DNA from: Pezizomycotina sp. ARF18
Taxonomy: Eukaryota; Ascomycota
DNA: 64,000 nt
Direction of reading: 5' to 3'
Assembly: GCA_002224055.1 (NCBI GenBank)
Contig: AZLU01000035.1
Span: forward strand, 147,731 to 211,730
Shown piece by piece: positions 1 through 64,000 of the stretch (position 1 is the first letter of the stretch; each line of letters starts with the position of its first letter). The translations under genes and the position numbers were made by a program. A model generated the notes under the pieces. The model had not been told where the DNA came from, made no database searches, and worked only from the letters and a program-made list of their open reading frames with translations.

Positions 1-940
1 TTGGGGGTATCGAAATGTTACATTTGGTATATTTGAGAAAGGATATACAGTGTTATCTTATACAAGGAGGTTTGTGTAAATATACATAGAGAAAGGGGGA
101 AGGGGATGTGATGACAAGGTGAGCGCGTGGTATAATTGATATGTGTATTTTGTTTTTTGTTTTTTTTGTTTATATTATCTTTTGAAACGAACGTGAAGCG
201 TAAGGCATGATTATTTGTTGTTTGTTTTTGCTCTTTCCTATTATTATTATTAGAAGCGAAAAGAGAAGCATTACTTAGGCGGTCATTGCCTCCGATTATT
301 GATTATTTCTGTATGCGTTAGTTTTCGTATAAAGAAAGAGACGATGTCTCGAAGAACGGGAAAAGGTGTATATGTGATAGAGGTAGGGGATGCTGAAGGG
401 TAGCAAAAAAATGAGGATATTCAAAGAAAAAAATACAAAAAACGCGCCGAAAACAATTTTGCCAAGCAATATATACACTCCAAACTTTCGAAGTCTCTAC
501 ACGAAATTTTTTTTGTAGTGTCCCTCCCTCATGATATCTTTTGTATAGGTATTAGTATCCGATATTAACGTAGTTATGAGGGCACTGAGAAATAAAGAAG
601 AAAAGAAAGAGAAATAAAGGCAACATAAAGCATATTTTCCGTAATCAACATAGCTCCCGTTTGTTTCTAGATATTAAACAAATATTGAAAATTTTATATC
701 CGGTGCGAAACAGAGTGGAAAAAGCGAGTGCAGAAAGGGTAAGATATCGAAGCGATATAAAAGCGTAAAGGTCAGATCGGTCATATAGTGAAAGGGCAAG
801 AATAGATGGGGTGTGTGGTGGGTAAAAGTGCAGAGCAAACAAAAAGGTATGAAACACTAAAAAAAGAGAAACTCCATAATGCTAAGAGAAACAACAGATA
901 ACGCTCAGGATTAGACTTCATAGGGCAAACGTCGATATTA
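1..940. other. AT-rich intergenic, no gene seen
   Basis: This is the 3' flank of the ERF2 gene. It is A/T-rich with short T runs, and the only open frames are under 75 codons with low-complexity Phe/Ser/Leu content. Nothing recognisable is encoded. The GC-rich patch near 950-1050 belongs to the end of ERF2. Confidence 0.6.
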
Positions 941-3181
941 TCAACTGCCCAAAGCGCGTTTGGCGATATTGACGTTCGCCGAGCCGTCCGCACCGGCTGC
1001 GGGCGGGGCGGTGGATTTGACGACCCGCGGCTTCGTCCCCGTTCCCCGGGAAACAGTATGGGTGTTAGCCATATTTTTGTTGGATCTTGTTGATCATTCG
1101 CGCGTCTCCCACCCTTCTCGGAATTCAAATCGAGGGTCGCCGACGATATGCTTGCTCTTAAGTTGAACATACGTCGGGGACGCGGGCGACACAAGACAGT
1201 AATATAGTTTGCAAATGGATTCGTACGCGTAAACGGACGGTGACGTTCCGATTTGACGAACTTGTGGTTATTAAGCTGTATCGACGATTGTCAGTATAAA
1301 CGCGTTATATAAAGTGATAAAAATAGAGACAGAAGAAAGAGAGAAAGAGAAACATACATATTCACGGGTGCTTTCACCGCGGCCCATAAGGAAGAGATGG
1401 TAGCCAACTAAAGCAATAGGATAGAGGCACGAGATAGCGCCGTAGATAAGCATCGCAAACGGAACGCGCCACTTGTTGATCGATTCAATAAACGTGACGT
1501 TCTCAATCTGCTTATACTTCACAAGATGCAAGGCGGACAATGCCAAGAGGTACAAAGCAAGCAGAGACGCGCTGCAGATAAACGTAAAGAAGTAGCGGTA
1601 GTTTCTTCGTCCAACACAGTTATTGAGCCAAACACAGTGATGATCTTGGGTTTCTATAAAAAAAAATTTTCAAAGTCACCCGTTAGCAATATATCCAACA
1701 CAATATGTATGAAAAAAAAATGGTATGAGGCGTACCGATGCAGTTATCGCAAACACGACAGTGATGGCATCTGGGCGGCCGCCAAATCCTACACGTCTTG
1801 CAATATTTGACTGGAACCTCAAGAGGTTGTGTCTTTTGGCTATTAGGCCGAATCATCGTCCATCCTGTCTGAGGTGGCCCACAGCAAGTGGATCATCAGA
1901 GTTGTCGTACTCAAGAGGGTGAACGTTTCGAGGAAGGATCCCAGGGTCGGAAACGGAAGCACGGATAAACGAAGACATGCAAACGAGGAAAAGGTATAGG
2001 AAAGAGATAGGTAGCCCAGGGCTAACATTCTGCCAAAGCCACTTGGCACTGAATCCTCCAAACAAGCCTACAGGAAGAAGAACCAGAAAGCCCGTGAGAA
2101 CATTCATCGGCATATCTCGAGCCGTCTGCCATCGTCCTCCAAGACAAAATATCGTATTTCCTTGGAAATGGGTAGTTCTTGGTACCCAAATATTTCTCTG
2201 TTGTCTCCCCCTCTCGCTTTGCGTGGCTAATACCAGACGAACCTGACTGCTTAGACGAAGGTGTAGTTTCTGATGCCTGGGCTGTGGCTTGGAACGTAGC
2301 GGTCTTCGGCGTGTCCTTCGAGGCGCTTCTGTCGTGCAAAGGCGAAGCGGACGTTATCGACCTGATAGTCTGACCGCCAGTTGGTGATACAGACATGCGA
2401 CCCATACTATTCCTAAACGACTGTGGTTCCTCAAAACCACCGCCGGTGGCTGCATGGAGTTGTGGTTGGACGAGCGTGGGCCTGATGGATGATAGGGTCG
2501 AGAGGATGTTGTCCGAGCGGGCTGAGGACGGGTGCAGACGAAGATACTTGCGGTATCGATTCCTGTTGCGAGGTCGACGAGTGCGCCTGTTGCTGCTGCT
2601 GCTGTTTAAGTTTTGCCGCAAGGTCGCCGGGGGAGCGTGTGCCTGAGCCTGAGATACTGCTAGCGTCTTCATCCTCTGTTGCTCCTCCTCTTCGGCCAAC
2701 TTCCCCCTCTGCGCCTGTAGTTTCGCGGAACTCATAGGATGGTAGAAAGCGTGGCTCGTTAACGACGGGACGTGGGTCCTGCTTGCCGAACTGGAAGGCC
2801 TTCCTCGTACGCTACCCGCTGGAGTCAGTCCACTCTTCCTCGGCGGTACGTTCTGCCATCTGCTGGTCGTCGTGCTGGCCGCTGTGCTTGGTCGTGTCGA
2901 GCCAAATATATCGATCTGTGGCTCCCCAACAGATTTCTAGTGTTAGGTCGCCTATGCCAACATGTATCGAAGAACGTGTAGAGTTTCTGTTGGAGTTCGG
3001 AGCGGAGCCTAGTCCTGGAACGTAGTCGTCGTTCTCATCGCCCTCATCACCAAGATCGCTAGCCATATCTGTCATCCGACTGCTAATGATGGAGTGTTTG
3101 TCGATATCGTCCGCTAAGGAAAGAGGAAAACCGCCTTCAGGCTGCTCGAACCGATATAGGATTACTGCTACTTGAAGCCAT
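941..3181 (-). CDS. ERF2: Palmitoyltransferase Erf2 (DHHC family)
   Basis: Integral membrane protein S-acyltransferase that, with Erf4, palmitoylates Ras-type proteins at the ER. Seen in order on the minus strand: start at 3181 ([14 protein letters not shown]), a Ser-rich disordered N-terminus with [11 protein letters not shown] and [11 protein letters not shown], both typical of mould Erf2; the [10 protein letters not shown] segment; a TM pair ([27 protein letters not shown]); DPGILPRN; the Cys-rich block CKTC-CHHC-CDNC at about 1745-1810; and [19 protein letters not shown] with the catalytic DHHC codons at 1634-1645. A further TM region ([13 protein letters not shown]) and [13 protein letters not shown] follow near 1370-1470. 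Two introns are visible: about 1652-1735, directly before DHHC, and about 1271-1360. At least four one-base frame breaks interrupt it. The stop is uncertain; 941 follows the GC-rich tail. Confidence 0.88.
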
Positions 3182-5904
3182 TGCATCTGTTGTTGCAGGA
3201 AGGAGAATATATCGAAAGGAATGACTTGGAATGTTGTAGAATAAAAAAAATAGGTAATAAACAAGTACAGCGAAAGGAGGCTAACAGGGGGGAAGGACAA
3301 CGAGGAATGCAAAAAGAAATAGTATTTATTAACTATTAAACCCTTCCGTATATACTATGCCTCTTGATGTCCAACGTTCGTTCCGTTCGTCATCGATTTT
3401 TTTTTTTTTTTCAGATATATTATTCTATTCGATTAAAAAACTTCTCCTGCTCTTCATTATCCGATTAGCCTTTTTTTTTATTAATATTTTAATATCGTTT
3501 TTTAATCAAAAAGAGACACTCCAAGGCTCCTTTCTGTCTCTCTTGTCTTTCACACCTGCGGACCCGTTATAGATTGGCGAGAATAAGGGAAGGACGAAGC
3601 AGAAAACAGAAGGAAAAGTATCTCTTCAGTTTCTTCTTTCCTCACGGGTTTCGTGATGGCGAAGAGAGAGGAGTGTATGAAGAAAGAGAGAAAAGGGAAA
3701 AAGGAAATTAAAATAGGTGGAATGAATTTTTGGGGATTGGAATGGAGGACAGAAAAAGGGAGGAGAGAAAAAAAATAAAATGAAAAATAAAATAAAAAAA
3801 ATATGTGGAGAGAAAAGGAAAAGTTAACTCTCTGCAAATACATAAATCCAGACCACACCAAACTAATTAAGTACTTCGACCTACCAAAAACCCACCACCA
3901 TCGCCGAAATTTGCAATAAGGAAAGGATGGCATGGTCTTTGATCTTCTCTTCTCTGCTTTTCCTCAGTCAGTCAGTCCTGCTTATTAGTTGACATGGTAC
4001 TACAGCCTTCATAGTAACTTCCACTTGACAACAGGTAACATGTCTCTCTATCTGCAAGTTCTACGACTTTCTGCTCTGCTCTCTATCAATTTTCCTTCTC
4101 TTTGTCCTTTTTTTTTTCCTTCAAAAATGTGAGGCACTTTAAGGGGTTGCGATTGTCCTAATTCAGTTTAAGTCGGCGGAGAGGTAAAATTAAACGAGAA
4201 AAGAAAAGACGGTCCATCTCTTATAGGGAAGAGGTCGAAAAAGTACCGGAGATACATGCCTTTAACACTGGCGTATTATGCCCTTCAGATGTACCTCTTC
4301 TGGTAACAAACGAGGAGCACTAGGGTACCTTCCCAGGCGCAAGTTCTTTCCAAGAAATAAAAAATCTCCCCAATGAGATCCACAAGAGCCCACCGTATCA
4401 AGGACTAAAAAAAAAAACGCTTTGCCCTTTCGATTTTTTTAATTAAAATTACGTTTTTTGCCTTGGTCGAGCAAGCCTCACCCCCAAAAAGAGCCTAGAG
4501 CAGGAGCGGAGAGCATAGCTTCGGCTTCATTGGCAGACCAACCTGTTGGTCCTCGCCCGTCCTTCTCCAATTTTTTTCCCCGTCCTTCTCGCCCTTACCT
4601 GTAAACCAAGGCAAAACAAGGTCAAGTTGTTTCTTTTTTTCCCTTCTCTAATGCCTTTTTTTTTTTTTGAAGCTTTTCTGTCTCGGACTTTCGGATACGA
4701 TTGCGGAGAACATGAGGAGAGACTGTGTGTAAGAAACCAGGAGATCGGTACTCTCCTTGGCCCTACAAGTCCGTGCAGTGTATTGCGTTCTCCCTTTTAC
4801 TTGTTCGGCCCTCGGAAATATTTATCCACAGAATTCTCCACAGAATACTTCTATAATTAAGATATCAAAGGCTATCCGCAGATGCAAATTTAATACGGTA
4901 TCCTTTCTCTATCTATGGTCCTGATGAAGAATAAATATCGACCGATACCCCAAGTTTACCTTTTTCTTCTCTTTGATATTTCGTGAATAAGTTGTGCGTA
5001 ATCAATATTGGATATTCGTGGATTTTTATTCTTTCCTGTATAAATGCTATTAAACAGAAATAACTATAACACAAAGTGTGATTATTTTTAATCTCGCAAA
5101 TCAAAAAGGACGCGAGCACTGAGATCTGCAAATCAACACACCCTCTCCAGAGAGTCTAGGTGGGGCTTGTGATACACTCGTGTTGGTATTTTTTATTTTT
5201 ATTTTTTTTTTTTTTAGATAGACTTGAGTACTCACGGGTGTCTGTGCGCTCTCCCGGTCCAGTAATATCTTGCTCTGCTTTCCCTTTGCGAAGGAGGCTT
5301 CTTTTTTTATTACCTTTTAAAGGGTCTGACTTTTTCAATGAGCGAAGACGGGCTTAATGCTCAAGCAAGGAGAAAACATCTCGTGCATGGCAGCTGTAGA
5401 TAAACAGATAGGAAAAGGTCTGATAATGCGGAATATCGTCTAAGTATAAAAGATACGAGATCGATATGAAGCGAAGCTCTGCAGATTTTGATTTGCCAAT
5501 AACGAAGCCATAAATTTAATCGATACTTGCAGGCGATAAAGGATAACTTTACCGATTCGCTGATTGTTTTGCAAAGCTTGAGATGTTTTGCAAAGCTTGT
5601 GCTATTGGTATTGGCTGTTTTATCGAGCTCATGAGAGTGGTGAATATTTCTCGGTACTCCATATATATCGGTAACGATTAAATTGTGCTATTGCTGACAT
5701 AATCCACCTTTAACTTTTTCTCTCAGCCAATCAAAGCCTCTCGTTTTACCTAACCTTGAATTTCTAAGTTTTGTATGGCATGACCTCACAAACCCTTCAA
5801 AATACCTCTGGGATTTCAAGAACTCTGAGCAACGACAACTACACAATCCCTAATCACCAACACCCAACCCGAAATATCGAGATATCCAAAATAGCTTATA
5901 GACA
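3182..5904. other. Intergenic region between divergent genes
   Basis: About 2.7 kb between the starts of ERF2 (-) and the small membrane-protein gene (+). It is AT-rich with many T runs of 8-16 nt and pyrimidine patches, as in a promoter or leader. One local duplication lies at 5566-5599. No open frame here looks coding; the longest (104 codons near 4546) is low-complexity and shows no family motif. Confidence 0.5.
5566..5599. repeat. Short tandem duplication, 15-nt unit
   Basis: The unit gttttgcaaagcttg occurs at 5566-5580 and again at 5585-5599, separated by 4 nt. It is too short to classify. It may be a slippage duplication or a paired binding site. Confidence 0.7.
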
Positions 5905-6633
5905 ATGTCAGCCAGAGCAGGCCAGCAAGTCCTGAAACAGGGCGCCAAGAGAGATCCAGAACTCTACGTTCGTTTTTTTCCCCTTTGCTTCAATAACTAT
6001 ACCTTCTACACGCAATTGGTTCCCTTGCGAAGAGCAATTGACCTCGACGCAATTGAGAAACCAAGACGCTAATACCACTCACTGTGTTGAATACAGATCC
6101 TAGCAGCCGTCATGACCGGCGCCCTCGGTCTCACCGGCTGGTACTTCGGTAAACATACACCACTACCATCCGACCTCGCCTCAACATTATATCACCATCT
6201 TTCAAATTTACTTATTTACTTACTTCAAAATCTCCCCACCAAATATAGGTAGCAAACCGACCACTGCCTCCTCCGAAAAGACTGTCGTCCACCCGGCCAA
6301 AGGTGGCATGCCTGGCATCACGACGACGAGGAGGCCACGTTCAAGTACAAGTACCACCCGTACGGCGACGAGAAGAACGAGCCGAAGGAGGCGCCGAGCG
6401 CTCTGCACGCGGTTATCATCCCGAACGTTAACTTGCCGAAGGTATGGATTAAGTCTTGCAATTCTGAGTTTAGTACGGATGATGGGCAAGGGTCGAGGAA
6501 GAGGGTGAAAGAGAAGGAATTGATATTATCTCTTAGGATGTTTCGTGAAGGGGATTTTTCGTGGGTCAAGTGCTAACGTCTTTGTGTTCCGCAGGAACTT
6601 CACGATAGGTGGAACAAGTTCGGAAAGGAGTGA
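5905..6633 (+). CDS. Small conserved one-helix membrane protein, likely mitochondrial
   Basis: Four-exon gene: 5905-5967, 6097-6148, 6249-6441 and 6595-6633. The protein starts MSARAGQQVLKQGAKRDPEL, followed by a single helix ILAAVMTGALGLTGWYFG, a polar middle (SEKTVVHPAKGGMP), YKYHPYGDEKNEPKEAP, and a conserved-looking tail ALHAVIIPNVNLPK then ELHDRWNKFGKE. Splice phases join correctly: the Gly codon is split across 6148/6249. One base is missing in exon 3 near 6310, where the frame must shift from GGMP to WHHDDEEA. At about 115 residues with one N-terminal helix, it resembles small fungal accessory subunits of respiratory complexes. I recall the family as widespread in moulds but cannot name it securely; a complex I or other inner-membrane role is inference. 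Confidence 0.8.
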
Positions 6634-7258
6634 AGTACTGAGGAGGGGCCTTTGGTAGTAAGGGAAACTGGGGATTTGGAATTCGGTCTTTTCCTTTTTA
6701 AATGCATTGATATTCGTCTTAAAAAACAATCGGTTAGGACGTCGTAACAAAACAGGCTCGTTTTTTCTTTTTTTTTTTTTGGTTACGGTTCAAAAAATTC
6801 ATAAATATCACAATTACTCGTTATTGTTCAACCCCGCTTATCTATATACATAGGTTGTTTCTAACGAATCATTTTTCGTTTCTTGTTTATTTTTTGAGTA
6901 CGCGGTTTGGCAAAAGAGGACGCTGACTGCTTTTTATTTGTGTAAATTCCTCATCACTGAATATTATAATTTCTTTTCTCCTTGAAAGAGTCTCGAAACT
7001 GATATGTGCCATGGATTTTTATCGTGATTGAGATGCTCACACTACAGTCCCCTTCGATACATTTCTTTACAAAAGGGATAAGATCGGTCAGAAAGTGATG
7101 CCACATTTATATACAGTGATTTAAGCACTTATATGCCAATGTTCCGATCGGGCCTCGTAGCATGCCGAACCAATTTGGTAATATACACATGAGAAGAAAA
7201 ATGAACCAATTTACAAGTAGTAAAATATACATCTTATGATGTCCCTTGCTCGTGCCCT
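6634..7258. other. Convergent intergenic spacer
   Basis: AT-rich 3' flanks of the two converging genes, with T runs near 6765-6780. It probably holds both polyadenylation regions. No gene seen. Confidence 0.6.
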
Positions 7259-8669
7259 TTAGAAGCGCACCAGAAGGAAACAAGGTAGGTTCCCCTGCGT
7301 CTGTTCACAGATGATACGGCTCAGCAGTCTCTCCCTCTTCCTAAATTCCGCAATATCCTTCTCGAGCGCGCTCTCCACTCCACAGAGCGTCTTTCTCATC
7401 AGTATAGCGTTCGCAACAGCGTACTCCGCGCACTCCAGACACCGTCTCCCCCTTTTGGCAGCTAGACCCTTCTCAGCTCCGTCGAGAGCTTTCAGCGTCC
7501 ACCCGTACCCATCTTTCGTTTTTCCAAGCGACCACATTACCTCGCCGAGGTACGTCTGTATCGTAGCTTCGCGGCAGATATCGCGCTCGGAATCCGGCAT
7601 ATTTTCCGTAGCCTCAGCAGCGACAAGAAAATCGGAAACGCGACGGCGGGCTGCGGAGGCTGTACCTTGCAGTATTCCGTCGCCACGGCCATTACTGCGT
7701 CGAGAAGCTCCTTCGAAGGGTTGGGATATCCTTCGAAGGCGGTGGGAGTACGGGTTTCGTGTAGTCTAGCTTCGGAATAGAGAGATCGGCCGATGGTGCG
7801 ATAGAGGAGTGCGAGAAAGGCGCCGGGTAGGCGAACAGCGACTCCCAAGCTACCTGCGTAGCTTTGATGTACGCGTCGAAAGCTCCACTAGGTTTATTAC
7901 AGCGCGAATACGCTGCCCCGAGCTTCGTTAACGCGTTGCGAGCTTCGGACCTATCAGGGCGTCGTGTTTGATTAAGCTCTCGTAGATCTCCGCAGCTTGC
8001 TGGTCTAATCCCAACGAAGTCCTTAGCTCCGCCAGCCTCACGAGCACGCCGACGGTCGCATTCTTTAACGGCGCCGGAGCATTCTCCCACCCTCCTTTGC
8101 TCTCGATTTCCTTCTCTATCAGTATCGGTATATCCTTCGCGTTTTCGTTTGCGAGTATTTTATTATCCAGCAGCTCAGCGTATAAATATAGATACCGGAT
8201 CCCAATCCTCGTCCTATCGGAAAACACTGACGGGGTAGGATATAGATACTCCACGTACATCTGCGTGGACCCCCACACGAGCGCGGTCACGCACGCCAGC
8301 GCGGTACCCACGATGAGGAGCACGCGGAAAGTAAGCTTGGCGTGCCACTTGAACCGGCCCCAGGCGTTGTAGACCTGTACCTCGCCGCCGTCAAGAGCGT
8401 ACAGAGACTGGAGCCCTCGGAGCAATTTCGACGATGCCGGTTGCTGTTGCCGTTGCGCGGTGGAAACTGCCGGATCCAGTATGTTCTACCCGACGACGAC
8501 GACGACGACGAAGACGGGAGGGCTGCCGTAAGGCTACGATCGCCGCGGTATAAATTACAGCACGGCGCCGAAAGCTGGTGCGCAGCCGAACCTGGTAAGA
8601 TTGGTGCAATCGCAACCGTAGAGGTAATTGTCGCCACCGCTGCTCCTGCCATCTATTTCTTGACATCAT
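7259..8669 (-). CDS. TPR-repeat mitochondrial membrane protein, Mgr3-like
   Basis: Minus-strand gene with a basic, Ser/Arg-rich N-terminus (poly-Ser then GRTYWIRQFPPRNGNSNRHR), fitting a mitochondrial targeting sequence. Next come LLRGLQSLYALDGGEVQVYN and a single TM helix (FRVLLIVGTALACVTALVWG, near 8270-8330). The rest is helical TPR-like repeats: RYLYLYAELLDNK, LVRLAELRTSLGLDQQAAEIYESL, LTKLGAAYSRCNKPSGAFDAYI, and near the end TYLGEVMWSLGKTKDGYGWTLKALDGAEKG and CLECAEYAVANAILMR. N-terminal targeting signal, one helix and TPRs is the plan of Mgr3, the i-AAA protease adaptor in the inner membrane. The assignment is by architecture only. At least three frame breaks occur. The start is uncertain; GC-rich sequence continues upstream to about 8940. 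Confidence 0.6.
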
Positions 8670-9811
8670 GTCGGTAATTGCGACTACATTCCTGCTGTCC
8701 CTGCCACACTGATGGTGTAGATCTCGCTCATCGCTCTTAGTTGATCCTAAAACGGCGGGGGATCGGTAATGGGAAGAAGAGGCGAGCGGAAGCCCGTGCT
8801 TCCTTCCGAGTGGTTGAGGAAGAAGGCCAGGAAGGGATCCAAGGACAAGGGCTCATCCATGCTTGCTCGCGCTCGCGCTCCCGGACCAGTCGCAGCACTC
8901 CTCAAGCATGGCAGGCGGATGCGGAGTGCGTCGGGCAAGCGATAGATGTGACCATCATAACCACCTGCCCTACTTGATCTAGATGTAGATGCAGATTGCG
9001 GGTATAGGGCGGTGCGATTGCTTGCAGAAGCGAAGAAGACTGCTTCTGCTGCCTCTGATTCTTCTGTCGGTTACAATTGGACAATTCGCTCGGCAAAGCG
9101 AAGCGTAGGAAGACCGCCTGGCGTTTTTAGGGAGTTCCCATATCTCTTTACCAATGAAGTACATAAGTACGTATGGGGTGATGAGTATGTCTCTCTGATC
9201 TCGCTTTTCTGTATCCCCTCGAGATTTGAAAGAGATAAGATCTCCTTATGATAGCAGGGAAAGTGAGCAAATATTGCAAATATTGAAAAAAAGAGTCTCC
9301 AAAACAGAGATCCTTTAGGTTCACTGTATGTCTAAGTACAGATACCGCGACTGCTGAGCGCTGCAAGTAATGCTGTTCTTCTAAGACTAAAATATGCTAC
9401 CAGAGTCAGCTGGTGATGTGCGTCGTGGGAAGGTGTTAGTGATGCAGTTAAAAAAAATTGTGGGGTATCTGAAGAAGATCCTAGGGCCAGTGGAGGAAGG
9501 AAGATGGAGAAAAAAAAAAAAAAAAAAAAAAAGGATAAGGCTAGAGCTAGCTCGAGAACAACCAACCCTAATCCCAACCCTTAATTCCACGCCCGAAAAA
9601 GGGCTCACATATTAGCCTTTTCCAACAATGCCAATAAGTAATTCCGAATACTTAGTACCGACTCAATTTCCATATGCAATATCGCACAATCATTTTGATC
9701 TAGCCAGTTCACTTAAACATGCTAAGAGCTACTAATTACATACATTCTAGCCGGTTTGTAATAGAGTTGTTCGCCGCAGCGGTTTCCTTTTCAGCAACGA
9801 CTGCGCAGTGA

Positions 9812-10255
9812 ATGACCTGTCTACAGGTGCACACTTTATTTCATGCATGGGCTCCTGCATCACGAAAACGAGAAGAAGGTACTGTACTCGGATATACTTA
9901 CAGAGAAAAACATTGTTACTCCGAAGATGTGAATATCGAGAACTTGTTCACTCAGCGCCTCTTTTGTTCCTCTTCTCTTTCTCCGCACTGCAAGTTGCAA
10001 GTTGTATTTGCGCTTGCAATAGAAAAGGGAATGAGGATTCGCTTCCCCGAGCTTTTAGATAGTCGATTAATCCAGATTATTGAGCTAAAAAAGAGCGAAG
10101 CCGGAATCGTCCATAACGATGGTGTAAAATGCGACCTCAACGAACCTTCAAGTGCGAAATTCGAAATTTTGAATTCATCTCGAGCTATCAAAGTCGTGCT
10201 TACAAGCGTCTCCAGGTCAGCCGATAGCTACCCCGACATCAGCTGTGTCATTTGA
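9812..10255 (+). CDS. Unrecognised 147-codon open frame, doubtful
   Basis: An uninterrupted frame from ATG 9812 to a stop at 10253-10255. This stands out because most open frames in these spacers are much shorter. Composition is not low-complexity (for example FALAIEKGMRIRFPELLDSR and IQIIELKKSEAGIVHNDG), with no signal peptide, helix pair or known motif. No intron signals or flanking coding exons were found. It could be chance, an exon of a lineage-specific gene, or a remnant. I do not recognise it. Confidence 0.2.
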   Translation: MTCLQVHTLFHAWAPASRKREEGTVLGYTYREKHCYSEDVNIENLFTQRLFCSSSLSPHCKLQVVFALAIEKGMRIRFPELLDSRLIQIIELKKSEAGIVHNDGVKCDLNEPSSAKFEILNSSRAIKVVLTSVSRSADSYPDISCVI

Positions 10256-10558
10256 CAATAATCATCAGTTCTTACGTATCAACTGTTTCGAGTTCGCCAA
10301 ATACATGCCTTTTCTAAATAATCCCTATCTACAGTGTTTTAGCCCTATTGATTTTTTAATTTTATCTATTTATTTCTTTTTATTCTATAGTCATTTTTTT
10401 TGTTTCAATTTATTTTATTTTATTATATTATTTTGCGATTATTATATTTAAAACGAGCCCGTTCCTGGATATTTCTTTTATCTCGTCGATCAAGACGTAA
10501 TATACAGAAAACAATCCGATTTCCCGTTTGGCTGGTTTAACTAGACAGAACCTAACGC

Positions 10559-10559
<1 letters not shown>

Positions 10560-10591
<32 letters not shown>
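10560..10591. repeat. A32 homopolymer
   Basis: Uninterrupted run of 32 A in an intergenic region, one of many such runs in this window. No target-site duplication is visible around it, so I do not call it the tail of a retroposon. Confidence 0.9.
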
Positions 10592-10592
<1 letters not shown>

Positions 10593-12055
10593 AATATTAA
10601 ACAACGTTTTTTTGCGAAATATCACACACAAAACAAAACTGCGAACAGAAGCAACCCGAGAACTTCGAGTCTGAAACGATTGTTGGCCCAATACGGTTTC
10701 GCTTCTTGAGGTTCATTACCACAAAGCAACAGAGGCTTTGAAAGGGATTTGCCAGAAGCAGTCGAGGATCCACACCCACTACGTCAAAGGAGAACAGAGA
10801 GGGCAAGAAAGACTCGAGGTACACCGTGTACCTGTTGGGCTGTTTGAGCGCTTCACAAAGTGGTACCTAAATGGTAGATGTATGGATAGAGCGAGAGAAT
10901 ATATTCCTTTTCGCTGGACTATTCTTTTTATCCTCGGTTTATAAGAGTGTGAATAGAAGCGATTGAAAGGTTTGTAGAAGAAAATTCCCTTTCCCCAGTT
11001 TTTTTTTTTTTCGTTTGCTTGGGGCTGTCTTATTCTCAACAGCGGTGTGTACCTTGAAGCTACATGATCATGAATGAATTATTACATGCTTTACATCAGT
11101 ATTGCCAAATCTTCCTTGCGTTGAATGAGCATTGCATTACTTTTTACATCGCCAACATGGCAAGGCATACGGGTCAGATGATTTTTTCATTTTTATACCC
11201 TAAAAAACTTTTTTTATACAATCTGTCCTGAAAAATTGACACGACGACGATATACATTACATGGCAATTGTTCATTCGCACTCTATCATTTATCTTTGAT
11301 AATACAAATTACCAAAGAACGGTTCCTTAATCCCAATTTACAATCCTTTCCCTTTGGTGCATATTTGGAAAAAATTTTCACCTTCGCGATCGTTCTTTTT
11401 TTCTTTTTGTGAAATATGCTGTATGATGTTATCTTGCCTACTACCTACAGCTCTGTACCTCTGAGGATTTTCGGCGATACATCTCTCTTCTACCCAACTT
11501 CAAGCGTTGAATAAAAATATACTTTGCGCTAGCCAGCAGCAAACGGTTTGATACACAACCGCATAAAAAAAAGTTTTTTTTTTTTTTCTTTTTCTTTTTA
11601 TCTTTTTTTAATTCGAGTTCTTTGTTTTATACCGTTACTATCCTTCGGCCACTTGACAGCCCTAAAGCAGCTGTCCCTATTCGTATATATCTCTTTCTTG
11701 TTGTCTTTGTTCGATATTGCCTTTCACTGGTGGCCAGCAGAACAAAAAGAAAGAAAAGAAAATAATAGTGCTTTTTCCCTTGCTGATAGGGCCGTTTTTT
11801 CAACCATTCTAGGCTGCTTCGCTCTGCTCTCTCTCTCTTAATTGTTGTAGTTTTGAGACATCTAAAACGTGGTTTCCGAGGACCCGGACACGAAGCCTGC
11901 GCACGCCTTTTTTTCTTCTAGGCTTGTCGTTTTGCCCACCGGTCCATGCCCCCATTAGCCCTCTGATCAGTGATATCCCCCCAAGTTGCCCCCCCTGACA
12001 GCGTAATTATTTTTCTTTTGTCGATTTTTTCTTTGCTTTGTTTTCCCTTCCCTTC

Positions 12056-12060
<5 letters not shown>

Positions 12061-12092
<32 letters not shown>
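12061..12092. repeat. (TC)16 microsatellite
   Basis: Perfect dinucleotide repeat, followed at once by a short CA run. It lies in the pyrimidine-rich leader region. Confidence 0.95.
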
Positions 12093-12095
<3 letters not shown>

Positions 12096-12693
12096 CACAC
12101 TCTCTCGCTGTTCTTGTGCCGTTCACCGAAATTTGATGGCTATAGACGTTGCCCTGCCATGGCCATGCACCGACCCAGTCAACCACGCTATGATCCATGA
12201 ACCATGAAACCGCAAACCTCTTTAGGGCCATTTTAACCATTCGAGTCTAAAGGGCTGTTCGCCATGGTACCTTAACCCCCTTCCAGCTGCCTTGAATGGC
12301 TAGTAGTGCGCCGCCTTTTCCTTTTTTACGGCCTCTTTCTTCGTTTTTTTTCCCTCTCTAATGGTGCGACCGCCGGGTTTTTTTTTTCGAAATAAATAAT
12401 AATATTGATAAGTATTATTACTATTACGAGAGAAAAAAAAAGTAAATCCAGGTACCGATTAGCAAGCAGTCTACAACTACAATTGAACAGAGCAACTGTT
12501 ACCGACACTCGGGATATATTTTTTTTAATATCGTAAATTACTCTTTGTTATACTTGTGCGTCTATCTATCTAAGGATTTCTCTAAGAAATCTCTTACACA
12601 CTGAAACCTCCTTTCCTGGCTTACGATTTATTATTTTTTTTTCTTTTCTTATTTTCTTTTCTTTTCTTTTTCTTTTCTTTGCCTTAAGGATTA

Positions 12694-12795
12694 TTCTTTT
12701 CTTTTCCCTCTTTTTTTTTTTTTTTTTTTTTTTTCTTTTTTTTTCCTTCTCTTTTTTCTCTTTTTCCTTTTTCCTTTTCCTTTTCTTCTTCTCTT
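12694..12795 (+). repeat. 102-nt pure pyrimidine tract
   Basis: No purine occurs on the + strand between 12694 and 12795. It includes T24 at 12711-12734, and the remainder is a mix of short TTTC/TTCC units. Such homopurine-homopyrimidine tracts can form triplexes in principle; no function is shown. Confidence 0.9.
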
Positions 12796-13509
12796 ATACT
12801 TTTATACTTTTTTTCTTTACTTTTTCTCATATTTCTTACTGTTCTTGCTCACAACTCACCTCTCACTGAAAAAAAAAAATATTTACACCCAAAAAATATG
12901 ATACTTTTAATACTGTTCTTGTAATAATAATAATTAATCCTATATACTTATATAGATAATAAGATGCCCAACAACGTTCGCTTTTCGTTCTCGTCTTTTT
13001 TTATTCTCCTGTCGTTAGCTTCTTCTCGTATCGGTACTTTTTGACATATCTATCATTTTAAAGGAAAAGAGAAATAAATCCGTTCCTCGTCATTTCTTTT
13101 CTCGGGTCCTTTTTTCGTCCTACCAATATACAAGATCACCCCTTCGCGAACCGACGTTAACGTTGCAACCCTATCACTCACTCACTCACGCGCTCACTCA
13201 ATCTTTTTCACCTCTTCTTATAATTTATAAATATCCCTTGATTCACTCCAGCTCATCCACCTCAAATTATTTAAACAGGTATCCTCCGTTGCGTATCGAT
13301 CGATTCATATACCGAAAATCAATCCTTCATTATATACCCGAACACCACCCGGAGCTCCCTTTTTTTTAAAAAAAAAATAATAAATAAAATAAAAATTATT
13401 AGTAGTATTTTTTCTTCACGTTGGAAAAGAATCAACTGAGAAACACAACAAACAATAAAAATTCAATTAATATAATCCTTCCCTCTTCTACTTCCCCTGG
13501 TTGCCCAAG

Positions 13510-14494
13510 ATGCATTTAATAAGAGAAAACTTCACGCCGTCGAATTCGACGCTCATCCTCCAAGACATGCACCGCAACGAGACTCCCATAATACCAAAGG
13601 AAATGTCATCCGACTGCGTTGCGATGTCCCTGGATGTGCGTCGGCAAGCGCGTGCTGGTATCCTTAGGGCTCGACATCCGACTGGCGACGACAATGCAGT
13701 GTAACCTCCTCGTCCTGCCTTCCAAGTACGCGCGAGACTTCCAGGACCTCTGCATCCGCAATCCCGTTCCCTGCCCGCTCCTCGACGTTACCTCGGTCGG
13801 CGGCTACTCGACGATACTCGCCAAAATGCCGACCTGCGGACGGACATCCCTGCCTATCACGTCTACCGTAACGGTCAGCTCGTAGCTTCGGACGTACCCG
13901 ACGTCAAGGACTGTGGACGGAAGACCACGTCGGCTTCCTGATCGGCTGCTCGTATTCGTTCGAGACGGCATTATCGGCGCACGGCCTGACTCCCCGTAGC
14001 ATGAGGGGCGGCAAGCTGATGGTACCCATGTTCGTCACGAACCTGCCTCTGTGTCCGGCCGGTGTCTTCAGCAGCGGTACCTGGGTCGTCAGCATGCGGA
14101 GCTACAAGCCCGAGGAAATCGAGGAGGTCCGGAGGATCACGGGCAAGTACAGGCGCCAGCACGGTGAGCCTATCGCCTGGGGCTGGGACGGAGCTGAGCG
14201 ACTCGGTATTAAGGACAAGGTCAAGAAGGGATTGGTCGATTTTGGAGACAATTGCCCGGTGCCTGCCGATGAGATTCCTGTCTTTTGGGGTAAGCTACTC
14301 AATTTAATTTCTTTTTTAAGCTTTCGAGAATTATGTGCTGACTTTTTCCTTTTTATTAGGTTGCGGTGTTACACCTCAGATCGCCGTCATGATGAGCAAG
14401 CTCGAAGGCACCATTCTTTCCCACAAGCCCGGCTGCATGTTTCGTCACAGACCTGTTGCCCGACGAGGAAGAATCCCTGGCCTCGATCGTCTAA
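13510..14494 (+). CDS. D-glutamate cyclase family protein (DUF1445)
   Basis: Matches the DUF1445/D-glutamate cyclase family (DGLUCY C-terminal domain in animals; UPF0317 in bacteria), whose members convert D-glutamate to 5-oxo-D-proline. Family motifs in order: VRRQARAG, CNLLVLPSKYARDFQDLC, NPVPCPLLDVTSVGG, YHVYRNGQL, DHVGFLIGCSYSFETAL, LTPRSMRGGK, NLPLCPAGVFSSGTWVVSMR, HGEPIAWGWDGAERLGI, and across an intron at 14290-14359 VFWG/CGVTPQIAV, then LEGTILSHKPGCMFVTDL. The stop at 14492-14494 follows SLASIV. The start is the ATG at 13510; the ATG at 13567 (MHRNETPIIPKEM) is an alternative. About 290 residues, near the family's usual length. Frame breaks occur near 13690, 13830, 13910 and 14440. 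Probably cytosolic or mitochondrial; no clear targeting signal seen. Confidence 0.85.
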
Positions 14495-17400
14495 GATCCC
14501 TAAAAAAATATATCCAACCATAACTCACCCGATTCACTTTTTTCCTTCCCACCCCTTTCCCTCCTCGGACCAAACCAACCGGTCCCTGTCGCAGATGGTT
14601 TCACACAAAATACCGAGACATCCTAATTTCACTCTTTCCTTCCTTTGTCTTTTTTTTCTCTCTTTTTTCGGTTTTCTCCATATCTCTTTCGCATCTCCTT
14701 TTTTCCCATTTGCGATTGCTTTTATGCGAGCGTCTGTCTTGAGATGTTTTTCCGAGATCGATTATCGACGTCGCTCAACCTAAATCTCCTCGAAATCTCC
14801 GACTTTTCCGACCGATACGACCGTTTATTTCATTTCCTTATTTTTAAGCTTCTGGAAGCCTTCTTCTCTTCTCCTTCCATGATGAACCTGTTTCCTTTTA
14901 AAAAGTCTTTATTAATACTTGATACGACTTTCCTAGCCTCTTTTTTCATGAGCATCCATAAAAATCTCGCCTCTTTTTTTTTTCAAATTAAGATCGGTAC
15001 TTATAGCGCTGCTTTTCCTGTTTTTTTGCCAAAAGAAATTGTTTTTCGTTTTTTTTTTTTTTTTTTTTTTCAGATACCTCCTGTCGCTCGCTCATTTTGT
15101 CTTTTCTTTCTGCTTTTCCAAAAAAAAGTACATGCATGAAAGTTGTTTTCGATAGATAAAATGGTGCGGAAGTTTGTCCTTTTTTTGAATCATTAGATTG
15201 GGAGCGGTTTCTTCTTAAACAAAAAGGAAAGTTTCTTGTATTTTTAGTATATTTAGTATATAAACTCCTTTAAAAGTTTAGTAACTTGGCGGACTATAAA
15301 CGCTGTAATATTAGTAGATAATGTATAATAATATTCATAATATTTATTAAAAAAAAATTTTTTTTTTCTTATCGAAAGGAAGCCATTAAAGCCGATGATA
15401 TTGCGTGAGCAATGCTAACGTAGAACGAAAATGGTTGTTCTAAGTATTTCCAGACGTTATAGAAACATTAGCCAGAAAAGACAAGAAATATATCAAAGAA
15501 AACGAAACAACACCAACAGAAAAAAAAAGAGGGAAATGCCTCTTTTATATCAGAAAATTTATGCCATATTATATAAAGAGAAAAACATGTTGGATGTCTT
15601 ACAACTCTTGTCGGCCACGTCAATATGAATCGAAGAGAGAGCGAAGGAAGTTTTCTTGAGAAAGAGTGGCAGGAACGCCGCCTACAGCGGGAAAGCAAAA
15701 AAGTTGTTTTCTAATTCGTTCTACTACTGCAGGAACGCACGGCACGAGCCTTCTTTTTATTACTTGGATTTTTTTCGATTAGTTTCTGTTACCCCTCCTG
15801 GTGTCTGGGCGTGGTGGGTTTATGTATTGCTGAGTTGGTTACTGTAAATGGACGGAGTTATGGGAGGGGTTGTGATATTGTTTTATTGTTCCGGGAGGAA
15901 CTCTTCGAATACAAACAAATTTCAACCACATCCCACATCTAACTGTTTAACTTCCGTGATAACGGCTCGCGCCGTTTGGAAGTGGGGGTGTGTTTATAGT
16001 ACAGGGAAACTACTAGTATTTAACTGGATACCTATATAGGATAGTATACGATATAAGGGGTGGAAGATATACATCGCGATAGGTTGAGGTTGTGAAAGTT
16101 TTTTGATATATAAAATAAACACTAGAGGGTTTAATACATGGTTTTTCTTTTTTTTTTTTTTTTTTTTGTAAGGCGGGAGCTTAACCTTGGTCCAAAGCTT
16201 CGATGGTGGTACAAGCTTTTTTTTCTTCCTGGGCTAAACATTCCAGATTTGGCGGTGATCTGAGCTTAAAACTCATATATATTTTACTATCAATTGATCA
16301 AAAAAAAAAAAAAAAAGGACCTTGGGATGGGATTTAAGATTAGCCTAAAATAGATATTACCAGCCGGTAACACTTCTTCAACTTATCCTTTTTAACTCGA
16401 GATATCTCTTTCTCCCTCCGGTTTCTCCATATTCAAACCTTCGTTGATACCTTATTTCTTCCCTCTGTTCTAACCAAGGCCGCCGTCTGAGAGCGTTTAC
16501 GGGCGGATGTCCTTGCCCACGGGTAAGAAGACAAAGGAAAAGGGGCTCCTTTATGGTGGAGAGACGGAGGTCCTGCTCAATTATTATATTCAAACTTCGA
16601 ACCAAAAAACGGTCAATTCTTATAACATCGTTCGAAAAAAACGGCAAACGCCCGTATACGGCAGCTTCAGTTCAACATGCGGTCCGTCTCCAAAAATTCA
16701 TGAGCGGCAGAAAAGTTAGTTGGGCCATGGGTGGTTCCTTGTAAGTTGTCGCCTCTGCCAGGTTTCTCCAAAATATTCCAAGGGACAAAAAGAACAGCCT
16801 TGGGGTTGGTAGTTTTTTTTCGGGAAACTTAAACCCGCGGGGTTGGGTATACGCAGCTCGTACGAGGGGACGAGGGCAAGGGAAAGCTTAAAGTATGAGC
16901 TATTGAAGAAGAGTTCAAATTTCTGAATCCCGTTTTTGTAAGCCTTCGTGTAATTTGGCGAATAAGCGTCAACGTCCGATTGAGCGCCGATGGTCAGTTT
17001 TTAGCAGAATCTTCAGCTTTTTTTTTTTTTTTTTTTTTTAAAGGTTATTGGAGAGCTTTTAGTTGAGCTCATGCGAGATATAACGACGAGGGCGAGCTCT
17101 TATTAACGCGTTATAAGCTATTTGCTTTGCCTATTGAGGGAAGCTCAAATTTCCCAGCCCGGCGTTCCAAACGTGTATAACCGGGGAGCGACAACGGGTG
17201 CGGCCGATATCGCCACTATATTCTACAGATAGTACTATATAATTCGGTAAGTGTCTAAATGCATTTTGCTCCTTACCTCTTGCACTCAAGCGCTTCCGCT
17301 TTTGCCGTTGATTCTTGCGTAAACTATAGTTACTGTGCGCATTAAAAGAAAAAAAAATTACATCGCAGAAACTATGGGCACCAATCATAATTTTTTTTTG

Positions 17401-17621
17401 AAGCAGGTTGATGAGCTAACCAGCCATGTCTTGTTTCTAAGATACATTGCATACAGCTTGCTTTGAGAGAGATAGGCTGAAATATTTTTTCGTACCTGCA
17501 TCCTCGTTTAAGTAGATAGGAGGATATACTTTCTCGGTGGATGAGAGAGGTGTCTTTCTGAAACAGCTGCATCCTTCGCGTTACATCTTTAGCTAACACA
17601 AATTCTGCAGGGGGGCGGCTC

Positions 17622-17626
<5 letters not shown>

Positions 17627-17655
<29 letters not shown>
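17627..17655. repeat. A29 homopolymer
   Basis: Uninterrupted A run in the gene desert. The sequence on both sides is unique within the window as far as I can see. Confidence 0.9.
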
Positions 17656-18261
17656 CGAAACACGGCATGGCAGGTGCAGAACGAGAAAAATATTTTCTCG
17701 ACTGCATGTATCGAAATTTCGGGCGTCTCTTAAGCCGGAGTGCGGAACTATCGGGAATGCTAGTGTCGATTGGCTACATAGTAGGCTTCGACCGCGTGGT
17801 CGAAAATGTTTCCAAAAAATCTCAAACCTGCAGGCTGCTGCGAGAACCCATTTTTTGCCTGCGAGATAGCCGAAGAAAGCACCCTACATGCCGTATCAAC
17901 CTATAATTCCGGTTGGTAAATCAGATATCTTTGATATTTCTTGTCAAAAACCAACGTTTTTTTTGCACTACATTGATTGAAACTTTGTGTATCGATCGAA
18001 GGTTCTCTGTTACCTCCATAGAGTATCGAACGATTCGATGTCACCTTACTCAACTGCGAGTCCGACATTCTTATACGCTATATATACACGTTCTTCGAAT
18101 TCCCAAGCCGATGGTTTTTGTTTCGCTTTAAGCGTCGCTTAAATTTTATATTTTCTGCAAGATGGTGCCGTGAAGCACACTAAATTTGCTTCGGGAACGT
18201 TTGGGAGCTTTTATAATGTTCCCAAGGAAATTGGTTCGGTGGTGGAAGGGGGAAGATGCTC

Positions 18262-18262
<1 letters not shown>

Positions 18263-18295
<33 letters not shown>
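18263..18295. repeat. A33 homopolymer
   Basis: One of the longest runs in the window, in the gene desert. No flanking duplication was seen. Confidence 0.9.
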
Positions 18296-18296
<1 letters not shown>

Positions 18297-21200
18297 CCTC
18301 GCATATTTAATAAGAAAATTTTCGCAGTAACCATCCATCTCGGTGCACACTTCCATCTGGGAATCGAAAGAGATGGCCCCACATACTTGCTGCATGGCAC
18401 CTTTTGACGAGCAACCTTAAATAATAAGAAAAAGAACATGGGTTGTTTCGTGGTATTTTGCCATGTGCTGCGAGTCAATGAGATTATATCACATCGGCTT
18501 ACTCTTAACACGAGCTTGTTATTAATATGCTTATATAACGAAAATAACGAGAAAAATAAGGTGGTGGTTATTGTCATTTGCTCTTGTTGTTTTCTCTATC
18601 GAGAGAGATCTCCTGCCGCTGCCCTTTTCGTCGAAGCGCTTGCGAGTGACGTCAAAAAGGGACAGGCGACGTCCCCTTTCTAAAACACGTGTGGTCCTTT
18701 CGTTCCCCTGAAATGGCGAAGGGGAGGAATATACTGCCATTCAACAAAGATCATTGTTCTCTATTGTGGTGGTGGTGGTGCCTGGCGTTGTGCCTGATTA
18801 CCCCTTTTTTCGCATGAAAAAATATATATTTTATCAAGTTGAGTGTGAGACGCAAGAAATAAAAAAAAAAAAAAAAAAAAAGGAAAGAAATTACCGTTTT
18901 GTTTTTCCTAAGGCCAATCCGCTCAGGTACCGTACACCCTATAATTTCAACAGGTTAAGGGTACCTATTCAGATTTGATTGGGGAAGGAGAGAATAGATA
19001 TTTTTCCTTTAGCACGTCTTTCTTCTGGCTCTATTGGAGCTAAGTCCCTTTTTGTACTCCTGAAACGCGAGGAACAGACCTCGCTGCATCTGGAGGGTTG
19101 TTGGTAGGTCTATATCCCGCTAGCGTGGAGGCCCAACTTTTTTCTTTCCCACCCAACCGCGCTCAGTACCAAAGAGAGAATAGTCCGTCTTTTCTCGTGA
19201 ACCAACTGGAGATCCAAAGCTCGTCTTTGCTCGTGAAATAGCAGAAGAAAGCGCAACAGCTTACTGGAATATCCTTTTTATAGTTCTGTTTGGGTTACTC
19301 ACAGCCAGCGAAAATTCTTTGACCCCTATTATTCTTATAGCTGGAAGGAAAACGGTTTGGATCCCTTCTCTTTTCGTTTCTCTTTTGGCCGAGTTTGGAT
19401 TTGAAAAGCGCTTCGAGGTAGCTGTGCAAAGACCTTTTCTCAATTGATATTATCCAGTCTTCCTTTCAAGCTTTTGCTTGGTGCTTCGGCGAGGTTGCTA
19501 CTGTTCGAAGGTAAGTTAAGAAGCAGCCAGTCGGATGGCTACTGCTAAATACCCTAGGCTTTTACGTCGTTATTTCCGAATCTTACTATTCAGCTTATAG
19601 TTCAGATCGAATCGAAGAATCTGATACCTTTATATGATACTGATAATATATGATTCGTGATATATCAAAATCGCGATATTTTTATATACGGCACTTAATC
19701 TTTCTCCTGTATATCTCTATTTATTATTTCTTTTTCCTTTGTAATTCCCTCTCTGTATTTCTTCGCGGTGGGATATACTTTATTTCCTTTTTTGTTCTTC
19801 TCTCTCTTACTTCTCACTACTCTCACTCTTTCCTTTTTCTCTCTCGGTGCTCATTATTACTTGCTCGGTTCACAATACACACCACAGTTCGATCCTATAA
19901 TTCATTTCGTATCTCTAAGAATAATATTCCTCCGTATATCTCCCTTTTTTTCTCTCTCTCTCTCTCTCTCTGTTGCCTTCTCATCCCCTCTTCTCTCTGC
20001 TGGGGTATCCTTTTTTCTCCTTCTTTCCTTTATCTTTATATATATATATTTCAGATATTTGGTGGTGACTCTGGTGAGTAGTAGTATAGTGCAGGCGTGT
20101 TTCTTTTAGTCTCCTTTCCGGAGCTTTTCTCTTTTTCTCTTATTCTTTTTAGGTCTTTTCCCACATTCTAATTAAGTAGTCTCTCACCTATATTTGTTCC
20201 CCTACACCCGTTGTAAGAATTAAGTAGGCAAAAAGGAAAAAAAAAAAAAAAAAAAAGAATCTCTGGGATTCTTCTCTCCCTCACCGCTACAGGCACCTAT
20301 TTTCCCCATTCTCCTATCGGACATCCTCCTCCCCCTTCTCATCAACATCACGCCTTCCGTTGTTCTTTTCTTCTTGTCTTTTTTCTTTTCCATTCCATTT
20401 CATTTCCCCTTCATCTTCAATTATATCTCTAGGTCTATCTATTCTCATCTTGTTCACTTCAACGTTTCCCTTTTTACTTTTCTGAGTACACGCCCTTTTT
20501 TTTTCTTCTTGACTTGTCCTACTTACTTGCTACCTCGGGTTATATCGTTTTATATACTCTGATAATCTTCTCCTTATATCTCCTATACCATCTTATTTAT
20601 GTTCCAATTCTGATTATCCTAACACACTCACGCACAGTACGCAATTTACGCCCTTTCCATTCTCACTGACAATTCGGGCCGATTGTCCTTCCCTTCCTCT
20701 ACTCAATAGATTTGGCTGCTTTGAGAGATTGGCAACCTTTTGTGCCATCCTTTATTTCCCCCACTACCAACGTTGACTCGGGTACCCTTTGGTTTCGACT
20801 CCTTCCGTGTGTTCTTTCCATCATCCAACTTTTAGAACTTCGAGGACACGGCAGCTTCAAATACCTTCTTCTCGAAATTCGACTGCGATTCAAGCGACAC
20901 GTTAAGCACAGTGGAAAAAGAAGAACATAAAAGAAAGGTTCGTTAGCGCGGATAAAACGCCCATGCCCCCCTTTTGCGATACACTCTAGCTTCATTGCTT
21001 CTCTTCCTCTTGATGTGTCCTTGCCGCCGTTAAATGATACTCCGTTCCCGCTTGATCTCAAATATCGAATGACTTTTTCTCGTTGTCAATTTTCCCTTCT
21101 TTTTTCCCTTTATTTTCTAAGAGGCTTTGTTTCTCCGCCCTTTTTCTGTTCTAAGCAAGTCTACCGAGAGGACTTTTTTTTTTTTAATTGAGTCCTCTCA

Positions 21201-21739
21201 TGAACACGATCCTTTCTTTTCAACCCCGAGGCGTTGGAAGAGGGCTATTTTAATAGCAAGCAGTATTGTATTGGGATAATACTTCCTACTCCAAGGTTAT
21301 AAAAAAAAAAGATTAAAGGAGCGGGCAAGACATTCCAGCGTCCGAAAATACGATACAACCCCAATCTTAAAAAGAAAAAAAAATTATTACAATCTACTTT
21401 CATCGATAAATTTTATTTTCTTTTTCACCTTTAATACCCTTGAATATAACGCTTAAAATAACGATTGCGACGAGATTGATACTAAACTAAGCACACGACC
21501 ATACAGAATAGTATAGAGGAATACCCGTCCAACCTCGCATTTTATTTGCCTCCTTTCCTGCTCATTTTCCTCACCACGGCGAAATCTTACTGGGATTCGG
21601 GCGGACAAATAGGGAGATCCTCCCTCTTTTACATTCTTCTACCGCAGCCAGACGGTAGCCCTTTTACCAATATAACCGGCTGTCGAGCCTTTTTGGATTT
21701 TCTTTCGCTCTCTTTCACTCCTCGGAAAACCCGTAGAAT

Positions 21740-22461
21740 ATGTCATTTTTCTTCAAATCGAAAAAAGGCCATCCGAATGGGCCTCAGTATCGAGAAGTAA
21801 CACCACCCGCAGGCTCGACTGGGATGGGACCTTCGCCTTCACAAATCAACCCAGCTCTTATGAACGAACAAATGTCTCCCGAATCACAACCGAAGAGGTC
21901 CGGGTCGCAGCAAGAGCAGTACGGCGATAGGGCCGCGCATATCAATACCAAGTACATTCCCACGAACATTTTGCATTCTAGCGCGATATGTGCTCTTGCA
22001 TTCTTCGTGTCTCCCTTTTCACCTCCTTTTTATAACCTGCTATACCTCTGGAAATGGTTTGAGATTGATACTAAAAGGCAATCACTTTTTTTTACAGCAA
22101 CAAATGCCTCCTCACATAAATCCGCCACGGCGGCGCTATATCCGTGGTCACAGAAGCGGATGAACCTGTCGCCATCGTTGACATCGCCGTTTCCACGATA
22201 TGGACACGCGGCGAACTGCACCGCCGGAAAAGAGGGCGAGATATATATCATGGGCGGCTTGATAAGATCACAGACCGTTAGAGGCGACTTGTGGTTGTTG
22301 AAGGCGGCGGCCAGAGTCTTGGAGCGTACCCGTTGTTACGACCAGCGAGGGACCCGGACGAGGGTTGGCCACGCCGCGCTTCTCGTTGGAAACGCATTCA
22401 TAGGTAAATCGATCTCACCTAGAAGAATATAAATATTCTATTTATCAAACTGTAGCGAGAG

Positions 22462-22496
<35 letters not shown>

Positions 22497-25400
22497 CAGC
22501 CGCTGATCTTCTTTCACTTTAGTTTTTGGTGGTGACACGAAAATGGACGAGAGAGATGTTTGGATGAAACATTATATCTACTAAATACATGTAAGTCATT
22601 TTCACCTGAAAGCTTTGTCTTCAAGTTATTTGTCTTGTTTTTCCTAACGTAATCGCGGTAGCTTCACGTCAATGGTCTCGTGCTCAACCGACCGGTCTTA
22701 GGCCGTCTGGTCGCTATGGGCATACGCTAAATATCCTTGGCTCGAAGCTCTACGTCTTCGGTGGACAAGCGGAAGGGACTTTTTTCAACGACCTTTATGC
22801 TTTCGATTTGAACACCCTCCAAAATAATACTTCAAAGTGGGAGTTAACGGTCGACAATAATGATAACGTGGCTGAAGCGCCTGCGCGGAGAACGAACCAC
22901 ACAGTTATATCATGGGCGACAAGCTTTACTTGTATGCTTTTTTTTTCCCCCCTCCCTTTTCTCTTTGCTAGTATTTATTCTTGTGATTGGCTGCTAACGG
23001 TGCTGCTTCGCAGATTTGGTGGAACGAACGGTGTAACGTGGTTTAATGATGTTTGGTCGTACGACCCACGGACGAATATATGGCTACAGCTAGATTGCAT
23101 GGTTATATTCCATCTCCTCGGGAAGGACACGCCGCCTCGTTAGTGGGTGATACTATGTACATCTTTGGCGGACGCAGCCACGACGGACGGATCTCGGTGA
23201 TCTGGCGGCCTTTAGAATACCATCTCGGCGCTGGTATACGTTTCAAAACATGGGACCGGCACCGTCCCCAGGTCCGGCCATTCGATGACACCCACGGATC
23301 CAAGATTGTGGTCCTCGGCGGCGAGCCGTCTGTGGCATCGCGTAGCCCGAAGAATTATCATACGTCTACGTGCTGGATACTGCCAAAATACGTTACCCCA
23401 ATGATCAGCAGCTTCAGGAGAGAGAACGGGCGAAGGAGAATAGCGGGTCAGTATCATCGAGGCGTCCAAGCCAGTCTGAGAAGCCTGGCAGTCTTTCATC
23501 GATCACCGGTCAGCCACTTGGGTCGCAAGTCCGACGCATGGTTCAGGCTCCGGTGGCGCTGCCGTTGGACGGGAGCCCAACTCGCAGGGGAACTCTCCGC
23601 AGTTGCAACAGGGTCCCCAACAGCAGCCACTGCAACAGACCTCTCCTTTGATGGGTAACAACACGTCTGGTTCTAGTGTAGCCTCGAATAGTGTGAACTC
23701 TAGACTTCCTCGCGCGTCCATTTCTCAGGCACCTGCTGGTCCTCCGCCTGCTCAACAAGCACCTAACCCCGAATGGGGGTCGGGCCCGTTGGTCCTATCG
23801 GCCCTAACGGCAGGAAGACGCCTACGAAACCTGACCGTCCTCAGATCGAAACGACGCAAAAGATGCACCTGTTATGGAGAACATGTCACCAGTTACGGCA
23901 CAACAACAGGCTACCGTTGTGAACGGAAGACGGACGCCGATACAGCAGGCTAGAGGTGCAGGCGCTAGCTCCGCTACGCCTACCAGCCCGGTAACAACAG
24001 AGTCCAGATCGCGATCCCGCCAGCAGAGGCAAGGGTCTCTAGACAATATCGCCGCTTCTATAAATACCAGTGATCCGAAGCAGGCGGGTCGAAACACGCC
24101 AGGATCCACTGCTGCGGCGGCCGCAGTCCTCGAGAAGGTCTCGCCTATAGAAGCTACCTCGCCGGTTAAAGCTACGTACAATGTCAGCTCCAACGACAAC
24201 GCGAATCAGCCGAAGGATGTAGAGTCTTTGCGTCGTCTGAATGCTTGGTATGCCTCGGAGCTCACCCTGGCCCGTCGGGCTGGCTACACCTTCCAGAGCG
24301 CGAATGCTCCTTCTTGTGGACGACGGGAAGCGCTGGCGGAAAATGATAGGTCATTGCTGGAGGCATTGGTCAGTTTGAAAGCGGAATTAGATAAGTGCAA
24401 GGCTCCGTCAATGGCAGGCTGCCCAGGCGGCAAAACGAATCGCAGAGGCTTGAGAAGCAACGAGATACGGCAATTTCGGAAGCGGTTTACGCGAAAGCTA
24501 GCTAGCTGCCATCCAGGGAGCTAGTAGAGGTAACGGCGCTTTGTCTCCGGAGGTCAACAACATGGAGGCCGAACGTTCTGTTGAGATGGGCAGGAAGCTT
24601 GCGACGCCCTCGCTGCCGAAGCGGAGTTGCGAGCAATAGTGGAGGCGCTGACGGCCGAAATCGAATCCGGAGAAGAACGCCGCCAACTCTCTGACGAGAC
24701 CGCAACGGCAGCGCAAGACCGTGTTTCTGAACTTGACGACTTCAGAAATCGTACCACGTCGGAGTCGAGAGTCTAAGGCTCAGCTGCTCGACGCAGAAAG
24801 AATTTTACGAGACGAAAGCTCTGCCAAATCGGACGCTATCGCCGAGGCTAAATTACTCCGACTGGATAAGGAGGAACTCACCGCAAGGATTGAGATATTC
24901 TGGAGATAACCGTGGATACGTTGGGTCACTAGACGCTTTGAAAGCGGCAGTCGTCGCGGCGCAAGAAAAGAGCGTACTTTTGGAGCGACAACTCGAAGAA
25001 GACAGGGCAATCAGGAAAACCTGGAACGGAAGCTGGCACGTTTAAGAGTGAATACGAGGAGCGTTCGGCGGATTTGGAGTCTGCAAACAAGAGGCTGAAG
25101 GATATGGAAGAGCTCGCCGACAAGCACGCGGATGAGGCCAGAAGGCACGGGAAGCTATGGTTGCTGGTCTCCAGAGGGCTGCCGATCGAGAAAATTGCCG
25201 ATTGTCGGCAGCGCTGCGGACGAACGCGTTATCATTCTGCGGACCAGGTCAAACAGGCGAAAGCGCAGCTTGAGAAGAGCAGTCGCAAGCAGACGAATCC
25301 GGAGAGAAGCTCGCCCAAGCGATGCAGCGTGTTGCCGGACTTGAGCTTATGCAGGCCCAGGCTAGCAAGGAGGCCATCGCAATGCAGCGGCGTATGGCCG

Positions 25401-26691
25401 AGTCTATGGAGGAACTGCGGCGTCTCACCAAGGAGAACACTGACTACAAGCCAGGTTGGAACGGAAGCAGATCGACGTTGACACTGCGAACTCCAAGCAT
25501 AACGCTTGAAGGAATTGCTCTCGAGCGCGGAATCAGCTCCGAAAAGATGAGGTCCATCCCGAGCCCGCAATCCGGAACTGCGACGCCCGAGTATATGTCG
25601 CGACTCAAGAGCTCGAGAACCAGCTGGATGCCAGCATCCGCCGCGCACAACGAGACGAAGAAGAACCTGCAAGACGCCGAACTTGCCGGCCAGGAGACCG
25701 AAAAGTCGTTCAGCACGAAGCTCGAGCAGCTCGAAAATGACTACCAGTCCGTGGTCCTTACGTGAAGGGAACCGAAAAGATGCTCAGCGCATGAAGGAGG
25801 AACTCACGAAGTACAAGCCAGAACTCCAGGCTCGCCGCCGATCTCGAAGAGGCGAAGCGAAATGCCGCCGAAAGGAGCGTGAACGGAATCGCGAACGGCG
25901 CAGATGCTCCTGGAGCCAATGCCGCTGGGAGGAAGAGCGAAACAAGCTTAACAGTGAAATCGACAATCTGAAGGCCCAGATCTCCGAAGTGTCCGCCAGC
26001 GTGGAGAGGAAGCTCCGTGAAATGCAAACAGGTCGAATCATCCGCTCCGAACGTGACGGGCTCAAGCAGCAATCCGCGACCTCTCAGAAGCAGCTCTCGA
26101 GGCTACGCTGCAGTTGGCTGATGTTCGCAAGCAGATTGATCGTCTCGAGACCGAAAACAACATGCTCGAAGCCCGCGCTGTGGATGCCGAGAATAAGTTT
26201 CTGCCCTCCTTGACCAATTTGAGTCTTCAGTTGACGCCTACCGTCAGTCAGTTGCCCACATCAATGGTGAACTGCTTGACGATAATGCCTCGGAGCCTCG
26301 GGACTCGATATACGCGAGCCAATAGGACTAGCATCGCCCTCGACACCCTCGCCACCGAGCTGGACCAACTCCGGAGCCACTGGGAGTCGAACAAGACGTA
26401 CAGGCTCAGCAGCGCGTTTGACTATGATCGGCGAAGACACCAACTTCTACTGATGGTGGTGAGCTTAGCAGTTCTCTCCTGAAATGGCGTCAGCGTCTTG
26501 ACCAAGAAGAGCTTGAAGCTAGGAAGCGTAGCAGCAGCCGGACGTCCGATCTGACGGTCGAGACCGCGCGAGGAACTCAGCAGGGCTCATCCCAAGGCGA
26601 CCCTGGTTCCGGTAACCCCTTGGTGCTCGAGAACCAGAAGATGATGATGCCCCCTCAGAACATCACTATACCGCATCCGCCGGCGGCATGA
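21740..26691 (+). CDS. tea1: Kelch-repeat cell polarity protein Tea1/TeaA
   Basis: Cell-end marker carried on microtubule plus ends, directing polarised tip growth. The start at 21740 gives MSFFFKSKKGHPNG, typical of mould TeaA. Six-blade kelch region: RYGHAANCTAGKEGEIYIMGG, RVGHAALLVGNAFI/VFGGDTK, GRYGHTLNILG then KLYVFGGQAEG, RRTNHTVI then FGGTNGVTWFNDVWSYDP, PSPREGHAASLVGDTMYIFGG, and a final GHS-type motif before KIVVLGGEPS. A Gln/Pro/Ser-rich linker follows (about 23400-24180), then a very long coiled coil (about 24200-26500). The tail is NPLVLENQKMMMPPQN. Introns are seen near 21952-22098, at 22404-22522 (with T33), near 22580-22660 and near 22936-23012. More than ten one-base frame breaks occur. 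About 1,450 residues, within the family range. Confidence 0.92.
22464..22496 (+). repeat. T33 tract in Tea1 intron
   Basis: Uninterrupted T run followed by CAG, 25 nt before the acceptor used at 22521-22522. It acts at least formally as a polypyrimidine tract; the CAG directly after it is a second possible acceptor. Confidence 0.85.
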
Positions 26692-28200
26692 TCTAAGCCC
26701 GCTCTTTCTATTACCACCCAGACGATCCTGTAAATATCTAAAACTCAAAAAGAATTCTATATACATATTATATTCCTCTTTTTATCGCTTTCTTCAACTT
26801 GTTATCTAAACTCTCCCCCCCCCCCCCAACAGAAAATCTTTATATTTTTTGTTTTCTCAGATGGTATCATGAACTTGTGCGAAAGACTTTCCTTTACTTG
26901 TACCCATATAAAATGACTAATTGACCAACAGCAAAATGACAAAAGTGCGGATGCATTTTTCTTTCTTGCTCTCCATGTTTCTTCCTTCTCTTCTCATCTT
27001 TGTCCTTTTTCATCTATATTCCTCAGATACGTTTTGTTCTTTCTCACGTTTTGAACATCTTTTTTTCGTTTTTTGTTCTATAAATATTTTGGTTAATATT
27101 TTGCCAGCTTTTTTTCATTCGATTATCCGCTGCGAGGCAGTTCGCTTAATTTTCTTTTCAAACTGCATTTTACTGCGATTCGTTTTTCTCTTCTCCTTTC
27201 TTTCTTTCTTCTTTCTTTCATATATGCCTATATGCCTATTCTTTCGTTTCCTAATATGGACTATTCCTCTCTTAATTTCTGCCTTTCTACCACTCTTCTC
27301 AATTTGAGTATTGAGATTCTAGAAGAACGTCTGCGTTTTTTAATGTTAAAACGCGATCGTTATTTTTTGCTGGATCTTAACTATCATCACTATCATCAGC
27401 AAGACTTTCATCTTTTCATAAATTTTTAGTTTCTAATTCTTTCTTTCTTTTCAAATACCTCTCCTTTCACGATAAAGAATTCTTTTAACTACCCAAAAAA
27501 GACATTTTCTGTTCAACGAGTTTCATAAACTTGTGTACTATTACTATATATATATATATATCATACTATATTTTATATTTAGAATATATACATATACTAT
27601 ATTTTTTCTTATCCTTGTTGCTTTTTTAGTTTTTTGGATATAAATATACGATACCAATGGAATTTTTTAATCTATATACACTCTACATCCTAAGTTTCAG
27701 ATTGACGACGGTAATGAGATGATAGGAGTATAAATGTGACAAGTGTCGTTATTAAATTATCAAATATTGGATGTTATTATATGCGATTTAGGTACGGCAT
27801 TTCGATATATATCTGTGAAATACTAGATGAAAATGTCAGAATAGGCCTCTCTAGTAAAAGGAATTCCGCAGTTTCCATCTTAAAAAAAAAAAAAAAAAAA
27901 AAACCAAGGGTAATTAATTACCTTGTTTATGTGTAGCATGCATGTCTTTCTTAGGCTAACTTTAGTAGATATCATCGAATAATACAACAGATAGCGTAAC
28001 CTTCGCACCTCTTCGACTTTTATTATACTCGCTTCTCTCAAAATCTAGTATTTTAAATTTCTATCTATATTCTTCGCTCAAAAGTTACAGATTTTATTCA
28101 ATGTATATATGTATACTCAAAATATCATACTCCCCATTCACTTCCCTTCGCCCTCCAAAATAACCCTTTAGTATCCTCCCAACCTGTTCCCACCGCTGCT
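26692..28200. other. Convergent AT-rich spacer
   Basis: 3' flanks of Tea1 (+) and the SET gene (-). It contains a C13 run at 26815-26827, an (AT)n patch near 27545-27562 and A22 at 27882-27903. The T-rich frame at 26921-27307 is low-complexity. No gene seen. Confidence 0.55.
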
Positions 28201-30487
28201 TTATAACCCCGTAATACTCAACATCTCGCTGTTTCCACTTTCTTTAATCATCTTCCCTAGTGTTTCTGTTTTTTGTTCCGCCTCAAGTAACGCGTCCTTG
28301 CAGACTTCGTTCGTACGCTGCTGTAGTTGCGCTGCTGATACTGCGCCTTTAACGTCTTTTTCTTCGCCGGATAGCATGCGTTTCCAATTCTTGAAGGCGG
28401 GGATGATGGATTCGCGATGTTGGTCGGTGATAGTAGGGAGAGGTGGAGTAGGATTGATAGGCGGAAGGAGGTGGCTGTGGGGGTGATGGCACATTCGCTA
28501 TTTTCACAAAGAATACAAAAGGGTTTGTTAGCCTGAAGAAAGAATGTATAAAAGAGTAGGTTTGGTGAATGGTTGATATACCCAGACGGCATCGACGAGC
28601 TATACTCGTCGCGACCTTTTTGTGTTCCGGCGAGAGGAGGTCGACGACGTAGGAATCTAGTATTACGGAATCCCATTGGTTGTCGTCGAGCGTGAAGCCA
28701 TCTGATACAGACCATATTTGTGAGATTTTCTTCTTTTCAAATGATGCTGAAGGGAAAGGTAAGAGTGCTTTCCCTTACATTCGCAGAGTAAAGCGTCGTT
28801 GCTATGTGATCCGTACGTCACGAATAGCTGCTCTCCTTTCTCTACGAAGAATATAAGTACTTAGCATAGAAGTTTTCCTCTGTATCAAGATCGGGGTTAG
28901 AGAATATGACAAAACGGAAAATTAAAAACTTACTATACGGTTTTCTCGTAGTTGCGGATATACCATCTGTTGAGAATTGCACCATGCACTACGTCAACGT
29001 TAGTCAATGCTATATTTACATTTTTTTAATATATATATTGAAAAGAGGGTGAATAGTAGAGCTACCGCATCTTCATTCTTCTCGCATTCGTGATTTATGT
29101 AGTCTATTATGGGACATGCACAGGCAATCTGCGGTCGGTATCTTCGCCCATTTCCTAGGTCTGTAGTATATCGTCCTGGAGTTGACTATATATGCGTGCA
29201 GTCGATATTAGCCTTCATGAAAATCGATACATAGAGCGTGTTGTTCTTTTATATAGCTTTGGAGCTCTCAACAGACAATGTTTCTCTCTAAGAGAAAAAA
29301 AAAAAAAAAAAACGGATAGAAAACTAAAAGAGAGTCAATGAGATACATAGCAACTCTCGGTATCGATCCGAGTACCTCCAGGTTACGTTATTTCTCACCA
29401 GAAGGTGAGAAGGATATGAGCCTGGCGCGCTTCCAGTGCGCCAAGTTGCTTAGCTTGATGGAGTTAGGCCTCGTCGAAATGAGATATAAATTGCTCAAGG
29501 TCTTCAGAACCCTTCCCTCAACAACTGTGACTGGGGAACACAAGCGAGAAAATTTAATATCGAATGAAGAATAGTAGCCTGGAAACACCCTTGAAATGGA
29601 AGTTTTGAAAGTGGAACTGAAGGTTGAAAAAGAAAAGAATAAAAACGGAATAGAGAGAGCTCTCAAAATATTGCTCTCAAGCTAGTCATTCGAAAATTGT
29701 GCTTGAAAAAAAAAATCGTGCAACTCACCGACAGACCAACCCCATTTGTACTGCTCCTCCGTGTACTTCAATCCCAGCGGCTTTGCCCTGTTGTAGTCGT
29801 CCAGGATCTGTTTCTTCTGCTTCGTTGCGTACTCTGTGGGATTTTTCTTGTGTAACCGGTAGATTAGAAAAACAAAAAACTTTCGTCCTACTCAAATGAT
29901 TTCCTCTCACACTTTAGGGAAAAAAAAAAAAAAAAAAAAAAAAACCAACGAACGTCTCGTCCCAGAAGGAAGCAATTGAAATTTCTCATCGTCCCAGAAC
30001 ATGGGCATGCCAGCTTTGAAGCTTTCCCAGCTCGGCAGTACGTCGACCCACTCCTTCCAGGACTCCGTGATAGCATCACCGCCGTCGCCACCGACGCTGT
30101 TCGCTACGTGCGCCGCCAGGAACCCGTGAGCGGTATTCGGGCGCGTGACCGGGAAGTATTGGGCAGCGAAGGGAGCGTGAGGAGGTTTAGCAGGCAATGC
30201 GTCGGGACGTGAGCTATTTGTTCTCCAGCCTGTAATTTGTTTGAGATCGGATAGTTAGCTATCCTGGTCAGCCATGCACACGTAAATGGCGATAAAATCA
30301 TCGATTATCGAGGAGAAATAAAGTAGAAAGCATCTTAAGGTAGAGGCGACCTTGATATCCTCTGTAGCGATGACGCCGACTCGAATTCGAACTGCGCGGA
30401 GCTATCTTGTTGATCTCGCAACCCTGCTCCTTTGCCATTTGAAGAGCTTCGGGTGGTTTGGTCCAATTTTGAGCTCGTCATGGTCAT
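28201..30487 (-). CDS. SET-domain protein methyltransferase (Rubisco-LSMT/RKM type)
   Basis: A SET methyltransferase with a C-terminal substrate-binding helical region. On the minus strand from ATG 30487: NWTKPPEALQMAKEQGCEI, RVGVIATEDIK (opening of the SET fold), a middle segment with SWKEWVDVLPSWESF, MPMFWDD and LLPSGT (the I-SET region), QYKWGWSVVNSRTIYY joined across an intron at 29186-29728, CPIIDYINHECEKNEDA (the conserved NH motif that binds AdoMet), EKGEQLFVTYGSHSNDALLCEY (catalytic Tyr motif), then a post-SET helical domain (DNQWDSVILDSYVVDLL, ending near WKRMLSGEEKDVKGAV). This order is diagnostic for the SETD3/RKM/LSMT class, which methylates lysine or histidine in non-histone proteins. 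The large intron contains a tRNA gene on the same strand. The stop at 28201 is one choice; another frame stays open to about 28100. Confidence 0.82.
29295..29330 (-). terminator. Likely Pol III terminator of the tRNA
   Basis: In tRNA sense, a T4 lies 18 nt downstream of the gene (29326-29329), followed by T18 at 29295-29312. T4 or longer ends Pol III transcription; the T18 would be a strong backup. The same tract lies within the Pol II-transcribed SET intron. Confidence 0.65.
29348..29450 (-). tRNA. Initiator tRNA-Met (CAT) with a 31-nt intron
   Basis: The full cloverleaf reads on the minus strand: acceptor AGCAACT paired with AGTTGCT (7/7), discriminator A, D arm GCGC-ACTGGAA-GCGC, anticodon arm CCAGG-CTCATAA-CCTGG with anticodon CAT, variable AGGTA, and T arm CTCGG-ATCGATA-CCGAG. 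Initiator hallmarks are present: the A1:U72 pair, A54 and A60 in the T loop in place of the usual T-psi start, and the eukaryotic initiator D arm. A 31-nt intron lies after position 37 and contains a perfect 8-bp hairpin (TTCTCACC/GGTGAGAA, loop TTCT). The spliced length is 72 nt, the usual initiator length. Oddities: the anticodon stem has A29:U41 where initiators carry a third G:C, and position 59 is T. Confidence 0.88.
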
Positions 30488-31183
30488 GAATTCTGATAGC
30501 AATCGAGCACAAGCTTGCCCCGAGGAGCTTTGTTGAATACGGTAGAATTGAATAGTTTATTTAAAAAAAAAAATTATTCCGAATAGATAATCGTTGTCTT
30601 TGATCGAGTAGAATAGAGAGCTTGGGGAGGATTCAAAATCGCGAAAAAAGAAAAAGAGAGAGATCAAATCCAGTTTTAGCCGTAATGGCAATTCAGGAAT
30701 GCGGATGCGGCAAACCTGCATGATGGAAAAAAAGCGAGATCGGGGATCTTTTTTAAATTATTATTATTATTCGTTTGTATCGTGCGCCAATTAAAACACG
30801 TGCGGCGAGGTACTTTAACTTGAGCTATATATCCAGGTATTATAGAGAACAACGAGAATACAGTCTTGGGCCCTTCGAAGTGACCCAATTTCGTCGCGTC
30901 GAGGCTGACGACAATATATAATACAAATTAGAAAAAAGAGAAGAGAGAAAGAAGGAGAGAAAATGGATGGATACATGATATATATAAACGAATGTTTTTC
31001 AAAATACTGGAAGTGTTTCTAAATACCTTGATCAATCCTTACTGGACGAGAATGTCCTTCCATTTCCTACGAGATATCAATTGCGAAGGGAAATTTTGGA
31101 CTTTGCTGGATTACCTTTCCAGATAAACAGGACCAAAAAAAGGTTACAATTTTATAGCTCACTTCCTTACGACGCAGACCTCC
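30488..31183. other. Intergenic, no gene seen
   Basis: AT-rich spacer holding the upstream region of the SET gene and the 3' flank of the dehydrogenase gene, both on the minus strand. The longest open frame (70 codons) has no coding character. Confidence 0.55.
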
Positions 31184-32493
31184 TCATAGCAACCCTCCAC
31201 AGCGCCGAAACAAAATCGCCAAAAACCTAGACCACCCCGCAACCCTGTGCGCCTCATTCAGCAGTATCATGACCCTCCTCGTGAACGGCTCGACGTCCTT
31301 CATATCCTCGCAAACTATATCCATTATACTCCCGCATTCCGCGGGTATACCGCCAAAGCCCTTCCGGCGACCTTGTAATCCGCCGACAACCTTAACCCCG
31401 CGTCCGTTACGTCTTCGATCCTGGCTAGCTCGTTACCGCTCAGCAGCGCTTTTACTATAAACGGTACTATCGGCGTGTCCACGAAGTACGGGCACAGTAT
31501 GTTTACGCGTATCCGGGGAATTTAGAGGAGTACCGGAGGGAGCGGAAGAGGCCCATGACGCCGTGCTTTGTTGCGGCGTACTTGAGATGTTTGTCAGTAA
31601 AACAGGAATAATTACATATAAACCGCTGATTTGGTAAGGTAACGAACCAGTGGATGCCAGGAGCAGCGATGGTGGAAGCGATCGACCCGATCAGGAGGAG
31701 AGATCTGTCGTGTTGCTCGTTCGGATAGGAGGACTGGGATAAATGCGGGTGGTTGCGCATGTAGTGCTGCGCCAGGTAAGTAGTGTACGTTACGCCCTTG
31801 AGATTGACGTCCAGCGTCGTGAGACGTATTTCGGGAGGATCTTCCCCTTCGACTATCCAACGATGATTCTAGCCATTAGATCGTGACATTTTAATGTAAC
31901 AGCTCGCGCGAGCAATGGAATAAATACTGTACGGCACGGCTTTACAAAGTCTCCCAGTTCCGTTACGCCGCGTTGGCGATTACTATGTCTATTGCTGATT
32001 TGGGAGACACATTTTTCCGTTTCCTGAAGAATTCGCACTGCGATTTGTAGTCCGTTACGTCTAGCTTGAAGTAGTAGATCCTGAGGTATTCCTGCAGTAT
32101 TAGCAATGTATACAAAATCTCTGAGAATAATATTACAGAATTCTGTGCAGGTTTAGAGGGTGAGCAATACTTGTCATTCCCACTGCTTTGCTTGACCTCC
32201 TCCACGAGCTGCGTAGCATCCGCTAGGTCGCCTATTACTACCGTCGCACTGCAGTTGCAAGAACAATTCTTTTAGCCTGAGCCATTCCTAAAGAACCAGA
32301 TATCCAACCATAGAAATCCATGAAATGCCCCTATGTATATATCTCACTTTAGCTTCGCGTAAGCCTTCATGAATTCCTTCCCGAATCCCGATGCGCCGCC
32401 TGTTATCAGGACCGTTTTATTTGCTACGGATGATTGGTCCCAATCCTGCTGCATGTCCACGGAGCCGGACATGTATACTTTTTTTGCACTCAT
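31184..32493 (-). CDS. Short-chain dehydrogenase/reductase, 15-PGDH-like
   Basis: NAD(P)-dependent oxidoreductase with a Rossmann fold. Start at 32493: MSAKKVYMSGSVDMQQDWDQ, then NKTVLITGGASGFGKEF (the TGxxxGxG cofactor motif) and AYAKLK. Then, across an intron, CSATVVIGDLADATQLVEEV, KLDVTDYKSQCEFF (acidic D after strand 3), IDIVIANAA (NAG-like motif), TTLDVNLKGVTYT, LLLIGSIAS (catalytic Ser), YAATKHGVMGLFRSLR (catalytic YxxxK), and RVNILCPYFVDTP. The stop at 31184 follows GWSRFLAILFRRCGGLL. About 300 residues. Moulds have many relatives annotated as 15-hydroxyprostaglandin dehydrogenase; the natural substrate is unknown. At least three introns (for example near 31592-31650) and several frame breaks. 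Confidence 0.85.
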
Positions 32494-34167
32494 TGTCTAA
32501 TGTTAGCTATTTTTCAATCATTTAGATCTATATACGAAATTTGGGTGTTGACAATTTTTTGAACTTACCTGCCGGCGGATTAAGGTCATAGCCAGTTGTT
32601 GTTGAGGAAAGAATGATATGGATTGATTTTAGAATATAACGAAATCGAGAAGGTAAAATTGAGACACTGCATGTTTTATGTTTTACAGATGTCTAATCGG
32701 CCCTCTTCTTCCTTGAAAGGTTGTACGCAAAAAAAAAAAAAAAAAACCGGTAATCTCAGCCGCTTCGTTCCTGGTCGATAGGTGTGGTTGGTATGTTCCT
32801 TACAAGTTGCATTTTTTGATTGTTGGGATTTTTTTTTTTTTTTTTTCTCGTATGTGCTTATTATGCAGGTCGAGAAGTTTGAACCCGCCTACGGATCCAC
32901 AGTTTCAGCCCCCCAAAAAACAGCGTCAACTAGACGTAGACGGAGTTATTTAGTTAGTTCACGATCGCTAAACGCGATGAGGTTCTACGACATTGTATAT
33001 CGGAAGGCGTTGGTGTATCTCACGGAATATTCACGACGGGGCCAGCAGATGTGCATACTAATACTTAGGTTTCTGTACCTAATCAATCTTCAATACAACA
33101 TGTGCAACATTTTAAGGAAATAGCTGAGAATTGAATATAACTAAAAGAAACAATTAATAGAGATATTATGGCATCTACTCCATCGAACCCAATTTCTTAT
33201 TATTTTTGTTTGTTTATTTTTTAATATATCCGGCCATAACTGCAATTATCCATATGTCCCAAGAGGCGATACAGACTAGTACGGCAACCCAACCTCCGTA
33301 TATACACAATATTTGAGAGTGTGATGCTCCTGCTTCCTAAATACAGTTTGGTCATTCCCGTCGTATCATCCAAGACTAGATATCTTACATTTTGTATACA
33401 GATGCTCAAGTGAAAAACATAATGGACATCCTATCTTCCTTCTCTGCATCCATGTGAAAAAGAAGAAGAAAAGAAAGCAATGAGCTGAACGCTATGAAAG
33501 CGATTTTGAGAATGGAGATCGAAGTGAAAGTGATAAAAAAAAACTCCGGTATATTTATCCGTTCTTTTTCATATAGAGAGAAAAGGTAGCGACCCGGTCT
33601 AAGATAAAAGCTTCGTATACAATTTTTTGGTAGAGGGTAGAGACAAAGGAAAGGAAGAAAAGAATGAGAAGAGATAAACCCATAACGCCGTAAATATAAT
33701 GATATGCAAATGTGCAGCTCCCAGTCTTTTTTTTTTAACCCAGAAGAAGATATAAAAGAGATGAAAAAAAAAAAAAATAAAAAAATAAACATCCAGATAA
33801 TGCTTTTTTGGTGGCCAAAAACTATGGGGAGATACGGAAATGAAAACAGGTAGGAATTAAGGAAACTTATAAGAACTGCAAAAAAAGAAAGACATGAGAA
33901 AAGGGCAGAAAGGAAGAAGACAGAAATAAACATAGGGGTATAGTGTAGCAACTATCTCTTATATTTCTATTTTCCACCATCTTTGCTCTGTCGCTTGTGA
34001 CTTGTTCGGTTGCTGTATTGCTTTTGAACACTTCTTTGTTGTTGGATTATAGTAAAGTCTGTGGCGTCAATAGCGTATGCGTAAAACCTGGTAGCCTGCG
34101 AACTATTGACGTAGCTATTGATTGACCGGGGAATTATATATCGAAGTCGGAATGGAAAGGGCTTCAT
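32494..34167. other. Intergenic, no gene seen
   Basis: AT-rich spacer with A18 at 32729-32746 and T18 at 32829-32846. The 181-codon minus-strand frame at 33406-33951 is Phe/Leu/Ser-rich, is the complement of A-rich sequence, and shows no motif. Confidence 0.5.
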
Positions 34168-35752
34168 TCATCCTTCTTCCTTGAAGCCTTCTCGAGGGAG
34201 AGTCGTACCGAACATCCTCAGGATAACCTCATACCTGCAAAGGATTAAAAATACAGACGTTAGTTTTATTGCGACAAACAACATACCATATTCAACTCAT
34301 CGACAAATAACAATGGAACGTCACTTTGCGAGATAGTCCTATTACTTACGTTCCGAACATGATGGCCGCCGACGGAACAACCTTCATGATATGCGATACC
34401 ATGCCGCCGTACATGGCAACCAGCCTTCCTCCTTCAGAACGAGCTTGAAGCAGTGCACTAGTCCCCTGTACTTGGGTTGCCCGTTCGTCATTGGAGCTTG
34501 ACGTAGGCGGGTTCGGATAACCTAGAAGAGTAAAAAACAGTGAGTTATCTAAGTAATAAGGTGTACCGGGAAACGTATGGAGCATTAGCTCAAAGGAAAT
34601 ACTCTACTAACCTCGTGGGGGTAGGTTGCCGCAGTGGCAAGAAGCTTGGCACTACCAGCCGCACCGAGCTTGCCGGACCACTCAACGAACTGGTCCCATC
34701 CGGTCTCCGGCCTACCGCTATCTATCCGGAGCTGCTCCGCCTCGCGAGCGCCATCTTCATCCTCTCGTACAAGACCCACTGCAGCGTGCTTTCCGAAACG
34801 CCCGAGGTAGCTCGCGCTCAGGCCCTTGTAGAGACCTCTCAAACCCTCACCGCGTACGGTCTGCCTGATACAATCCCAAGAGTTTTGGTACTGCCTAGCC
34901 GTCTTGTTGAGAACGGACTTGTTCTTGTCGAGCTGCAGGCGGGTCTTTTACGAGCCAGATCGGGTTGGTAGCGGTGCCCGTAACGACGCCAGCGAAGGCG
35001 GCGGCGCTGAGGTGGACCCATGTCGCTTCCTGACCGTCGTTGAACCTCTCAGCGATGATGCGTTTCCCGTTGCCGTAGGTGTAGAAGTTTATTGCTCTGC
35101 GAAAATAGAACGAGGTAAGTATAATTGAGCTCCGACGAGGTCAAGGGAAAATTTTTTCAATACGGAATTCGACTAACCGAGCCGGGACTACACCAATAAG
35201 GTTCGGGCAAGGCCTTTGAATAGGGCCCTCCAACCCTACCGCTCTATGGATCTCACTGTATATTGAAGGAGCATTAGCAATCCACATATCCCCTTCCCCC
35301 CCAAAAAAAATGTATATTGTATTCGTGTTTCGACGTACGCTAATAGCTCGAAATGTTTCGTTAATGTGGGCTCTAGCGCTATGTAGTGCGCCGCCAGAGG
35401 TGAAGCCAGTATTTTCAGTTGGCCTTTGTAGAAGTCGCCTTGTAACCGGGTTTTGATGACGTCGAATGGGGAGGTCAATGTCGCGGATACCATTCCACGG
35501 TTCTATTTGTTTCGCCACAAGTCCTTGTTAGCTTTCCTTGTCGAAAAAATCGTCTGGAAACAAGCAGGATCGGAAGAATAAACGTACCCCTCCGGCGATG
35601 AAGTGTGCGAGCGACTTGCCGACGATGGGATTCGAGCGGGAGGACACTTCGCCTTGCGATTGCGGGATCGCGCCACCGATCTCTCGGTCGGTCGAAAGCG
35701 GCGGATGGTCGACCGGATTACGGGCAGGGTTGCCAATGTGAGCTTCCGCCAT
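34168..35752 (-). CDS. Mitochondrial carrier, Rim2/SLC25A33-36 type
   Basis: Inner-membrane solute carrier with three carrier repeats. Start MAEAHIGNPARNPVD at 35752, then SLAHFIAGG and the first signature SPFDVIKTRLQ. The second repeat has the NFYTYGNGK region, WVHLSAAAFAGVVTGTATN and the signature NPIWLVKTRLQLDKN, followed by WDCIRQTVRGEGLRGLYKGL and SASYLGR. The third has SAKLLATAATYPHEVIRTRLRQ, KYRGLVHCFKLVLKEEG and MYGGMVSHIMKVVPSAAIMFG, then YEVILRMFG. The stop is at 34168. The PIWLVKTR and PHEVIRTR signatures are typical of the Rim2 pyrimidine-nucleotide carrier subgroup and the related NAD/folate carriers; Rim2 is the best fit. Several introns, including near 34212-34355 and 34525-34615, and multiple frame breaks. 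Confidence 0.85.
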
Positions 35753-36506
35753 GATACCTTTAAAATCCTTCATGTTAGTGGCCCTCATTCACTCAAGCAT
35801 CGATTGCTATAACGAATGAAAAGAATCCAAAGGCTTAAACGTACCATTTTGCCTTAGATTATGATTGAAGAAAGTTTTTTTTTTTTTTTTTTTTTTTTTC
35901 GTTTTGTTCGAGAAGGTTTTAGCGTAACCCGCAAATAACTTCCAATTAAGTGAAATTGAGAAAAAGGTGGAAAAGAAAGGAAATCCTGCCGTCTATGATT
36001 CGAGACTTGACAGGAATTGAAGATGTAAGATGCCTTTGGACGAATGCATTTTTTTCATTTTGTATATTCAAGAGAGAGTAGAGTGAGTAGGTAGTGTGAA
36101 TCAAAAATTTTTTCCATTGGAAGCATTTTTCCTCTGCGAATGAGAGCTCCTTGCATTTTTAACCAGGGATTAGGCGATAGACGCCTACTAGTACTACCAT
36201 ATAAAACAGCCCTTTTACTACTTACGCGGCTCACCGGCCTTCCAATCCGGTAAAGATCGTACCATTCTTTTTGCGGCAATCACTACGTACCGGTACAGAC
36301 AACTATTACCCCTCTATTGCACGATTTCTCTGAAAGGTCATGAAGTGCGCTTCGGGAGCTCGTTTATCCACTCTATCTGGTCACGGCATCGTGATCACAT
36401 TTGCGGTTACGAAAGGCCGCAACAGTCCCATCATTGAAAAGGGATGCAGGCATTAAGACAACATATGCATGCATTTATAAAGAAGCTGCTTGTATTTTTT
36501 TCTGTT

Positions 36507-36522
36507 GGGGGGGGGGGGGGGG
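36507..36522 (+). repeat. G16 homopolymer
   Basis: Sixteen consecutive G, the only long G run in the window, close to an A27 run. Run length may be unreliable if this is long-read sequence. Confidence 0.8.
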
Positions 36523-36535
36523 AATGTACTGGATC

Positions 36536-36566
<31 letters not shown>

Positions 36567-36710
36567 ACAACAAGAAGAACAAGAGAACGGCGCCGCATTT
36601 TTGAGCGCTGAAAAGTTTTCCTCTGACCTATTTAGCTTGTCGCCTATAGTAGCAGCAATGCAATTATCATTATTGCTTAAGCTTTAATTCCGGTATGTAC
36701 AATCCATCAA

Positions 36711-36744
36711 ATTCGAAAGAGATCTATATTCGAAAGAGATCTAT
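36711..36744. repeat. Perfect 17-bp tandem duplication
   Basis: The unit attcgaaagagatctat is present twice with no gap (36711-36727 and 36728-36744). Confidence 0.9.
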
Positions 36745-37571
36745 GATGCCAACCACCAGTAACCGCTAGCAGCAAAACCTGCGGTGTACGAAGAATTTAA
36801 GCAAAATTCCGAAGATAGGTTTGAACGAAAAATGTGAAAGCCTAGGCGATAGCAATGCATGCATTCGCTGGTGCCGGTATGCCTTTTCATATCATCACAA
36901 TAAAATGACCAAGAGAGCATGAGGACACTGAAGAACCAAGCTAGGATCCTCTGGAGAAAAGGAAGATAACATCTCCTTTAACTAGCTATAAATAAAAATA
37001 AAACAGAAGTAATCCATTAGCGGCATTCAGAGTATCTGAAGCATTGTTTGAGATCTCTAGTATAATAGTAGGTCGCAGATGTCGTACACTCACGAAATAT
37101 CGTTCATTTTCTCTCTCCAAACTTTAGGCATAAGACTTACGATATTCAAAAAAGCGGATATCTAGTATATCTTATGGGATCACGCAAGGTGGGAACGCAA
37201 GACAAATATAGGCTTATTATGGGTAATGTTCCATTATGAGGATCCCTAAAACCCGAAGGGAAAGAGTATAGTTGTTGTAGTAATAGTAGAATGTGAAACG
37301 ATAACGTGATAATATCAATAGAAGCCAGAAGGAGAAAAAAAGGAACTAGGCCGCAGATATTAAGAAAGTATATATACACAACCAACAATTGAACAAATTT
37401 GACGCCAAAGAAACATCATCCCCCTTTCAGCTTTTTACCATAATGCATTTGCCGTTTCTTCTTCTTCCTTCTCGTGTCTAAAAAAAAAAAAAAAAAAAGA
37501 GAAAAGGTAATGATAAAAGAAAGAAAAGAAAAGAAAATAACAAAAAAAAGAGAAATAAAATCCAAAGCCGT

Positions 37572-38409
37572 TTAGATGGTTGTTTCGTAGGCGACGGGTA
37601 CATCGTCTGCGGTGGTTGTCCTTCATGCTAACGGTCCGGGCATCCCTTGGCATAGCTGGCAGCCTCTTGAGGTGGACAGTCTCGTTCGTCTTTTTGGCCT
37701 CCCTTCTCCTGGCGGCATTATCCTTGACGCGGCGGACGAACTCCTCCCTGCACTTCGAGTGTTGGACGTGCTCGATCCTGATTTGACGCGCTTCTCGAGT
37801 AGCGGTTTCCGACCTTCTTGTAGACGACGATACCCAGGGCAGACTTGGTGACGTTGTAGACGATACCGGTCTTTCCGTGGTAGACCTTGTGGGGCATACT
37901 ACAGAAAGATGTTAGGACATATTGTATCGCCATAATATTCTGTATAAACCGGTCCTCCTTTACGGACGATATTCATTTCCCGCTTATCAATCCCCAAGCC
38001 ATTCATATTGATTGTAATATCCTGATTTTCCTCTGCCTTTGTCCCTCTTTGTCCGTTTAATGCGCCCATCTAACATAACAAAGGTCTTTCTCGGAATTGG
38101 TTCCCTTACCCTTCTGCTGAGCACCGTTGGCCTTATGTCGACGATATCTCCAACCTTGTACGTCTTCAAGAACGTGGACAGGTTTGATCATGCCCTTTGC
38201 TTGAACTTGCGGGAGAAGGCATACTGTATTCCAACAACGAGTTTCTGTTAGCTACCAGCGATCATGATATATGTCGAAGAATAGGATCCTAAGAATCGTA
38301 CCCGAGTCCGGCGCGGAGACCACTGGATGAAGCGTCAAGTTAGCAAAACGACCATTTCGCACAGCTATAAAAGCATATAGCAGTAAGTAGACATACCTGA
38401 ATGACCCAT
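37572..38409 (-). CDS. RPL21: 60S ribosomal protein eL21
   Basis: Large-subunit ribosomal protein. The start at 38409 encodes MGHS, interrupted at once by an intron. Later exons give AGLRAGTRYAFSR (in pieces), [12 protein letters not shown] with KANGAQQKG, then [53 protein letters not shown], and the C-terminal VPVAYETTI followed by the stop at 37572-37574. Order and length match eukaryotic eL21 (about 160 residues). At least three introns and four one-base frame breaks, which is impossible in a functional single-copy ribosomal gene and so diagnostic of consensus error. It shares a 385-bp upstream region with uS4. Confidence 0.93.
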
Positions 38410-38794
38410 TTTAACTGTATGTTAATGAAGAACTGGAGGTGACGATGATGTTCGAAAGGAGTTGAGTATTGTTTGTTGTATGGAAGAATGGGTTTGGAGG
38501 AGGGAGGAGTCCTTGTCCTTAGAAATTTCTTTCCTTTGAGTCTGGCCTACCACAGTAATTTTTGTGTGCGTCTTGGCGCTTCTAGCCAAATTAATTTGCT
38601 TTCTTTTTCTTCGAGGCGAACAAAAAAAAAAAAAAAAACCTTTCCACTTATTGGCGTGACTGCTTTTTTATTATTTCCCTTTCTGCCACCCCAAAAAAAT
38701 GCCAAAAGAAAAACGAATCTACTCTCCTCTTAGAAAAATACATCGCAACAACCACATCACCCAAACCTCCGGTAGGAAACGACATCACAGAAAA
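38410..38794. promoter_or_regulatory. Shared divergent promoter of eL21 and uS4 with HomolD-like box
   Basis: 385 bp separate the two ribosomal protein start codons. CGTGACTG at 38655-38662 is the reverse complement of CAGTCACG, matching the HomolD box (CAGTCACA/G) known as a core element of ribosomal protein promoters in fission yeast and other ascomycetes. An A17 run lies at 38622-38638, possibly nucleosome-excluding. No TATA box is evident. Confidence 0.55.
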
Positions 38795-39800
<1,006 letters not shown>

Positions 39801-40591
39801 ATGTCTCGACTTTTTAAGTTTATTATCTTTTTCTTTTAAGTCTTTATATACGGTGTATATTTTTTTATGGGGTCTTTTTCTTTTCCGCTTTTTTTTTATA
39901 ATCAAAAATCCTGGGGAACAAAATTTATGACTGGCTCTGTCCTTATCTAATGATACTCTTCGGAATCCTCTTGTACAATCACTTTTCAGCTTCTTTAAGC
40001 ATTTGGTGTTTTCAAGATAATAATGGGATAGTTTCTTTCTTTTCTTCTCAAAAAAAACGTTATATACGAAATATCGTAGAAACTATTCTATTTACAATGA
40101 TTTTTAACGACTCAAAGTCCTAAACATAGCAAAATTTACAATTTGAAATGCGAAGATCGCGATATGAAGCTGCTTACGGCTGCTAATAGCATGATCGCCT
40201 ATCGGTATCTCAATTGCTTGATTTTGCGCTCTTAAAATTTTCGCTAAGAAAAATTTGAATTTATATGGTAGGGTTTGGTGGCCCTAACTCCATTTTCCAC
40301 AAAGACTGCTGTTTCCCACAAAAAAATTCAAAAAAAGTTCTCAGCAAGTCGAAAAGTCTTGGCAAAATCAAAACACCCAGCCTAAAGCCAACCATAGCAA
40401 AAAAAGAACTTTGCTAGCAAACCCTCCTACTCCTAACAAAGCACCATCATCACCAGATTGGACCTCTTTTACGACTACCCATCCACCTTTCAGTAGTCAG
40501 GTCGCCGTCTCGTCAGCACGTAATAACTATCGATAGCTCCTGCTAATCTTCGACGCTCCACAGTATCGCCTCCATCAAAACAATAAACAAA
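39801..40591. promoter_or_regulatory. uS4 3' flank and eL37 promoter region
   Basis: AT-rich. In the promoter half, an imperfect inverted repeat TAGGG...CCCTA at 40269-40286 resembles the AGGGTTT/CCCTAA elements found upstream of many fungal ribosomal protein genes. A pyrimidine-rich patch follows before the start codon. The functional reading is inference. Confidence 0.4.
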
Positions 40592-41228
40592 ATGACGAAA
40601 GGAACCAGCTCCTTCGGCAAACGCCATGTCATTCAAAACCGTCCTTCTTTCGATACTTTAACGTTGTTTATTGGCTTATATGGGTTGGAACTGACTTCGA
40701 TTTCTTACTGGGTTATTAGAACAAATCCCACACTCTCTGCCGCCGCTGCGGTCGCCGCTCGCTGCACATCCAGAAGCACACCTGCGCATCGTACGTTTCA
40801 ACCTACAACCCTTTGCCGGGGATAGATTTACGGAGGACAAGGACTTGCTGACATTGACGAACTCTCTCTAGATGTGGATACCCGGCGCTAAGACGAGAAG
40901 TGTAAGAACGAATTCCAATCCTTTTATCCAAGTTCGACATGAGAAGAGGTGAAACATCGAATGAGGAAAAAGAATATCGAGAAGCCAAGAGATCATGACA
41001 TTGTCAATGGATATGCACAAGGCTATTTAGAGGAATGACAAGGATATGGCTAATATGGGCGTTGCTGGCTTTTAGACAACTGGTCCGTCAAGGCTAAGAG
41101 AAGAAAGACCACCGGAACCGGCCGCATGCGCTACCTCAAGACCGTCGCACGATCCTTCAAGAACGGCTTCCAGACCGGCACGCGAAGGGTGCAGGGGACC
41201 GGCGAAGGCTGAGGGCGTAAAGGAGTAA
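40592..41228 (+). CDS. RPL37: 60S ribosomal protein eL37
   Basis: Zinc-binding large-subunit protein of about 92 residues. Exon 1 (40592-40627) encodes [12 protein letters not shown]. Exon 2 gives [20 protein letters not shown] then TCAS; exon 3 CGYPAAKTRS; exon 4 [36 protein letters not shown], and a tail [14 protein letters not shown] with its stop at 41226-41228. The C-x2-C-x14-C-x2-C zinc ribbon is complete across the exon 2/3 junction. Intron 1 ends with TTAG at about 40719; intron 2 is about 40796-40870; intron 3 about 40902-41075. Three one-base breaks, near 40890, 41190 and 41207. Third member of the local ribosomal cluster. Confidence 0.94.
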
Positions 41229-42520
41229 ACGGACGGGGTTGACGGTCATTATCTTTCTTTTCTTTTATACTATCGTTCCTTTCCGATCTCTATACTTTTT
41301 TGAAAGGGGAATAACAAAAAAAAACAAATCATCGTTTTTTTCTATAAGGCGCTGGAACTTTTTTCTTTTTTTTTTTTTGTGTAATTCATCATTTCGGTTC
41401 TTTTTCTTCCTTTTTCTTCCTCTCGAATGTATCAAACTTTTTTTATTAGTTCATACAACAAATCATTAATGATATCGGGGGTTTCTGCTTTTGTTCACAG
41501 GACAAACACTTTATAGTAGTACCTGTCTGGTCCTCGGAATGTATTCTCATAAATATGATTCTTTGAAACTCCAACTTTCTATTTTGACGATGCCCATTGG
41601 TGAACTTGACGATATTTGATATCTTATATCATTCTGAAAAGGTTCCCCCCTTGATACTAGATATTAACACACCAAAAACGTCTTGATCTCCGAACGTTGT
41701 GAGAGACATATTTATATCAGACATATAGAGTACTGGTAAGTTATTATGACTCGCTAGATCAAATCACTTTATATGAGCCGTCGGATATCTAGCCCAGACT
41801 GGCTGGGAGGAATTGTATTTGGCTTTTGCTCAACCAATCGAACTGGCTTCAAGACGTGGATCTAGCTTTCATATCTGCGGCCACAAGAGGGCATGTGTAT
41901 AAATAGTGTGATAATATACGTATGAGCCGTTCAAGCAACAACATTCATGACATACATCGTATATGTTCATCGCCCTATCACTTATCAATCAAGCTAGCTG
42001 ATCCAGAGCCATTAACGCTCACAAGGTTCGAAAGCAGTATGTATCACGCCAGGCATATACGGGTCGGCTCGGAATATTTTGTGCGATTATAACTGCTCCA
42101 CTCTCAACAAACCGTCTAGTAAAATTGCTTTGTGAGCGTTCATTCGTTTCCATGTCCTTCCCATATTGCGCTATTGTAGATATCCCTCGTAGTGTTTTCA
42201 AGACGATGTATATTTGTTTAATCGAAAGGTATGCATATCAAGAACTGTACAAAATAACAATAAAAGAATCCACCTTGATAAACGCCAAACCCCATCGTTC
42301 GTTTCTCTTATGCTGTTACCGCCGTATTCCACCAACCCCACCTCCTATCATTTCGTATTCGTGGTTTTTTTGTACATATGACAAATCCCGTCCTCCTTTT
42401 CCCCATCTTTCCTCTTCTCTTTTTTTTTATATAAGGCAATCGATGACTGTAATGAAGAAAACCGGAGGGGGAATTTTTTTCCTATAAAACGTGAATGGTT
42501 GAAAACGAGATGTTGGTGTT
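41229..42520. other. Intergenic, no gene seen
   Basis: Spacer between eL37 (+) and Atp18 (-), which converge. It is T-rich near 41240-41460 with mixed composition after. Open frames are short and unrecognised. Confidence 0.55.
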
Positions 42521-43049
42521 TTAGTGGGCTGGTTCGGGTTTCCGGTCCCTGACGGCGGGATTGCGGGGTCGCCTTGTAATGCTGTAGCAATACGGTGACT
42601 ACATGTTAGCAATGACGGTTTTAATGTGTGGTAGTAGAGCCATGGCGAGTGGAAACTCTGGGTAGACGTACTGCTGGCGACGAGACCGGCGAAAGCATTG
42701 ACGCCCCAGAAGACAAAGCACTATGAAAATGGATTCAGTTAGCATCTCGTTCCGAGTGCTCGGTTCCCAGTGCTTTCTGGAGGAGATTAAGCGGGACAGG
42801 AGGGACAGGAGATAGGTGAATATGGTTACGAATGCAAGCAGGTCTTGGAACGAAGCACTTCTGCCACGCCGGTTCGATCAAAGTGGGAGGAAAGCCGAAG
42901 GAGACATACCGGCGATGAAGAATGGCATCATGGCCTAGTACAGGGAAGTAGCTGGAGATCTCGGATGAGGGGTGAGGAGGACGGAATTGTATGTTGAGAA
43001 AGACCTCCAGGAGCATACCGACTGGCGTTGGCCATTTCCTGCCCAGCAT
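42521..43049 (-). CDS. ATP18: ATP synthase subunit Atp18 (subunit i/j)
   Basis: Small one-helix subunit of the mitochondrial F1Fo ATP synthase peripheral region. Start at 43049: MLGRKWPTPVG; across an intron MMPFFIAG; across another FVFWGVNAFAGLVASS (the membrane helix); then, after a third, YKGDPRNPAVRDRKPEPAH with its stop at 42521-42523. The opening LGRKWPTPV, the MMPFF helix start and the YK-DPRNP tail are the family pattern. About 60-70 residues. Frame breaks near 42570 and around the exon 1/2 junction leave the exact splice sites uncertain. Confidence 0.75.
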
Positions 43050-43447
43050 TTGAACCATATTTGCGAACGAACGAAGGTGAACTATGGCTTTTGTGAGGTT
43101 GTAGAGATGGGAATTGATCGAGTTCGATTCCGTTGTCGGAACTGCTTCTTGGAAAGGGTTGACGTCGTTTTTGGTGTTGGGTTAGAATATTTATTATTCG
43201 AAATTTCTATTTTAAATTTTTCGCATTTAATTGGGCGAAACCGTCGCCAATTCTTCCTCAAACAACCATTTGCGTGGCGTATACAAAATCAAAATAACAC
43301 GTCCAGCGATTATCTAAAGAAGAAGAGGGAGAAAATGCGGCCAACTACGTTTTCCAGTACGGGAAGGAAGCTGCAGCATGAGGCACCGCGACGACTTCTT
43401 CAACCAGGCCTTCCATCTTCGAAGCCACAGCAGCCACGGGAGACAAG
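43050..43447. promoter_or_regulatory. Divergent upstream region of Atp18 and Spc19
   Basis: About 400 bp between the two start codons. GC-rich sequence continues to about 43330 on the Spc19 side, where an upstream ATG at 43335 is possible. No core element was recognised. Confidence 0.4.
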
Positions 43448-44055
43448 ATGAACGAATCGCTGTCCAACTGCGTCGCCTCGCTGAAGTCTTCGAACCAGTC
43501 GCTGGCGACTTCGGTGGCGATACTCGACAGTGGCGGTCAGCGATTACCCACGCATACAGCGGTGTTGAAGTCGAATAGGCACGTGTTTTTCTTTTTTCAA
43601 TATTTCTACTGAAAGTTAGTAAATCATAGCTTGTGCAAATGGTTTTTCTTTCTTTCTTTTGATAGCCCTTCGAGCTCACGTCAGCCGCCGCAATCGGCGA
43701 AGCGCTCAGCGCGCGCTCGTGAATGAAATCCAGCCCGAAGCCCAGCGGCTGCTCCGCATCACCGAGCAGATCATGCGAAGATGGAGCGCAAGGAGACGGC
43801 TGATATCGAAAGCGGAGCTGCAGAAAGGGCGGATCACCGGTTACGGCAAGAACCGCGACGGACGAAGCTAGGTTGCAGAAGGAACGGGAGCAGGAGCGCG
43901 CCAGGAGATTGCGTGCGAGCAGGGCGAACGCGGAGAGAGGAAGCAGCTACAGGCAAAAAAGGAAGGATAGCTACCGTCGAGAGGATGAACTGCAGGTGAA
44001 GCAGAAGGAGAGGGAGCTCAGGATGGTCGAGGCAATACTTGAAGAGATTGTGTAA
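43448..44055 (+). CDS. SPC19: DASH complex subunit Spc19
   Basis: Part of the fungal DASH/Dam1 ring that couples kinetochores to microtubules. From ATG 43448: MNESLSNCVASLKSSNQSLA then TSVAILDSG, VSDYPRIQ-type residues and VLKSNR; an intron (about 43578-43665); then PFELTSAAAIGEAQRALVNE and IQPEAQRLLRITEQIM, KMERKETA, KAELQKGRI, followed by a Glu/Arg/Lys-rich coiled coil ending ERELRMVEAILEEIV and the stop at 44053-44055. The pattern LKSS..L..SV.ILDSGV, then FEL, EIQPE, and LERRE.L..KAELQ.GR is that of Spc19. Frame breaks near 43530, 43775 and several in the coiled coil. Confidence 0.85.
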
Positions 44056-44281
44056 AAAAAATGCTTTGTTCTTATGGTTACCCTCATATTTAGCGACAGC
44101 GCTTTCATTTTTATATGCGATACTTCGGGTTACAAGTTGAATCTTTAACGTCGTCGATGGCTACTCTTTTTTAAGTAGAATTTTACATAAGAATCATACT
44201 TTCACAAGGCTCCTTGATAACACAGTTACTTTGATATCTGATACATGAATCCAGGATAGCAAGTCCTGACCAAAGGAGACT

Positions 44282-45447
44282 CTAGGTCACAGTTTCGGCA
44301 GCGTACATTCCTATCCTCAGCTTTTCTTCTGCCAGCAACACAATTCTCCAGCGCCCAAGCTTCGCGAGCACGCTCATCAAACTGGGGTCCTGCTTTTCTA
44401 CCTTCACCCTCTCCCGCCCTAACTTCAGCACCCCTATACGTATAGACCTTCCTATCTTCTCCCTTCCCATGCAATTTCTGCACCCAAAGCAATAAGCGAA
44501 CGCTCTTTGAATGAGCTTTGGAGTCGCTTTGTTAAGGTTGTCCAGAACTTGGCCCCGAAATGGAATTCGACGATGACGAGCCGGACGTGCCTTCGTTGGA
44601 CGGCGGGCGCAGCGAAGGGTGGTGTGGATTAAGTATTCGAGGGAACGGACCTCTGCAACCGGGCGGCTTCGACGATGCTTATGTCGAACGAGTTCGGCGG
44701 AACGGCGGGTCGAATATTTTCGGGTCAGTGCTCTGAATGGGAAAAGATGGCTGGGCGCTGTAGTACACGGGCATGTTTCGCCGGCGGAAATGTTTCTCTG
44801 CAGGTCATCAACTGTTCGAGCATTCACCTTGCGTCCGTCGCGGTAGCTTTCTCGCCGTCGAGCTTTTCGTCGCTGTTCCCTCGTCGGGTAAGGAGTCCAG
44901 AGCTTCGAGGACGAAGTTCCGCGCGTCTTCAGCTGAACTAGCGGAGGCAGCGGTCGGAATCGCGGACGCGGATTGGATGCGATCTGCAGGCGGAAGCTGT
45001 TGCTGCCTTTTGTGTTTTGGATCCCGTGCATCTTGATTTGTATTTTCCTAATAGATGTCAAGAAGAACGTCGTCAGCATCGATGCGTAATATTCTTGTTG
45101 ATTTGGAGGTAATGTATTCTTACGCCCTTAACAATTTGGTTGCCGATCTCGTGACGAAGCCCTTCAGGCTTTCGCTCCTCGATGTGGACAGCACCAAGGT
45201 ACATCCCGGCTGCATGGGCTGCAAGAGTGCCAAACATTCCTCCAGACCCGAACGAAGCGATGATACTGTCTCCTGGAGGTTAGTAACCAGCCATTCCAGT
45301 TCTCGAGCCTGTGAGTGCGCAGTTAGCTGGTGGTTCCCTTTTCCCCCAATACGACAGCCCAAGTCGGGAAGAACCCTCACAGCAGACAGTTCTCTCCCGC
45401 TTCAGATCCTCGTCCGAAATCGGAGGATAAACCTCCGTATTTAACAT
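44282..45447 (-). CDS. Rogdi-like leucine zipper protein
   Basis: Belongs to the Rogdi family; the animal members act with the V-ATPase regulator Rabconnectin/RAVE. The start at 45447 gives MLNTEVYPPISDEDLKRER, then ARELEWLVTNLQETVSSLRS, GLEECLALLQPMQPG and TLVLSTSRSESLKGFVTR, which is the family core. Downstream lie LPPLVQLKTARNFVLEALDS and LPDE, and the C-terminal DPSLMSVLAKLGALE with LLAEEKLRIGMYAAETV at the stop (44282). About 300 residues. Several one-base breaks; an intron probably lies around 45055-45115. Head to head with COQ4, with 322 bp between start codons. Confidence 0.78.
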
Positions 45448-45769
45448 TGGAAAAAGACACTATTCCCCTTCAACTATAGATAGATTCGTTTTAATCGATT
45501 ATTCATGGCGATTGACGACTTCTGTAGCTGACATCGTCTTTTCGTTGGCATTTTATTTTTTTTGTGTTGCTTTTCCGGGAAAGTTGCTCGTGGTCAGATG
45601 CCGTCTTTAGCTCCCATACGGAAAGTGCGGCACTAAATTTGAACCTTATCTTTGCCTTCGCGCCATTCTCTATACCGTATCAGACCACTACCGATAATTC
45701 CCTTTAATACTTCTTCGTGTTCTAGAATTCTGTATCCACGACTCCATAAAAAAACATCCTCGAAGAAAA
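45448..45769. promoter_or_regulatory. Divergent upstream region of Rogdi-like and COQ4
   Basis: 322 bp between start codons, of mixed composition with one T9 patch. No motif that I can name. Confidence 0.4.
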
Positions 45770-46816
45770 ATGTCGGTCAGTAGGACTCTGAGTATCCAAT
45801 TACGAAGAAGGCTTACGCTATCCAAGCCAAATCTACTTCCATGTCACTATCACGCTTTGTGCCATTGCCAATGGTTCTATTAGAGCATTTCGGCAGTCCA
45901 CCGGCCGCAGCCGAACTACGACGGCCATATCCCCTCACGACGACAGAACGGTTATTTTTAGCTACGGGGTCAGCTATTCTAGCGTTCTTCCGGCCTCAGC
46001 GCGGTGGTAATTAAATATTCCAAATCAAAGTACTTATTTTATTCATTTTTATACAATTGAGCATTGCGTTAACTATGTAATTACTCGCTAGACCTGATAG
46101 CCCTCGTCGGTGAAACCACCGCCTCCGTTCATCCTCCGCCGCCTCCGCGACCAGATGCTCGCCCCCCATCCGGCCGTCGCATCCTCCGCGAACGGCCGCG
46201 CATGACATCTAAATCGCTCGACCTTACACACCTCCGTTCCCTCCCACCCACTCCTCGGAGGCACATACGTCGCCTGGCTAGACCGAGAAAAAGTGTCTTC
46301 CGGATACCCGCGCTCCGGTCCGCTACATTCGACGACGAGAGCTGGCTTACGTCATGCAGCGGTACCGCGAGTGCCACGACTTCTACCACGCCATAACGGG
46401 CATGCCGGTGTACCGCGAAGGGGAAATAGCGCTGAAGGCGTTCGAGTTTGCGAACCTGGGATTGCCAATGACGGTTTAAGCGTCGGCAGTATATTGACGG
46501 TGAATAAGGAGGCTAGGAAGCGGTTGATGGATATTTACATCCCTGGCTATTGAGAATGGGACGAAGGCGAGCTGCGTTCTGAATATTTTACTGGGAGAAG
46601 GAGATGGAGCGGGATGTGGATGAGCTGAGGAAGGAATTGGGGATTGTGAAGCCGCCGGAGTAAGTGGGATTTCCATAAAAAGCGTAGCTCTCCTCTTTAA
46701 ACTTCTTCTATGGCGTGGAAAGGCTAATATTTTGCAATAGTTTGAGGACATTAAGAGCCGAGGCGAAAGCTAGGAAACAAGCAGCAGCAGCAAAGGCGCA
46801 ACCGGCTTTTACTTAA
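45770..46816 (+). CDS. COQ4: Ubiquinone biosynthesis protein Coq4
   Basis: Matrix-side inner-membrane component of the coenzyme Q synthome. Start at 45770 ([15 protein letters not shown], a basic amphipathic targeting sequence). Then the [20 protein letters not shown] and [10 protein letters not shown] segments; an intron (about 46006-46091); [31 protein letters not shown] then [44 protein letters not shown] then [20 protein letters not shown]. This contains the complete HDxxHx11E zinc motif (HDFYH...E). The tail has [20 protein letters not shown], an intron, and [17 protein letters not shown] before the stop at 46814-46816. Several one-base breaks. Confidence 0.92.
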
Positions 46817-47080
46817 AAGGACCTGGTATTATTATTTTTGCGACAATGTAATACCCATATATTCTCTTAGGGAAATAGAGATCAAAAGTCATTACTCTTC
46901 CACTATGTGATCGAGAGTCAATACTCATTCTGTCCCCGTGAATATGTACAGTGCAACAAGCATCATCTTTTTTTGTTAAATAGAGCGCTACCGCGGTATA
47001 GCAACTTTCATGTCGTGACGAACGGTTGTTCCAATCATTTGCCGTCAGCCATGCGAAAAATCAAAATAACCTCTCCACAG

Positions 47081-47552
47081 TTATATCTCCCAGTCATCGT
47101 CGTCGTCGTCCAGCGGCTCGTCCTCCTTTGATATACAACTCTCGGCTCATCTTTCTCGCCTGGCGTCGTGCGCTGCTCCAGCATCTGCTTCAGGTCGTCG
47201 TCGGTTATCCGCTGCCGAACCTGCCCCGCCCTCGCCATCATGATCAGACGGTTACCCAGATCGTCGGCGCGGGGTTTATTGACGAGTCCGATCCGTCCCA
47301 GGCGGTCGTACGCTTCAGGTAAGGATCTGGTTCAGTATCGACTTACGGTTTTCTTCCTCGGCTCTGGGATACGTTAGATAAGATTGGCTGGATTATTTTT
47401 GGGGGGAATTAGATAGATTGAATGTCTCAGCCTTACTCTTGCTGCTCTTGTTGTTGCGAAGCCACCACCACCGCCCGAAGGACCCTGGCCTCCTCCCTGC
47501 TGACGAAGCTCTTGGAGGCGAGCTTGCCGATCTTTTGGAGATCGTCGTCCAT
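47081..47552 (-). CDS. PDCD5/TFAR19-family protein
   Basis: Small helical protein of the PDCD5 family, conserved from archaea to humans; in eukaryotes linked to apoptosis and chaperonin binding. The start at 47552 gives MDDDLQKI, then RQARLQELRQQGGGQGPSGG, an intron near 47320-47440, RKSILNQILT, DRLGRIGLVN, RADDLGNRLIMMARAGQVRQ and RITDDDLKQMLEQ, ending EDEPLDDDDDDWEI at the stop (47081-47083). The acidic tail and the LGNRLIMMARAGQ core are diagnostic. Converges with COQ4, with 264 bp between the stops. Frame breaks near 47130, 47270 and 47535. Confidence 0.88.
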
Positions 47553-47637
47553 GCTTTGGATTGGCTCTGCCCGAGATTTCAACTGGCCGATAGGATCGTT
47601 TTATTTTTGGAGACTTGTAAATGCTCGTTGTCGATAG

Positions 47638-48039
47638 GTGAAGTGTTCGAAGGATAAGGAAGTATCAAAAGGTTTTTTTTTGGTCTCGTGGCCCGCCAAA
47701 CGTGAGCTTAATTTTTTTGCAATATTTTTTGGTGGGGTTAATCGGGAAACGCCTGATTTGGAAAATTTCCACTCAACCACCAAAAAATTCTCCGCTTTAG
47801 GGAAATTGCCCAATACGTCGAATATTAATACTACTAAATTAGTATCGAATTGTTTACGAAAGAATTCAAGTACTGGTAGCCTTGCTTTTTCTTTCACAGG
47901 TATTGAATCACGTTTCCATACTATATTATATACATTACTTTCCATGATCAAGAGAATATCTATTATTTTATCCCGTTTAACCACCGGAGCTAGTCCCAAT
48001 CATGTTGCTCTAAACACGGGGGCTTGGAGGCAACTCTAA
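47638..48039 (+). CDS. Unrecognised 133-codon open frame, also open antisense
   Basis: ATG 47638 to a stop at 48037-48039 with no interruption, in a region where real genes are broken every 100-200 nt. The minus strand is also open from 47999 to 47601 (132 codons). The + product has patches such as GKLPNTSNINTTKLVSNCLR and GIESRFHTILYTLLSMIK; the codons are AT-rich, unlike neighbouring genes. No family recognised. A nuclear copy of organellar DNA, an exon of an unknown gene, or chance are all possible. Confidence 0.25.
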   Translation: MKCSKDKEVSKGFFLVSWPAKRELNFFAIFFGGVNRETPDLENFHSTTKKFSALGKLPNTSNINTTKLVSNCLRKNSSTGSLAFSFTGIESRFHTILYTLLSMIKRISIILSRLTTGASPNHVALNTGAWRQL

Positions 48040-49519
48040 AAATAATAATATATTATCGAGGCAAAAGAAAGAAGAGAAGGCTTCGACAACGGAAAGAAAA
48101 GATGAGGGTTAGCGAGGCGAGAAGCGTTTAAAGAATCAAGAAAGACGAGGCCGTGGTGGCTTTTTTCGCCAATGGTCGAGGGATTATCTGAAACTTCACT
48201 CGGACTGGCAGTTTCCAATCATCCACTGCAACCACCCCCAGACCTTGGCGCTTGACTTTTTGAACTGATCCTGGTACTTCCAGAAGCATTTTCCTTGCCT
48301 CTCTAGGCCAAAGTGAAGAACGCTCTCTCGTCGTTCCTTCTTGGCTTTTTTTTTAGGTTACGGAGATATCATTTGAAGAGATAATATCTCACCGTCAATG
48401 CGTTAACTAGCAGTTACAGCTCCTTTCTTTTTATCCTTATAACGATGATGTCTAGGAACTTTTCAAACTTAAGGTTAGGTATTAGAAGCCTGAAATATTT
48501 CAACATTCTGATCCAATATTCTGATCAGTTTGATATTTTTTTTTCTTCTTTCGCTTCACGGTGATATAATAGATAATTCGGGGTATTTCATGCTCATAAA
48601 AACTCCGATAAAACAAGCAAACAACAAGCGCCTAATAGTGAAAAACGAAACGATATGAAATTTCATGCAATTTCTTTGACAGCCTGACCAACGGCCAAGA
48701 GAAATCCAAGCAACTTTTTTCGAAGCTGCAAATTTCCTCACCGGCAAGCAGCTAATGGTGATCTTAAATGTGGCCGTGATCGTTAACGCCTACTTGTTCA
48801 ATGGCGGGAAAGCAAGGATATCACTCCGATTGTCGCTATTCCTCAACTATTTCCATTCTCCCTTCGTTCTTCCTTAAAATGGATAGCTGCAGGTAAAATA
48901 CGCCCTCCAAAAAAGTCAAAGTTCCGCGCGGAATGCACTTTACACGATGCATCCATGAGATGAATTTAAAATTAAAAAAGCAAGAAACAGGAGAAACTAC
49001 ATCGGGGAAATTGAACAAGTATCGTGGAAGGTATACACTCGTGTGCTTTTCACTTGTGACTTGCGTTTAGGGGGTTAAACTTAGCTGTTATCTTTTAGGT
49101 TCGTGTCGCATTAAAAGTGTGCAGATGCGGCCCTTTTGGCACCTTTCACTTGCCGAAGGGATAAACAGAATTCCCTTTTCTTTTACGGACGACTCGAAAA
49201 AAGGGGCGATCTTGATGCCCGATATCGTTCACAAAGTCTACCTGCCAAGTGGCGGTGTTCGAGGTTGTCGTCAGACGTATTACGGGGTACAGGTGTATGT
49301 ACGGTGCACGATAACGTCCTCAGATTATATACCATTTTTTTTTTTTATTTAAACGAGGCTTTTTTTATCACTCACTTTTTCCAATCTTTGAGAGAGAAGA
49401 ACTTTTTCCCTCACAATCGAATTTATTAGAATGATTCGGGTTGGAAACCAAGAGCTATCTGGACGCTCCTTTCGTCTCAACAGCTCTGATTGAAATTTAG
49501 GGGGAACGAGGAAACACCC

Positions 49520-49520
<1 letters not shown>

Positions 49521-49553
<33 letters not shown>
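49521..49553. repeat. A33 homopolymer
   Basis: Uninterrupted A run in the spacer before Sec2, preceded by CCCC. No flanking duplication seen. Confidence 0.9.
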
Positions 49554-49555
<2 letters not shown>

Positions 49556-50499
49556 TAGGAACAGGACAGGACAGGAAGGGAGGAGAATAAGCATGACAGC
49601 TAACTACGAATGGGGGAACTATATGAGGATCGAATTGGGCCAAAGCCAAAAATAAACATCGCAATAGCAAGGTTACACGCGAACGGAAACCACAATACCT
49701 CTGCCGTACTACCAATTACAAGTGCACACTCACGCCATTGGACTTTGCGAGCTCCGTGGGTTTCTCCAGATTTTTGTTTCTGTGGATAGAAGCACAAATC
49801 TTTACAGTGAATAAAAATTCAGCATCGTGAGAATTGAGAAAACATTTTTCCCCTTCAGATTATACGGAGAGGAATAAAATTGAGGGGAAAAAGTTTAAAA
49901 TTTGCGGCCACCAAAGTTCTATCTCCCCACATATCCGAATTGTTCTAGACGGAACAATGTCGGAGTTAGATACCCAAAAAGTACCGACTTGGTGATCGTG
50001 GATGAGTGAGTGTGTGAGGAATAACGGTGGAGAGCAAGTATATGCTTAAGTACAAGGTCTTGCACGGATCATGGCGGGAAGAAACCTACACACAGCCGGC
50101 TAAAACACTAAAAAGACCACCACCGCACTTTTCTTTTTTTTTTTTTTTTCGTCTTTCCTTCCCTTTCCTCCCTCTTCTTCCCTTTCCCTTGCTCCCACAC
50201 TCCCTTGACCTTGAATAGACTTGCTCGATATCCCTAGCACGTTTTTTTTTTTTTTTTTTTTTTTTTTCTATTGGGCGAATAACTTTCTCTCTCTCTTCCT
50301 GTCTCTCTCTATTCCGTCTTTTTCTCCACTAGATAGTTAGGGTTCCCTAATAATCCTAGATATACCCTTGCAATTCGTCTTCGTCTTCTTCCACTTCCTT
50401 CTTATCTCACCCGCGTCCTCTTCTTTTTCTTTTCTTTTTTTGTAAGGTCTCCAGACTTCAGCCTACCTCTAAACGCAGAGATACACTTTAAAATCCCAC

Positions 50500-50502
<3 letters not shown>

Positions 50503-50531
<29 letters not shown>
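50503..50531. repeat. T29 homopolymer
   Basis: Uninterrupted T run in the pyrimidine-rich region upstream of Sec2. Confidence 0.9.
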
Positions 50532-51561
50532 GTGTCTGAATCTGTACGATCTTTTTTATACCTTAATTCGGCTCTAGCGCACTTTTGATATAGTAGCAGT
50601 AGTTCTTTTATTTTGGGTCTATTTCTTGCTCTTTTTTTTTTTTCCCCAGAATAAAAAAAAAAGACGACTTGTACATCCATCCCCCTTCAACCTTTCCCTC
50701 TCCCTTCGATCATCGTTCAATCATCTTTCTTTATTATCTTCCTCCTCCCTCTTCTCGCCTACCTTCTTTTCATTTTCAACCCCCTCATTTTTCTTCTCTT
50801 TTTTTTACTACAATCACGATTTTCCTCATGGGCTCATAATCATTACTCCTCCTCATCATCCTATCTATAATTATCTTGCCTTATCTTCCTTCTTATTCTT
50901 CAACTCTCCTCAATTTCGTTTCCTGCGTCTCAATTCCACCTCTCGAATTCGGCTCGACCGTTCGTTCGTTTAGGCTCCCCGAATCCGTTCGTTTTTTACC
51001 TCTCGTTCCGACTTTCCGTTCCCTTCCTTTTTCTTCCCCCCTTCGTCTCGATTCTCGCTTCATCCGAAAGAATAATACTCAACCAACTCCCCCCTCTCTG
51101 TCTCGAAAACCGCGTTCGTATCTCGCCGTTTCACCGTACAGACAGGGAGATACAAATCTGTTTCTACGTTATCGGAATACATCTTTCTCTCATCTTCGCT
51201 CCATTCGAATAAGAGATAGAAATTTGAGTCCTTTTTAATCGTAGCCGGTTTTTAAAGGGCGAAAGCCTTGGGATCTCGTCTGAGGAAATTCACTCTGTTC
51301 TGCAGGGGAATAAAGTAAGCTCAACATTTAATTTTTGCGAGCCTTTTCAGGTGACCTTGTAGAAAAACGTTCTCGGCACTCGACCTCTTTTCATCCGGGG
51401 TTTTTTTTTTTTTTTTTTTTCTCCTTGTCCTCCTACGTATTTCGGTCAAGTGATACTTAAACATCCACGCTTCGCTCATCCGTTACCTCCGAAGAAGTTC
51501 TCTTTCAATACCAGGAATAATAAAATAAACCCTCTCCCATCACCGAATCCCCTCCGACAAC

Positions 51562-53844
51562 ATGACAGAAAAGATGTCCGAATTCCTCTATACCCTTACG
51601 GAACAATACAACGTTCGCCCCAGCACACCAAATAGTTCCAATATTAGCCGTCCCCGGACGTCTCCATTCGCGCGCAGGCTCTACCAAGGTTTCGAAAAGC
51701 TTAGGGGTTACCGAGGCGATTACTTTTTCCACCATGAGACCCCTCACTCCGACAACAGCCACCTTTCCGCAAGCGTTAGCGACGCTGAGGGGAGAAGTGG
51801 TGCGGTAACCCCTGCTGCGCCTCCATCTCGGGTCAACGTCAGAACAAGGATCGGGGTCAGGGTCAGGTTTCGGGGACTCCGGATATCAACCACGAAGTCC
51901 AGGTCCTGAGCGACAAGCTGGTCATAGCGCTGAACCACCAAACAACGCTCGAGGAAGGGCTTGAGGATACCCGGCCACGAACTCGATGCCTCCAAGAAGC
52001 GGATAGAAGAACCGAGAGCATAGCGAAGGAACATGCCGATATGATGGCTAAGGGCCTACTGATCGAAAAGAAGGATTCGAGATGGAAACAAAGATGTTAA
52101 TGAACAAACTAATGGAGGAGACAGTTCAAAGAGGGAAGGCCGAGAAGGAGAAGAGGAACATCGAACAGGATCTTGAGAACCTAACGACGTCACTCTTTGA
52201 GGAAGCAAATAAGGTAAGATTTTTTCCGAGGAGAAAAAAAAGCCAAACAAGCAGCCATTTTGAAAGGTTATTCTAACTGGGTTTGTTGCAGATGGTTATT
52301 GCGGCAAGGAAGGAACGGGAGGCGGTTCTCAGGCGGAATGATCAGTTAGAGCAACAACTAGCCGACACTGCTGTCCTCCTCCAAACACATCAGGAACAAC
52401 TGGTTTGAGCTGAAAGATGCGCTGCAGCACATGACCCGCGAACGTGAAGAACTTGAAGCTTCTTCGACGCCGTCTACTCCGGCCATGCACACGGCGGTAA
52501 CCAAGGAATCTTTAGACCGGCTATTCGAGACGCTCCACGTTCCTAGCATTGAAGATGTTCACCATCCCATCCCACCATCGTTCGAAAACATTCTCCAACC
52601 TGTGCTGCGCTCGGACATCGCCTCCTACAAAGACTTCCGCATGCTAGTCAGAATGTCCAAGTACTACTCGCCAACACCGCCGAAACAACCCTCCACGACA
52701 CTCGGGTCATTCGGTGTGCTCGGCTTTCTGGGTCGCCGAACCGTTCCCAAAGATCTCCCCACTTCCATATTCGGACACAGCTCCGCCAGAAGCGTCTCCA
52801 GCTTCAGAGTGCGGCTTCTGGCTCCTCTTTCCTTACAGTCAATACGTTGCCTGCCTGCCCCGCCGCTGAAAGATACGCCGTTTTTCAGCGCGTCCTCATG
52901 GAAGATATAGAACCGACACTTCGGCTAGACACTGCCCCGGGTTTGTCGTGGCTGCCCGTCGGACGTGCTTACGGGAGTTATCGAGGGAACACTCGTCATC
53001 GAGGCCATGCCGACGAAATCCAAGCTCCCAATCTTTGCGTGCTCACTGTGCGGCGAAAACCGCAACGATCGACGCCGCCAGGCTCTACCGCTTCCGCGCC
53101 AACGAGACCGAAGGAGCCCAGAAGTACCCGCTCTGCACCTTCTGCTGCAACAGAGTACGGTCCGTATGCGATTCATGGCGTTCCTCAGAACTGCCAAAGA
53201 GGGTTACCTGAAGTGTGAGACGGAGGAAGATGAGCAGGGCGCATGGGAAGAGAGCGTCAAGCTCAGGGAACGCATGTTCTGGTCTAGGATCGGAGGCGGT
53301 GTTGTACCATCTCTTGCCCACATTAAGGACGATATAATCAGGAGCGTCACCGCAAACAGCTCAAGGAGAACCTGAGTGACATATCAGCGCTCTCTCCGAC
53401 GGTAAAGATGGAGCCTGCTCCTCCGCCGTTACCCGCAAGGCGAAGCAGCGATCTTCAGACAAGGGAAGCAGCGATTAAGGAGGAGGAAGCGCCGCTGGAG
53501 GAAAAGGTCGAACAGTTCGAACAGTTCGAACAAGCTGAAAAGAATCGAACAGGAAGAAAGCGAAAGAAGGTTGAGGAAGTCGTGGAGCCCGCCGCCCTAA
53601 ATCCGACGCCGACACTACATCGAGCCAGCTCCCTTCCCCACCTGCCTCGCCGGTGGACCATCCATCCAAGCCCGCCGAGATCCTGCTCGAGAAAACCAAC
53701 GAAAAGCTGAAAGCCCAAACAGAGCAGCAGGAACACGTGAATGCGAATGACGACGCTCAAGAAAGCGTAGTGCGCTACCTCTTGAAAATCAAACGACCGT
53801 CGCGAAAGTTTTTTATACCTTGCTTGTACTTGGCTACGATATAA
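51562..53844 (+). CDS. SEC2: Rab GEF Sec2
   Basis: Guanine nucleotide exchange factor for the Sec4/Rab8 GTPase on secretory vesicles. Start at 51562 (MTEKMSEFLYTLTEQYN), a Ser/Pro-rich N-terminal part, then VLSDKLVIALNHQTTLEE, and the Sec2 coiled coil: KLMEETVQRGKAEKEKRN, LENLTTSLFEEANK, an intron (about 52213-52290), MVIAARKEREAVLRRNDQ, LADTAVLLQTHQEQL, ELKDALQHM. TSLFEEANKMV is the GEF-domain signature. Downstream is a conserved region (SFENILQPVLRSDIASYKDF), a Cys-pair segment (ACSLCGENR ... LCTFCCNRVR) and FMAFLRTAKEGY, LRERMFWSRIGGGVVP, then a Glu-rich coiled tail. The end is uncertain: 53844 closes one frame, and another runs hydrophobic to about 53880. Several frame breaks. Confidence 0.88.
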
Positions 53845-54643
53845 TAATTCTTGCATTTCTTTTGTCTTGCATCTGTTATGGCTAACACCTCTCAAGGTTT
53901 CATGGTGCATGGATATTTTTTCAACTTGTTTTCTGCATTGGACGTATGCGTCCTCTTCTCGTCGCGGCGCACTTACTGCCGCTGTACAGTCTTGAACCTT
54001 TGTACTCTATATCTTACTTTTCGTTTTATTCTACGTACACTGTCCTTTCGTTTCTTATTTTCCTCCGTCTTTTGGACATTCTTCCGTTTTTTTGCGTGCA
54101 TTGTGCTTCTACACATCATGACTTTTGGCTTCCAGTTTTCTTTTTAAGTTTACTTTTTTGTTTTCGTTCATGGCATAATGGAAGGTGCAGGAGACGGGAA
54201 ATAGAATAGAGCGAACTCTGTCATTTGACGGGAGGAGAAAGGTTGTCTAATAAATAATACCTATTTGGCAGCGTAATCATTCTATCTACCCTACGGTACA
54301 TACATATTTTTGCACGATAACATTATTATTATTATTATTATTATTCTAGCTCTTAATGTCCTCTTTAATACATATCAAAGAAATGTACATTATTTTATAT
54401 ATATCGGTATCAATACGACGGTAATCTATTTCTACCAAAAAAAAAAAATTTTTTTTCTTTTCTCTTTCTTTTTTATAACGTCTAGATTTTTCCTTAAATA
54501 CGTCCATCGTTTTTCCATATAGATTTAAAAAACTAATAACGCCATATATAACCTGTAATATTTATCTTAATAGTAGTATATACCTTGTAATAAATAGAAT
54601 AGAATTCTCTTCTGCCATCTAACTCATCTTAAACATTCGTATC
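53845..54643. other. Convergent AT-rich spacer
   Basis: 3' flanks of Sec2 (+) and the Fsh1-like gene (-). T-rich; contains (ATT)8 at 54322-54345. No gene seen. Confidence 0.6.
54322..54345. repeat. (ATT)8 microsatellite
   Basis: Perfect trinucleotide repeat in the spacer. Confidence 0.9.
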
Positions 54644-55510
54644 TTAAAACGGAACATCCATATCATTTACGTCTCTTCTTCTCACCACCTTACCATTATC
54701 GCCGCTCTCGCCGCAGACTCTTTAATACACTTCATCATAAACGCCACCACTTTCTCCATATACGGCCGCTGGATAACGACGTAATGCCCCCCGGATGCCA
54801 TACCAAATTATCCCTCCCGTTCTCGCACGCGTCCACAAGCCCTATACTCCTCTCCTCCGAAACGACCGTATCCAGCGACCCCAAAACGTGTAATACCGGC
54901 GCCGTTATCGGCGGATATACAAATCGTCTAAGCCCGCCACATTCGGCGCTCGAAAGCCGCAGTATTCGACGCAACCTAATAATGGCGGGTGGCTTGTCGT
55001 AAAACTTTCCGGCCGCGACGCGGTGGTGAAGTAGCTAGTAGTGATGCGAGGAGTGCTGCGAGCGCACCACCTGCGAAAACCGATGACGAAGTGGAAGGGT
55101 CCGTGGGTATCTAGATAGTCATGAGGAATTTCCAACACTCGTCCAGCAATTTATACTGTCCACTAGCATCATCACGCCGCCACCACGCCCACGAATCCTC
55201 CAGCTCTTCTTCGTTTACGCTAAACGACTGCGGCACGTCTGAAAGTCGTAATTGCGACGGCGCTGTAGGGAAGGATGTTGTTATCGTGATGTTGTACTTG
55301 CCGAATGTCTTTTTGAGGAATTTGTGAGCGCTTGTGTTTTTGCTTGGAAGCGGGACCGGATTGGGTGTAGCCGTGGAGGAAGAGGATGTTCAAGCTTTTT
55401 GGAGATGTGGAGGGGAGCGGGAGGTGGAGGTGGAGGTGGAGGGTGGCACCGGGGAAGGGCAGGGGAGGTGCGACCGAGGATGGGATTGAGGGGGGTATTG
55501 GGAGTGACAT
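54644..55510 (-). CDS. Serine hydrolase, Fsh1 family
   Basis: Alpha/beta hydrolase of the fungal FSH1/OVCA2 family. Start at 55510 with a Pro-rich lead (MSLPIPPSIPSSVAPPLPF). Then KSLNILFLHGYTQSG (first strand and oxyanion region), FQAKTQALTKFLKK-type sequence, EDSWAWWRRDDASGQYKLLD, HFVIGF then the nucleophile elbow GFSQGGALAALLASL (restored across two missing bases near 55070), APVLHVLGSLDTVV (catalytic Asp), and GGHYVV (catalytic His); stop at 54644-54646 after RDVNDMDVPF. About 275 residues. Substrates are unknown for most family members. Head to head with the amidase gene. Confidence 0.85.
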
Positions 55511-56014
55511 GTTGATATAGCTTTGGATGGTCTGGAGAGTATGCTGTGGTTATGGAGGCGGAGAGGATCCTTAGCATAACATTAGGGGAGAGAAGCTAAG
55601 AGGGAATGGCGGATCCGGATGGGGCGTAAAGGGTTTATATATATATATATTTTCGAGGAATTGGCAGCTGTCGTTAAAGCTGCAAGGGCCGGTGGAAGAT
55701 CAACGAGGAAAGGTTATTTATTTAGTTGCTTTGCTCTCTTCTTCGCTAAGCAAGCAATTCGGCCCAAAATGCAGTTAGTTGAATGCCGCCTTCCTCAAAC
55801 AAAAGCTAGCTGTTAATAATTTTCCGGGAGCCGAGCCATTCCAATTTCCCCCTTGTAGTACAAGAAAAAGACATTATTGGCCCCAGCAAAAGGATTCGAA
55901 GTTCACGAGATTACAGTATATAAATAATTGTTTTTTAACTCGGATTAATTCACAATGTTCAACTCTCTTCCTCGCCATCATTATATATATATACCAGAGG
56001 GCTAATTTAAAACA
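55511..56014. promoter_or_regulatory. Divergent upstream region of Fsh1-like and amidase genes
   Basis: 504 bp between start codons. Contains a TA-rich patch near 55640-55650 and another at 55983-55991 close to the amidase start. No specific element identified. Confidence 0.4.
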
Positions 56015-57913
56015 ATGTCTACAGCGGGTAAGAGCTTGTTACACATCTGCTCAAAACTTGCTAGGTCTGAAGCTAAATATTCTCTAAAAGCCACAGATAA
56101 TGCTTCCTACGAAGGAATTCCTTCGCTTTCGAATATTACGCTAGATGATATTGCCAACGGACTAGATGCCGGGAGGTTCACTTCCGTCGACCTCGTCCGC
56201 GCTTACACAACGAGGATAAATGAAGTCAACAACCACTTCCGCGCGGTGCTGGAGATCAATCCGGATGCTGAGAAGATAGCTTCCGAACTTGATGAAGAGC
56301 TCGTTAGCAAGAGAAGAAGAGGGTGAATTGCTCGTTTTATTACACAGTTCTGCTCTGCCAAAGCTTAGAAAGTATTTACGAGCTAATCTTGTAATATTGA
56401 TAAGTGCCCTCCATGGTGTTCCCATCCTCATCAAGGACAACCTATGCACACTGGATAAGCTCATACGACAGCGGGTTCCTACGTCCTACTAGGCGCGAAA
56501 GCACCGAGGAAGCGAGAGTCGTCACGAAGCTCAGAGAAGCCGGTGCAGTGATCCTGGGAACGACGAACTTGTCGGAGTGGGCTAATATACGCTCGAGCAA
56601 CTCGAGCAGCGGATGGAGTCCAGGGGCGGGCAGTGCTTGGGAGTATTCTGCGAGAACATGAATCCGTCAGGCAGTAGTAGCGGGTCCGGCGTCGCGAGCG
56701 TGCTTGGGTTGGCGTTGGCGTGCATTGGGACGGAGGTTTGTGCAAAGAATATTCACAAGAGCCACCAGGGAGAAAAAAGCTCACAAGTTCCATTTATATA
56801 GACGAGCGGTAGCATATGCTCTCCGTCGCAGCAGAATAACATTGTCGTCTTAAGCCTACGGTGGGATTAGTATCACGAGATTGCTCCATACCTATATCGA
56901 GCAGGATGGACACGATCGGTCCGATGGCGCGAACCGTCAAAGACGCAGCTTGCATTTTACAAGCTACGGCGGGGAATGTGAGTTCGATAAGCGCACTCAA
57001 TCGATCCCGTTCGATGAGATACCGAACATCCGGCTCTGTCATGCTGCTCGAAGAGACTGGATGGTATTAGGATCGGGTTCCGGAGAATACTTTTATAGAT
57101 AAGTGCCGGCGGTGGGTTGTAGATGCTTTCAAGCAGGAATTGGAGGTTTTGATGGGCGTTGGAGCGACTGTTTTTTATGATAGTGAAGTCGGTTTCACAG
57201 GTAAAAAGAGTATAAAGAGCCTCTCGACAAGAAGGAAAGGATAGAGTCGATGCTCGTGGATTTGAAATCTGAAATGAAAACGTTTTTGGGAAGCTTGACG
57301 GAGAATCCGAATAATCTACAGAACCTAGCCCAAGTAATCGAATGGACGAAGACACATTCTGAGGAGAAGTTTCCGGATCGAGACGTTAAGATGTTTGAAA
57401 TGAGCGAGGAGATACCCGCGCCTACTCCGAGGAATATCAACGCATTGTCGATAGAGATGAATATTTCGCCGGGAGGGTGGTGTCGTAGGCTTTCTCGACA
57501 GGAATAACTCGACTCATCGCTATACTCTGGGCAGCACATCACAAGTAGCCACGGATTTGCCGCGAGGGGAGGTCTACGCTCATTACGGTGCCGATGGGTT
57601 TATCCCCCGGGACGGAAGTCAAGCGCGACGGTCGGGGCCTCGTAGATGTTGCTGAAAATGTTCGTAAGTGAGCGTTCAATTTCCTTTTTTTTTTTTTTTT
57701 TTTTTTTTCCATCACGTAATATGACATATCATGGACTGACTCTTTCTATAATTTAGGATATGCATCTGCTTTATCGGGAGAGTATTTTCAGAAGAAACTC
57801 TTATCCGAATTGCGTACGCATACGAGCAATTGACCCAACATAGCGCCGGGAGGAAGCCTATTCGGCTTCCGAGTACGGATCTCAGCGATATATTGCAGAG
57901 GAAGGGTAGATAG
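56015..57913 (+). CDS. Amidase signature-family enzyme
   Basis: Hydrolyses amide bonds by a Ser-Ser-Lys triad. Start at 56015: MSTAGKSLLHICSKLARSEA; then ITLDDIANGLDAGRFTSVDL and VRAYTTRINEVNNHFRAVLE. After an intron (about 56320-56400): ALHGVPILIKDN (catalytic Lys), VVTKLREAGAVILGTTNLSE, WANIRSSNSSSGWSPRGGQ, NPSGSSSGSGVASVLGLALA (the Ser-rich signature with both catalytic Ser), CIGTE, a second intron with its acceptor near 56812, IVGLKPTVGLVSRD, ISSRMDTIGPMARTVKDAAC. The C-terminus IRIAYAYEQLTQHSAGRKPI follows an intron at about 57666-57756 containing T24; stop at 57911-57913. About 540 residues. Related to fungal amidases and GatA-like proteins; substrate unknown. Many frame breaks. Confidence 0.88.
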
Positions 57914-58476
57914 ATATATTGAAGTAGGTTTAGGTATACGAAGGTAATCGAGAAGCACAAAAGAATTCCCCCCAGGTAATGATAAGGAATATAAACAAAT
58001 ACTATAAGACTCGTAAACCTTTCTTCGTAGTCATTGAACTTGCCCAAATGTACCGAGTAACTACTTAAAGTAGTTATATTGATTAATTGACGGTTCATAA
58101 ATGGCTTATATTTTAAAAGGTGATGGAAGTCAGATCATGTTGTACTCCCCTCATTGAAGCTCTGTACACCGCCAGCTCTAAAACTCGCTTAAATTATTTT
58201 TGTATAGCGGCTCGGAAAAGTTGCGGAGAGCTTCTGTTCCTGTTCATTTTCTACCTTGCTCTATCTATCATAGATTCCTAGAACGCGTTTCATATCATGA
58301 GCGAGCAGACGGTTAAACTGCGTTTGGTGTTTGTATGAATTTCCTCTAGGTGAGCTATGTTATTATTTCTTCGGGTTTCCCCAATTTCTCTCTTTCAAAC
58401 AGAAACATGTCAAAACATTTAGACGTCTTCAGTAGAGCTCGTGCACCTCTAAAATCCCTAACCTAATGCTAACAAA
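57914..58476. other. Intergenic, amidase 3' flank and APC5 promoter
   Basis: AT-rich at first, then mixed. TCCCTAACCTAA at 58457-58468 sits just before the APC5 start. No gene seen. Confidence 0.5.
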
Positions 58477-61212
58477 ATGACGACAGAGCCGGTCAATTAC
58501 GCACGCCAGAAGCCGGGCGGCATGAGGTACATCACCTGCGGGAAGATCGGCCTACTCTGCCTCGTCTCCCTCTACGTCGAGCACGGTACCCCGCCAAATC
58601 GATCGTCCCATCCTCACTTTCATCGTCAAGCATGTCGCCGGTAGCAGCCCCGACGCTACATCCCTCCTCACCGTCGACGACCTCCGCGATGCCACCATAA
58701 ACGAACCGAGTACCATAACGGGCCGCACCGTCTTCGACCTGCTACTAAAAAGCTATGGGAGATCAACTGTTTCGACGCGCTGAGCACGTTCTTCCAGACA
58801 TCAACGAGTACGTGCTTGAGGGAAACAAACACATGTCCGCATACCCGGCAGCCTAACCAGCTTAGGCCCACGTCGGTTTTGGGATGTTTCGTCCGCCGCG
58901 CGTACGTGGAGTTCATCAGGCTGAGCTTCAACGAAACACAAGCCATCTGGGAGGCCTTCAACAGTACGCGAGCCCACGCGCGCGATATACAAGAAGCGCA
59001 GTCCAATTTCGTCGCTTCTACGGATTCGACGTCATGCTCCAAACTACCGCGGACACCGCTGTGCGCAGCTCTACGGCAGGATCGGCGAAGTCAACGAGGG
59101 GATGTCTCGACGCACGACATCGAGCGGCTGCTGGACATCCAGCTCGAGATAATGGCAGCAGAACAGGACGCGCTCCAAGGAGCTGCGGGACCAGATCAGG
59201 AAGATGCTCATCCAGCTCAACGTCCCCGCCATCGTCTACTACGTCGAGTTTTTGGATTCGTGGAGTCGGGAAATTATCCGGGAGCTTTCGATAGTTTGCA
59301 CCAGTACTTCGACTATTCTATGCAGAACCGCGACAAGTCATTTTACCAGTACGCACTGCTCAATTTGGGGATATTGCAGGCGGAGTACGGGTGCTATAGG
59401 GAGGCGTTCCTTGCTATGGAGGAAGCGATCAATATAGCGAGGAGAACAGGGATCTGCAGTGTCTAACGTTTGCGTTGTCCTGGATATACCACTTCTCGCG
59501 TACCTTTCCGATAAACAGTGCAGAAAGTGCAGCTCTGAGGGCACAGAGGGACAGCCTCCTGCTCATCTCAGGAGCAAGTCGAAGGAAGGGAATATGAGCA
59601 TTTGCATTCCATCGCATTTCTGGCGGAAGCCCGAGAAGCATTATTGGGGTAATGCAGCCTCCAGTTATAAAATTAATAATCTATTTAGAACAAACTAACC
59701 ACTTTGAGCGACTGATAGGGTGAAGCAATATCATCCTCCTAGAATCACTCCTCAAGAGCTCTTAGTCAACGGGAAGAGACATATTCTCAATGCGATCGGC
59801 AGCCAGATGATTTCGCAGTCCGTCATTTGGAGCCGCTTGGGAATGCCCTACCTGGCGCATCTGAGCACGGACATCTTCCTTTGTAATACAACGACGGTGC
59901 TCCTTTGGAAGACCAGGTTAAAGCGCTTGTCGATCTTCATTAATTGTAGGGGTTTCAGTCATCCTTTTGGTCCTTGATCGTCAATTGCTAACAATTCCTT
60001 TTGTAATCTTCAAGCTGGCAGTTAGAGGCCGCCTAAAGGAAGGCTTTGACAGATTACGGCTTTGGAAGCTATCGCAAATAGGAGTATCAAAGACTTTAGG
60101 TTTTTGAAAATCCAATGGGTGCTATGAGTTTGATGAGCGAAATCCATCGGTATGTCGTCCATGTCTTGGTCCAGGTCTGACCGTGAGAAACAAAGCTCGT
60201 TTGCTAACTGGTTCTTTAGCGAAACTACTCGCAAGCTGAATTAATCGTTGAACAGTTGGAATCGTGCCAAACCGATGGAACCGGAAGTAGAATTTGAGGT
60301 TGAATTAAGCAAGATCCAACTCCAGACAAAGCTCGGGAACGACACTAAGGTATTTACTGTCACATAAAACTCGATATATGAGTGTCAAAAAAAGCATATT
60401 AACGTTTTCTAGGCATTGGAACTCATCGCAAAGGTCGAGAAGGATTCAGCGGGGAGCAAGCCGACGTTTTCAACCGCGTGAAGCTCATGATTGCAAGTTC
60501 AAGTCCTCAAGGTATGAACAGTGGCATCTCTAACAAATCTAATTGTAAGGAGAATTGCTGATCATCTTGTACCCTCAGAAATGCGGCAGAGGCGTCAAAG
60601 CCTTGACCATCGCCGTCCGCGCTTCGGCATCGCGTGGAGAGCAGGCAGATGTTGCTGCTCTACGACGCGCTCAGAGCCTGAGCGACGTCCTCAACGACTA
60701 CGGCGAGAACCACGCCGCGTATAAATGCTCAACGGTATCATGCCGCAGGTGATCGAGTGCGAAGATGCGGCCCTAACTGCGGACTGCCTGTCTACCATGG
60801 TGGATGTGCAGGTTGGCATGCGGGGAAAGATAAGGAGAGGAGGGGCGAACATCTTAATAAGGCGTTGGATTTGATGGATCGTGCTTTTACAGGTATTTTT
60901 CTCAAATATATTCTTGGGTATATCTGGTTTTCGTTTTCGGAAGCTAACCAACGGCTCTAATTTTCTCATTACCAGAGTATGGAAAGCTACAGGATAAAAT
61001 CACAAGCGATTCTCATGTCGAAGAAGGCTAGGGTGCATAACTACCTTGGAAACGACGGCTTGAGGAACGAAGCGGCGTCGACATGCTTACGTCTCAGAGG
61101 CAAGATTGAGGATATACCTTACAGAAAAGGAGATCCTAAAAAAGGGCGGTATATACCTTCCTACCTTGTTATTTTGACAATTCGCATGGCGTTGGTGTTA
61201 CTTTATACATAA
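58477..61212 (+). CDS. APC5: Anaphase-promoting complex subunit 5
   Basis: TPR-type subunit of the APC/C ubiquitin ligase that drives exit from mitosis. Start at 58477: MTTEPVNYARQKPGGMRYIT, CGKIGLLCLVSLYVEH, then RPILTFIVKHVAGSSPDATS and VDDLRDATINEPSTITGRTV. The family hallmark block lies at 59280-59500: GAFDSLHQYFDYSMQNRDKS, FYQYALLNLGILQAEYGCYR, EAFLAMEEAINIAR and CLTFALSWIYHFSR. Further helical repeats follow (LHSIAFLAEAREALLG; MDRAFTGIF; KSQAILMSKKARVHNYLGND; RNEAASTCLRLRGKIED), with introns near 59652-59718, 60346-60412 and 60893-60975. The stop at 61210-61212 is the first after the last repeat. About 800 residues. Numerous one-base breaks. Confidence 0.88.
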
Positions 61213-64000
61213 GAATATTGAGAAAGAAATAGCGTTTTATAATTCATTGGGATTATTTATACCTGCGTAGACAAGAATAGATTTATAAAACTATTGTTAT
61301 TACATAAAGTATTGGATATCATGTTGACTGCCATATTAAATTGTGTGAACCGTCTCTTTCTACAGATAAACATATTTCGTCACGCGGTTTGATGAAGACA
61401 AGAAACCTATTTGAGCATTCTTCAGTGACAAATTCTATAAGTATATGTAGACTGCTAGAAAAAAAATGCAGAAGTATCGAGCCCAGAAACAAAAGCATAA
61501 GCCAACGCCCCAATTGGTCCTTTACGGGAGACTGGCAGACGGTGGCCTAATCAAACCCGAATATTGTGTTACAAGATGGGTTATAATATTCCAATGGATG
61601 CTCCTTACCCGCACCTTACTAAGGCTGAAAGCTGGTCATTAGTCAAAGTAGACTCTTTTTTAAAATCTGGTTTTCTAGGCTAAAGCCATGCTAGGTAGGT
61701 TAACTGCTAATTAGTGGGGAATTTGAAGATATAACGTGAATGTTTTGAGCATTTATAGCCGCTGGTTGTAGTTTCTAGCTAGTAATGTTTTCGCCTCTGT
61801 ATATTGAATATTATCAACATCCCTCTCTGCGCAATTACGCAGCTGCTTTTATTTTACTACTAGTACACTATCTTTACGCAACTATCATCGAATATCACCA
61901 CACACGTGTAGACCAATGTCGATGTCAAGAGGATTGTGCTTCACTCAAAGCCGATGAAAATTATGCTCTTCAAGCTACTCACTCATAGCGGATATATATT
62001 GCCCTCTCTGGGTTATAAAGAGGAATATTCCATATCACCGACGTCTGCTATCCATTATTGATAAATGAAGAATCCCATGGAAATATCTAGGCTTTCTCGA
62101 ACTTTTCCAACGCACAGCTAAACCCGTGCACGCGACGAAATGATACAGTTATCTCATGGCAGTGTTGACTGACAGCTGTCCAAAACGTCGCCCGATAGTA
62201 GCTTAGTCTCCGGTACTTTAACCTGTATCAAGCTTGAGATTTTTTAACACGAACAACCGATAAGCTAGTCACGGAACTCTAATGGGAACTAGCGTTTAAA
62301 TCATAATAAATGCACTTGAACAGAACTAATATAGAATATTACCGCATGGACATAGCTTCTTCGTATTAATGCTTCTATAATACCGTTTACGAAGTCACGC
62401 TACCAGAAGTCATAAGTAAATCGAGTGAGTAATCAGATTTACCGAACCGCTTATTTATAGCAGGAAACCGAACAGGTTGAAGAGTGCTTATCCATGTTCG
62501 TATTACCAAGTTATAATACCAGGAATTCATAGCTTGAGCTTCCTCGAATCCGCCTGATATCTCTCCAATTTAACCAGGGTAGTGGATTTCATTACATATT
62601 ACGCACGAATTCGCCTCTCCCTGCTAGAGCTTAGAAAATATACCACAGAAGCAGCCCACAAAGAGTACGGTTAGCGAGGGCAATGATACCGAGCTGTTTA
62701 CTTGCGCGCTCGAAGGAGCTTTTCGCATAGTTATGTAGGACAACTTCGTATGGCTAGAAAGAGCGGACATAACCTCTCGGGAGGAATTAGCAACACTAAA
62801 ATGATAATGTTATGCTCCACAGACGATTAAGCTATTTCATTTCTAAAACACAAGCACGGCTGATTTGGATGAAGTGTAGTGATATCTACGGAAAGAGAAA
62901 ACAACTTAGCCAACCAGAGATACCTAAAGAGCAAATATAAAGTGCAGTATTTCCAATAGTAGTGGCGTAAATTACTACCTTTTCTTGTAGGATAGCTTCA
63001 AAATCCTCCGCGATACCATATCGTTTCACATTGAGCATCAAGGGGTGTCGGCAAAACGCAACCAACACGCCAGCTATGATTCAACAATTGGAACTGTGAA
63101 TATACTTCCTTATTCCACTTTATTAAACGCCCTCTAAAACACGTTTTTTTCGCTCCTGCATCATTGCCAACAGGTAAAAAAAAAAAAAAAAAAAAAAACA
63201 CTCAAAACAAAACGAGCTTACTCTACCGTCGTGTTGAGCGGGATCTTATATTAAATTCTTCCAACGAATACATCCAAACATATAATACAAAAATTAGCAC
63301 TGGAAACACTGAACTTCCGTGGATCAAACGATAAATGTGATAATTCTTAATACGTTGTGCTCGGATACTGCACTACCTTCCTCTCCGCAGAACATTAAAG
63401 TCAGAAACCCTGTAATCGAGATCAACCGGATCAAGCTATTCGTGATTAGAGAGAGAGACGATCCAACACGATACGCCTTGCCAAACCAAACAAAAGCTTC
63501 TTGCGTAAAATAATGCCGGATAATCCCTATTTAAGACGAGGGACACTAATATTTGAAACGCAAACCAAAGGAAGTCATACTAATGCAATGCGTCCTGAGT
63601 TCTTCTAGAAACCTCATAGAGTGAATGGTGAAGAGTCAAGGCTACCAATGTAAATCGAAGCACGATATTGGCTCTCAGAAATACTATCCGATAACTGGTT
63701 AGTTATATAGCACCACGATCAAGTACAACGCCTATATTAAGTCCTGGGTACGCCAGCTTATATTCACTTGACTAGAACTCACTTGTAAACCGTACGTAAA
63801 ATATACCTAATACACCGATGTAAAACACGGAGGCTCGATCGGGGTTTAACTTGCCTTTCCATCTTTATACCCTACTAGGGAGACAAATATCCCGGCGCAA
63901 GGGACAAGCGAGGTTTAACACTTCTGTTCTCCTAAAACTTGCTATTTATCGAGTGTATGATTTCTACATTAGTAGACGTCAAAGAAACGAATAAACAATT
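61213..64000. other. Gene-free end of window
   Basis: 2.8 kb with no recognisable gene; the longest open frame is under 75 codons. Unlike other spacers it shows little pyrimidine strand bias and only one long run (A23 at 63176-63198), so composition is more even. No terminal repeats, tRNA or transposon ends recognised. Confidence 0.5.
63176..63198. repeat. A23 homopolymer
   Basis: The only long homopolymer in the last 2.8 kb. Confidence 0.9.

Follow-up and report, generated by a model that had tools for sequence, protein, structure and literature searches.

Putative initiator tRNA-Met gene nested in sense orientation within an intron of a fungal SET-domain gene

The tRNA genes that lie within introns of protein-coding genes are well known in worms, and nested tRNA genes are thus a known kind of arrangement. 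According to PMC4999229, 44% of the 609 tRNA genes of C. elegans are intronic, a share not significantly different from chance, and 56% of the intronic tRNA genes of Caenorhabditis are found on the host strand. The same source reports for C. elegans that Pol III occupancy is lower at same-strand than at opposite-strand intronic tRNAs. Two further systems are related. In Polr3e, a Pol II gene, intron 1 likewise holds a Pol III unit, an antisense MIR (PMC5358760), and the nimtRNAs, nuclear intronic look-alikes of mitochondrial tRNAs, also place a cloverleaf RNA in a pre-mRNA intron (PMC7722341).

The locus described here shares with the Caenorhabditis cases a nuclear tRNA gene within an intron of a protein gene: a whole tRNA gene is located between the splice sites of a SET-domain gene, on the same strand. 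It was analyzed in a 64-kb stretch of DNA (C35:147731-211730, referred to as the window) from an assembly of 46.4 Mb in 408 contigs. For the positions of all features see Table 1.

Table 1. Features of the tRNA gene and its host in the window.
Feature	Positions	Strand	Basis
SET-domain (SETD3/RBCMT-like) host gene, at least six introns, ends by eye	approx. 28201..30500	-	Pfam, PDB, introns, ORFs
Exon preceding the tRNA-bearing intron, ends KYTEEQYKWGWSV	29729..29833	-	ORFs, splice model
Spliceosomal intron of 543 nt enclosing the tRNA gene	29186..29728	-	Donor GTGAGT, acceptor TATAG, branch-like CTAAT at -26
Exon following the tRNA-bearing intron, starts VNSRTIYYRP, apparent frame break near 29111-29116	29066..29185	-	ORFs, splice model
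TATA-like element, -38 upstream of the tRNA	29484..29488	-	TATA[ACT] survey
Initiator-type tRNA-Met(CAT) gene, 72-nt mature tRNA and 31-nt intron after position 37	29348..29450	-	ARAGORN with introns, stem pairs, covariation, model R1, fold
Hairpin-forming tRNA intron of 31 nt, one nucleotide 3' of the anticodon	29384..29414	-	Hand split; equal length and layout in the C39 relative
T4 runs ahead of T18	29326-29329 and 29320-29323	-	Run scan
T18 run, likely main Pol III terminator	29295..29312	-	Run scan, T5+ survey

Structure of the tRNA gene and its relatives

With tRNA introns allowed, ARAGORN found a single tRNA in the window, a Met(CAT) gene at c[29348,29450]. A chance cloverleaf was ruled out by the same search of 100 dinucleotide-shuffled windows, which gave four tRNA matches and none with a CAT anticodon. 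Without introns, ARAGORN reported no tRNA across the window; Rfam yielded nothing at gathering score over the window and nothing at E-values up to 1 over positions 29000-29900. We attribute these misses to the 31-nt tRNA intron, a feature absent from the sequence-only reading, an earlier annotation of this DNA. In the ARAGORN drawing the intron measures 11 nt and the variable loop is long. Rereading the anticodon stem as CCAGG/CCTGG resulted in the 72-nt mature tRNA and the 31-nt intron after position 37 given in Table 1, as in the relative on contig C39. All 21 cloverleaf pairs are formed in the window copy, which scores 114.4 bits against model R1 (built from the window tRNA itself and three relatives). 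The pre-tRNA folds into the cloverleaf; the minimum-energy shape of the mature tRNA folded alone differs from it, to which we gave little weight.

Eukaryotic initiator tRNA-Met carries A54 and A60 in the T loop, and three G-C pairs (29-31 with 39-41) are typical of initiators. The T loop of the window tRNA reads ATCGATA, so that A54 and A60 are both present. Pair 29:41 is A-U in the window copy and G-C in its relatives; the other two of the three pairs stay G-C, and pairing is kept throughout. With respect to what we take to be the yeast initiator sequence, the window tRNA is identical at 58 of 72 positions and the C39 gene at 54 of 72. The A1-U72 pair, named as an initiator feature of eukaryotes in PMC8450103, is A-U at columns 1 and 102 in all five aligned genes, the window copy included. 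The earlier assignment to tRNA-iMet is thereby backed by the CAT anticodon on an intact cloverleaf, its 21 pairs and A1-U72, though 29:41 is A-U. We claim an initiator-type tRNA, full initiator membership not being settled on sequence alone.

Five initiator-type genes were recovered by pattern searches and model R1 over 22 sequence sources: the window copy and one gene each on contigs C39, C4, C38 and C2. Each of them contains extra anticodon-loop sequence that can be read as a tRNA intron, and ARAGORN called Met(CAT) for the window copy and C39 only. The C4 gene is missing one anticodon-stem pair and the C38 gene has an altered D arm; since the assembly is noisy, both may be intact in life. 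The C2 gene (C2:198738-198833, L033:1494-1589) combines an initiator-type body, paired stems and a retained A1-U72 pair with the anticodon CGT in place of CAT. Decay of a former copy, a sequencing error or an unusual initiator-like tRNA could each account for this. On C39, the intact initiator-type gene (L036:1494-1596, plus strand) faces an intronless Met-like tRNA (L036:1934-2005, minus strand) at a distance of about 340 bp. In this second tRNA the T loop reads ATCAAAA, and the acceptor stem is followed by an unusual T.

There may be further initiator genes in addition to these five, because an exact pattern search (four CAT copies) left, at one mismatch, five places outside the five-gene tally, and the totals of that pattern, 20 and 22, are close to those of the control, 19 and 16. 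Another pattern search returned the window gene and one place on C49, where ARAGORN found no tRNA. In the prokaryotic genome collection there were 17 pattern matches and no relative among them. The single match in the viral collection (L096), a 34-codon stretch amid phage-like ORFs, was taken as chance. A mitochondrial origin was rejected as well: the relatives are located on contigs other than C50, which is the contig with mitochondrial-type tRNAs. C50 (about 231 kb, end inferred) is a probable mitochondrial contig; its listed tRNA matches extend from 5 kb to 231 kb, are all on the plus strand and are in some cases repeated.

A comparison of the window copy with the C39 gene resulted in 11 differences out of 72 mature positions. 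Double-sided pair changes occur at four pairs among four sequences (reached by 7 of 500 shuffles) and at five pairs among five sequences (reached by 0 of 500), in shuffles that ignore the relatedness of the sequences. With five sequences, the true register pairs in 99% of the cells, compared with 27-41% for slid controls. The changes unique to the window copy (7:66, 29:41, 49:65 and 52:62 in tRNA numbering) preserve pairing. This favours selection on structure, whereas the initiator G-C pair lost at 29:41 counts against it.

The 11 differences, the lost G-C pair and the T tract following the tRNA could also point to a dead tRNA copy or a tRNA-derived repeat (SINE) that inserted at this site. 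Such a repeat should occur in many dispersed copies. In DNA searches of the genome, with very common words skipped, the tRNA and the whole intron each matched only themselves and no second copy was found. Together with the compensatory stem changes and the retained external signals described below, this makes a dead copy or SINE very improbable.

The host gene and the tRNA-bearing intron

None of the single exon ORFs matched the Pfam SET domain. Only the hand-joined exon peptide did so, with an E-value of 1e-7 and 32.7 bits (cut-off 22.4) over residues 65-139. In the PDB, residues 30-163 of this peptide align to the actin-histidine methyltransferase SETD3 with an E-value of 1.5e-6, and the similarity extends beyond the SET domain. 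These two matches argue for the SET methyltransferase host proposed earlier. The alignment contains no gap at WSV-VNSR, which is consistent with the joining of WGWSV to VNSRTIYY in the sequence-only reading. Elsewhere in the genome, the best match of the SET peptide has an E-value of 0.071. For ORF 28201-28497 no match to the Pfam C-terminal substrate-binding domain was obtained; the joined peptide ends before that region. A survey of ascomycete SET proteins provides no direct orthologue, because the RuBisCo-type group is omitted from it (PMC2474616). Upstream of the SET gene, a short-chain dehydrogenase-like gene is located at 31180-32270 (minus strand), apparently frame-split as judged by eye.

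The tRNA gene c[29348,29450] falls within 29186-29728 in host sense, so the sequence supports its earlier placement in this intron. The intron had also been described as far longer than the others, and with 543 nt it clearly exceeds the five other modeled introns of the gene (121, 120, 77, 92 and 77 nt). One modeled donor of the SET gene is weak (GTCGCC), and one modeled intron has no branch-like motif within its last 60 nt. Runs of 18 and 25 T are found inside two of the six introns.

The coding frame of the SET gene is apparently broken, as judged by eye, near 29111-29116, at about 30120-30165 and at about 30395. These breaks are absent from the sequence-only reading; the first of them is also visible in the frames of the genome protein search. 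About three breaks in some 1.3 kb correspond to roughly twice the rate in a control with chaperonins (CCT, PF00118), for which 33 matches over 9,168 nt contain 11 frame changes where neighbouring matches are separated by fewer than 15 nt, too little for an intron to fit; at least two of the 11 come from nested or widely overlapping matches that may reflect introns. Frame changes of one or two bases are frequent in conserved genes (PF00118 and the SET gene). The higher rate could be taken as a sign of a SET pseudogene, or of two gene halves that belong to separate transcripts, leaving the tRNA with no active host. The 11 flagged chaperonin changes in 9,168 nt, however, indicate a noisy assembly, and both the GT-AG introns and the SET motifs have been retained; we regard an inactive host as unlikely. 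Assembly indels are a likelier cause of the breaks than decay of the host, because the presumably essential chaperonin genes look broken too. This suggests that the assembly is unpolished and that conclusions drawn from reading frames should be treated with caution in this genome.

At the other four initiator-type loci, ORFs of at least 70 aa up to 1.5 kb away were inspected and Pfam was run on ten ORFs, six of them there. The C4 gene is located beyond the end of an SRP68 match. The C38 gene is near a rhodopsin-like ORF (Pfam fungal rhodopsin, E-value 3e-4, below the curated cut-off), a match in keeping with a filamentous fungus. On C39 and C2, any ORF of at least 150 aa is more than 750 nt away from the tRNA. 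Within these ORF and Pfam limits, by which a host with small exons could be missed, only the window copy of the five appears to have a host gene.

Transcription signals and proposed expression

In addition to the TATA-like element at -38, the window copy has a CAA at -7. Downstream, the first T4 starts 19 nt and the T18 starts 36 nt past the tRNA. According to an earlier proposal, the sense T4 and T18 directly after the tRNA could terminate Pol III transcription inside the intron. The runs are present and the sequence is compatible with termination there; "directly after" is loose in view of these distances. The window contains 29 A or T runs of 15 or more (13 T, 16 A).

We compared these signals with 15 other nuclear tRNA loci, nuclear meaning not on C50. 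Eight of the loci came from a genome scan that scored 63 of 1,606 candidates, and five plus two from pattern searches; the four initiator-type relatives are included, three weak tRNA-like R1 matches (L037, L038, L042) were dropped, and the set excludes the further non-C50 matches of the scan. TATA[ACT] occurs at -52 to -22 in 10 of the 15 (window background 14%) and is lacking in five. CAA is found at -20 to -1 in 15 of 15 (window background 28%), and T5 or longer within 40 nt downstream in 14 of 15 (background 14%). Inside the tRNA-bearing intron itself, 64 of 483 positions pass the TATA test. Each external signal alone is common and weak; in combination, the TATA element, the CAA and the T run match those of an ordinary Pol III gene.

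Based on these results we propose that the locus is a working initiator tRNA-Met gene, an autonomous Pol III unit nested in sense orientation in an intron of an ordinary Pol II SET-domain gene. We assign this reading a probability of roughly 0.78. Pol III most likely would transcribe the tRNA from its internal boxes and the upstream TATA element and would stop in the T4 or T18 runs within the host intron. The 31-nt tRNA intron would then be excised by tRNA splicing endonuclease and ligase. Pol II, in turn, would read through the host gene, and the spliceosome would remove the whole 543-nt intron together with the tRNA.

Alternatively, RNase P and tRNase Z could free the tRNA from the host intron, or its lariat, once this has been spliced out; as with intronic snoRNAs, the supply of the tRNA would then follow the host. 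The sense orientation would allow this, and the authors of PMC4999229 consider such release theoretically possible. The gene, however, carries upstream and downstream signals like the other tRNA genes here, because of which release from the spliced intron is not needed. No such case was among the literature matches listed, and we consider this route very improbable.

Regulatory interference, which the sequence-only reading had offered alongside tRNA release as a possible outcome, could act on top of the nesting: the Pol III unit might slow Pol II or lower the host mRNA, or Pol II might limit the tRNA. Pol II pile-ups have been described at intragenic Pol III units in both sense and antisense orientation (PMC5358760), same-strand intronic tRNAs in worms have the lower Pol III occupancy mentioned above (PMC4999229), and five nuclear tRNAs lowered the mRNA when placed in a human reporter intron (PMC7722341). 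In the reporter of PMC5358760, however, expression dropped with the antisense unit only and not with the sense unit. Interference at this sense-nested gene is a possibility that we hold only tentatively.

It is also conceivable, though rather unlikely, that a large share of the initiator tRNA comes from the gene in the methyltransferase intron, and that host transcription tunes initiation. Initiation would then depend on tRNA splicing too, because each of the five initiator-type genes carries a tRNA intron.

Relation to known nested Pol III units

Initiator tRNA is essential. If intact initiator genes are truly as few as found, selection on the arrangement would be strong. As a distinct, sequence-tagged sense copy in a Pol II intron, the autonomous gene we propose would offer a clean natural test of two polymerases sharing DNA, and would also test whether host transcription sets the initiator supply.

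In the open-access literature we recognized neither a fungal nuclear intronic tRNA gene nor an intron-bearing fungal initiator tRNA among the matches listed, each being weak evidence of absence. Neither was found in the available parts of PMC4090602 and PMC8450103. Compared with the intronic tRNA genes of Caenorhabditis (PMC4999229), the present case is from a fungus, shows signs of a host at one of five initiator-type genes and is known from its sequence alone. The MIR in Polr3e is an antisense SINE with demonstrated interference (PMC5358760), whereas the unit described here is a sense tRNA gene. The nimtRNAs have a mitochondrial origin and influence splicing (PMC7722341); in contrast, the window copy resembles an initiator tRNA gene of nuclear type and carries Pol III signals.
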